Source: Bacilli bacterium
GTDB lineage: Bacteria; Bacillota_I; Bacilli_A; MAG-NZ
Length of the DNA: 53,220 bases
NCBI GenBank assembly: GCA_018401215.1
Contig: JAGYLA010000003.1
Location: 1-53,220 of the forward strand
Direction: 5' to 3'
Shown: in pieces, positions 1 to 53,220 of the stretch
Layout of the letters: every line of letters begins with the position of its first letter
Position numbering within the stretch: the stretch's first letter is position 1
Translations under genes and position numbers: made by a program
Notes under the pieces: generated by a model
Database searches by the model: none
What the model saw: the letters and a program-made list of their open reading frames with translations, nothing else
What the model was told of the DNA's origin: nothing

Positions 1-2
1 AA

Positions 3-200
3 ACCAAAGACGATACGATCGATCAAGTTGTCGGTGTCAAAGTGTTAAAGAAACTCGGTGATGCGGTTGCGATTGGTGATGTCTTGTTTGAGGTTCATGC
101 TCAAACCAAGCGAACCGATGTCGAAGAGATGTTACTGCAAAGTGTGACGATTTCTGACACCGCGACGGTTCCACCACTGATTTATGATGTGATACGCTAA
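3..200 (+). CDS. pdp: Pyrimidine-nucleoside phosphorylase, C-terminal fragment (5' end outside window)
   Basis: Frame from base 3 reads TKDDTIDQVVGVKVLKKLGDAVAIGDVLFEVHAQ...PPLIYDVIR*, resembling the C-terminal domain of Pdp/DeoA; stop overlaps the next ATG (taATG). Confidence 0.75.
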   Translation, partial: TKDDTIDQVVGVKVLKKLGDAVAIGDVLFEVHAQTKRTDVEEMLLQSVTISDTATVPPLIYDVIR

Positions 201-910
201 TGGAACGCTTGCAAAAAGTGATTGCCCAAAGCGGGTATTGCTCACGTCGTAAAGCCGAAGAACTGATCTTACTCGGGCAAGTCAAAGTCAACGGTGTGGT
301 CGTGAAGACATTACCCGTGATGGTTGCCCGTGGTGATGCGATTACGGTAAACGGTGAAGCGCTACTCAAAGAAGACAAAGAATACTTTGTGTTATACAAG
401 CCCAAACAAGTTTTAAGCAGCGTCAAAGACGACCGTGGTCGCCCTTGTGCGGTGGACTTGGTTCAGGCATCATCGCGAATTTATCCGGTGGGTCGATTGG
501 ATTATGACACCTCAGGTGTGTTACTACTTAGCTCCGATGGTGATTTTACACAGTACTTGACGCATCCATCTGCAGGTGTGGAAAAAGAGTATGCGGTCCG
601 TGTCAAAGGTCACGTCACCAAAGACGTTCTAAAGCAAATGCAAAAGGGCATGACGCTAGAAGGTGAAACCCTTCGGCCCGTTGTTGTTAAATTGATTGAT
701 TTTGACAAGGAAAAGCAAATCTCGAAACTCGAAATGATTCTCAAAGAGGGTAAGAATCGGCAAATCAAACGCATGATGCAAGCGTTTGGTTATACGGTGA
801 CCTCACTTCGCCGAACCCGCGTCGGTCCAGTTACCCTGCAAGGACTAAAAATTGGCGAACATCGCCGGTTAAAAATTCATGAGATCAAACAGTTGATGTT
901 AAAAAAATAA
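200..910 (+). CDS. rluB: Ribosomal large subunit pseudouridine synthase B family
   Basis: N-terminal S4-like MERLQKVIAQSGYCSRRKAEELI and GRLDYDTSGVLLLSSDG catalytic motif. Confidence 0.9.
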   Translation: MERLQKVIAQSGYCSRRKAEELILLGQVKVNGVVVKTLPVMVARGDAITVNGEALLKEDKEYFVLYKPKQVLSSVKDDRGRPCAVDLVQASSRIYPVGRLDYDTSGVLLLSSDGDFTQYLTHPSAGVEKEYAVRVKGHVTKDVLKQMQKGMTLEGETLRPVVVKLIDFDKEKQISKLEMILKEGKNRQIKRMMQAFGYTVTSLRRTRVGPVTLQGLKIGEHRRLKIHEIKQLMLKK

Positions 911-934
911 ACGACTCCTTGGAGTCGTTTTTAT
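911..934 (+). terminator. Rho-independent terminator after rluB
   Basis: acgactccttggagtcgtttttat hairpin plus T-tract. Confidence 0.8.
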
Positions 935-963
935 GTGGCCGTGCAAACCATAAAAAAAACGCC

Positions 964-1437
964 CTATTCAGGGCGTAATGCATCATAGAAGAACAAACCA
1001 AGGAGTGATAAGGGTAACCCTAGAAACAAGCTGCTAAACAGCAAATTAATCGCAACTAAGACAATCAGCCATTCTGACTGCGAATTGTATCCAAGCGTTG
1101 GAACCAAGACTTGTGTGAGCCAACTACCACCAACAAACAAGAAGGCAATCACTGTCACCACGGTGATCCACATAAAGTGGTCGCGGCGGCTCCATAATGA
1201 CAAGCCAATAGCTACAACAAGCAAACTGATGATACTTACAGGATTGCTCAAACGAAGCACTTCTTGAAAGGTGTCAACCAGTGATGAAAAGTAGATATTG
1301 GCTGCATCTGCATTGATTAAAATCGCAAAGCGTAAACTTGCGACTGCAAGGATGCCACTAATGGCCATCACGCCGATACGGCGCGTGAAATTAGATGAGC
1401 CCACTGCCAAACAAGGAGGCGAAGACAAGCGAGACAA
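964..1437 (-). CDS. Small multi-TM membrane protein of unknown function (true start may be about 1368)
   Basis: Hydrophobic ORF overlapping the 3' end of hppA; an internal Met (MAISGIL...) is an alternative start. Confidence 0.5.
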
Positions 1438-3403
1438 TCGTCATTAATTTAATGAAGATGTTTAAACTTGGTCCTGCCGTATCTTTGAAGGGGTCACCCA
1501 CGGTATCTCCAGTGACACCAGCTTTGTGAGCTTCGGTTCCTGAGCCACCTTGAAGTTCAATGTATTTTTTCGCATTGTCCCAAGCGCCACCTGAATTTGC
1601 CAAGTAAATCGCAAGCATCAGTCCGGTGCCAAGTGATCCAGCTAACATCCCACCAAGTGCTTCAGCTCCAAGCAAGAAGCCAACGAAGACGGGAATCCCA
1701 ATCGCTAAGATTCCTGGGACAATCATTTCTTTCAGGGAAGCATCGGTAGAGATCCCCACACACGATGCATAATCAGGAATCGTTGTGCCTTCTCGTACTC
1801 CAGGAATGTCACGAAACTGTCGGCGCACTTCATTGATCATGCTCGTTGCGGCACGGCCCACCGAGTCAATGGTTAAAGCACTAAACAAGAAGGGTAACAT
1901 GGCCCCAATGATTAAGCCACTAGTGACCTCAGGAACGTTCAAACTGATTGATTCCACGCCCGCTGCTGTCGTGAAGCTGACAAACAACGCCAAGGCCGTC
2001 AAAGCAGCACTACCAACGGCAAAGCCTTTGCCAATTGCTGCTGTGGTATTGCCAACACTATCGAGTTGATCGGTGATTTTACGAACCGATTCTTTCATTT
2101 CACTCATTTGCGCAATGCCACCCGCGTTATCTGCAATGGGACCATACGCATCGATCGCAATGGTCATTCCAGCGGTAGATAGCATTCCAACACTTGCTAA
2201 GGCAATCCCATATAGACCTGCAAAGTTATTGGCAAGAAGAATCCCAGCGACAATAATGATGGCAGGAATCATGGTTGATTTCATCCCGACTGCCGTTCCC
2301 GCAATGATGTTTGTCGCATGCCCGGTTTGCGATTGTTCGGCAATGCGCTGAACGGGTTTATATTCTGCTGAAGTATAATATTCGGTGGTTTTACCAATCG
2401 CTAGTCCGACTAAGACCCCCACAGTGACGACGATGAATGGATTGAATTCATCAAACAATAAACTCGAACCAATTGCTGCAACAAGAATCACAATGATGCT
2501 TGCGACATAATTTGCTCGCTCCAATGCTTTTTGTGGATGGGACGTTGTTTTACTTGACACCATTAAACTACCTGCCACCGAAGCAACAATTCCCGTCAAT
2601 GCGAGCAAGAACGGATACAACACTGCCGCATTTGGCATTGCATTGTCTTGTAAGACATAGGTAATGCTTAAGCCCAGTGCAGCAATGATCGAACCAACAA
2701 ACGATTCAAACAAATCGGCACCCATCCCAGCAACATCACCGACGTTGTCCCCAACGTTATCTGCGATGACTGCGGGATTGCGGTGATCGTCTTCGGGAAT
2801 CCCGGCTTCGATTTTCCCTACAAGGTCCGCGCCGACGTCAGCAGCTTTGGTATAAATTCCCCCACCAACACGGGCAAACAAGGCAATACTAGATGCGCCT
2901 AAGGCAAATCCTGTTAAATATTGAATGGAGGTCACAGGGTCAACGTCAAGCAACAAAGTAAAAGGAACGTATAGAATGAGCAGTCCAAGCAGTCCCAATG
3001 AGACCACGGAAAGACCCATAATGGTTCCCCCACGAAAGGCAATTTGTAACGCACTTCCCATGCCATTTGCACTTGCCCCTTGGGCGGTGCGAACATTGGC
3101 TTTGGTTGCTGCTTGCATTCCGACATATCCAGCTAATGTGGAAAAGCTACTACCTAATAAATAGGCAATTGCTGTTTGGACGTTTAAGACCACAGCAATG
3201 ATGACAAATAAAATGGCAACAAAGACCACCAAAATTCGATATTCTTGTCGCAAGAAGGTATTCGAGCCTTCTTGAATGTATGCAGCAATTTCTTTCATTC
3301 GAGCGGTTCCTGCATCTTGACGCTGAATCCAGCGATATAAATAAAGAGCATATCCGACTCCAAGTAATGAGACAATAAATCCTACAATATAAATGATTGA
3401 CAT
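1391..3403 (-). CDS. hppA: Membrane-bound (vacuolar-type) pyrophosphatase, H+ or Na+ pumping
   Basis: [20 protein letters not shown] signature, [24 protein letters not shown] and [17 protein letters not shown]-terminal motif. Confidence 0.95.
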
Positions 3404-3526
3404 AGCTTCCTCACATAGACATTTTTTTAATCATATCAAAATTCGAGCACGTGTAGTAGTGCACCTTTAAATAACCAACATTGGAGAATGTGACAATGTT
3501 TGATGGTATGATGTATAATGTTGGCA

Positions 3527-4204
3527 ATGGAAACGAACATACAAATCGCCATTGATGGCCCTGCTGGGTCTGGTAAATCGACCATTGCAAAGGCGATTGC
3601 TAGTCAGCTGCAGTTAACTCATATTGATACCGGTGCAATGTACCGCGCTGTGACGCTTGAAGCGATGGAGCGCGGCATCGATTTATCGAACTCTGCTGCA
3701 TATGATTTTTTGGCGTCGATTCAAGTTCGTTTCACTAACAATAAAATATACCTTAATGAAGTCGATGTGACAACTAAAATCCATCGACCTGAAGTAAGTG
3801 AGCGAGTCTCAACCGTTGCTGCTCACAAGGTCGTACGCGATTACATGGTTCAAATACAACAACAAGCAGCGGCCGAAGGCCGCATTATTATGGATGGTCG
3901 AGACATCGGAACAATTGTTTTACCCAATGCATTCATTAAAATATTTCTGAGTGCCTCAGTCGAAGAACGGGCCCGTCGTCGATTAACCGATTACCACGCC
4001 CAAGGCATTGATATGAACATTCAGACATTGATCGATGACATCAACAAACGCGATCACATCGACAGCACACGAAACATCAATCCGTTACGCAAAGCGGACG
4101 ATGCCGTGTTGTTTGATACAACCAACACCAGCATCGAAGAAAGTGTTACACAATTAATTGAACTCATCCGTCAGCGAGGAAAAGAACATGGATATCAACT
4201 TTAA
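3527..4204 (+). CDS. cmk: Cytidylate kinase
   Basis: METNIQIAIDGPAGSGKSTIAKAIA, DGRDIGTIVLPNA; precedes the S1-domain gene and der. Confidence 0.93.
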   Translation: METNIQIAIDGPAGSGKSTIAKAIASQLQLTHIDTGAMYRAVTLEAMERGIDLSNSAAYDFLASIQVRFTNNKIYLNEVDVTTKIHRPEVSERVSTVAAHKVVRDYMVQIQQQAAAEGRIIMDGRDIGTIVLPNAFIKIFLSASVEERARRRLTDYHAQGIDMNIQTLIDDINKRDHIDSTRNINPLRKADDAVLFDTTNTSIEESVTQLIELIRQRGKEHGYQL

Positions 4205-5768
4205 GACATTGAAAGTCGGCCAAACGGTCGTCGGTACCGTAATCAATGTCAATCAAAATGAAATACGACTTGATTTGCAATCTAGCTTAGAGGGCCAAAT
4301 TTATTTGGACCAATATGATACCGAAAGTCACGATAGTTTTGTCGGTTTAATCGAAGAAGGTGATCAAGTTCAAGCGGTCGTCAAAAAAATTGATGAGACG
4401 CATGGACAAGTCTTGTTGTCGCGCATATCGTTACTGCAAGAAGAGTCCTTAAAACAACTCGTTGCGACCAAACAAGACCAACGATTGCTGACCGCCACAC
4501 CGCATTCAGCGAACGAACATGGATTGCTCTTTAAATTGTATGGCTTTGAAGCGTTCATGCACATCTCTCAAGTCGACTTCAACGTCACCGACTTGGCACC
4601 GTTTCTAAAGCAAGAGCTCATGTTTTATGTCACTGATGTCGACATGAACAAACGCAGCATTAAGTTATCCCGTACAAAGTATCTTGTCGAACAACGAAAC
4701 CAACACAAAGAAGACGAATACGAACAACTCACAATTGGTAACACTTACCAAGTAACAATCCAAGACATCAAATCGTTTGGAGTGTTTGTTGATTTTACTT
4801 ACAACCGAGGCTTTTTACCACTTGGTGAAATCGCCCACGAACATGTATCTGATCCCTCACAATACATCAAAGTTGGTGACGTGGTTGAGGTCAAGTTGAT
4901 TGAAAAGAAACTCCAAAAAAACAAACCACGGATTACCGTATCGCGCAAACGATTATTAGATACCCCATTTGATTTGTTCGCCAAAAGCCACAAAAAAGGA
5001 CAAACCGTTCAAGCAACGGTGATCAATAAATTGCCATTTGGGTTGATTGTTGAAGTGGCTCCCCATGTGACTGGCTTGCTGCATGATAATGAAATTAGTT
5101 TCAATCCCAATGACAACTTCAAAGCAAGCGTCGTTCATGGAACAACGCTTGATGTCGCGATTTTATCGATTGACAAGGCAAAACAACGCATCAGCTTAAG
5201 TAAAAAAGCACTCGAAAACAATCCATGGAAGAACGTCACGGTTCGTCGCGGGGATGTTGTTTCTGCGGTGGTTAGTGAAATTAACATTGGCAAGGGCTTT
5301 ACCGTCAATGTCCAAGGGGTCGATGCAGTCTTGCCGGTGAGCGAACTCAAAGAAGGTCCAGTTGGCAAATTAGAAGAACTGTATGCGATTGGTGACACCA
5401 TTGATGTGGTGGTATCCAAATGCTTTCCCGATGAATGGGTGTTAGAAGTTAGTGTTCTTCAACTGCAAAGCCAACGCGAACGCAAGCAGTTTGATACCTA
5501 CATCAAAACCCAAGAAACACGAAGTGTGACCTTAGGGGATTTGTTTGGCAATGTCTTAGAAAAAAAACGTTCCTCAGCAAAGTCTGCAAAGAGCGCACCA
5601 GTTAAAGCAACCGCCAAACCGGCACCTAAACCCGCGGCACCCGTCAAGGCAAGCGCCAGTGATGTTGCGTCTATGAATGTCAAAGAACTCAAAGAACTCG
5701 CCAAAACCAAAGGCATCGCCGGCTATTCCACGATGAAAAAAGCCGATTTAATTGCGGCGTTACAATAG
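4188..5768 (+). CDS. S1 RNA-binding repeat protein (ribosomal protein S1-like) with C-terminal Rho_N/SAP-like motif
   Basis: Repeated S1-type segments (VGQTVVGTVINVNQNEIRLDL, KSFGVFVDFTYNRGFLPLGEI, LPFGLIVEVAPHVTGLLHDNE, INIGKGFTVNVQGVDAVLPVSEL); C-terminus MNVKELKELAKTKGIAGYSTMKKADLIAALQ. Confidence 0.85.
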   Translation: MDINFKTLKVGQTVVGTVINVNQNEIRLDLQSSLEGQIYLDQYDTESHDSFVGLIEEGDQVQAVVKKIDETHGQVLLSRISLLQEESLKQLVATKQDQRLLTATPHSANEHGLLFKLYGFEAFMHISQVDFNVTDLAPFLKQELMFYVTDVDMNKRSIKLSRTKYLVEQRNQHKEDEYEQLTIGNTYQVTIQDIKSFGVFVDFTYNRGFLPLGEIAHEHVSDPSQYIKVGDVVEVKLIEKKLQKNKPRITVSRKRLLDTPFDLFAKSHKKGQTVQATVINKLPFGLIVEVAPHVTGLLHDNEISFNPNDNFKASVVHGTTLDVAILSIDKAKQRISLSKKALENNPWKNVTVRRGDVVSAVVSEINIGKGFTVNVQGVDAVLPVSELKEGPVGKLEELYAIGDTIDVVVSKCFPDEWVLEVSVLQLQSQRERKQFDTYIKTQETRSVTLGDLFGNVLEKKRSSAKSAKSAPVKATAKPAPKPAAPVKASASDVASMNVKELKELAKTKGIAGYSTMKKADLIAALQ

Positions 5769-5778
5769 GAGACAAGGA

Positions 5779-7083
5779 ATGATTCCGACTGTTGCGATAG
5801 TCGGTCGCCCGAATGTTGGTAAATCAACGCTCTTCAATCGATTGATTGGCGAGCGTTTGTCCATTGTTGATGATGTCGCTGGGGTGACTCGAGACCGAAT
5901 ATATGCCAAAGCCGAATGGTTAACCCGTTCGTTTTCGGTCATTGATACCGGCGGATTGACGTTAGACAATGTACCTTACATCGAAGAGATCAAAGCCCAA
6001 GTCGAGGTTGCGATTGAAGAAGCCCAAGTCATCTTGATGGTTTGCGATGGCCGTGCAATGGTGTCTGATGAAGACGAATCGATTGCTCGGATGCTTCAAG
6101 CCACCAACAAACCGATTGTCTTGGCATTAAACAAATTAGATTCAGCGGCCTTTCAAGACCGTATTTATGATTATTACACGTTAGGCTTGGGTGATCCCAT
6201 GCCGATTTCTTGTGAACACGGAATTGGGATTGGCGATTTGCTAGATCAAGTTGTCGGTTTATTGCCGGTTGCGGATGAACTGGAAGAAGACGCAACGATT
6301 CGCTTTAGCGTCATTGGTCAACCAAATGTTGGTAAAAGCAGCATTACCAATGCCATACTAGGAGAAAAGCGCGTCATTGTCTCTGAAATACAAGGCACCA
6401 CCACCGATTCGATCGATACACCCTTTGTTCGTGGTGATGACGATTTTGTCATTATTGACACCGCGGGAATTCGTAAAAGCGGTAAAATCATGGAAGGCAC
6501 CGAGAAATACGCGGTCCTGCGAGCCATGCGAGCGATCGAACGCTCGAATGTTTGTGTGTTATTGATTGACGCAAAACTTGGCATCCAAGATCAAGACAAG
6601 AAGATCATCGGCTTTGCCAAAGAGGCTCAAAAGGCCGTCGTCATTGCCGTCAACAAATGGGACTTGCTCGACAAAACCAACGAGACGGCGAGTCGCTGGA
6701 CCAAAGAAATCGAAAGCCACTTTTTGTTTATTCGCTATGCTCCTGTTGTCTTTGTCTCGGCGTTAACAAAAAAAGGGGTCAGTTCATTGCTAGAAACCAT
6801 CAAGGACGTCTATGCAAACTATCAATTGCGAGTGTCCACTCACGAATTGAACGATGCATTACAAGACGCTTTCTTTCAACAACAACCACCAATCTTCCAA
6901 GGTGGTCGATTGAGCTTAAAATACGCAACACAAGTTGCGACCGCACCGCCAACGGTTGTATTGTTTGTGAACGATCCAGAGTATGCTCATTTTTCCTACA
7001 TGCGCTTCTTAGAAAATCAATTTCGAGCCCATTGGCCGATCCCTGGAAGTCCGATTCAGTTCGTGCTACGTAAGCGTGCTTAA
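5779..7083 (+). CDS. der: Ribosome biogenesis GTPase Der (EngA), two tandem GTPase domains
   Basis: Two P-loops (GRPNVGKSTLFNR and GQPNVGKSSITNAI) and C-terminal KH-like region. Confidence 0.97.
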   Translation: MIPTVAIVGRPNVGKSTLFNRLIGERLSIVDDVAGVTRDRIYAKAEWLTRSFSVIDTGGLTLDNVPYIEEIKAQVEVAIEEAQVILMVCDGRAMVSDEDESIARMLQATNKPIVLALNKLDSAAFQDRIYDYYTLGLGDPMPISCEHGIGIGDLLDQVVGLLPVADELEEDATIRFSVIGQPNVGKSSITNAILGEKRVIVSEIQGTTTDSIDTPFVRGDDDFVIIDTAGIRKSGKIMEGTEKYAVLRAMRAIERSNVCVLLIDAKLGIQDQDKKIIGFAKEAQKAVVIAVNKWDLLDKTNETASRWTKEIESHFLFIRYAPVVFVSALTKKGVSSLLETIKDVYANYQLRVSTHELNDALQDAFFQQQPPIFQGGRLSLKYATQVATAPPTVVLFVNDPEYAHFSYMRFLENQFRAHWPIPGSPIQFVLRKRA

Positions 7084-7180
7084 ATCAGCCAATAAATCAC
7101 ATTAACTATGAAAATATGATGCAAAACCGGCGATTTCACATGATTTTTATAAAATAAATCAAAAAAAACGTTGAATTCCC

Positions 7181-7209
7181 TTGTTATTACTTAACAAAGT
7201 CTTTATAAT
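7181..7209 (+). promoter_or_regulatory. Predicted sigma-A promoter of hup
   Basis: TTGTTA (7181-7186), 17-bp spacer, TATAAT (7204-7209). Confidence 0.7.
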
Positions 7210-7243
7210 CACTGTAGAAATACAAATTTTAGGAGGATTTCCA

Positions 7244-7516
7244 ATGAAAAAAACAGAATTGGTTGCTGCAATTGCTGCAAGTGCTGGATTGAGCAAAAAA
7301 GACGCTGAATCGGCATTGAATGCATTTGTTGCTAGTGTAACTAAAGCTTTGAAAAAAGGCGATAAAGTAACACTCACTGGATTTGGTACTTTCGAAACAC
7401 GTAAACGCGCTGCTCGTGAAGGACGTAACCCACGTACTGGCGAAAAAATCAAAATTGCTGCTCAAAAATCTCCTGCTTTCAAAGCTGGTAAAGCGTTGAA
7501 AGACGCAGTAAAATAG
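7244..7516 (+). CDS. hup: DNA-binding protein HU
   Basis: [67 protein letters not shown]. Confidence 0.97.
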
Positions 7517-7525
7517 TAGCAACGA

Positions 7526-7553
7526 GCGCCATCATTTGATGGCGTTTTTTTTT
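7526..7553 (+). terminator. Terminator of hup
   Basis: cgccatcatttgatggcg followed by a T-run. Confidence 0.85.
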
Positions 7554-7602
7554 GCCTATTGGTGTAAATGCTTGGTATAATAGGTTTTACTAAGGAGGCG
7601 TT

Positions 7603-8115
7603 ATGGACTTAAATAAATTCATTGCAGATGTACCTGATTTTCCCAAACCTGGGATCTTGTTCAAAGACATTACTCCACTGATGGCCAATGGGGAAGCGTA
7701 CCAATTTGCAACGAATGAGTTTGTTGCCTATGCGAAACTTCAAGGTGCAACCTTGATTGTAGGTCCAGAAGCCCGTGGCTTTATTTTTGGTTGTCCGATT
7801 GCTACACAAATGGGTATTGGCTTTGTGCCAGTGCGTAAACCCGGTAAATTACCGCGGGCAACGGTCGATCAAGAATACGACTTGGAATATGGTACGAATG
7901 TTTTATCGATGCACAACGATGCCATTTCAAATGGTGAGAAGGTGCTAATCGTCGATGATTTACTGGCGACTGGCGGTACAATGAAAGCAACCATCGATTT
8001 GGTGGAACAATTAGGTGGTAAAGTCGTTGGATTGGCATTCTTGATTGAACTGTCATTTCTAAATGGTCGCGATAAACTCCAAGGATATCCCATCAAAAGC
8101 TTACTTAAGTACTAA
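7603..8115 (+). CDS. apt: Adenine phosphoribosyltransferase
   Basis: [30 protein letters not shown]. Confidence 0.97.
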
Positions 8116-8127
8116 TTTGAGGTTTCC

Positions 8128-10293
8128 ATGCATACGTTTCATGAAGTAATGGACAACGCAAAATCATACATTTCAAACCCAGAGCATCTTGCGCTTATCG
8201 AAGATGCTTTTGAATATGCAAAAATGCTACACCAAGGCCAATTGCGTCATTCTGGCGATGCATACATTCAGCATCCTGTTGATGTCGCCTACATTTTGAC
8301 AGAATATCAAACCGGACCTGCGACCATCATCTCTGGCTTGCTTCACGACGTATTAGAAGACACTCCTGCGACGTTTCAAGAGCTGATTGAGCGTTACGGG
8401 GAAGATACGGCTGATATTGTTCAAGGTGTCACGAAACTCACCAGCTTAAGTTTCACCTCAAAAGACAAAAACATCGCGGAAAATCACATGAAAATGATGC
8501 TCGCGATGACTGAAGATATCCGTGTGATTGTGGTTAAGTTAGCGGACCGCTTGCACAACATGCGAACGATTGAATACTTGCCTGAGGACCGGGTATTGCC
8601 GAAGTGCCGTGAAACCATGGACATCTTTGTGCCGCTAGCTCATCGCCTTGGGATGTATCGTTTGAAAGCCGAACTGGAAGACATCGCATTCAAATACTTG
8701 GATCCAACCAACTACGATCTCGTCAATGCAAACTTGGAATTGACCAAAGCTCAGCGTGATCAAGACTTGGAAGACATCGTTGAAGACTTTACCAAGCATT
8801 TGGATGCGGAATCGATTGACTATGAGATCAAAGCACGAATCAAAAACATTCATTCGATTGCGAAGAAGATGCGCACCAAAGGCAAAGACTTTTATGAGAT
8901 TTTTGACTTGCTAGCGCTACGTATCATTGTTAGCTCTGAAGAAGAGTGTTATCGCACCCTTGGCATCATTCATCACCACTACAAACCGATTCCTAAGCGA
9001 TTCAAAGATTACATTGCGATTCCCAAAGCAAACATGTATCAATCCCTTCACACGACGATTTTGACGGATCATGGTAAAGTCTTTGAAATTCAAATCCGGA
9101 CTGCAATGATGGACGCCGTCGCCGAAATCGGGATTGCTGCACACTGGGCCTACAAAGAAGGCAAAACCAAACAAATCGAACAAGAAGAGATTGCCAAATC
9201 ACTTCAGTGGTATGGCAACATGGTTCGCCAAGTCCAAGACGATGAGGACCCGCTTAGCAATGATGAATTATTGGATTCAATCAAAGAAGAACTTACCGCA
9301 AGTGTATTTGTCTTTACTCCTACGGGGGACGTACACATGTTGCCCAAAGGCGCGACCCCAATCGATTTTGCCTACCGTGTTCATACCAAGGTTGGTGACA
9401 CTTGTGTGGGCTCAATCGTCAACAACCGAATGGTGCCACTTGATTACGTATTAAACACGGGTGATATTTGCAACATCAAAACCAACAAAAACTCCAAAGG
9501 GCCGAGTGACACGTGGTTGAACATCGCGAAAACCTCACACGCTCGCAGTAAAATAAAAAACTTTATCAACAAACGCGACCGTGATTTGATGGTCGAAGCC
9601 GGCCGACGTAAGGTTGAAGAAGTCATCGATGAATATGATTTTGAACGCAAGATCGATGATGATTTGGTCCAAGAACACTATTCGACTCCGGATGTTCATG
9701 ATGTAGAGTCCTTGTATTTTGCGATTGGCAAAAACATCTTAAGTGCCCGTGGCGCGTTGAACAAGTTATCCGGTCGGATGGACGTGGAAAAAGACCCGAA
9801 TCGCTTGATTGATACGATCAACAAGCAAGTCGTCAAGTCGCGACCCAATAACATCCATGGCATCTTGGTCGAAGGACTGGATAATCCCAAAGTCAAACTG
9901 TCCAATTGCTGTAACCCAATTTCAGGTGACCCGATTGTCGGATACGTGTCCAAGGGCATGGGGATTGCGATTCACCGCGATCATTGTCCGAATGTGACCA
10001 ATAACACAGAACGCCACATTGGAGTCTCCTGGACCACCACGGACCAAGGAATTCGATACCCGGTCATGTTAAAGATTCAAGCAACTGCCTCCAACTCCTT
10101 GATGGTTGAAATCATCAATTATGTAGCGAGTACAAACGCTAGTGTATTAAACGTCAACACCAAACAAAACAAAAACGGTGAGGTGTTGATCAAACTCGGA
10201 CTGCATGTGTTTACAAGCGACTTGTTGGAAAAGGTCATGGTTGGCTTACGCAGTATCGCAAATGTGTATAGTGTGGAGCGAATGTACAAATGA
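8128..10293 (+). CDS. relA: (p)ppGpp synthetase/hydrolase (RelA/SpoT, long form)
   Basis: HD domain (HDVLEDT), synthetase, TGS and ACT regions in a 721-aa ORF between apt and dtd. Confidence 0.95.
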   Translation: MHTFHEVMDNAKSYISNPEHLALIEDAFEYAKMLHQGQLRHSGDAYIQHPVDVAYILTEYQTGPATIISGLLHDVLEDTPATFQELIERYGEDTADIVQGVTKLTSLSFTSKDKNIAENHMKMMLAMTEDIRVIVVKLADRLHNMRTIEYLPEDRVLPKCRETMDIFVPLAHRLGMYRLKAELEDIAFKYLDPTNYDLVNANLELTKAQRDQDLEDIVEDFTKHLDAESIDYEIKARIKNIHSIAKKMRTKGKDFYEIFDLLALRIIVSSEEECYRTLGIIHHHYKPIPKRFKDYIAIPKANMYQSLHTTILTDHGKVFEIQIRTAMMDAVAEIGIAAHWAYKEGKTKQIEQEEIAKSLQWYGNMVRQVQDDEDPLSNDELLDSIKEELTASVFVFTPTGDVHMLPKGATPIDFAYRVHTKVGDTCVGSIVNNRMVPLDYVLNTGDICNIKTNKNSKGPSDTWLNIAKTSHARSKIKNFINKRDRDLMVEAGRRKVEEVIDEYDFERKIDDDLVQEHYSTPDVHDVESLYFAIGKNILSARGALNKLSGRMDVEKDPNRLIDTINKQVVKSRPNNIHGILVEGLDNPKVKLSNCCNPISGDPIVGYVSKGMGIAIHRDHCPNVTNNTERHIGVSWTTTDQGIRYPVMLKIQATASNSLMVEIINYVASTNASVLNVNTKQNKNGEVLIKLGLHVFTSDLLEKVMVGLRSIANVYSVERMYK

Positions 10294-10727
10294 AAGTGGT
10301 TGTCCAACGCGTCAAGCAAGCATCTGTCAGCATCGATGGTGAGACAACGGGCCGGATTGGCCAAGGATTGGTCGTGTTGGTCGGATTCACAAGCACCGAT
10401 ACGTTAGAGACCATCGAACAACTGGCGAAAAAGATTGTCCAGTTACGAATTTTTGATGATGCCAATGGAGTCATGAATGTGAGCTTGCTCGATGGTGGCC
10501 ATGCCATCTTGAGCATTAGTCAATTTACGCTTTATGCTGACACGAAAAAAGGCAATCGACCCAGTTACGGCCTTGCTGCGCCAAGCGATCAAGCAATCCA
10601 CTTGTATCAACGCTTTAATCAAGCATTGTCGCAGTACTGCACGGTGGAAACGGGTCGCTTTGGTGCTGACATGCAAGTGTCACTAATCAATGATGGTCCC
10701 GTCACAATCCAGTTAGAACTGGATTGA
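10290..10727 (+). CDS. dtd: D-aminoacyl-tRNA deacylase
   Basis: MKVVVQRVKQASVSIDG...SQFTLYADTKKGNRPSY. Confidence 0.96.
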   Translation: MKVVVQRVKQASVSIDGETTGRIGQGLVVLVGFTSTDTLETIEQLAKKIVQLRIFDDANGVMNVSLLDGGHAILSISQFTLYADTKKGNRPSYGLAAPSDQAIHLYQRFNQALSQYCTVETGRFGADMQVSLINDGPVTIQLELD

Positions 10728-10769
10728 CAGCCTAAGCGCTTGTGATTACAATGAATTAACCTTGATGCC

Positions 10770-10960
10770 CATGAAGCGTCACTTGGTCTCATCTATAGAG
10801 AGTATCGGATTGCTGAAACGATACGGTGAACTGGTGACTAGACCCATGGAAAAGGGACCCGTATCCTCACGTTACGAGACAAGGGCATACATTAAGTATG
10901 AACTAAGGTGGTACCGCGAATTCGTTCGTCCTTAGCGTAGTTCTAAGGGCGCATTTTTTT
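10770..10960 (+). promoter_or_regulatory. T-box leader (tRNA-responsive attenuator), specifier probably GAC (Asp)
   Basis: Canonical T-box AAGGTGGTACCGCG at 10905-10918, then a terminator-like cgtccttag...ctaagggcgcatttttttt; upstream stem I-like region gagagtatcg...cgatacggtgaactggtgactaGACccatgga. Confidence 0.9.
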
Positions 10961-10970
10961 TAGAGGGACT

Positions 10971-11510
10971 ATGGAAACAGCTCGTTTGATCATTCGTCGT
11001 TTTACCATTGCCGACAAAAAGGATGTGTACGATTATGCAAAACATCCAGAAGTCGGCCCCAATGCTGGCTGGAAACCGCACACATCGGTTGAGCATTCAG
11101 AAATGATTATTCGCAATATTTTCTTGCTTCAAACTCATGGCTTTGCGATTGTCGACAAAGCAACCAATAAGGTCATCGGTTCGATCAACTTACACAAACG
11201 ACCGTTCCTGCGTAATTATGAACTGGGCTATAGCTTAAGTTATGACTACTGGGGTCAAGGGTTGATGAGTGAAGCTGCAGCCGCGTTGCTTGCTTATGGC
11301 TTTGATCAACTCGGAGCACGCCGCATTTTTGCCAAAACCGATACCAACAATGCCCGCAGCAAACGCGTCTTGTTGAAACAAGGAATGACCCACTATAAAT
11401 TCAAACCCCAAGATTTACGGCGATATGATGGCACCATCATTGATATGGACTATTTCGAACTCACAAAGGAGCAATGGCGTACGCATGCAAAAACCCAAAG
11501 GAACCGTTGA
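10971..11510 (+). CDS. GNAT family N-acetyltransferase (RimJ/RimL-like)
   Basis: METARLIIRRFTIADKKDVYDYAKHPEV...LGYSLSYDYWGQGLMSEA...GARRIFAKTDTNNARSKRVLLKQGM. Confidence 0.9.
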   Translation: METARLIIRRFTIADKKDVYDYAKHPEVGPNAGWKPHTSVEHSEMIIRNIFLLQTHGFAIVDKATNKVIGSINLHKRPFLRNYELGYSLSYDYWGQGLMSEAAAALLAYGFDQLGARRIFAKTDTNNARSKRVLLKQGMTHYKFKPQDLRRYDGTIIDMDYFELTKEQWRTHAKTQRNR

Positions 11511-12720
11511 TATTACCCCCCAAACCATTCGGGGCTGGCATCAACTAGAAGAAGCAATCAAAAGCTTGACGCAGATGTACCACATTCAAGAAATTCGTAC
11601 GCCTGTGTTTGAGACCACGGAAGTGTTTCACCGCAGTGTTGGTGAACTCAGTGACATCGTCACCAAAGAAACCTATACCTTTTTCGACCGTGGCGAACGC
11701 TCCATGACTCTGCGTCCTGAAGGCACCGCCGGGATTGTCCGTAGTTTGATTGAACAAAAGCTCTACATTCAACCGCAAAAACTGTATTATACCGGTCCGA
11801 TGTTTCGCTATGAGCGACCACAAGCCGGCCGCCAACGACAATTCCACCAATTTGGTGTGGAATACTTTGGTTATGAGGATGCTGCCTCTGATGCCGAAAT
11901 TGTTGCGTTTGCGGTCACTTGGCTTGAACTTCTTGGGATTCACGATTACGTATTAAAAATCAATTATTTGGGAGACCATGAGACAAAAGCTCGTTACACC
12001 AAAGCGCTCGTCGATTATTTTACCCCAATCAAAGCGACGTTATCAAAGGACAATCAATCCCGACTAGCCGTAAATCCGCTGCGAATCCTTGATGATGCCT
12101 CACTTGATTTGCAAGGACTGCCAACGATTGAATCGATGCTGTCTGACGCAGAACAAGAGTATTTGCAACGCTTCTCAAGTTACTTGGATGCCTTACAAAT
12201 CCCCTTTGAGCGAGACCCACGCATTGTTCGGGGGCTTGATTATTACACAGGAATTGTCTTTGAAGTCCAATCAACGCACCCGTCGTTTGGTTCTCAAACC
12301 GCGCTACTTGGTGGCGGTCGATATGATCAATTGGTTGCGGAGTTTGGTGGACCACAAACCCCCGCAGTTGGCTTTGCTGCTGGACTCGAACGCGTCCTGC
12401 TCGCCATGGAGTATGAGGGAGTGTTGGAGCCACCAAAAGATGGAATTGACGTTGCGGTTTGTTTTATGCCAGAGACCGCAACCGATGCATTTCGTTGACC
12501 CAAAGCATTCGTTGAGTGGGTATGTAACAGAAATGGCGACGCCATCGAAAAACTTATCAATCAGCTCAAACAGGATTTGGTAAAAAGACCCAGCGGTCAT
12601 CGTCATTGTTGCAGTCGACGAATGGGCCGAAACAACAGAGTACTGGTCAAATTTGACAGCAAACGCAACCATTCCCGTCCGATCAATTGATCGATTACTT
12701 GGATGGCGTAATGGAGGCCA
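11485..12720 (+). CDS. hisS: Histidyl-tRNA synthetase; C-terminal anticodon-binding domain disrupted by frameshifts after about 12490
   Basis: MQKPKGTVDITP...LRPEGTAGIVRS...VRGLDYYTGIVFE...AVGFAAGLERVLLA; after ATDAFR* the homology continues in other frames. Confidence 0.9.
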
Positions 12721-12721
12721 C

Positions 12722-14423
12722 ATGATGAAACGCACTAACTCAGGCACTGCGTGCGCAGACATCAAATACCGAAGTGGTCATCAGTAAGGTGGTTGCCAAA
12801 GTCCGATTTGGGCAGTGTGACCTTTATGGATGTGCGCGATGCCTCAGGCATCGTTCCGTCCAACTTGTTGACAACACCCAAGCGATCTCGATGCTATCGG
12901 TGCACGAATGAAACCGTCCTTGCGGTCTCTGGCGTCGTTCAAGAACGCAGTAATAAGAACCCACAACTACCAACGGGTGACATTGAGATCATCGCTGATT
13001 CGATTGTGATTTTAGTCCAGCCAAACAACCCCCAATGATCATTGCCAATCAAACCGATGCGCTTGAAGACACGCGGTTAAAATATCGGTATTTGGATTTG
13101 CGCCGACCTGTCTTGCAGCAAACCTTAAAAACTCGCGCCACCTTGATGCAAGCAACCCGCGAATACTTGGATGGACTTGATTTCATCGAACTAGAAACGC
13201 CAATTTTAACCAAATCAACGCCGGAAGGGGCTCGGGACTACTTGGTCCCTAGTCGAATTCATCCCGGGCGCTTCTTTGCCTTACCGCAAAGTCCTCAGCT
13301 ATTTAAGCAATTGTTTATGATTGGTGGCATGGAACGCTACTATCAAATCGCCAAATGTTTTCGTGACGAAGATTTGCGCGCTGACCGTCAACCTGAATTT
13401 ACACAAATTGACATTGAAGCAAGTTTTGTCGATCAAGCGCAAGTCATGACAATGACCGAAGGGCTTGTCGCGCATGTCTTCAAACAAACGATTGATGTAA
13501 CGATTCCTTTGCCGTTTGACGTCTTGACCTATGATGAAGCGATGCGTCGTTATGGGTCCGACAAACCTGATCGTCGTTTTGGGTTAGAACTACTCGATGT
13601 CTCCAGTGTCTTTGCGTCCTCAGACTTTGAGTACTTGCGTGGTCAGTCTGTTAGTATGTTGCATCTACCTAACAGCACATTAACCCGCAAGCACATCGAT
13701 GCACTCTCAGAGATTGCCAAAACGTACGGTGCATCTGGCGTCAGTTTTATGAAATACGACACCGACTTTACTAGTGGAATCGCTAGTAAATGTAGTCGCG
13801 AAGAACTCGCGGCGATTGCTTCGCTTGCGCAACCTTCCGCCAATGACTTGTATTTGTTTGTCGCGGGAGACTTGCGCGTAGCGCAGACCGCACTGGGTCA
13901 AGTGCGATTGCATTTGGGCCAAGAGCTCCAATTGATTAACGACAAAGAATACGATGTCTGCTGGGTGGTGGACTGGCCGTTGTTTGAACCCACCGACACG
14001 GGTGTGACCAGTGCACATCACCCGTTTACTTCCCCCAAACCACAAACAATGGATGCATTGACCAAAGACGCCATTGCCCAAGCCTACGATGTGGTCTGTA
14101 ATGGGTATGAGCTAGGTGGTGGAAGCATCCGGATTCATCAACCTGCGTTGCAGGCTAAAGTATTAGAGTTACTAGGGATGTCCAAAGAACGGGCAAAAGA
14201 ACAATTTGGCTTTTTCCTCGAAGCACTCGAATATGGAACCCCGCCACACGGTGGAATTGCCCTTGGCGTCGACCGCTTTGTGATGTTGTTAACCAATACA
14301 ACAAACATTCGTGACGTGATCGCCTTTCCAAAGACCGCCTCGGCGCAAGATTTGATGAGTCAAGCGCCCGGTGACGTCTCCGATGCGCAACTAAGTGAAC
14401 TGCAAATCAGCCGCAAGAAGTGA
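12722..14423 (+). CDS. aspS: Aspartyl-tRNA synthetase, N-terminal ~100 codons split by frameshifts
   Basis: MKRTNSGTACADIKYRSGHQ / GSVTFMDVRDASGIV / VLAVSGVVQERSNKNPQLPTGDIEI / LKYRYLDLRRP...GIALGVDRFVMLL in successive frames. Confidence 0.92.
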
Positions 14424-14454
14424 TATACTAAAACGATCTTTGACAGGAGTAACG

Positions 14455-14847
14455 ATGGACATTCGACACGAACAACGAATTCGCATCATGCAAGTCTTAT
14501 ACAACCAAGATGTTCGTCAAATCTCTTTGGATGAGGCGCTTTTGGTCGTTTCTCCGTTTGAAGATATCGCCGCCAAATGTCATCTAATTCTCGCTCAGTT
14601 ACCAACCCTTGACGCCTTGATTGAAGCCCACCTTACCGGTTGGACCTTAGCAAGACTGAATGCGGTCGACCGAGCGATTTTGCGTTTATCGGTCTATGAA
14701 CTAACCAATGAAGATTTGCCCGCAGCAATCGTTATCGATCAAGCGATTGAGCTCAGCAAAGAATACTCCGAAACGGACGATATTTTAACCTCAAAATTTA
14801 ACAATAAAGTATTAGATACGATCAAACAATCGGTGAAGTATGAGTGA
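14455..14847 (+). CDS. nusB: Transcription antitermination protein NusB
   Basis: MDIRHEQRIRIMQVLYNQDV...VDRAILRLSVYELTNEDLPAAIVIDQAIELSKEYS. Confidence 0.9.
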   Translation: MDIRHEQRIRIMQVLYNQDVRQISLDEALLVVSPFEDIAAKCHLILAQLPTLDALIEAHLTGWTLARLNAVDRAILRLSVYELTNEDLPAAIVIDQAIELSKEYSETDDILTSKFNNKVLDTIKQSVKYE

Positions 14848-16110
14848 GTACATCACGATTTCACAACTCAATAAATCGATCAAACTACTCTTTGAGCAGT
14901 CCCCTTTCTTGCGCCGTATTTCGGTAATGGGGGAAATTTCCAACTTCAAAAAACACTCAAGTGGTACGTTTTACTTTACGCTCAAGGATGAATCCAGTGA
15001 CTTGCGGGCGATTATGTTCCAAAGCAATGCGAATAAAATGACCACGATGCCTTCTAATGGTCAAAAAGTCATTGCGACCGGGGACGTGAGTGTGTATGAA
15101 GCACGCGGGGAATACCAATTGTATGTCACGTTAATGCGCCCCTTTGGAGCCGGGGACATATACGCTCGCTTGGAAGCACTCAAAGAACTAATCACCAAAG
15201 AAGGACTCCTTGATGGCAAGAAAACCCTGCCCAAATACCCCCGTGTCATTGAAGTCCCATTACATCCTGCCGACAATTGCCGCGATTCAAGACATTCAAC
15301 ATACGACACCATCGCTTTCCGCTTGACACTTGGGCTATACCCAGCGTTGGTACAGGGGATGGTCTGAGTATTCGATTGTCGATCGAATTCAAAAGCCGAT
15401 CACCGGAAGCCGAAGCCGATGTCTTGAGGAGTTGTCGGTCGCGGTGGTACAGAGAGCATCGAGAGACTTATGGGCCCTTCAACGGGAAGCATGAATTCGA
15501 GCCATTGCCGCTTCAGTCATTCCGATGCGTTGGTGCAGTTGGTCGCGAAACTGGCACAACACTTGCTGATGTCGTCGCAGACATGCGAGCCCCAACCCCA
15601 ACTGCTGCCGCTGAACTTGCGGTTCCGGACCAAGCAGAGATCCAACAAGGACTCGCAACCACCAATTATTATTTGAAACAAACCATCGCAAGGCGATGGC
15701 AAGATGCCTTCAAACAATACGAACGATTCATTCAATCATATGTCTTTGTTCAACCGGAACGCTTACTGCAAAACAAAGAACACCAATTTGAACGGCAGCT
15801 GAACCGCTTGCAAGCGATGTCCCCATCCAACAAGGTGGAACGCATCGATCAAGCCTTACAAACCACCACCACGAAATTGACGACGCGCTTTGACCAACGG
15901 GTGCAACGTTGGTCCACCGACGCGCAGCAATTACAAACATCACTGGTGGCGCTCAACCCCAAAGCCGTTTTGCAGCGGGGCTATGCAATGGTCCAAGTTG
16001 GTGACACGCTCATCGACTCAGTGAATAAATTAACAACCAACCAAACCATTCAAGTGACCTTAAGTGATGGTCACGTTGACGCAAACGTCGACAAGATAAG
16101 GAGACAGTAA
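14840..16110 (+). CDS. xseA: Exodeoxyribonuclease VII large subunit, frameshifted at about 15255-15590
   Basis: ITISQLNKSIKLLFEQSPFLRRISVMGEISNFKKHSSGTFYFTLKDE, later frame DVVADMRAPTPTAAAELAVP. Confidence 0.9.
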
Positions 16111-16292
16111 TGGAACCAACCTTTGAACAACTGATGGCGCAACTAGATGCGATTGTCAAAGAACTTGAAAACGACGCGCTAGGACTAGAAAAGTCGATTG
16201 CCGCCTATCAAAAAGGCATGGAACTTTCAAAATTAATCGCGACCAAACTTCAACAAGCGAAGGACTTGCTTGTCGAGCGTGCCGACGATTGA
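16110..16292 (+). CDS. xseB: Exodeoxyribonuclease VII small subunit
   Basis: MEPTFEQLMAQLDAIVKELENDALGLEKSIAAYQKGMEL. Confidence 0.92.
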   Translation: MEPTFEQLMAQLDAIVKELENDALGLEKSIAAYQKGMELSKLIATKLQQAKDLLVERADD

Positions 16293-17952
16293 TTTAACGA
16301 CGCTCAACCCGAAGGTTGTTCGTCACATGTCACCCAAGCAATTGCAACAACTCGCCGACACAATGCGAGCCTTTTTGATTGATTCCGTGACCAAAACAGG
16401 TGGTCATTTAGCGAGTAACTTGGGCACCGTCGAATTGTCGATTGCTTTAACCCATGTCTTTGATTTGGACGTGGACACCTTGATTTATGACGTTGGTCAT
16501 CAAACGTACCCACATAAAATTTTGACGGGTAGAGCCGATCTATTTTCCACCTTACGGCAAACCAATGGCCTCAGTGGCTTTCCCAAATACGAAGAGAGTC
16601 CGTACGATCATTTTGAAACCGGTCACTCTTCCACGTCACTGTCTGCAGCATGCGGTGTTGCGACGAGCAAGTATTTACAAAACGACACCAGCAACACGAT
16701 CGCCGTGATTGGTGATGGAGCATTGACCGGTGGATTGGCCTTAGAAGGCTTAAATAACATCGTGCAAATGCCACGGCCTGTGATTGTTGTGGTCAACGAC
16801 AATGACATGAGCATTAGTGAAAACGTCGGTGCCATTTCGCACCTATTTGCCTCCAAAGAACGCTCTCAAGCGTTCTTTACTGCCCTTGGATACACCTATA
16901 TTCCACCGGTCGATGGCCATGACTTGTCCCGCTTGATTGACACCTTGCAACGCGTCAAAGACACGCAAGAATCGGTTGTGATTCATGTCAAGACGATCAA
17001 AGGTTACGGTCACTCCGACGCGCAACTAGATAAAGTAAAATTCCATGCTGTGGGCTACTATACTGTAGAACCCAAGCCGGTTGGCAAAGCATGGAGTCCA
17101 CTGATCGCAAGTCTAGTCGAAGCCAAAGACGATGTGTACATCATTACGCCAGCCATGATTGAAGGCAGCGGACTGCGCGGGATTGACCGGGCAAGAGTGG
17201 TGGATGTCGGGATTGCTGAAGGTCATGCTGTGACCATGGCCGCCGCAATGCGCCGCCGTGGATCAAAAGTCTTTTTACCGATTTATGCGACATTCTTGCA
17301 ACGAGCGTACGATTCGCTTGTTCATGATGTGGCGCGTAGCAATACCCCCGTCGTATTTGGAATTGACCGTGCCGGAACGATTCCAGGCGACGGCGATACG
17401 CACCAAGGTATTTTTGACGTTAGTATTTGTATGGCCATGCCGCACTTGCAATTGATGATGCCGGCCAATGAAGCGCAAGCATCCGCACTACTGGATTACG
17501 CCTTTGCGGCAAGCACTCCAACAGCCATTCGCTATCCCAAAGGCAATTCGATTGCGGCGGGTCAACCGCTCACCATTACATCACCAACCTGGTTGATTGA
17601 ACAAACCGGCACGCAAGCGATTGTTATTAGTTATGGCCCAGATGTGTATGCCATTCAAGCAATGGCTCACGCTGAAAACCTCTCAATCACCCTCGTTAAC
17701 GCACTATTTTTGAACCCGATTGATGAAGCGGTGTTTGCGTCATTAATCGCAGCCAAGTTACCCATCATTGTGTATGAACAAGTCATTCGCAGTGGTTCAC
17801 TCGGGCAAGCATTGCAAGCGCGCAGTGCCAATGTCGTCTGTGCGATGGCGTATGACGCCATTCCTAGTCATGGTGATGTCAAATCACTCTTAGACCAAGC
17901 GGGCTTGAGCATGTCGCATTTGGCAGCAGAGATTCGTCGCCATGCGACTTGA
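16270..17952 (+). CDS. dxs: 1-deoxy-D-xylulose-5-phosphate synthase (non-ATG start, TTG 16270 or GTG 16276)
   Basis: TKTGGHLASNLGTVELSIALTHVFD, IAVIGDGALTGGLALEGLNN, HVKTIKGYGHSDAQ. Confidence 0.93.
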   Translation: MSSVPTIDLTTLNPKVVRHMSPKQLQQLADTMRAFLIDSVTKTGGHLASNLGTVELSIALTHVFDLDVDTLIYDVGHQTYPHKILTGRADLFSTLRQTNGLSGFPKYEESPYDHFETGHSSTSLSAACGVATSKYLQNDTSNTIAVIGDGALTGGLALEGLNNIVQMPRPVIVVVNDNDMSISENVGAISHLFASKERSQAFFTALGYTYIPPVDGHDLSRLIDTLQRVKDTQESVVIHVKTIKGYGHSDAQLDKVKFHAVGYYTVEPKPVGKAWSPLIASLVEAKDDVYIITPAMIEGSGLRGIDRARVVDVGIAEGHAVTMAAAMRRRGSKVFLPIYATFLQRAYDSLVHDVARSNTPVVFGIDRAGTIPGDGDTHQGIFDVSICMAMPHLQLMMPANEAQASALLDYAFAASTPTAIRYPKGNSIAAGQPLTITSPTWLIEQTGTQAIVISYGPDVYAIQAMAHAENLSITLVNALFLNPIDEAVFASLIAAKLPIIVYEQVIRSGSLGQALQARSANVVCAMAYDAIPSHGDVKSLLDQAGLSMSHLAAEIRRHAT

Positions 17953-18640
17953 TCAACACTTGGTCATCCATCACGGGTTTCATAGTCGCACCAAAGCAGC
18001 CGATGCGATTCGTCGGGGGGATGTTTTGGTCAATGATCAACCAGCAAAACCAAGTTTGCTCATTGGCGAGAGCGATGTTGTCACCATACTAAATTACCCT
18101 CACTACGTCAGTCGGTCTGCGGATAAATTGATGGAAGCACTGGAAACGTTTGAGATTTCACTCAAACATCAAGTCGTGTTGGACATTGGTTCATCAACTG
18201 GAGGCTTTACGCAAGTCTGTTTGGAACAAGGAGCCACTCACGTCATTGCGGTTGATGTTGGCACCAATCAACTCGGTGCAAGCCTTCGTGGTGACCCTCG
18301 AATTACGTTGTATGAACAAACCAACTTCAAAGACCTAACCACCAAGATGCTACCAAGCATCGATACGACGGTGGTTGATGTGAGTTTTATTTCGACGATT
18401 ATGCATTTGCCCCACTTGTTTCAGTTTGGCAACCAGTGGATTTGTTTGATCAAACCACAGTTTGAAACCAAAGGGGAAGGGTTAACTCACGGCGTCATTC
18501 AAGAATCCAAATGGATTGATGCGGTCATGACGTCGTTAGAAGACACCGTCAAAACAAGCAACAAACAACTACTTGGTACCCTTGCGTGTAGAACAAAGGG
18601 CAAAACCGGCAATCAAGAATATATGGTCTGGATAAAATAA
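17942..18640 (+). CDS. tlyA: TlyA family S4-domain rRNA methyltransferase
   Basis: MRLDQHLVIHHGFHSRTKAADAIRRGDVLVN...VLDIGSSTGGFTQVCLEQGA. Confidence 0.92.
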   Translation: MRLDQHLVIHHGFHSRTKAADAIRRGDVLVNDQPAKPSLLIGESDVVTILNYPHYVSRSADKLMEALETFEISLKHQVVLDIGSSTGGFTQVCLEQGATHVIAVDVGTNQLGASLRGDPRITLYEQTNFKDLTTKMLPSIDTTVVDVSFISTIMHLPHLFQFGNQWICLIKPQFETKGEGLTHGVIQESKWIDAVMTSLEDTVKTSNKQLLGTLACRTKGKTGNQEYMVWIK

Positions 18641-18641
18641 C

Positions 18642-20298
18642 ATGTTGCGCGAACTCAAAATTCAAAACTTTGCGATCATTGAAAACAGCGAACTTTCGTT
18701 CGCCCCAGGAATGACCGTCTTGACCGGTGAAACAGGAGCAGGAAAAACCATCATCATTGATGCGTTGTCACTGTTACTTGGGACACGAGCGAACATTGAC
18801 ATGATCCGTTACGGCGAAACCAAAGCCGTCATCGAAGGGGTGTTTGATGCGCCAAGTGAAAAATTACTTGCCGTGTTAGCCCAAATGGACATTCCCAAGG
18901 AAGCGCTACTTACGATTACGCGGATCGTCCAAGAAGGACGCAGTACCACGCGCGTCAATGGCGTAAGTGTCACCAGCAAAGAATTGAAAGATTTGAGTTT
19001 GTATTTGTTGGACATTCACGTTCAACACGACACGATGCGCTTGTTTGACCCGAGTCGTTATTTAGAACTACTCGATGACTATGCGCAAACTTCCATCACG
19101 ACCTATCAAGAACTACGTAGCAAGTACAATAACGCGATGCAAGACTATCTTGATTTTTTAGCGCTGGAAAGCCAAGCCAAAGAACAACTCGATTACTGGC
19201 AATTTCAATACCAAGAACTCGTTGACTTAGAACTCGTTGACGGCGAAGCCACAAAGTTGGAAGAAGAACGCGCAGGATTAAAAAACTACGACAAAGTCTA
19301 CGACCTCTTGCAACGGGCAACCAGTGCCGATGCAGATGCGAGTCGTTTGATGGTAGAAAGCTTATCCGCAATGTAAAAATTAGCGGCGCTTGATGTTGCG
19401 AATGAGGACATCGAACGTGCTCAAAGTGCCTATTATGACTGGGTAGATGTCGTTGATACCTTAAAAACGAGGTTAGCGACCTTACAATACGATCCCGACC
19501 GTTTGGATGCGATTGAAACCAGACTGCAAGAATTGACGGCGTATCAGCCGCAAATACAAATGTACGATTGATGAACTGATGGACAAGCAAGGCCTTAAAA
19601 ACGCAAATTAATGCGTTTGAAGATGCTTCCGCCACCAAGGAGCAACTGCGACACATTATCAAAGCGGCATTTGACCTTTTAATGAACAGTGCAACTGGAG
19701 TTAACCGCAACCCGAACGCAGGCTGCGACGACGTTGCAAACTCGGCTGGTTGATGAAGTCAAAGAACTGCATTTGCACATGCGCAAGTCGCCATCATTGT
19801 ACAAAACAACGCCTCCTCAGGATGAACTTGATCACACAGCGTTTGGTGACCATGGCCTGGATTCAGTGGAGATTGAACTGACCACCAACAAAGGAGAATC
19901 CCTTAAAACCACTTGCCAAAGTCGCAAGTGGTGGGAAATGAGCCGCGTCATGCTCGACTCAAACCGTCTTGCTGCAAGCATCGGGGTTGTCGACAATCAT
20001 TTTTGATGAAATCGATCAAGGCGTTAGTGGCGCCGTTGCGCAGTCAATGGCAGAAAAACTCAAACGCTTATCGACCACAACACAAGTTTTATTGATTACG
20101 CATTTGCCGCAAGTCGCCGCAATTGCTACCACGCATTTGTTGGTCAAAAAACAAGAAGTCGGCGAACGAACGATTTCAACCACCGTGTCACTTGACGATG
20201 CAGCCCGCATTCAAGCGATTGCGGAAATGATTTCCCCCGCAGCAGTCACGGAAAAAAGCTTAGCACTTGCAAAAGAATACCGCGATCGTTACCAATGA
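18642..20298 (+). CDS. recN: DNA repair protein RecN, middle (about 19376-19970) broken by frameshifts
   Basis: MLRELKIQNFAIIENSELSFAPGMTVLTGETGAGKTIIIDAL at N-term; TIIFDEIDQGVSGAVAQSMAEKL...VLLITHLPQVAA at C-term. Confidence 0.92.
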
Positions 20299-20325
20299 AA
20301 AAAGCCCAGATGGGCTTTTTTTTAT
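20299..20325. terminator. Terminator between convergent recN and aldo/keto reductase
   Basis: aaaaaagcccagatgggctttttttta. Confidence 0.8.
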
Positions 20326-21149
20326 GATAATTCAATGTTGTCGGCGTCAGGATATAACTTGTTTGCCTTGTTTAACGTACGAATTTGATTCATTTGTTCG
20401 TCGGTAAGTTCAAGATACTGAGCGGCTAAATTTTCAGTAATGCGAGAAGGAGTGACCGATTTTGGCAAACTGCCCCATCCTCGCTTGGTCAACCAGGCAA
20501 TGGCGATTTGCGGAACCGATGCGTGATGAGCGTTTGCAATCTCTTGCATCACCGGATTGTCAAGCATCGAATGAATCGCAAAACTCATCAGTGGTGCATA
20601 ACCTTGCATGACAATGTGATGTGACTTACAAAATGCTTCTAATGGATGATTTTGCAGTTCGATATGACATTCCACTTGATTGATCATCGGCTTGACAATT
20701 GCAGTTTCAAACAAGTGTTCCAGATGATGCACCGTAAAGTTACATACCCCAATCGCTTTGGCTTTGCCAGTTTGATAAATGTGCTCCATCGCTCGCCAGG
20801 TCTCGGCATCGGCCGCATAGCGCGTTGGCCAATGCATCAAAAACAAGTCGACATAAGGTAGCTGTAAACGAGCAAGCGAATCGTGAAAGGATTGTAGAGT
20901 GGATTCATAGCCATGTTCGGTTTTGTACACTTTGGTCGTAATAAAGAGTTCGTCTCTGGGAATGTGACTATCGGCAATCGCTTGACCAACTTGGGTTTCG
21001 TTGTTGTAGCGAGTTGCTGTATCAATGTGGCGATATCCAACACTAAGCGCATGAGCAACCGCATCGTATGTGGTTTGATCGTTCGTGCGAAAGGTACCAA
21101 GGGCAACCAGTGGCATGACGATTCCATTGTGTAATTGAATGGTTTTCAT
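20322..21149 (-). CDS. Aldo/keto reductase (copy 1)
   Basis: GIVMPLVALGTF...GYRHIDTATRYNNETQVGQAI...LFLMHWP...KAIGVCNF. Confidence 0.93.
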   Translation of the reverse strand: MKTIQLHNGIVMPLVALGTFRTNDQTTYDAVAHALSVGYRHIDTATRYNNETQVGQAIADSHIPRDELFITTKVYKTEHGYESTLQSFHDSLARLQLPYVDLFLMHWPTRYAADAETWRAMEHIYQTGKAKAIGVCNFTVHHLEHLFETAIVKPMINQVECHIELQNHPLEAFCKSHHIVMQGYAPLMSFAIHSMLDNPVMQEIANAHHASVPQIAIAWLTKRGWGSLPKSVTPSRITENLAAQYLELTDEQMNQIRTLNKANKLYPDADNIELS

Positions 21150-21206
21150 TGGTTCCTCCTAATACTAGTTTAACAAAGAAAAACGAAGCGCGTGTTTCGC
21201 ACTTCG

Positions 21207-22031
21207 TTAAAAATCAGTATTATCTGGGTCCGGGAAGGTACGACGGGCTTTGTTTAGTTTTCGAATCGCTGCCATGTCGGCTTCATCGAGTTGGACATTC
21301 AGTGACTGGTAGTTTTCTAACAAGCGTGTTTCGTTTGTGCTTTTGGGTAAGACGATGATGTTGCGTTCTAATAACCACGCCAAGGCAATTTGAGGAACGG
21401 TCGCTTCGTGCTTGTCAGCAATCGTTTGAAGCGCTTCATTATCTAACAAGTCTTGGACTTTGCTGCTTAGCAGCGGCGCATACGCTTGCAAGTGAATGTC
21501 GTGTTCTAGACACATTTCTTGTAAGAAGATGTTTTGCAGTTCAACATGACATTCGACTTGGTTGATCATTGGTTTGATGGTTGCTGTTTCAAACAAATGT
21601 TCCAAATGGTGAATTTTGAAGTTGCACACACCAATCGCTCGGACTTTCTTTTCCTGATAGAGTTCTTCCAACGCCCGCCAACTCGATGCATTGCGCTCAT
21701 ACGATTTGGGCCAGTGAATCAAATACAAATCCAGATAGTCTAGGCCCAATTTACTCAAACTCAAGGCAAAGGCGGTTTTGGATTCTTCATACCCATAGTC
21801 ACTAGGCCACAGTTTGGTGGTGATAAACAATTCTTCTCGAGGAACACCAGAATCCTTGATGGCTTGACCCACTTGCTCTTCGTTACGGTAAATCATTGCC
21901 GTATCAATGTGGCGGTACCCCATTTTGATTGCGGCCAACGCTGCCGCATAGGCTTCATCGCCCGCTGCCCGAAACGTTCCCAGTGCCATCATCGGAATTT
22001 TGACGCCGTTATGTAATGTTAGGTTTTTCAT
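21207..22031 (-). CDS. Aldo/keto reductase (copy 2, paralog of the adjacent gene)
   Basis: MKNLTLHNGVKIPMMALGTF...GYRHIDTAMIYRNEEQVGQAI...LYLIHWPKSYERNASSWRALEELYQEKKVRAIGVCNFKIHHLEHLFE. Confidence 0.93.
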   Translation of the reverse strand: MKNLTLHNGVKIPMMALGTFRAAGDEAYAAALAAIKMGYRHIDTAMIYRNEEQVGQAIKDSGVPREELFITTKLWPSDYGYEESKTAFALSLSKLGLDYLDLYLIHWPKSYERNASSWRALEELYQEKKVRAIGVCNFKIHHLEHLFETATIKPMINQVECHVELQNIFLQEMCLEHDIHLQAYAPLLSSKVQDLLDNEALQTIADKHEATVPQIALAWLLERNIIVLPKSTNETRLLENYQSLNVQLDEADMAAIRKLNKARRTFPDPDNTDF

Positions 22032-22092
22032 GGTGCCTCCTTGTAAAAAAATCGTATCATATCTGAGCGAAAAAAAAGAACCCAAACGGGTT

Positions 22093-22290
22093 CTATAACG
22101 TATTCAGTAACTGAATCAATGCAAAGATAAGTGTAATTACAGGCACAAGGACAAACCCAACCAAAATAATTACAGATGCAACTCGACCAAAGGTTGTTTT
22201 TGCAGGGTTTTCGCGAATCGCGACTTCAATCGTTTTGTCGCGTTTGCGGATGATTTCAATTGCTTTCTTTTTTGCTGCTTTGTCTGCCAT
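22093..22290 (-). CDS. Small single-TM protein of unknown function
   Basis: 65-aa ORF with charged N-terminus and one hydrophobic segment (FGRVASVIILVGFVLVPVITLIFALIQLL). Confidence 0.55.
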   Translation of the reverse strand: MADKAAKKKAIEIIRKRDKTIEVAIRENPAKTTFGRVASVIILVGFVLVPVITLIFALIQLLNTL

Positions 22291-22344
22291 AATTTGCCTC
22301 TTTTCCTATTATAAAGAATTGCACTCTGTGTTGCAATAGAATGC

Positions 22345-23232
22345 TTACTTTAACGCAAGGATTCGCTCATCGGTCATCGTTGATTGATACTCAAAGTTTC
22401 CGGTTTGATTGTAATGCTCTAATGCTTCCACGACTTCGTTTAAGATGTGGCGTGGGGTACTCGCACCAGCCGTGACCGCAATGGTATCAACATTTAAGTC
22501 TAATTGGTTCAAGTCCGCATAAGATTGAATCAGCACTCCGTTTGGATGGGTTTTTGCTAAATTCTGAGAGTTGTTGCTTTTTTGGTCCCCGACCACAATC
22601 AACAAATCTTTATCAAATTGATCGAGCACCGCTTCTTGACGGCGCAGGGTCGCATGACAGATTTCATTCATGATCGTCATCTCAGGATAGGTTTGTTTCA
22701 AATACTCGTATTGTTCTGCTAGTTCAAGAATGGAGAGCGTGGTTTGATTGGTCACCGCCCAGCGGCCGGTTAGATTCAATGCTTGAATTTCTGCCAAACT
22801 TTCCACCAATGTCACTTGTTCGTGTTCACTTGCAGCAATCGATTCAGGGTGGCCATGACGGCCAATGTATAAGACTTGAAATCCGTCTGCAATGAATTGA
22901 TCAATCAACGTTAAAGTGGCCGTCACGTCTTTGCATGTGACGTCCACACACGTTAAGCCTTTGCTTGCCGCATACGCTTTGGTTGCTTTGGGTGTTCCAT
23001 GCGCGGTAAAGACAATCGTGCCTTCCATTGCATCGATATCGGAGAGTTTGGGATTGATGTGACTAATCACACCACTGCGCGCTAGCGCCTCTGTGACGTG
23101 CATATTATGAATGACCATGCCGTAAACATGGATCGGTTTTGGAGTATCGGATCGACTCAGTTCAACGATGCGAATGATCGCACTGGCGACACCGTGGCAA
23201 TAGCCATTGGGACGGACCACTTCGACTTTCAT
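22345..23232 (-). CDS. ispH: 4-hydroxy-3-methylbut-2-enyl diphosphate reductase
   Basis: PNGYCHGVASAI, VFTAHGTPKAT, CVDVTCKDV, CHATLRRQEAV. Confidence 0.93.
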   Translation of the reverse strand: MKVEVVRPNGYCHGVASAIIRIVELSRSDTPKPIHVYGMVIHNMHVTEALARSGVISHINPKLSDIDAMEGTIVFTAHGTPKATKAYAASKGLTCVDVTCKDVTATLTLIDQFIADGFQVLYIGRHGHPESIAASEHEQVTLVESLAEIQALNLTGRWAVTNQTTLSILELAEQYEYLKQTYPEMTIMNEICHATLRRQEAVLDQFDKDLLIVVGDQKSNNSQNLAKTHPNGVLIQSYADLNQLDLNVDTIAVTAGASTPRHILNEVVEALEHYNQTGNFEYQSTMTDERILALK

Positions 23233-23286
23233 ATGTTCACCGATTCGATTATATCATGAGAGCGAATTAGCGTGTATAATGGGGAC

Positions 23287-24340
23287 ATGAAAACAACTCC
23301 TTGGATTGAACAAGCAAAAACACATTGTCAGTTTACAACGTGGACCCCCGTGCAAGAAGCGGTGATCCCAGTTTTTTTGCGTCGCCAGTCCGTTGTTGTT
23401 CGTTCGCAAACCGGCTCGGGAAAAACTCATGCATTTTACTCCCGATGATCGATCAATTAACGACGGATCAAACCTTACAAGCGGTCATTTTATCGCCGAC
23501 AAAAGAACTTGCTGAACAAATTTACGCGCAAGCCGTGCATCTTCAGCAAATCAAACCTTTTACGGTGCGGTTTGCTGCCGGTCGCACGACGACCGAGAAA
23601 ACGACTGTACCGCAGTTGTTAATTGGAACCCCTGGAAAGTTAGAAGACATCTTAATCAAGCAATCCAGATACAATTTAAAGACCGTCAAGATGTTAATCA
23701 TCGATGAAGCGGATATGGCGTTAGAAGAAGGATTTTTAAACCGTCGATCAAGTCGCCGGCCATTTACCAAACGACTTACAAATGGGCGTCTTTAGTGCAA
23801 CGATTCCTAAAGGCTTGTGAACCTTCTTTAAAAAATATTTGAACAATCCCGGAGTCTATCCACCCTGGAGACGCTGATTTGGATTTGACTTAATATCAAT
23901 ACAAAGTCGCCCTGGAACAAGCGTTTTGCAGGCCTTGCTGAAGTCGTCAGTGCGATCTACGCTGTTTGTCGGAATCATCTTTGTAATACCAAAGAAGATG
24001 TCTGACGTGTATGAAAACTACAAGATCATGTCGAAAGCACAAATGGTCCATGGTGGATTGCCTGCTCGGGGCCGCAAACAAATCATGCGCCGGATTAAAA
24101 ACCATGAGTTTCGTAATACGTTGCCAGCGACATTGCTGCGCGCGGCATTGATATTCCCCGATGTCTCCCACGTGATCACCTTATCAATTGCCCAAAGACT
24201 TGAGCTTTTATCCGCACCGCGCGGGTCGAACGGGTCGCATTGGCGTGGCCTGGTGATCAATTTGATAGATTACGATGACGATGGAGCGATGAAACTATTG
24301 ACATTCCCATGAAAAACTAACGATACCGACGGTTCGCTTC
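23287..24340 (+). CDS. cshB: DEAD-box RNA helicase (CshB-like), with several frameshifts
   Basis: MKTTPWIEQAKTHCQFTTWTPVQEAVIPVFLRRQSVVVRSQTGSGKTHAF then +1 frame LLPMIDQ...PTKELAEQIY...LLIGTPGKLEDI...MLIIDEADMAL. Position next to ispH and nfo matches Bacillus. Confidence 0.8.
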
Positions 24341-24356
24341 AGCGGTAGGAGGTACT

Positions 24357-25252
24357 ATGATTTTAGGTTCCCATGTCGCAATGGGCGGCAAAGACAACCG
24401 TTCAAAGTACAAAGAAGCATTATCGCATGGGTGCAACCACCTTTATGATTTATACTGAGCGCTGGCAAACACGATTCGCCTATCAATTGAATCGTTATCA
24501 TTGGAAGAAGCACATGCCTTACCAACGATAGTCCCATTGAACTTGCAACATTGTGGTGCATGCGCCATATATTATGAATTTAGCCAATCCTCGACCGAAA
24601 ACGTGAGTTTGCCGCTCGCTTTTTAAGCGACGAAACCTGTTCCACCGCTGCGATTGGGGCGACCCAAATTGTTTTGCATCCTGGGGCCGCTGTCGGACAA
24701 GAACCACAAACAGGTCTTGATTATATTGTTGAAGGCTTACTTCAGGTGATTGAAAACACCAAAGAACTCTCAGTCAAGATTGCCTTAGAGACGATGGCTG
24801 GCAAAGGGACGGAACTTGGTCGCAGTTTTGCAGAACTTGGCTATATTATTGACCACGTCAAGAGTGACCGCTTGAGTGTTTGTTTTGATACGTGTCACAC
24901 CCATGACGCGGGCTATGACTTGAGTGACTTTGAGTCTGTTCTCAAAGAATTTGATCAATACATTGGCCGTGAGAAGATCAGTGTCTTGCACATCAATGAC
25001 TCAAAAAATGTTCGCGGCGCTGCCAAAGACCGTCATGAAAACATTGGCTTTGGTCACATTGGCTTTGAGGTGCTATACAACATTCTCACGCATGAAAGCT
25101 TTACCTCGATCCCTAAAATATTAGAAACACCATATGTCACTGATAGTGATACTTCAACCGATAAAACAAATCCTCCGTATTATCATGAAATCAAGATGAT
25201 TCAATCCGGCACGTTTGATCCATCGCTGATTGATAAAATTCGCACAAAATAA
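24357..25252 (+). CDS. nfo: Endonuclease IV (AP endonuclease), N-terminal third frameshifted
   Basis: [14 protein letters not shown] start; from about 24670 [23 protein letters not shown]...[24 protein letters not shown]...[16 protein letters not shown]. Confidence 0.9.
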
Positions 25253-25280
25253 AAAAGAACCTTCGGGTTCTTTACTTTTT
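25253..25280 (+). terminator. Terminator after nfo
   Basis: aaaagaaccttcgggttctttacttttt. Confidence 0.75.
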
Positions 25281-25308
25281 CTCCTATATGTTATATATTT
25301 CTAACATA
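25271..25308 (+). promoter_or_regulatory. Putative promoter plus operator-like inverted repeat upstream of the FAS1 operon
   Basis: TTTACT (25271-25276), 17-bp spacer, TATATT (25294-25299); inverted repeat TATGTTA-N8-TAACATA at 25287-25308 spans the -10. Confidence 0.45.
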
Positions 25309-25350
25309 ATGAGTGATTAAAATATCATTTATAAGAAAGAGTGATTTCGT

Positions 25351-26073
25351 ATGCGATCTATCCTGTACTTCACTTTAGCAGCTGTGTTGTTGTCAATGAG
25401 CTCAATAGATTCCCTTGAAGCTTCTGATAAGACTGAGGAAGTTGGTTGTATCAGTTTAAGCAATTCATTCAGCTTGGTGGAGGTGTTAGAACAAACTGGC
25501 CGCCACGCCACCTTTTTGCAGTTGATGCAACTGCATGACATGGAAGGATATCTTATATTAACGGACCCCGATTTGTCCGATAAAACAATTTGGGCACCGA
25601 GTGATGAGGCGTTTGCGAGCATTTCATCCGACTTAAACAAACTCTCTAGCTTGGAAATCAAAAAAATACTAGGCTATCATATTTCACCCCCTCAAAGCAG
25701 ACCAAATGGGGAATATCCCATCATTACGTTCGCCTATTTGGATGAGAATCCAAATGATGTCTTTCGAACACGCACCGGCGTATTGACAGAATCTGATCAA
25801 CGTATTTCGTTATCACTAAGAGAGGATGGCTACTATATTGAAGACTCAAAATTGGAGTCTACAATGTGGTGTGCGAAAGCGGGGTCTGTCTTTTCCATCA
25901 CCTCTGTTATTACCGATGTAGAGCCACCTTCTACTCTGACCTTTATTGGATATCGATTGGTTCGAATCTTACTTTATGAAGATATTCGGTTCACCATTTA
26001 TGCAACAATCCTAGGGGTTGCCCTAGGAACAGCAATCTCGATTGGAATTCGTAAAAGAAGGAGAACTTCATGA
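25351..26073 (+). CDS. Secreted/membrane-anchored FAS1 (fasciclin) domain protein
   Basis: N-terminal signal-like segment, FAS1-like LVEVLEQTGRHATFLQLMQLHDMEGYLI...TIWAPSDEAFASI...LKKILGYHI-type region, C-terminal TM plus RKRRR anchor. Confidence 0.75.
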   Translation: MRSILYFTLAAVLLSMSSIDSLEASDKTEEVGCISLSNSFSLVEVLEQTGRHATFLQLMQLHDMEGYLILTDPDLSDKTIWAPSDEAFASISSDLNKLSSLEIKKILGYHISPPQSRPNGEYPIITFAYLDENPNDVFRTRTGVLTESDQRISLSLREDGYYIEDSKLESTMWCAKAGSVFSITSVITDVEPPSTLTFIGYRLVRILLYEDIRFTIYATILGVALGTAISIGIRKRRRTS

Positions 26074-26438
26074 CACCAAAATTTAATTACATTAGTTTAT
26101 TAGCCATTTTTTCCTTACCCGCGTTTACCGTGTTCGTTACCGATGTGGCGTTAGACACAACCATTTCACTCTCATTTGGATACTTACTCTACTTAGGATA
26201 TGTAAAAACCCCGATGGATGAATTGTTCTTACAACGTGTCCAACAAGCAGCATCGATTACGTTGCTAATTGCGGGCTTAACGATGAGTGGCGTCTTTATT
26301 GCCGTTTTTTGGGCGGCGAATACTGAAAGCTTCATCAATACGAGTTATTGGATTGTGTTCTTATTGATCCATGTCATCTTCAATGTGTCATTAACCGCCC
26401 TGTTAACGCTGGATTCAAAGGGGTCCAGCAATGCGTAA
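26070..26438 (+). CDS. Small multi-TM membrane protein (~4 TM) of unknown function
   Basis: ATGA overlap with upstream gene; hydrophobic segments around GYVKTPMDELFLQRVQQAASIT. Confidence 0.7.
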   Translation: MTPKFNYISLLAIFSLPAFTVFVTDVALDTTISLSFGYLLYLGYVKTPMDELFLQRVQQAASITLLIAGLTMSGVFIAVFWAANTESFINTSYWIVFLLIHVIFNVSLTALLTLDSKGSSNA

Positions 26439-26646
26439 GCTTCATAATAAGATTCGCATGCACCGCGCCGACCAACGCATGTCGCAACAAGAACTCGCCG
26501 ATAAAGTGGGAGTTCGCCGCGAAACGATTGGTAGCTTAGAAAACGAAAAGTATAACCCTTCCTTGCAATTAGCGTTATTAATTGCCGAAGCACTACATAT
26601 CCCGATTCAAGAACTATTTCAATTAACGAAGGAGAAATCATCATGA
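26431..26646 (+). CDS. XRE-family HTH regulator (small, YozG-like)
   Basis: LHNKIRMHRADQRMSQQELADKVGVRRETIGSLENEKYNPSLQLALLIAEALHIPIQELF. Confidence 0.92.
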   Translation: MRKLHNKIRMHRADQRMSQQELADKVGVRRETIGSLENEKYNPSLQLALLIAEALHIPIQELFQLTKEKSS

Positions 26647-27683
26647 GTGAATATCAAATTAGTCCCATTACCCCAGCCATCGAATCCAAGCTACCTGAAG
26701 TTGCTGAACGAGCGTTTGGCAAAGGTGTGAGCATTATTCTACCGAAAAAGAACCTATGGGGTTTTTATGCTCATGCAGACGGCAAGATTGGTGGCGCTGT
26801 TTATCTCAAGAAGTGGGCGGACAATGAAGGATGCTTAGAATGGATTTATGTCGATCCCTCTGCCCAAGGTCATAAATTAGGCAGTCGATTATTTCGTGCT
26901 GGCATTGATGGATTAAACGATGCCAAGTTACCCATATTATTTACGCTCGTTCGAGGATCTAACACAGCCTCATGGAGTATGTTCGCCAAAGAAGGATTTG
27001 TGAAGCCTTCTGTGTTTCATACATTGACACAGTATTCATGGAAGAGCTTTTATCACCGCTTGGGCTTTCATCTAGCCGACGGATATAACATTTGGGTCAA
27101 GGATTCTTCGCTAGACCTACCGATGCATCCGATTCGTTATGGCTTCTTGAAAACCTTCCTATTTGCAGGGCTAATCGGATTAGCCTTAGGACTGTTTGGC
27201 TTACGTGGCGTGGATACCTTATTGATTACAATTTCCACATTGCTGGTCGTCACAGGACTGCGCATTGTTATTGAATACCTTGTTGGTCGATCCTACGGAC
27301 CGCTTCGTTGGAATGCCCCCCAAGGAGGAACGCTCCTTAGTTTCGTTATCGCACTGACTGGAACGTGGTGGCCATCGTTTGGGCATTTTAGTCCCAAAGC
27401 AGACATTTACCGCGATAGTGATTATGCCAAAGTAAATGCCTACAGCCGCTTTGCTACCTTGATGTTTCATGTATTGATTTATGTTCTAGCTGCGATTCTC
27501 GTCCCTGATTTATTCAGTAGTGGATATGGATTGATTTTAGGTATTGTTCTTGCTGTCCAGCTATTTCCGACCTTTCCTGTCGACGATTCAGATGGGTCTC
27601 GAATCTATGCCTACAGTAAACCGTTATATTTTATTGCCTTGCTTACTGTCGTCTTAGCCTATGTAGGCACAATCATATTCTAA
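26643..27683 (+). CDS. GNAT acetyltransferase domain fused to a C-terminal multi-TM domain
   Basis: N-terminal GNAT (LEWIYVDPSAQGHKLGSRLFRAGIDGL...ASWSMFAKEGF); C-terminal half strongly hydrophobic with FPVDDSDGSRIYAYSKPLY. Confidence 0.8.
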   Translation: MSEYQISPITPAIESKLPEVAERAFGKGVSIILPKKNLWGFYAHADGKIGGAVYLKKWADNEGCLEWIYVDPSAQGHKLGSRLFRAGIDGLNDAKLPILFTLVRGSNTASWSMFAKEGFVKPSVFHTLTQYSWKSFYHRLGFHLADGYNIWVKDSSLDLPMHPIRYGFLKTFLFAGLIGLALGLFGLRGVDTLLITISTLLVVTGLRIVIEYLVGRSYGPLRWNAPQGGTLLSFVIALTGTWWPSFGHFSPKADIYRDSDYAKVNAYSRFATLMFHVLIYVLAAILVPDLFSSGYGLILGIVLAVQLFPTFPVDDSDGSRIYAYSKPLYFIALLTVVLAYVGTIIF

Positions 27684-27716
27684 AGAAAACGCTACTCGTT
27701 AAAGTAGCGTTTTTTA
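27683..27716 (+). terminator. Terminator of the FAS1/HTH/GNAT operon
   Basis: aacgctactcgttaaagtagcgttttttatt. Confidence 0.8.
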
Positions 27717-28748
27717 TTGCATCGATTCGATTTCCGCGACCAAGACATCGACCGCTTCGTGTTCTGGAACTTTACGGATGACTTTGCCGTATTTATATAG
27801 CAGAACTTCGCCCTTACCACCGGCAATACCGATGTCAGCGAGTTTACTTTCGCCGGGGCCATTGACACTGCAGCCCATCACAGCGATGGTAATTTTCTTT
27901 TTCAAGTGTTGAATCCGGTCCTCAACTTCATTGACGACCTTGAACATGTCGTACTGCAAGCGACCACAGGTCGGACAAGCAATGATCGTTGGTGCGTCAT
28001 ACAAGTCAAAGTTCTTTAAAATTTCCTTACAGACTTTAATCTCTTCAACCGGGTCCACTGTGATGGAGACACGAATCGTGTTTCCTAGTTCATCCAAGAG
28101 AAGATTGCCGATGCCGATCGCGTTTTTGACACTTCCACTAATCATTGTGCCGGCTTCGGTCATTCCGATGTGCAAGGGATACGGCCAACGCTCTGCCGCC
28201 AAGCGATTGACTTCTAAGACATGGCGTAGAATCGTTGATTTGAAACTCAAGACAATGTCATGAAAATCCAGTGAGGTTAACAAGTCGATGTTCGTTTGAG
28301 CGTACTCAAGCATTTGTTCGACAATGTTTTCATGCGATTTAAAGCTTCCAGAGTTGACCCCGATACGAATTGGAATCTTTGCGTCTTTGGCCGCGAGTAC
28401 CACTTGTTTGACCCCTTCAGGGTCACCAATGTTCGCGGGGTTCAAACGAATCTTATCGACGCCTTGTTTGATCGCTTCTAAGGCATAGGACGCATTGTAA
28501 TGAATGTCTGCAACAATGGGAATTGTGATTTGTTTCTTGATCTTTCCAATGGCTTTTGCGTCATCCATGGTCAAACAGGCAACGCGAACAATCTCGCACC
28601 CAGCGCGTTCTAACGCATGGATTTGCGCGACAGTCGCCGCCACATCCTTGGTTTGCGTGGTCGTCATGGATTGAATATATACTTTATTGTTTCCGCCTAA
28701 TTGCAAGCCTTTCACAAAGACGGGTCTGGTTTGGGTTCTTGTGTACAT
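27714..28748 (-). CDS. ispG: 4-hydroxy-3-methylbut-2-en-1-yl diphosphate synthase
   Basis: IQSMTTTQTKDVAATVAQI...IIACPTCGRLQYD...AVMGCSVNGPGESKLADIGIAGG. Confidence 0.95.
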   Translation of the reverse strand: MYTRTQTRPVFVKGLQLGGNNKVYIQSMTTTQTKDVAATVAQIHALERAGCEIVRVACLTMDDAKAIGKIKKQITIPIVADIHYNASYALEAIKQGVDKIRLNPANIGDPEGVKQVVLAAKDAKIPIRIGVNSGSFKSHENIVEQMLEYAQTNIDLLTSLDFHDIVLSFKSTILRHVLEVNRLAAERWPYPLHIGMTEAGTMISGSVKNAIGIGNLLLDELGNTIRVSITVDPVEEIKVCKEILKNFDLYDAPTIIACPTCGRLQYDMFKVVNEVEDRIQHLKKKITIAVMGCSVNGPGESKLADIGIAGGKGEVLLYKYGKVIRKVPEHEAVDVLVAEIESMQ

Positions 28749-28790
28749 ATAGTTTCTCCACGAATATTATACTAAATACATGGTAACATC

Positions 28791-28818
28791 TTGCAAAAAG
28801 AAAAACCTAACGTATAAT
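28791..28818 (+). promoter_or_regulatory. Predicted promoter of rpmG
   Basis: TTGCAA (28791-28796), 16-bp spacer, TATAAT (28813-28818). Confidence 0.6.
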
Positions 28819-28843
28819 AATGAATGTACGTTGGGAGGGTGAC

Positions 28844-28993
28844 ATGCGCGTAAGTGTCGTATTACAATGCAATGAGTGTAAAGAGTGGAACTACATCACA
28901 CCGAAAAACAAAAAGAATCAACCGGACCGTATGGAAATCAAAAAATACTGCCCAAGATGTCAAACTCATACAGCTCATAAAGAGAAAAAATAA
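28844..28993 (+). CDS. rpmG: 50S ribosomal protein L33 (below the ORF-track length cutoff)
   Basis: Manual translation [49 protein letters not shown]; CxxC pairs. Confidence 0.93.
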
Positions 28994-29016
28994 GGCGGAG
29001 ACGCCTTTTTTCTTTG
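28994..29016 (+). terminator. Terminator after rpmG
   Basis: ggcggagacgccttttttctttg. Confidence 0.8.
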
Positions 29017-29039
29017 TTTTTTTATTTTTTTTAAAAAAA

Positions 29040-29066
29040 TTAGCACTTGATAGTTGACAGTGCTAA
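29040..29066 (+). promoter_or_regulatory. CIRCE operator 1 (HrcA site)
   Basis: TTAGCACTT-N9-CAGTGCTAA, close to the TTAGCACTC-N9-GAGTGCTAA consensus. Confidence 0.93.
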
Positions 29067-29082
29067 TTGTCCTTGATACACT
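29054..29082 (+). promoter_or_regulatory. Sigma-A promoter of the hrcA operon
   Basis: TTGACA (29054-29059), 17-bp spacer, TACACT (29077-29082). Confidence 0.8.
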
Positions 29083-29085
29083 AAA

Positions 29086-29112
29086 TTAGCAATAACGAAA
29101 TTAGAGTGCTAA
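29086..29112 (+). promoter_or_regulatory. CIRCE operator 2 (HrcA site, asymmetric)
   Basis: TTAGCAATA-N9-GAGTGCTAA; right arm perfect, left arm 6/9. Confidence 0.82.
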
Positions 29113-29122
29113 AGGTGACACA

Positions 29123-30130
29123 ATGTTAAACAATCGTCAACAAGATATCTTACGAATCATTGTCGAAGAATTCATTCAAAGTGCAGAGCCTGTTGGTAGT
29201 AAAAATGCAACATTGGACGCGCTTGGATTCTCAAGTGCGACGATTCGCAATGACATGGCGGTCCTGGAAACACTAGGGTACTTAGAGAAGACGCATACGT
29301 CCAGTGGGCGGATTCCTTCGGACAAAGGCTACCGCTATTATGTCGATGAGATTCTCAAGGTCAATCAACCCAAAGAATCCAACTTTCCCAAAGTCGATGA
29401 GTTGCTTGGCAATTACTTGCTGGGTAACGATGAAGTCTTGAAGAAAGCACTGGAAACCATCTCTGAGATGACAAAGTACACGTCAATGATTTTAACGCCG
29501 TCGGATGCAAGAAGTTTGGTCAAGAAGATTGAACTCGTCAAAATTGCGCCAAACGAAGCGTTGATTATGATCGTGACCGACAGCGGTCATGTCGAGAAAC
29601 GCAAACTGTTTATGGACGGGATGGAAATTGATGAATTGCATAAAGTCGTCCATATCTTAAATGATTTATTGATCAATACCCCTGTTGGTGACATCGCGAA
29701 CCGATTGGCCTATGAATTGTCACAATCGGAGTTGAAAGAATACTTGCAATATCATCAAACATTGATTGAAGCGTTTGTTCGAGCATTTAGTAAGTTCAAT
29801 GAACAACAGTTCTTTATGAGTGGGCAATACAACTTACTGTATGAACCTGAGTTCAATGACATCAATAAAATGCGTCGATACATCGAAGCGATTGAAAACA
29901 AAGAAATCTTTCGCTTGATTGATACAAAAAGCAAAGGTGTGACGGTCAAGATTGGATTAGAAAACACCGTTCAATTCTTGGAAAACTGTACCGTCATTAG
30001 TGTACCGTATCAGATTCCTACCGGAGAACAAGGCGCCATTGCGGTAATTGGACCACGGCGAATGAATTACAAACGCGTCATTCCACTACTAGAATACTTA
30101 GCAATGAACATGAGTGACTTTGAACATTAG
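29123..30130 (+). CDS. hrcA: Heat-inducible transcription repressor HrcA
   Basis: MLNNRQQDILRIIVEEFIQSAEPVGSK...SSATIRNDMAVLETLGYLEKTHTSSGRIPSDKGYRYYVD. Confidence 0.97.
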   Translation: MLNNRQQDILRIIVEEFIQSAEPVGSKNATLDALGFSSATIRNDMAVLETLGYLEKTHTSSGRIPSDKGYRYYVDEILKVNQPKESNFPKVDELLGNYLLGNDEVLKKALETISEMTKYTSMILTPSDARSLVKKIELVKIAPNEALIMIVTDSGHVEKRKLFMDGMEIDELHKVVHILNDLLINTPVGDIANRLAYELSQSELKEYLQYHQTLIEAFVRAFSKFNEQQFFMSGQYNLLYEPEFNDINKMRRYIEAIENKEIFRLIDTKSKGVTVKIGLENTVQFLENCTVISVPYQIPTGEQGAIAVIGPRRMNYKRVIPLLEYLAMNMSDFEH

Positions 30131-30139
30131 GAGGATAGT

Positions 30140-30661
30140 ATGGCAAAGAAGAAAAGCGAACCAACCACCGATGAAACGGTAGAGACCGCGCAAGAAGACG
30201 TGCAGGAAGAGGTCACAGAGACCCCACCTTCAGAGCTTCAACAATTGAAGGACCAAATGTTGCGTGACCGGGCGGAGTTAGAAAACTTCAAACGACGGGT
30301 CAACGACGAACGGATCAAGGAGCGCAAGTATGCGCAGCTTGATGTGTTAAAGAAAGTCGCGGACGTATTAGACAACTTGGACCGGGCGATGAATGCGCAA
30401 TATGCGGATGTTGAGCGCTTCAAAGAAGGACTCAAATCCGTCGTCAAACAAGTGGAGTTGGTGTTAGAAAGTGAATCTGTCACTGAAATCGACTCCTTGC
30501 ATCAACCCTTTGATGCCACCAAGCATCAAGCAGTAATGACTGAATCCAATCCCAAGATGGACGATCAAGTCATTACCGAGGTGTTTCAAAAAGGATACAT
30601 GTACAAAGATCGAATACTTCGACCAAGCATGGTCAAAGTGAACCATAAGGAGGAAAAATAA
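30140..30661 (+). CDS. grpE: Nucleotide exchange factor GrpE
   Basis: [42 protein letters not shown]...[20 protein letters not shown]. Confidence 0.95.
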
Positions 30662-32481
30662 TGGGAAAAATGATCGGAATTGACTTAGGAACAACCAATA
30701 GTTGCGTTGCTGTCATGGAAGGCGGCGAAGCACGCGTTATCGCCAATCCAGAAGGCGGACGCACAACACCTTCTGTTGTTGCCTTCAAAGGCGATGACAT
30801 TCAAGTAGGAGAAGTGGCGAAACGACAATCGATTACGAATCCAAACACGATTCAATCAATCAAACGTCACATGGGAACCAACCACAAAGAAACCATTGAT
30901 GGGAAAAAATATACCCCACAACAAATTTCTGCGATGATCTTACAAAACTTAAAAGCAACCGCAGAAAGCTATTTGGGAGAAAAAGTCACCGAAGCGGTGA
31001 TTACCGTTCCCGCGTACTTTAACGATGCAGAACGTCAAGCAACCAAAGATGCTGGTAAAATTGCTGGGTTAGACGTCAAACGCATCATCAACGAACCAAC
31101 GGCTGCTGCCTTGGCATACGGTATTGATAAAACTCAAAAAGAACAAACCATTCTCGTCTTTGACTTGGGTGGCGGGACGTTTGACGTAAGTATCTTAGAT
31201 TTGGCTGATGGAACGTTTGAAGTGGTCTCGACTGCCGGAAACAATCGTTTGGGCGGGGATGACTTTGACCAACTCGTCATGGATTATTTGATTGCCGAAT
31301 TCAAAAAAGAAAACTCAGTCGATTTAAACAACGACAAAATGGCGTTACAACGGGTTCGTGATGCCGCTGAAAAAGCGAAAAAAGAACTCTCTGGTGTTAC
31401 CCAAACACAAATCAACTTGCCATACATCACTGCAGGTTCTGCTGGACCATTGCATATGGATACAACCTTAACTCGCGCGAAATTCAATGAATTGACGGCG
31501 GGCTTGGTTCAACAATGTTTAGAACCAGTTCGTCAAGCATTGAAAGATGCAAAATACACGAAAAATGATATTCACCAAGTATTACTCGTTGGTGGAAGCA
31601 CGAGAATTCCAGCGGTTGCCGACATGATCAAAAAAGAACTCGGTAAAGAACCCAACAAAGGTGTCAACCCTGATGAAGTGGTCGCAATGGGTGCGGCAAT
31701 TCAAGCTGGGGTCTTATCGGGCGACGTGAAAGACATCTTACTCTTAGACGTCACACCACTCTCACTCGGGATTGAAACCTTAGGCAGCGTCTTTACGAAA
31801 TTGATCGAACGCAACACGACGATTCCAACTAGCAAGTCTCAAGTGTTCTCTACTGCGGCGGACAATCAACCTGCGGTTGACATTCATGTCTTACAAGGCG
31901 AACGACCAATGGCGCCCGACAACAAAACGCTCGGCCGCTTCCAATTGAGTGACATCCCACCCGCACAACGCGGTGTGCCTCAAATCGAAGTATCCTTTGA
32001 CATCGATGCCAACGGCATTGTCAGTGTCAAAGCAAAAGACTTGGGCACCAACAAGGAACAAAAGATTGTCATTCAATCGGATTCTGGTTTGAGTGACGCA
32101 GAGATTGAAAAAATGATCAAAGAAGCCGAAGAAAACGCAGAAGCTGATGCCTTGCGCAAAGAAGAAGCCGACTTGAAAAATGAGTCAGATCAATTAATTT
32201 TCGCGGCAAACAAAGCCGTAACGGACTTAAAAGACGATGTTACTGATGAAGAAAAAACCCAAATCGAAGAAGGCATCCAAGGATTGACCGATGCGTTAGC
32301 AAGCAATGATTTGGACGACATCAAAGCAAAAAAACAAGCATTGGAAACCGTTACGCAAGCACTTACAATGAAAGCGTATGAAAAAGCAAACCAACAACAA
32401 GATGCGGCAAATGGTGAACCGACCAATGACGGAGTTGTGGATGCAGACTTTGAAGAAATGGAAGATGTGAAGGAAGCGTAA
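30661..32481 (+). CDS. dnaK: Chaperone DnaK
   Basis: [42 protein letters not shown]. Confidence 0.99.
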
Positions 32482-32505
32482 TCGTTTCCTTCTTGAGGTA
32501 CCCAC

Positions 32506-33612
32506 ATGGCAAAACGGGATTATTACGAGATTTTGGGGGTCAGCAAAACCGCGGATGAAAAGGACATCAAAAGTGCATACCGCCGGTTAGCGAAAAAATA
32601 TCACCCTGATGTGTCCACCGAAAGTAACGCAGAAGCGCAGTTCAAAGAAATTCAAGAAGCTTATGCGGTACTAAGTGATACAACCCAACGATCCAAATAT
32701 GACCAATTTGGTCATGAAGGGGTTCAGTTTAATGGTGCCGGTGGCGCCGGTGGGTTTGAGGGCTTTGGTGGCTTTGAAGATATCTTTTCAAGCTTCTTTG
32801 GCGGCGGACAACAACGTCGTCGTGATCCAAACGCACCGATGCGGGGCAATGATTTACAAAAGCGCATGACGATTGATTTCATGGACGCGATTCAAGGCAT
32901 CAAGAAATCGATTCGTTTGGACGTGAGTGAACAATGTAATACGTGTCATGGCTCTGGCGCTCATTCAAAATCCGACATCACAACGTGTACGCATTGTAAT
33001 GGGGCGGGTGTGGTATATCGTCAAGCACAAACCATCTTTGGCGCAACACGAACGCAAACCACGTGTCCGTATTGCCAAGGAACTGGCAAAGAAATCAAAC
33101 GCAAATGCGACACTTGTAAGGGCGATGGTCACATCACACGTGAGCGAACAATTGATGTATCGATTCCTGCAGGAATCAATACCAATCAACAAATTCGCTT
33201 GAGCGAAAAGGGCGAACCAGGTGTCAATGGGGGGCCAAATGGTGATTTGTACATCGTAATTAATGTTCGACCGCACGAGTTCTTTGAACGACATGACAAT
33301 GACATCGTGATGGAATTACCGATTACGTTTTCCCAAGCAGCGCTTGGCGATGACATCGCAACGCCTACTGTTCACGGGAAAGTAACGTTAAAAATTCCCG
33401 CTGGTACGCAAACCGGAAGTCGTTTCCGCTTACGCGGCAAGGGCGTCAAAAGTGTCAACACGGCGTACACCGGCGATCAACACGTTGTTGTGAAAGTCGT
33501 GACGCCAGAAAAACTCGATAGCGAACAGAAGAAAATTTTTAGTAAATTATCCAAAACGAACGAAATGAGTTCGTCTGCATGGAAAAAATTCACTGGAATC
33601 TTTAAAGATTAA
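32506..33612 (+). CDS. dnaJ: Chaperone DnaJ
   Basis: J domain with HPD, G/F region, four CxxCxGxG zinc repeats. Confidence 0.98.
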   Translation: MAKRDYYEILGVSKTADEKDIKSAYRRLAKKYHPDVSTESNAEAQFKEIQEAYAVLSDTTQRSKYDQFGHEGVQFNGAGGAGGFEGFGGFEDIFSSFFGGGQQRRRDPNAPMRGNDLQKRMTIDFMDAIQGIKKSIRLDVSEQCNTCHGSGAHSKSDITTCTHCNGAGVVYRQAQTIFGATRTQTTCPYCQGTGKEIKRKCDTCKGDGHITRERTIDVSIPAGINTNQQIRLSEKGEPGVNGGPNGDLYIVINVRPHEFFERHDNDIVMELPITFSQAALGDDIATPTVHGKVTLKIPAGTQTGSRFRLRGKGVKSVNTAYTGDQHVVVKVVTPEKLDSEQKKIFSKLSKTNEMSSSAWKKFTGIFKD

Positions 33613-33691
33613 AGGACAAACGCGTCCTTTTTCTTTACAAACAACAGGGTCTAATCTATAATAACCAAGGAGTCTGAAAGGGGGGAAGACA

Positions 33692-33874
33692 ATGCCGAAA
33701 ACAAAAGTTCGCGATAACGAGAGCATCGATGATGCACTTCGTCGATTCAAACGCGACCTAATCAAGTCTGGAACCCTTGGAGAGATTAAAAAACGCCGAT
33801 TTGGCTATGTGAAGCCAAGTATTGAGAAGCGTGAACGAATCAAAGAAAACGCGAGAAAGAAACGTAAGAAATAA
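33692..33874 (+). CDS. rpsU: 30S ribosomal protein S21
   Basis: [55 protein letters not shown]. Confidence 0.93.
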
Positions 33875-33898
33875 GAGCGACCTTCGCTCTTTTTTTTC
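33874..33898 (+). terminator. Terminator after rpsU
   Basis: agagcgaccttcgctcttttttttc. Confidence 0.8.
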
Positions 33899-33956
33899 GC
33901 CAAAAGCAGAAGTTTCGACGAGGGGTTTGTTATAATAAAGGCTAAAAGGAGTGACT

Positions 33957-34922
33957 ATGGTTGTCACAAAACTCGACGTTAGTTTTACCCACTTCAATGA
34001 AGCGCAAGCCGTACTTGGCGATTACAACCGCTTTGTCAGCATTTTAGAGGACCACTACAAGGTATCCATCTCTTCTCAAGGCGAAGACATCGTCGTTGCC
34101 AGTGAAGATGTGGAATTGCTCGCGCGGTTGTCCGCCATCTTTTCGTTACTTCAGCAACTTGTGGCAAGTCAACTCCCAATTGGTGAACGAGACATTCGTT
34201 ACGTCATTTCATTGGCCGATCAAGACAAATTAGAAGAAGCCAAACTGTTATATCAACAAAAAGACCCCATCATCCGCACATTACGCGGCAAACAGATTTA
34301 TCCAAAAACCCTTCAACAAGTCCAATACTTAAAAGCGATGCAAACCAAAGACATGGTCTTTGCGATTGGTCCTGCCGGAACCGGAAAAACATACTTGGCC
34401 GTTCTGTATGCCTTGCGATTATTAAAAGACAATCACATTCAAAAGATTATTTTGACTCGTCCCGCTGTGGAAGCGGGTGAAAACTTAGGCTTTTTACCGG
34501 GTGACTTGAGAGAAAAGCTCGCGCCGTACTTACAACCACTCTACGACGCGCTGTATGACATTGTCGGCAAAGACCAAGTCGAAGAATGGATCGATAAAAA
34601 CATTGTTGAAATTGCCCCGCTTGCTTACATGCGAGGCCGAACGTTGTCGAATGCGATCGTCATTTTGGACGAAGCGCAAAACACGACGGAAAAACAAATG
34701 AAGATGTTTCTAACCCGCCTTGGGTTTGATGCGAAAATGGTCATTACTGGCGACTTGACACAAGTCGACTTACCCGGTCATGCGAAAAGTGGATTGGGCA
34801 AAGCAATCGCGTTAGTCAAACACGTCAAAGGAATCGAAACGATTCAATTTGAGAAATCTGACTCGATTCGTCACCCACTCGTGCAAGCCATCTTATTGAA
34901 ATACGAAGAGGATGAGCAATGA
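33957..34922 (+). CDS. phoH: PhoH family ATPase
   Basis: AIGPAGTGKTYLAVLYALRLL...RGRTLSNAIVILDEAQNTTEKQMKMFLTRLG. Confidence 0.95.
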   Translation: MVVTKLDVSFTHFNEAQAVLGDYNRFVSILEDHYKVSISSQGEDIVVASEDVELLARLSAIFSLLQQLVASQLPIGERDIRYVISLADQDKLEEAKLLYQQKDPIIRTLRGKQIYPKTLQQVQYLKAMQTKDMVFAIGPAGTGKTYLAVLYALRLLKDNHIQKIILTRPAVEAGENLGFLPGDLREKLAPYLQPLYDALYDIVGKDQVEEWIDKNIVEIAPLAYMRGRTLSNAIVILDEAQNTTEKQMKMFLTRLGFDAKMVITGDLTQVDLPGHAKSGLGKAIALVKHVKGIETIQFEKSDSIRHPLVQAILLKYEEDEQ

Positions 34923-35332
34923 AGTTGGTGTGGAACAACACAACCAAACATAAGCTATCAAGCTATAAATCAATCGCAAAACTCCATTTGGACGATGTCG
35001 TTGCTCATTGCAAGTGTGAACAGACCACGGTTGCTATCACGGTGGTCTCACGCCGCAAAAGCAAGCAACTCAATGCGACGTATCGCGGCATTCATGAAGC
35101 CACTGATGTACTGACATTTGTTGGTGATGAAACTTACTTGGGAGACATTATTATTTGTTATGACGTTGTCGTAGAACGAGCACAAACGCACCAGCAAACG
35201 ACCGAACAATACATGAGCTTTTGTATCGTCCACGGCTTACTTCACGCAGTGGGATATGACCATCAAACTGAAACCGATTACGACACCATGATGGAGCTTC
35301 AGCAACAATTGATTGAAAGGAGACTCCAATGA
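34919..35332 (+). CDS. ybeY: Endoribonuclease YbeY
   Basis: LNATYRGIHEATDVLTF...HGLLHAVGYDH metal motif. Confidence 0.95.
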   Translation: MKLVWNNTTKHKLSSYKSIAKLHLDDVVAHCKCEQTTVAITVVSRRKSKQLNATYRGIHEATDVLTFVGDETYLGDIIICYDVVVERAQTHQQTTEQYMSFCIVHGLLHAVGYDHQTETDYDTMMELQQQLIERRLQ

Positions 35333-35730
35333 TTCAACTAATTGATCAAGCAAGAGAAGTCACAAAAAATGCCTATGCCCCGTATTCGAATTACCATGTT
35401 GGCGCTGCGTTATTGTTTCAAGATGGCAGCGTTGTTCGTGGGGTCAACATCGAAAATGCTTCCTACAGTGTAACCAACTGTGCGGAACGCAGTGCGATTT
35501 TCAGCGCCATTTCTCAAGGCAAAAATATGAAAGAAGTCATTGCGGTGGCCGTTGTTGCTGATGGTGTACGCATTGGGTCACCGTGCGGTGTTTGTCGCCA
35601 AGCCATGGCGGAATTCTTTGCCCCAACCACACCTGTCTACTTGTCATTGATGCAAGGCGATGAATTCACGACCACATCGGTCGCAGAATTGTTACCCTTT
35701 GCCTTTAACAAACAGGACATGTATGAGTAA
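35329..35730 (+). CDS. cdd: Cytidine deaminase
   Basis: YAPYSNYHVGAALL, NCAERSAIF, PCGVCRQ. Confidence 0.96.
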   Translation: MIQLIDQAREVTKNAYAPYSNYHVGAALLFQDGSVVRGVNIENASYSVTNCAERSAIFSAISQGKNMKEVIAVAVVADGVRIGSPCGVCRQAMAEFFAPTTPVYLSLMQGDEFTTTSVAELLPFAFNKQDMYE

Positions 35731-36616
35731 AAGTGGCTTTGTCACAATCATTGGTCGACCGAATGTTGGGAAAAGCACATTACTCAATCAATTGATGCAT
35801 CGCAAAGTTGCGATTGTCTCAAACACTGCTCAAACCACCCGAGAAGCGATTCAAGGTGTCCTTAATCACGACAAAGGACAAATTGTCTTTGTCGATACCC
35901 CAGGAATTCATCGACCGTACCACGAACTTGGTCGCGCCATCAATCAACGTGCGATGCATGCAGTCGACGGCGTCGATGTCATTTGTATGGTCCTTCCCTA
36001 CAACGAACCAGTTGGCAAGGGAGACCGGTATATTTTGCAACAACTGGATCAAGTCAAAATCCCTGTTTTTTGTTTATTAAACAAAGTCGATTTGACCCAC
36101 AACAAAAATCTAATTTTAACCGCAATCGATAAAGTATCAAAGTATTATTCGTTTGCCGAAATCATTCCGATTTCCGCCAAAGACAACGACAACTTGGACC
36201 GCTTGGTCGATGTGTTGTTTGAGTATTTGCCAGAAGGTGAGCCACTGTTTGGTCAAGAGGTGATTTCGACGCAACCAGATTATTGGTGGATTGCCGAAGT
36301 GATTCGGGAAAAAATCCTGCACGCAACCAAAGAAGAAGTTCCGCATTCGGTCGCTGTTGTTGTTACATCAATGACAGAAAATGAGGACGGTTACTTGCAA
36401 ATTGATGTAGATATCATCGTTGAGCGAAAGACTCAAAAAGGCATTTTAATCGGCAAGGGAGGATCCATGGTCGAACGCGTGGGAACCCTCGCCCGTAAAG
36501 AACTGAGTTCGCGCTTCAAACGGAGTATCTTCTTGAATTTGTATGTCAAACACGAACCGGACTGGCGCAATAAGCCCCATCGCTTGTTGGAGTTTGGTTA
36601 TGGGAACGATGAGTAA
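35723..36616 (+). CDS. era: GTPase Era
   Basis: SGFVTIIGRPNVGKSTLLNQLM...QIVFVDTPGIHRP...KH domain KGILIGKGGSMVERVG. Confidence 0.97.
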   Translation: MSKSGFVTIIGRPNVGKSTLLNQLMHRKVAIVSNTAQTTREAIQGVLNHDKGQIVFVDTPGIHRPYHELGRAINQRAMHAVDGVDVICMVLPYNEPVGKGDRYILQQLDQVKIPVFCLLNKVDLTHNKNLILTAIDKVSKYYSFAEIIPISAKDNDNLDRLVDVLFEYLPEGEPLFGQEVISTQPDYWWIAEVIREKILHATKEEVPHSVAVVVTSMTENEDGYLQIDVDIIVERKTQKGILIGKGGSMVERVGTLARKELSSRFKRSIFLNLYVKHEPDWRNKPHRLLEFGYGNDE

Positions 36617-37305
36617 TGGATGCGTGGATTTTACGAACAACAGAATACAAAGAATCAAGTAAACTAATTGTAGCGATGGGCGACGAAGGGGTCTTTAGTT
36701 TTGTGGCCAAAGGCATGCGAAACTATAAGTCGCCTTGGCGCAGCTTGATTGAACCATTTCGTCATCTGGAGTTAAAACTATCCAACGGCACACTTCCAGC
36801 GCTGCAAGAAGCAAGGTTACTAACACCAATTGATTCGGCCGCGGCCAGCTTAGAAGTTATGAGTTATATGGGCCATTTGGCAGAATTGTTTTATACACTT
36901 CGAGATACGATTGCGTTTGATAAGCTCTATCCGTACTGGCTACAAACACTACCGTACATGAGTGTCGACCCCGAAGGATACGGCATCATGATGGAAATTA
37001 AGTTATTATATGTCATGGGCATTACACCGGTCTTTGACCGCTGTGTTGCTTGTGAATCCAAAGAACGAGTAGGGTTTTCCATCGCTGATGGTGGGATGTT
37101 GTGTCAACAACATATGACACCAGAAGCAATAACTGACCATGACTTGTTGATTGGCATTTATCAGTTGTATCAACAAGACTTAAGTACTCCACTACCAAAC
37201 TTTGAACGCGCAAGAACACGCCGATTTGTCGATCAATATTTTGAATATCATGTCAACGTTCAAACAACGGCTCGACAAATGATTCGCGGGGTGTACAACT
37301 ATTAG
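36616..37305 (+). CDS. recO: DNA repair protein RecO
   Basis: MDAWILRTTEYKESSKLIVAMGDEGVFSFVAKGMRNYKSPWRSLIEPF; located between era and glyS. Confidence 0.87.
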   Translation: MDAWILRTTEYKESSKLIVAMGDEGVFSFVAKGMRNYKSPWRSLIEPFRHLELKLSNGTLPALQEARLLTPIDSAAASLEVMSYMGHLAELFYTLRDTIAFDKLYPYWLQTLPYMSVDPEGYGIMMEIKLLYVMGITPVFDRCVACESKERVGFSIADGGMLCQQHMTPEAITDHDLLIGIYQLYQQDLSTPLPNFERARTRRFVDQYFEYHVNVQTTARQMIRGVYNY

Positions 37306-37314
37306 AGGTGCATG

Positions 37315-38661
37315 ATGAAAATGGAAGAACTAGTTCGCTACGCCAAAACATATGGGTTCATCTTTCAAGGCTCTGAAATTTATGGTGGGCTAGCAAACAC
37401 GTGGGATTATGGTCCCCTTGGCGTGGAGTTGAAAAACAACATCAAGCAATTATGGTGGCGTTTTTTCATTCAACAAATTCCCAATTCCTATGGGGTAGAT
37501 GCTGCCATTTTGATGAACCCCAAAGTTTGGGTCGCAAGCGGTCATGTCGCTAGTTTTAACGATCCATTGATTGACTGTAAATACTGTCACAACCGCTTTC
37601 GTGCCGATACGTTGCTTGAAGAAGCTACCGGTAAGGATGCGGATGGATTGTCGCACGAGGAATTATCAAGTGCACTCAAAGAACATCATGTGGCTTGTCC
37701 CAAGTGTGGCAAATTGGAGTTTACGCCGATTCGTCAATTCAATTTGATGTTTGAAACGCAGCGCGGTGTAACTGAAGACAAACAAACCATTTATTTACGT
37801 CCTGAAACCGCGCAAGGCGAATACACGAACTTTGTAAACGTTCAACGCAGTATGCGTGCGAAGTTGCCGATGGGGATTGGTCAAATTGGCAAAGCATTCC
37901 GTAACGAGATTACTCCAGGAAACTTCATTTTTCGTACCTTAGAGTTTGAACAAATGGAATACCAGTATTTCTTACCCGAAGACCAAGCAATGGACGCCTA
38001 TGCGATGTTAAAACAACGTGCCTTTGATTTCTTTGTTGCGATGGGCATTGATCCAGCACATTTACAGTTTCATGACCACACCAAACTGGCTCATTACGCC
38101 AAAGCGGCCGTGGACATTCAGTATTTGTACCCAATGGGCTATGGTGAAGTTAACGGTACGCATCACCGCGGGACGTTTGACTTAACCCAGCACGAATCGC
38201 ACTCGGGCGAGTCAATGAATTACCGTGACCCAATTACCAATGAAGTCTTTACCCCCACCGTGGTCGAATCGACCGTCGGCGCTGACCGGGCACTGTTGAT
38301 GGTGCTTCATGAACATTATGCCGTCGAAGATTTGGGTGAAGACACCAGAGAAGTACTGCGTTTACCGTATGTTCTAGCGCCGTTCAAAGCGGCAATCTTT
38401 CCGTTGATTAAAAAACATCATACCGACAAAGCTCTTGAGGTGTATCAAACACTTACCGCAAGCATTCGTTGTGAATACGATGATACGGGAAACATTGGGA
38501 AACGATATCGTCGTCAAGACGCTATCGGTACACCATTTTGTGTGACCATTGACGAACAAACCTTGCTCGACCAAACGGTCACGGTGCGAGAGCGCGATAC
38601 CATGTCGCAAACGCGTCAACTAATTTCAGACTTACCGGGCTTTTTTCAACGTCAAGCATAG
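37315..38661 (+). CDS. glyS: Glycyl-tRNA synthetase (alpha2 type)
   Basis: YGFIFQGSEIYGGLANTWDYGPLGVELKNNIKQLWW...RPETAQGEYTNF. Confidence 0.97.
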   Translation: MKMEELVRYAKTYGFIFQGSEIYGGLANTWDYGPLGVELKNNIKQLWWRFFIQQIPNSYGVDAAILMNPKVWVASGHVASFNDPLIDCKYCHNRFRADTLLEEATGKDADGLSHEELSSALKEHHVACPKCGKLEFTPIRQFNLMFETQRGVTEDKQTIYLRPETAQGEYTNFVNVQRSMRAKLPMGIGQIGKAFRNEITPGNFIFRTLEFEQMEYQYFLPEDQAMDAYAMLKQRAFDFFVAMGIDPAHLQFHDHTKLAHYAKAAVDIQYLYPMGYGEVNGTHHRGTFDLTQHESHSGESMNYRDPITNEVFTPTVVESTVGADRALLMVLHEHYAVEDLGEDTREVLRLPYVLAPFKAAIFPLIKKHHTDKALEVYQTLTASIRCEYDDTGNIGKRYRRQDAIGTPFCVTIDEQTLLDQTVTVRERDTMSQTRQLISDLPGFFQRQA

Positions 38662-38670
38662 GAGACCCAT

Positions 38671-40362
38671 TTGGCGAATTCGAACACAACCATTGATCAA
38701 GTACTGCAAGCGGTTGACATCGTCGATGTCATCGGTGACGTACTAGAGCTTCAGAAAAAGGGCAAAAACTTTGTGGGCTTATGCCCTTTTCACGCGGATT
38801 CCAATCCTTCAATGACGGTGTCGCCTGAAAAGCAAATCTTCAAATGTTTTTCTTGTGGGGCCGGAGGCAACGCCTTAAAATTTGTCCAAGACTTTGAGCA
38901 AATTCCGTTTGCCTCCGCCTTACGAAAGCTTGCGCAGCGAGCAGGTATTGAGGTACAGATTCAAGCCAATCCGCATGCGGATTCGTTCAAAACCAATAGT
39001 ATTGTGTCGCAGTATTATCAATTTGTCTTGCATAACACCAAAGAAGGGGAAGCAGTTGTTGCCTACTTGAACAACCGCGGTCTGCGAGAAGACACGATCA
39101 AACAATTTGGCCTAGGGTATGCACCCAGTCAACAACGCTTACTGCAAGCTGTGCAAAAACAACAAGCGACAGCTCTTGATTTGGTCAAAGTCGGACTACT
39201 CCATGACGAATCCAATAACGAATTGTTTCGTCAACGTTTGATGATTCCAATTGACGATTCCGATGGCCGCATCGTCGGGTTTAGTGGCCGAGTGCTACAA
39301 GGCCAAGAAGCAAAATACATCAACTCTCCTGACTCCCCGATCTTTCACAAGTCACGAGTGTTGTACAACTTATCCCGGGCAAAATTAGCCGCCAAACAGG
39401 CCAAACGATTGTTTGTCGTGGAAGGTTACATGGATGTCTTTCGGATGGTTCAATCCGGTGTTGCAGAATGTGTGGCAGTCATGGGGACTGCATTTACCAA
39501 AGAACATGCGGCGTTGCTTGCGCATTACCAAGTTGCAGTGTATTTCTTGTTTGATGGCGATACCGCTGGGAAAACCGCAGCATTAAAAAGCGCCTACAAC
39601 GCGAACAAACTAGATGCTTATGTGACGTTACTCCCCGCAGGAGTAGACCCCGATGATTACTTGAGCACCCATTCGATCGAAGCGTTTGAAGCAATCGTAG
39701 CGCAAAGCAGTAGTGCTGCTGAGTTTGTCTATCAACAATTGCTTGAACCAACAAACTTTGATAGTTCTGCTAGCATTGATGCATTCAAACGAGGGGTCAT
39801 TGGGTATTTGCGTGATCAATCTCCTGCCTTGCAAGAACGCTACTTTCATAAACTAGCAGCCAATTTGAACGTCAGTGTTGAAAGTTTATTACGTGAGATC
39901 AAAGCTCCGAGCCGCCGACGTAATGAACCCGTCGTGTCAATCACGCCAGTCAAGTACATCAAAGCAGAACGCTTGCTACTCAATGTCATGCGCACAAGCA
40001 AAGAACAAGCCTATGTGATTGATCAACAAATGGACAATTGGATTCGCGCCGAACACGAATCGCTCAAAGAGCTTATCTTACAGTATTATCAAACGTATAG
40101 TACGTACCAAGCAGAGCGGTTTTTACCGACGGTGCCTGAGGCGCTCCAAGAAGAGGCCTTGTTGATTTTCCAAGAACCAAGCTATCTTTCAAAATCTCAA
40201 ATTGCCGACTTATTTGATACAATCGAAGAGTACCAATTGAAGTCGCGATTGAAGTATTTACAAGAGTTACGTAAAACCGCTTCGGCCACTGAAAAGATGG
40301 CGTTAGCCAATGAAGAATTTCAAATCCAGCAACAATTAAAACGTGGAGGCCACGATGAGTAA
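38671..40362 (+). CDS. dnaG: DNA primase (TTG start)
   Basis: [53 protein letters not shown] and [13 protein letters not shown]. Confidence 0.96.
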
Positions 40363-41629
40363 AAAGAACAAAACGATGGACCCGGTCAAAGTCTTAGTCG
40401 GTAAAGCAAAAACTGAAGGCTTTATTACGATTTCAGACATTCGCCGAGCGTTTCCAACGGAAACCAATGAACTACAACTCTTACTCGATGAGTTGCAAGC
40501 GCAAGGCATCGACATCGTTGGCGAAGAAGAACTCGTTGATATTAAACTAGCTGAACTCGATGACGGCGTGCGAGAAATGGCACTAGATTCCTTAGAAGCC
40601 ACCGACGAAGACATCAAGGACATTGAACTGGATGCCGAATCCGTGATTCGTCAACTCGAAGAAGACTACCGGGTTCAAAAAGCCGAAAACACGGTAGATT
40701 TCGTTCGCAGTGATGATCCCGTTCGCATGTATTTAAAAGAGATCGGCCGGGTCGACTTGTTGAATGGCAAACAAGAACTAAAGATTGCCAAAGAAGTCAA
40801 AGCTGGCATGAACGCGTTGGTAGAATTGAACGAGTTGATTGCGACTGAAACCCCGATTAGTGATGAAAAACGTCGTGAACTCGATATCATTATCGGGACG
40901 GGCGATGTTGCGAAAAACCACTTGGTGGAAGCCAACTTGCGACTCGTTGTCTCTATTGCAAAAAAACATGTCGGCAAAGGCCTGCAGTTTTTAGATTTGA
41001 TTCAAGAAGGAAACATTGGCTTGATGAAAGCCGTGTATAAGTTTGACCACACCAAAGGCTTCAAATTTTCAACGTATGCCACGTGGTGGATTCGCCAAGC
41101 AATTACCCGTGCGATTGCCGATCAAGCCCGCATCATTCGAATTCCTGTCCATATGGTCGAACAAATCAACAAAGTAGTTCGTCAACAACGTAAATTAACC
41201 CAAGAACTGCGCCGTGAACCAACCGCGCAAGAACTAGCGGATTCCTTAGAAATCAGTATTGAAAAAATCAAAGTCATCAAAAAGATTTCTCAAGACCCCG
41301 TTTCGTTAGAATCCCCGGTTGGCGAAGAGGAAGACTCGACACTTGGCGATTTCATTCCCGATAACGACGCCCTCAATCCGATTGAGTATACAACCCGTGA
41401 AATGCTCAAGGTTGAGCTTGATAAGGTGTTAGAAACCTTAACTGACCGCGAAGAAAAAGTCTTACGCATGCGCTTTGGCTTGCTAGATGGCAAAACAAGA
41501 ACCTTAGAAGAAGTGGGCAAGGAGTTTGGCGTGACGCGTGAGCGGATTCGCCAAATCGAAGCCAAAGCGTTGCGTAAATTACGACATCCGTCCAAATCAA
41601 AACGTTTGATGGATTTCATTAACAATTAA
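40355..41629 (+). CDS. rpoD: Primary sigma factor RpoD/SigA
   Basis: [61 protein letters not shown]. Confidence 0.98.
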
Positions 41630-42261
41630 TGAATCGTTTAGAAACCATCGCTTCGTTTGTTCCTGTGGGGAGTATTGTTGCCGATGTTGGGACCGATCAC
41701 GGCTTGTTGCCAGTGATGTTGATTGAACAACAACGTAGTCCCAAAGTGTATGCCATCGACAACAAACCAGGGCCGCTACGCAGCGCGTACGCAATGACCA
41801 AATCAATGCCGCAAATTACACTGGTGCTTGCCGATGGAATTCAAGGCCTCGCCGAAGATGTCGATACGATCGTCATCGCGGGTCTGGGCGGACGAACCAT
41901 TGTCGATATCTTAGCAGTCATTCCCTCACGGATTACGACCATCATCATCAGTGCCCACGTCGCAATGCCCTTAGTCCGCAAGTCATTGCACGCCCTTGGG
42001 TATGCAATTGACGCGGAAGCATTGATCGAAGAAGCGGGGGAGTTTTACGAAATGGCACGGTTTATTCAAGGCCAAGTATCGTATACAGACGCCGATTATT
42101 ATCTAGGTCCATTGCTACGCTTAGAGCGCAGTGATGTTTGGACCAGATGGCTCGAACAATGGATTGCACAGACGAAGTACACCCTCAAGCAAATTCCGGC
42201 GAACGACGAAAAGGCACTAGAGTATCAAGCCCGTTTGAGTCTATTGCAAAATGAACAATAA
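41629..42261 (+). CDS. trmK: tRNA (adenine22-N1)-methyltransferase
   Basis: [33 protein letters not shown]...VIAGLGGRTIVDIL; directly after rpoD. Confidence 0.92.
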   Translation: MNRLETIASFVPVGSIVADVGTDHGLLPVMLIEQQRSPKVYAIDNKPGPLRSAYAMTKSMPQITLVLADGIQGLAEDVDTIVIAGLGGRTIVDILAVIPSRITTIIISAHVAMPLVRKSLHALGYAIDAEALIEEAGEFYEMARFIQGQVSYTDADYYLGPLLRLERSDVWTRWLEQWIAQTKYTLKQIPANDEKALEYQARLSLLQNEQ

Positions 42262-42286
42262 AAAAGAGCCCAATTGGGCTCTTTAG
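42262..42286. terminator. Terminator between convergent trmK and ferredoxin
   Basis: aaaaagagcccaattgggctcttta. Confidence 0.8.
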
Positions 42287-42295
42287 TGTTTGAAC

Positions 42296-42466
42296 TTATC
42301 TTACGCGTACAGCGTCTGCGGGACACACTTCCGCACAAGCACCGCAATCGATACAGATGTCTTCATCAATGACGTACATGGGGTCACCTTCAGAAATACA
42401 ATCAACGGGACATACGTCCACGCAAGGACCTGCCATAATACAGTCTTCGGTAATGAAATGTGGCAT
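42296..42466 (-). CDS. Small two-cluster ferredoxin (below the ORF-track cutoff)
   Basis: Manual minus-strand translation MPHFITEDCIMAGPCVDVCPVDCISEGDPMYVIDEDICIDCGACAEVCPADAVRVR*. Confidence 0.92.
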   Translation of the reverse strand: MPHFITEDCIMAGPCVDVCPVDCISEGDPMYVIDEDICIDCGACAEVCPADAVRVR

Positions 42467-42604
42467 TTGGTACCTCCTTATACTTACTCATCCATTATAG
42501 CGAGTCCCTTAATGTTAGTAAAGTATAAATCGAAGATAATTTGCATTGTCGCAATTGAGCTTTGTGTATTTTATAGTACAATATAAAAGGTATAGGAGGG
42601 TCTT

Positions 42605-42820
42605 ATGGTTGATACTTGGTTAGTAATAGTACTAGTTGTTCTTGCCTTACTCACAGGCGCGGGACTCGGATTTTATTTTTCCCAACGCTTCACAAAAAAA
42701 TATTTAAAAGAAAATCCCCCGGTCAGCGAAAAAATGATTCGGTTGATGTTTCAACAAATGGGTCGCAAACCAAGCGAGAAGCAAGTCCGTGAAATTGTCC
42801 GCAGTATGAGCGGTGAATAA
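42605..42820 (+). CDS. UPF0154 / YneF family single-TM protein
   Basis: LVIVLVVLALLTGAGLGFYFSQRFTKKYLKENPPVSEKMIRLMFQQMGRKPSEKQVREIVRSM. Confidence 0.85.
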   Translation: MVDTWLVIVLVVLALLTGAGLGFYFSQRFTKKYLKENPPVSEKMIRLMFQQMGRKPSEKQVREIVRSMSGE

Positions 42821-42866
42821 CCTTTCGGGGTTATTTTTTTTACGAAAAAAAAGCCCCGAAGGCTTT

Positions 42867-43478
42867 TTAAAATTTCGCTTTGTTTTCTGTGCCTTGTAAG
42901 ATTCGTTGGTAATTCGAGCGGTGACGCCATAAGATCAACACCATAAACGCAACACGAGGAATCAATTCATCCAAGGAGCGCATAAACACCAATCCTTCCA
43001 AAACAAACAGAATCGAGAACATGCTTGATGCCACTGAGACAAACTTCGTCAATTTTACGATGCCCAAGGAAATCGCAACTATTACAACCGCTTGAAGTGG
43101 AAACAAGAACAAGTACGCCCCAATCGAGGTCGCGACGGCCTTGCCTCCTTTGAAATTCATATAGATGGGATAACAATGCCCGACGGCGGCCGCAAACCCA
43201 ATCCATAATAGGTTGAATGGTAAGACACCGTCCAGCCACAGCGTTGCAGCCATTTGGGTCAACGCCATTGGGACAATCGCTTTGACAATATCAAAGAATC
43301 CTGCGGTTAACCCTAGCTTTGGTCCCAGCACGCGAATGCCATTTGTCGCCCCTAAATTTCCTGAACCATGCTTGCGTAAATCAATGCCTTTGAATTTCAT
43401 TCCCAACAAATAGGCAAACGGGATGGCCCCCAGTAAATATGCTACAATCAATGCGATGAGGGTAAGAAGTAGTTCCAT
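42867..43478 (-). CDS. plsY: Glycerol-3-phosphate acyltransferase PlsY
   Basis: YLLGAIPFAYLLGMKFKGIDLRKHGSGNLGATN...GHCYPIYMNFKGGKAVATS. Confidence 0.95.
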   Translation of the reverse strand: MELLLTLIALIVAYLLGAIPFAYLLGMKFKGIDLRKHGSGNLGATNGIRVLGPKLGLTAGFFDIVKAIVPMALTQMAATLWLDGVLPFNLLWIGFAAAVGHCYPIYMNFKGGKAVATSIGAYLFLFPLQAVVIVAISLGIVKLTKFVSVASSMFSILFVLEGLVFMRSLDELIPRVAFMVLILWRHRSNYQRILQGTENKAKF

Positions 43479-43557
43479 TTGGACCTCCACGTTTGACATT
43501 ATATCATACTGTACTTTACGATGAATTGCGATACAATAAGCAAGGATGGAGGGCTTC

Positions 43558-45486
43558 ATGAGCGATCGCTATAGCGAACAATCAATTCAAATACTAGAAG
43601 GCTTAGAAGCCGTCAAAAAACGCCCTGGCATGTACATTGGCTCGACCGATACCCGCGGATTGCATCATTTGGTGTGGGAAATTGTCGACAACGCAATGGA
43701 CGAAGTCTTGATTGGGGCCGCCGATCAAATTCATGTCACGATTCACGAAGACAATTCCATTCAAGTCACCGACAATGGCCGCGGCATTCCCATTGGGATG
43801 CACGGCTCTGGCATTCCAACCCCGCAAGTCATTTTTACCAAACTCCATGCGGGCGGAAAGTTCGGGGGAGACTCTGGGTATAAAATGGCCGGTGGTTTGC
43901 ACGGCGTTGGCGCCAGTGTCGTCAATGCGTTAAGCAAGTGGCTTGATGTAACAATTCACAATCAAGGCAAAGTGTACACCCAGCGCTTTGAAGATGGCTC
44001 AAACATCATTGGTGATGCCGTCATTACTCCAGGAACCAAAAAAACCGGAACGAGTGTGTGGTTCAAACCCGATCCTAGTATCTTTTCTACCACCTTATAT
44101 TCGTACGATTTGATCAAAGAACATTTAAAACAGTCCGCGTATTTGATCAAAAACGTGCAGATTCATTTGCTTGATAAACGTTCACACGTCGAAGAAACCT
44201 TCCATTATGAAGAGGGTATTTTGGCGTTTGTCAAAAGTTTGAACGAAGGCAAAGACAGTTATCACCATCCCATTTACTTTGAAAGTGTTGCTGAATTGAT
44301 TGAAGTTGAAGTCGCGATGCAGTTCACCAAAGGTTACTTTGATACCTTATTGAGTTTTGTGAATAATGTTCGGACCAAAGATGGTGGCACGCATGAAACC
44401 GGCTTTAAGGTCGGGTTGACAAAAATTGTCAACGAACATGCACGCCGCTTAGGATTACTCAAAGAAAAAGAAGTCAACTTGGACGGGGTGGACATTCGAG
44501 AAGGGTTGACGGTCGTTTTGAGCATTCGCATTCCTGAAGCATTGCTTCAATTTGAAGGCCAAACCAAAGGCAAGCTTGGCACACCTGAAGCACGCAGTGC
44601 GGTGGAGAACGTCATTGTTGATAAACTACGCTATGTGTTGGAAGAACAAGCCGATTTTGCCCATGAACTAATCAACAAATCACTCGATGCAAGACGGGTG
44701 CGAGACGCCGCTAGAAAAGCGCGTCAAGACGCACGAATGGAGAAAAAACGCAGTAAATCTGAAGTGTTACTGTCCGGAAAGCTCTCTCCTGCGACCAGCA
44801 AAGACCCCAAACGCAGTGAACTGTTCCTTGTTGAAGGGGACAGTGCGGGAGGCAGTGCCAAACAAGGTCGAGACCGCAACTTTCAAGCGATTTTACCCTT
44901 GCGGGGAAAAGTCATCAATGCGGAGCGAGCTTCGATTGACGACGTCATCAAAAACGAAGAAATTTCAACGATCATTCATACGATTGGTGCTGGACTTGGG
45001 GTAGACTTTGATATTTTAAAATCCCGCTATCACAAAATCATCATTATGACCGATGCCGACACCGATGGTGCCCACATTCAAGTCTTGTTGCTGACGTTTT
45101 TCTTTCGCTATATGCCGGACTTGATCAAACAAGGCAGGATTTACTTGGCGCAACCGCCGCTATATAAAGTCAACTACGCATCCGGCAAAAAGGAATCGTC
45201 GTATGCTTGGAATGATGATCAATTGACCAAATTATTGGCCAAAAACAAAGGCACCATTCAGCGCTTCAAAGGGCTTGGAGAGATGAACGCCGATCAGCTA
45301 TGGGATACTACAATGAACCCGCGCACTCGCACGTTAATCAAGCTACAAATTGAAGACTTTTCTGATGCTGAAGGACGCATTCGTGTTTTGATGGGCGATA
45401 GTGTAGAACCACGTCGTGAATGGATTGAGGCGAACATTGCCTTTGTGGAAGAGGACGATTTCTTGATTGGTGAGAATCATGAGTAA
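43558..45486 (+). CDS. parE: DNA topoisomerase IV subunit B
   Basis: LEAVKKRPGMYIGSTDTRGLHHLVWEIVDNAMDE...ELFLVEGDSAGGSAKQGRDRNFQAILPLRGKVINAE; pairs with parC. Confidence 0.95.
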   Translation: MSDRYSEQSIQILEGLEAVKKRPGMYIGSTDTRGLHHLVWEIVDNAMDEVLIGAADQIHVTIHEDNSIQVTDNGRGIPIGMHGSGIPTPQVIFTKLHAGGKFGGDSGYKMAGGLHGVGASVVNALSKWLDVTIHNQGKVYTQRFEDGSNIIGDAVITPGTKKTGTSVWFKPDPSIFSTTLYSYDLIKEHLKQSAYLIKNVQIHLLDKRSHVEETFHYEEGILAFVKSLNEGKDSYHHPIYFESVAELIEVEVAMQFTKGYFDTLLSFVNNVRTKDGGTHETGFKVGLTKIVNEHARRLGLLKEKEVNLDGVDIREGLTVVLSIRIPEALLQFEGQTKGKLGTPEARSAVENVIVDKLRYVLEEQADFAHELINKSLDARRVRDAARKARQDARMEKKRSKSEVLLSGKLSPATSKDPKRSELFLVEGDSAGGSAKQGRDRNFQAILPLRGKVINAERASIDDVIKNEEISTIIHTIGAGLGVDFDILKSRYHKIIIMTDADTDGAHIQVLLLTFFFRYMPDLIKQGRIYLAQPPLYKVNYASGKKESSYAWNDDQLTKLLAKNKGTIQRFKGLGEMNADQLWDTTMNPRTRTLIKLQIEDFSDAEGRIRVLMGDSVEPRREWIEANIAFVEEDDFLIGENHE

Positions 45487-48032
45487 AAAAAACATCAAGG
45501 ACACGTTACTCGAATACACCGAAAAAATCATTGATTCTAGGTTGGAAGACGTTGTTAGTGAGCGCTTTGCAACGTATTCGAAATACATCATTCAAGAACG
45601 CGCCCTACCCAACGTCAAAGACGGGTTAAAGCCTGTTCAGCGCCGAATTTTGTATGGCATGTACAAAATGGGCATGATGAGTGACAAACCGTATAAAAAA
45701 TCAGCGCGAATTGTTGGAGAAGTGATGGGGAAATATCATCCCCATGGAGACTCAAGCATTTATGAAGCGATGGTTCGTTTATCGCAAGATTTTAAAACAA
45801 ACATGCCCCTGGTTGACATGCACGGCAACAACGGCTCCGTTGATGGAGATTCTCCGGCTGCAATGCGCTATACCGAAGCCCGTTTGACCCCGATTGCCGA
45901 AATGCTACTCAAAGACATCAACAAACACACCGTCGACTTTATTCCAAACTTTGACGACGAAGAGTATGAACCGATTGTATTGCCGGCCAGATTTCCAAAC
46001 TTGCTGGTCAACGGAAGCACCGGCATTAGTAGTGGTTATGCAACTGATGTACCACCACATAATATTACCGAAGTTTTGCATGCGGTAATGCGCCGCATTG
46101 ATGAACCGAATTGTACGCTTGAATCGCTCCTGGACATCATGCCAGGGCCAGATTTTCCAACCGGTGGAACGATTCAAGGAATGGACGGCATCAAAGAAGC
46201 GTATGAAACGGGCAAAGGCCGAATTGTGCTACGCGGAACCATTGAAACAACCCCATCCCAACTAATCATTACGCAATTACCTTATGATGTAAACAAGGCA
46301 GTATTGGTTCGCAAAATTGATGAAATTCGCGCCGCTGTTAAAGTACCAGGGATTACTGAAGTTCGTGACGAAAGTGACCGCGAGGGATTACGAATTGTCG
46401 TCGATACAAAAAAAGGCGCAGACCAAGACGTTATTTTAAACTACTTGCTTAAAAACACGCTCTTGCAACGTTCTTACAACTTCAACATGGTCGCGATTCA
46501 CAACGGTCGCCCTGAATACATGGGCTTGTTTGCGATGCTGGATTCATACATCCTGCATCAAAAAGATGTGATCACCAACCGCAGCAATTACGATTTACAA
46601 AAAGCCTCCTTGCGTAAACACATTGTTGAAGGCTTGGAAGCAATGGTCGACATTGTCGATGACATCATTGTATTAATCAAACAAAGCAAAAACAAAGCCG
46701 AATCAAAAGCAGCAATCATCAAACAATTTGGCTTCACCGAAGACCAAGCCGAAGCAATTGTGACATTGCAACTGTATCGCTTAAGCAACACGGACATTAC
46801 CGCGCTGCGCCAAGAAAGCAAAGAACTCGGCCTAGAAATCAAGAAATTAGAAGGCATTCTCTCAAGTGAAGAGTTGTTGAAGACGGTCTTAAAGGCGGAA
46901 ATTGAAGCCTTATTGATCGACTTTGATATGCCAAGGCGTTGTGCAATTGAAGCGGATATTACTACGATTCGCTTGGCCGAAGAAGATTTGATCAACGAAG
47001 AACCAACGGTTGTTGCAACGACCGCGCTAGGATACGTCAAACGCGCTTCAACCAGATCTTACGGCGCCGTGAAGGAACAAGAAGCCGGCTTGAAACCGGA
47101 TGATGTCTTAACAGGGGTCTTTGAAACGACCACCTTTGCGACATTGCTGGCCTTTACCAACAAAGGAAACTATGTGTATTACCCGGTCTTTAAGCTTCCA
47201 GATGTCAAATGGAAGGACTTGGGCACGCAATATCTCCAACTTGGTCAGCATCGATGCCGATGAAGTTCTTGTCCAAACCCAAGTCATCGCAACGTTTGAT
47301 CCAGCGATTGACGTCTTAATCACCACCCGCAAAGGGATGATTAAACGGACCTCACTCGCAGAGTACAATGTCACACGCTACTCAAAAAAAATGAAAGCAA
47401 TCAAGCTCAAAGCAGGAGATGTAGTGGTTAGTGTTGAGGTTGGCAGTGCGCAAGCCATCGCCATTACTACCAAACAAGGGATGCTCAGTGTCTTTTCGAC
47501 CCTAGAAGTCCCACAATCTGGCTTACTCACCTCAGGGGTCACTGCGATCAAATCCAAATTCAAACAAGACGCAACCACCGGCGGACACTTTATAAGCGAT
47601 CAGAGCGATTTATATGCCCTGACAACGCGCGGACACATCATTCGAGTCGATGTAGCAGGGTATGAGCCCAAAGGCCGCTTACGCGTTCCTTATCAGCTAA
47701 CCACACCAATCAAGAGTAACCCACACGAACTCTTGCATACGATGACCCTTGCTAAGGCAAGTTATAGTGCCCATGAGCTTGTGACCATCCAAGCAACCCC
47801 GCCCGTCACCATCGATGCCTTTGACATCAAATATCCACAAAGCGATAACGGGAAGAAGTTTAGTCAAGCCGGTCAAACCAATCTGACTCGGTTGTATGCG
47901 ATTGCCCGAGCAACACAGTTTACAGCAGTCAACCTCGAACCACCGATTCCACAAGAACCCCCACCAAAGACAGCGAAACCTGACGTAGAAACCAAGCAAA
48001 TTCGTCTAGAATTGGAAGAAACAGAGGACTAA
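45479..48032 (+). CDS. parC: DNA topoisomerase IV subunit A, one frameshift near 47232
   Basis: YSKYIIQERALPNVKDGLKPVQRRILYGMYKMGM...AMRYTEARLTPIAEMLL; homology continues in ORF 47121-48032. Confidence 0.95.
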
Positions 48033-48048
48033 TCCCTCTGTTTTTATT
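48023..48048 (+). terminator. Terminator of parEC
   Basis: cagaggactaatccctctgtttttat. Confidence 0.7.
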
Positions 48049-48139
48049 TACGTTCAAAAATCAAAATATGAGTATTATTGTGATACAATAAAACAAAAAA
48101 TAGTACAAAAAGAACTCATTAAAGAAAAAAGGGGTACAT

Positions 48140-49213
48140 ATGAGTTGGGTCGGCCAATTGGACATTTTTCGCCTTCCAAGTGACGTTATTATCGGTTTGA
48201 CCGATGTCTATTCCTACAAGGGAAGACAAGTATTTCATGATGAAGTCATTGGCAGCGAGATCAAACTATACATCGAACAAACAATGATTCAAGACATTGA
48301 ATCCTTTACGACCTTGCTCGACTTGAAGGTGTCACCCACCCGGTTAGCAACACTAGCTCGCAAGGAGATGTCACCACGAAACAATGCGGAAAAAACAGTC
48401 CTAAAGTTCAAACAAGTCTTAACGAACATCATGGAAAAACACCAAAGCTTTGCGTTTAGTACCAACGAAATTCAAGCCTTCCATTCCGTCGTCTTTGAAC
48501 ACATCGCCAATACCCGCTTTGCCCGCACCGAAACGGCCTCCAAATTTGCCACGCAAAAGGTCATCAATAAGCGGCTTGAGCTTGATGAGGTCCTAGAAAC
48601 CGCAGATTTGGTGTATCGTGGTCACAAGTACGAAAAACTCGTCTTATCGTTACTCTTATTTGTCGACTTTTATAACATCAAGGCATTCCAAGAAAAGAAT
48701 GAATATACGGCGTTAATGCTACTCCAATTGCTGTTGTTCAAGATTGGCTTTGATAACTTCAAATACGTCAGCTTTTATGAGTACATCAATGAGAACTTCG
48801 AAGAATACAAAAAAGCCCTCGTTGCTGCTAGCTTTAGTTATGAAGAAGGCTTATCTCAGCCATTACCACTGATTCGTTTCTTCTTACGAGCCCTCGTAGA
48901 AACCAGTAAAACGATTGCTCAGATGGTCAAAAACCATGAATATGACCAACAATTAAACAAATCCTATTCCTTAGAAAACACGGTATACAAGCTACCCCAG
49001 GTGTTTCAAAAGGAAGATTTACGCCGGATTCATCCTGGCGTCAGTGATTCGACGATCAACCGGGCCCTCGTTCGCTTACGTGAAGAAGGGGTCGTTCGGC
49101 CACTTGGCAAAGGTCGCAGCGCAAAATGGATGCGAATTCAAAACAAAGACAAGTTTAACATCCAAGAACAAATCAGTTTGGACATGATCATCGAAGACAA
49201 GAACGCAAAGTAG
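48140..49213 (+). CDS. Fic-like protein with degenerate catalytic motif and C-terminal winged-helix domain
   Basis: IKAFQEKNEYTALMLLQLLL aligns with IHPFxDGNGRxxRLLxxLLL; downstream FDNFKYVSFYEYINENFEEYKKAL Fic-like; C-term LRRIHPGVSDSTINRALVRLREEGVVRPLGKGRSAKWMRI wHTH. Confidence 0.7.
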   Translation: MSWVGQLDIFRLPSDVIIGLTDVYSYKGRQVFHDEVIGSEIKLYIEQTMIQDIESFTTLLDLKVSPTRLATLARKEMSPRNNAEKTVLKFKQVLTNIMEKHQSFAFSTNEIQAFHSVVFEHIANTRFARTETASKFATQKVINKRLELDEVLETADLVYRGHKYEKLVLSLLLFVDFYNIKAFQEKNEYTALMLLQLLLFKIGFDNFKYVSFYEYINENFEEYKKALVAASFSYEEGLSQPLPLIRFFLRALVETSKTIAQMVKNHEYDQQLNKSYSLENTVYKLPQVFQKEDLRRIHPGVSDSTINRALVRLREEGVVRPLGKGRSAKWMRIQNKDKFNIQEQISLDMIIEDKNAK

Positions 49214-49229
49214 CGTTCTTTTTTTATAC
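49205..49229 (+). terminator. Terminator after the Fic-like gene
   Basis: gaacgcaaagtagcgttcttttttt. Confidence 0.8.
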
Positions 49230-49360
49230 CCTCTTTCACAAGGGAAGAAATACCGAAAATTTATTATATTCAACGGGGTACATTTGAGCATGTTTCATCT
49301 CGAGAAGAACCCCTTAAAATCGCATCAATCAACACCTACACCATCAATAAATGCATTTAA

Positions 49361-49423
<63 letters not shown>

Positions 49424-49629
49424 TCGACTATAGATAGAATGGTAGCGAATAATCGTCTTATGTGTGGAGATGTGGAAATACGCTAAGAGTCTTATTCTTT
49501 TGCAGACATTATACCTAATTTTTAAATCTCGTTCGAGTAGCGTTTGATAAAAATTCGATAATTTTGATAGACGCGCTGAGAACGATCGAGCGAAACGTTT
49601 GCCGGTGATTCTCCATCTCGATGAGAGAT

Positions 49630-49656
49630 AAAAAAAATCCCCGGATTCGGGGACTT
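49630..49656 (-). terminator. Terminator of the PAF-AH-like hydrolase gene
   Basis: Minus strand gtccccgaatccggggattttttt. Confidence 0.8.
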
Positions 49657-49669
49657 GGATGTTTCGCTG

Positions 49670-51043
49670 TTAAGCGACAGGAATGATTCGCACTTCCGGC
49701 CACTCGTTCGAATCGATTTGATAGGGTTCGGACGTTGTTAAAAACTCCAACACAATGGTTTCTAACATTTGATTCACATAACTTGCATCAATAGTACCAG
49801 TAATCCCAATGGCTCTAGTTAATGGTGAATACATGTAAACCATCGCAAAATCATAATGTGTCGTTCCGTCGATTTGATACAGCGGTGTGGCATTGGTACT
49901 GGTTTGTAGTAGTTGATACAAGAATTCATTGTTTTCGCCAGTTTCCCAGCCATTACTACGTAAATACAAGGCACGTGTGGTTAATCCAGCGTTCAAATCA
50001 GCTTGCGTCAATGGTTCCACCCATGCATCCATCCCTACCACACTGGTAATTCGTTCATCGTCCATCGCGGCTTTGACCGCTGCACCACCGCCGGTGGAAT
50101 GACCGATCACGTGGATGCTTGTCAGATCCAATCGTTGATTGAAGGCTCCTGGGGCTTGATTTAAGCCCTCTAAGACATCGATTGCTGCGATGATGTCTGA
50201 CGCGTACGTTTCGACCAGCAGATTGGCAAATTCCAAGTAATTTGGTGTTTGTGCACGTGGTGGTAATGCCTCTCTGAATAGATATTGAATGTCTTCTTCC
50301 TCGTCGCCAAGCACTGTGGCCAATGAGCCGTATGTATGTTCCATTCCAATGACGAAATATCCTTGGCTTGCCAGTTCTTCCGCCAAATCAGTATGCAACG
50401 TTCGCGTACTACTCCAGCCGTGCGAGATGATGGCAATCGGAAGCGGCTTGACATCATTAGTAGGTGGTGCATTCAAATACGCGCTCGATTCATATGAAGT
50501 AATGTGGTCCAAGAGAAAGAACGGTAGTGACCAATCACGGGTTAATGAGCGTGTGACAGGAACTCCATCAGCAATCCACTTGGTTTGTTCGGCCCCTTGT
50601 GTCGTCTCAGCTGGGTACCAATATTGAACCTTAAACGCTCTCGATTCACCTTGCCGGCTGCCGTATTGTTCGGTGCGCTCAGGATTATTAATGATCTGGG
50701 AATACGTACCAATCGCAAACGGTCCGCTTGCTTGCGGCATCGGATACACCGGTAGGGCAATCATCGCCACTACACTCAGTGCTGTCAGCCCGTATACCAC
50801 ATTAACCAATCGTTTGTTTGGCGGGGTTAGTCGTGCTCGTGCGACAATTTCTATGACTGCGACAAGCACCAATGCGATGTACCACGGGGTTAACTGCCAA
50901 CGAACAATCGAAAGAATGAAGTGCAGAAAGAACCCATACAACACGATGTGAAGTGTGGTGTTTTTACGCGTCACTCCTTGGCGTGCCCAGTACCAAATGA
51001 ATGGCAGCGTACCAATCACAATGACATAATCTATAATCTGCAT
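49670..51043 (-). CDS. Membrane-anchored alpha/beta hydrolase, PAF acetylhydrolase (isoform II)-like
   Basis: N-terminal TM segments; HGWSSTRTLHTDLAEELASQGYFVIGMEHTYGS, nucleophile GHSTGGGAA, GMDAWVEPL, THYDF. Confidence 0.75.
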   Translation of the reverse strand: MQIIDYVIVIGTLPFIWYWARQGVTRKNTTLHIVLYGFFLHFILSIVRWQLTPWYIALVLVAVIEIVARARLTPPNKRLVNVVYGLTALSVVAMIALPVYPMPQASGPFAIGTYSQIINNPERTEQYGSRQGESRAFKVQYWYPAETTQGAEQTKWIADGVPVTRSLTRDWSLPFFLLDHITSYESSAYLNAPPTNDVKPLPIAIISHGWSSTRTLHTDLAEELASQGYFVIGMEHTYGSLATVLGDEEEDIQYLFREALPPRAQTPNYLEFANLLVETYASDIIAAIDVLEGLNQAPGAFNQRLDLTSIHVIGHSTGGGAAVKAAMDDERITSVVGMDAWVEPLTQADLNAGLTTRALYLRSNGWETGENNEFLYQLLQTSTNATPLYQIDGTTHYDFAMVYMYSPLTRAIGITGTIDASYVNQMLETIVLEFLTTSEPYQIDSNEWPEVRIIPVA

Positions 51044-51108
51044 GATGCCCCCCTTGTGTCACTTATTTTATCAAGAAAAACCCTCCGACTGGAGGATTCA
51101 GCTACAAT

Positions 51109-52023
51109 TCAAAGATTTTCTTGCATGCAAGCATGCACCGCGCCAATCATCCCCGCATCGTTGCCAAGTGTCGCTAACCGCATGGTCAGCCTTTTGTCGC
51201 TTGGTAAGACCACGGCATTGTCATACGCTTCTTGAATTTTCGCCAGCAAAAACTCACCAGCATTGGCGACACCACCGCCAAAGATCACAACGCTTGGATT
51301 GGTGATGACATTCAGTTGCAAGACCAATTGCGCCATGTATTTCGCCCATTCATTCACGACATCAAGCGCAAATGCATCACCAAGTTTCGCCTGATTGAAA
51401 ATTTGTTTGACGTTACTTGATTTTGTAATCTTAGTCGCTCCACTGGGCTTTAACACCGTCGCCAAGCGACGAATGCCTTTGGCTGATAAGACGGTTTCTG
51501 CGCAATCACGTTTACCGCATCCACATTTGAAATTGTAGGGTGAATGTAAGGTGACATGACCAAGCTCACCGCCTTGACCATTTGCCCCTTCCACCACTTG
51601 ATAATTGGCGACAATGCCACTACCTAATCCGGTCCCAATCGTAAACATCACCGCGTCTTTGACCGGCATGCTTAACTTGGAAATCTCTCCAATCGTGGCG
51701 GCATTGGCGTCATTCAACATGACAATTGGTTTGCCCGCAAAGGCTTCTTGAAACGCTTGATAGACATCCAAGCGTTCGAGTTCAATGTTGGGCAAATAAC
51801 TCACTTGATTGTCAAACACTGGCCCAGGTAACGTCAAGCCAATGCCTTGAATGTCTGAAAGCGACAAGCCGGCGTGTTGTAATAATTCATGAATCCCGGC
51901 AATCGTGCCTTTGATGACTTGTTTTTTGATCGTGGGTACATTGTGCACAAAAAGAATCGTTGCGTCTTCGATGACCCCAAGTTTGATGGTCGTACCACCA
52001 ATATCTACTCCGATGTATTTCAT
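51109..52023 (-). CDS. ROK family glucokinase
   Basis: MKYIGVDIGGTTIKLGVI...ELGHVTLHSPYNFKCGCGKRDCAET zinc motif. Confidence 0.93.
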   Translation of the reverse strand: MKYIGVDIGGTTIKLGVIEDATILFVHNVPTIKKQVIKGTIAGIHELLQHAGLSLSDIQGIGLTLPGPVFDNQVSYLPNIELERLDVYQAFQEAFAGKPIVMLNDANAATIGEISKLSMPVKDAVMFTIGTGLGSGIVANYQVVEGANGQGGELGHVTLHSPYNFKCGCGKRDCAETVLSAKGIRRLATVLKPSGATKITKSSNVKQIFNQAKLGDAFALDVVNEWAKYMAQLVLQLNVITNPSVVIFGGGVANAGEFLLAKIQEAYDNAVVLPSDKRLTMRLATLGNDAGMIGAVHACMQENL

Positions 52024-52925
52024 TGGTTGTCCTTCTTGTTTGCTCTTGGGTGAGCATTTTGGTAGGTTTGTTTCAAATGTTCGTTGCTGGTGTGCGTATA
52101 AATTTGTGTCGTGGCGATGTCTTCATGGCCAAGCAAGGCTTGCACATAGCGTAAATCTACGCCTTCTTCCAGCAAGTGAGAGGCGAACGAATGGCGAAAT
52201 TGATGTGGATGGATGCCATCCTCAAAGCCGAGTTGTTTGCCCCATTGTTGCAACATCGTCCATACACTTTGACGATTCATTCGGTTGCCTTGACGATTCA
52301 AAAACAAGGCGGCCGTTTCTTGTTTCATGAGGAGTGGTCTGGTGGTTGTCAAATACTCACGCAAGCGAGAAATCATCACTGCATGCAAGGGCAAGATGCG
52401 TTCTTTGTTGCCTTTGCCAGTCACATGAACGAATCCTTCAGTCAAATGGACATCAGCGATATCAAGCTGCGTGCATTCGCTAATTCGCATTCCCGTTGCA
52501 TATAACAATTCCAAAATCACAGCATCTCGGCGATTGTACACCGTCGTTTGCGGAAAGGTATCCAATACTTCTTGCATTGCTTGTTGCGACATTGTCTGAG
52601 GGATTTTTCGACCAATTTTCGGGCCTTTGATTGATGCAGCGACATTTTCTGTCACCGCATGTTCGATGAGTAAGTATTGATGAAACCCCTTAATCGCGGA
52701 TAACTTACGTGCGACCGTGGTCGGTTGTTTGCGTTTGCGTTGTTCGTTGGCGATAAAGCGTTGAACGTGATCCTTTTGAATCTCGGTAACTTTTGTCAGT
52801 TTATACGTTGTTTGTAAGTAGTCGATGTATTGATTGATGTCTCTGACATATGCACGAATTGTTTGCGGACTAAAACCACGTTCGACGCGCAAATAATAGA
52901 CATACGTTTGGACAAATACCTTCAT
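52020..52925 (-). CDS. Tyrosine recombinase, XerC/XerD-like
   Basis: LLYATGMRISECTQLDIADV...HQFRHSFASHLLEEGVDLRYVQALLGHEDIATTQIYTH. Confidence 0.92.
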   Translation of the reverse strand: MKVFVQTYVYYLRVERGFSPQTIRAYVRDINQYIDYLQTTYKLTKVTEIQKDHVQRFIANEQRKRKQPTTVARKLSAIKGFHQYLLIEHAVTENVAASIKGPKIGRKIPQTMSQQAMQEVLDTFPQTTVYNRRDAVILELLYATGMRISECTQLDIADVHLTEGFVHVTGKGNKERILPLHAVMISRLREYLTTTRPLLMKQETAALFLNRQGNRMNRQSVWTMLQQWGKQLGFEDGIHPHQFRHSFASHLLEEGVDLRYVQALLGHEDIATTQIYTHTSNEHLKQTYQNAHPRANKKDNQ

Positions 52926-52934
52926 ACCCGTCTC

Positions 52935-53220
52935 CTACAATAACTGTATCAAAATTTCGTTATTTAGCATGACTCCTTTTTCAGTCGGTCGAAGATGGGT
53001 TGGCGTTTCTTCCAGCAACCCTTGAGCAATGATCGCCGGGATATTTGGATACACTGAATGCAAGGTATGGCCAAAGCGGCTGATATACTCAGCCTTATCA
53101 ATGCCATCTAATACCCGCAAGCCCACCATCACGACTTCGGCTTCAAGTTCACGCTCTTCGGTCGTGACAGGTTGTGTTTCAGACGATAAAAAGGTCGACA
53201 AATCACGGGTCACACGGTAG
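52935..53220 (-). CDS. hemW: C-terminal part of HemW-like radical SAM protein (coproporphyrinogen III oxidase-like), truncated by the window edge
   Basis: ELEAEVVMVGLRVLDGIDKAEYISRFGHTLHSVYPNIPAIIAQGLLEETPTHLRPTEKGVMLNNEILIQLL, typical HemW C-terminal helical domain. Confidence 0.7.
   Translation of the reverse strand, partial: YRVTRDLSTFLSSETQPVTTEERELEAEVVMVGLRVLDGIDKAEYISRFGHTLHSVYPNIPAIIAQGLLEETPTHLRPTEKGVMLNNEILIQLL

Follow-up and report, generated by a model that had tools for sequence, protein, structure and literature searches.

Between nfo and ispG in the window (by which we mean the whole 53,220-nucleotide stretch of DNA analysed here) lie four overlapping genes of one orientation, and the question they raise is whether a surface protein, a membrane protein, a regulator and a membrane-bound acetyltransferase form a single functional system, and what that system might do. 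The features of the locus are as follows.

25271-25299, + strand, sigma-70-type promoter, TTTACT-N17-TATATT (9/12 consensus matches)
25289-25306, no strand assigned, 18 bp candidate operator palindrome, TGTTA-TATATTTC-TAACA (motif search)
25351-26073, + strand, FAS1 protein gene (ORF call)
26070-26438, + strand, TM protein gene, DUF3796-like (ORF call)
26431-26646, + strand, XRE HTH regulator gene (ORF call)
26643-27683, + strand, GNAT-membrane fusion gene (ORF call)
27684-27715, + strand, intrinsic terminator with a 13-bp stem (fold -15.6 kcal/mol, z -4.21)

The original prediction described an operon with stop/start overlaps and its own promoter and terminator, and this description is correct: the three overlaps (FAS1/TM, TM/HTH and HTH/GNAT) are 4, 8 and 4 nt long, the promoter lies in front of the FAS1 gene and a strong stem lies behind the GNAT gene. 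The nfo terminator at 25254-25273 sets the operon apart from nfo, and the terminator behind the operon is probably shared with the convergent ispG gene. The predicted FAS1, HTH and GNAT domains all exceed their Pfam cut-offs, with Fasciclin (PF02469) at 27.5 bits against 22, HTH_3 at 53.9 bits against 23, and Acetyltransf_1 (PF00583) at 36.1 bits against 20.7. The source genome assembly is incomplete (78.6% complete), and all four operon genes are intact. Elsewhere in the window several housekeeping genes (hisS, xseA, recN, and those for a DEAD-box helicase and a topoisomerase/gyrase A subunit) look frame-split or truncated, at 11425-12583, 14840-16110, 18642-19376, 23272-24312 and 45467-48032, which suggests assembly frameshifts in the source genome. 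At 20322-22085 the minus strand also has two aldo/keto reductase genes in tandem.

Homologues of the GNAT fusion were sought in 395 genomes of the class, such genome searches being samples. Full-length homologues, 43-46% identical, are found in four genomes of a single genus, g71, which belongs to another family of the class, and the gene is kept in all four g71 genomes searched (G331, G234, G090 and G289); the source family is thinly sampled, and none of its three other genomes has a close homologue. In G331 and G234 the TM, HTH and GNAT genes stand in the same order with overlapping starts, and the window trio agrees with these relatives. The G090 contig begins inside the HTH gene, with HTH and GNAT present. 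In G289 (L012:7140-7900) frameshifts have degraded the HTH gene, a stop codon interrupts the TM reading frame and no operator is left, with the GNAT fusion still intact. No FAS1 gene lies beside the trio in any g71 genome with trio genes, and by this comparison the conserved unit is three genes (TM, XRE and GNAT fusion), not four. The sites also differ, being nfo/ispG here, whereas in g71 the neighbours are glgC and a YefM/YoeB-like pair; the presence of the trio in another family at a different site suggests that these genes have travelled as a unit from one lineage to another. The YefM/YoeB-like toxin-antitoxin genes are directly 3' of the GNAT gene (L013:6226-6747, L014:6616-6888 and L015:1212-1500).

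Judged by its relatives, the TM protein appears to belong, as a divergent member, to Pfam family DUF3796 (PF12676). By itself it falls below Pfam detection; it is 35-50% identical to the L012, L013 and L014 proteins, of which the L013 homologue (36% identical) scores 28.0 bits against the PF12676 cut-off of 24.8 and the L014 homologue is just under it at 24.4 bits. A more distant relative, L030 in G074, scores 41 bits. The family search found DUF3796 genes also in G074, G318, G290 (two), G024 and G033; those of G074 and G318 and both of G290 have an XRE gene close behind them and no GNAT gene. In C. difficile, too, a Tn6189 variant is reported to have an HTH gene next to a DUF3796 gene (PMC11983580). 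The TM and HTH genes of the window appear to be one instance of a recurrent DUF3796/XRE pair that is known but almost unstudied: they have the overlapping downstream XRE gene typical of such pairs, and the recognition-helix block GVRRETI, which does not vary among the seven paired regulators that were compared. In a full-text search DUF3796 scarcely appears, and literature searches for XRE/membrane-protein pairs and for GNAT-membrane fusions gave nothing specific.

An alignment of upstream regions first revealed a shared palindrome, and in the window the promoter -10 box falls inside it. TGTTA-N8-TAACA has a single match in the window (0.04 expected), and a relaxed form, TGTKA-N8-TMACA, lies upstream of the DUF3796 genes of L013, L014, L028, L029, L030 (twice) and L059. 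When a refined motif was searched in 14 whole genomes, all ten matches fell in six genomes (G000, G090, G234, G331, G074 and G290), every one of which carries DUF3796; the reversed-motif control gave four matches, none in these six. The whole source genome has one match and none to the reversed control. The motif is absent from the whole genome of G289, where the HTH gene is degraded, and only variant dyads are present at the DUF3796 pairs of G318 and G290 C5. Larger inverted repeats lie upstream of DUF3796 in G290 (L059:4850-4950) and G318 (L058), namely TGTGATATATTT...AAATATATCACA and TGTGGTATATTT...AAATATACCACA, and their form suggests paired operator half-sites. Solo DUF3796-like genes with no adjacent HTH gene occur at L028:4036-4437 (G090) and L029:2820-3236 (G234), and both have the same operator 28 nt upstream. 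This suggests control in trans, and these genes are possibly a trans regulon of the trio's regulator. Three of the ten refined matches are in G074 upstream of other small membrane-protein genes (L122:3017-3140 and L123:3646-3700), which encode 2-TM proteins and a 141-aa protein; these copies suggest that the regulon of that genome extends to further small membrane proteins.

Recurrence of the TM-HTH-GNAT order and overlaps in another family, together with recurrence of the 18-bp operator, indicates linkage above chance, so that comparative sequence evidence gives good support to a functional link of these three genes within one operon. The original prediction had all four genes co-functional; this stands for TM, HTH and GNAT, which are together in g71 with a common operator, but not for FAS1, which is not a conserved partner. 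The HTH protein is better seen as the autorepressor in a DUF3796/XRE pair than as a free regulator, and the prediction's statement that no named system has this composition is right for the four-gene set and not for the TM and HTH half.

The proposed output of the operon includes the GNAT fusion, which has a GNAT domain at residues ~1-155 and a multi-TM domain at ~165-346. Its AF2 model has a pLDDT of 76.6, and the GNAT half is modelled well, with matches to RimI-type folds (Foldseek RimI E=1.2e-7); in both sequence and fold the domain resembles RimI- and phosphinothricin-type acetyltransferases. The acetyl-CoA loop reads AQGHKLGSRL in the window and AHGLSIGKKL in g71, and canonical QGQGIG and QGRGIA are seen in L016 and L017; since the window's AQGHKLG is not the canonical QGxGxG ((Q/R)xxGx(G/A)), catalysis is not certain. 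Pfam and NCBIfam scans and a PDB profile search found no match for the membrane half. Distant homologues of the fusion are present in G290 and G214, on a plasmid of the cyanobacterium Acaryochloris marina (L124:3497-4591, E=2e-6 with the G214 membrane domain) and on a plasmid of the haloarchaeon Natronorubrum bangense (L125:3980-5194, 5e-21 against the Acaryochloris protein). The last two are annotated as GNAT family only and stand alone, and these relatives point to an unnamed fusion family that crosses domains of life. The window fusion itself gave no match when searched against plasmids, and a virus link was rejected, as no relative was found on viral contigs. In G214 and G290 the fusion stands away from any DUF3796 or HTH gene, suggesting that the switch is not needed for the enzyme to work.

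The C-terminal domain of the fusion has a PxxPxDG-like motif in register with the NLLPxxPLDG of small M50 enzymes, and hhalign comparison with M50 gave P ~0.007-0.013 against 0.43-0.53 for single-side reversed controls. The membrane half might on this ground be a degenerate site-2 protease fold that lost its zinc site, kept an LDG-like motif and came to serve an acetyltransferase, within the membrane, as a domain for substrate binding or docking, in a family that spans Bacilli, cyanobacteria and haloarchaea and was captured by the DUF3796/XRE switch in a few Bacilli. The HExxH zinc motif is missing from all nine family members, however, there is no Pfam match to Peptidase_M50 and none among the 50 Foldseek matches listed for the AF2 model, so this kinship is a lead, and we think it unlikely. 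An archaeal-type M50 bait (a composite sequence) searched against plasmids retrieved other S2P types.

We propose that the XRE protein is an autorepressor of the operon, that its DUF3796 membrane partner relieves this repression, and that the output is the membrane-tethered acetyltransferase together with the surface FAS1 protein. To this reading as a whole we give an even chance, and its parts are of different strength. Co-inheritance of the trio and its common operator emerge from the comparison of genomes, repression of the operon by the XRE protein is strongly inferred, and relief by DUF3796 is suggested by analogy with Bacillus subtilis, where SdpI sequesters the autorepressor SdpR at the membrane (PMC1626106). 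The XRE protein would bind the palindrome and repress the operon, and the DUF3796 protein, made together with it through overlapping translation, would sense an envelope change or a membrane-active compound and then sequester or inactivate the repressor as SdpI does SdpR. Derepression would supply the membrane-tethered GNAT enzyme, which might protect or remodel the envelope by acetylating a small molecule, lipid or protein associated with the membrane. The surface-anchored FAS1 protein would have joined the regulon here through insertion of its gene between the operator and the TM gene. Against this reading stand the divergence of the window TM protein, the fusions of G214 and G290 that lie apart from DUF3796 and HTH genes, the variant dyads of G318 and G290 C5 and the non-canonical acetyl-CoA loop.

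A related idea is that the operon serves detoxification or resistance, the GNAT fusion acetylating an antibiotic or peptide at the membrane, the DUF3796/XRE pair detecting the same compound and FAS1 being incidental. The likeness to RimI- and phosphinothricin-type enzymes, the Tn6189 genes mentioned above and the differing contexts of the trio in different families would all suit it, but the solo GNAT fusions have no obvious resistance gene neighbours in the stretches seen, and we regard it as possible though somewhat unlikely.

The FAS1 protein bears on a further alternative, in which all four proteins form one envelope complex, a surface sensing and modification machine. The four genes are co-directional, overlapping and behind a single promoter, and the FAS1 protein has hydrophobic segments at residues 1-22 (N-terminal and signal-like) and 215-233, the latter a C-terminal TM anchor. 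The trio is without adjacent FAS1 in every relative found, however, and fasciclin genes occur in just 5 of 198 relatives, elsewhere as longer multi-FAS1 proteins at other places, so that such a complex is quite improbable; as a conserved four-gene system the set was rejected on the same ground. The position of the palindrome suggests another history. In six relatives the nearest copy is 16-35 nt before the DUF3796 start codon, and in the window it is 45 nt before FAS1 and 764 nt before the TM start, not immediately upstream of the DUF3796-like gene as it is in DUF3796/XRE pairs elsewhere. The most likely, because simplest, history is that FAS1 was inserted behind the operator and ahead of the TM gene, and in the preferred reading, that of a DUF3796-relieved XRE repressor, FAS1 would be induced along with the trio and is probably no core part of it.

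Two other explanations fare worse. An addiction or defence module, in which the membrane protein would be a toxin and the XRE protein an antitoxin or a phage-type control protein, is hinted at by generic hits of the XRE protein to models of antitoxins and control proteins and by the YefM/YoeB-like genes behind the g71 GNAT gene, but PADLOC gave no match for the TM protein and marginal ones for FAS1 and GNAT (0.008 and 0.003), G090 and G234 retain solo DUF3796 genes that have no HTH neighbour, and the G289 GNAT gene is intact despite its broken HTH gene and TM stop; we think it very unlikely, and a defence or toxin-antitoxin identity was rejected for want of specific PADLOC support. That the four are chance neighbours in a compactly packed genome with no function in common, short gene overlaps being frequent in bacterial operons, is contradicted for TM-HTH-GNAT by conservation of the trio across families and by the shared operator, and is extremely unlikely.

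Among known systems, the SdpI/SdpR immunity switch of Bacillus subtilis resembles the window operon in that a regulator and a polytopic membrane protein are encoded together, the likeness here coming from gene architecture and the operator. SdpR is ArsR-type, whereas the window regulator is an XRE protein; SdpI belongs to a different membrane family, and no toxin gene was recognised beside the window operon. RimI/PAT-type GNAT N-acetyltransferases share the fold and sequence of residues ~1-155, unlike the fusion in lacking its ~180-residue multi-TM domain, for which Pfam has no match, and site-2 proteases (Peptidase_M50) share the PxxPxDG-like motif and differ in HExxH, HMM match and fold match. 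The locus suggests that membrane-embedded GNAT enzymes form a family, so far without a name, common to bacteria and archaea, and it provides an example of a surface protein that appears to have joined a regulon when its gene was inserted behind the operator, ahead of what had been the first gene. We know of no description of this operator or of the coupling of a DUF3796/XRE pair to a membrane GNAT enzyme. Another likeness is to the DUF3796/XRE pairs of Bacillota, with their multi-TM DUF3796-like protein, overlapping XRE gene, GVRRETI helix and TGTKA-N8-TMACA-type operator; the window differs in its GNAT-membrane fusion after and FAS1 before the pair, and in a very divergent DUF3796 protein. 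Such pairs gain a DNA operator and a small regulon, both predicted, the latter including the solo DUF3796 genes, and an output enzyme, which make their putative role as membrane-relayed repressors directly testable.
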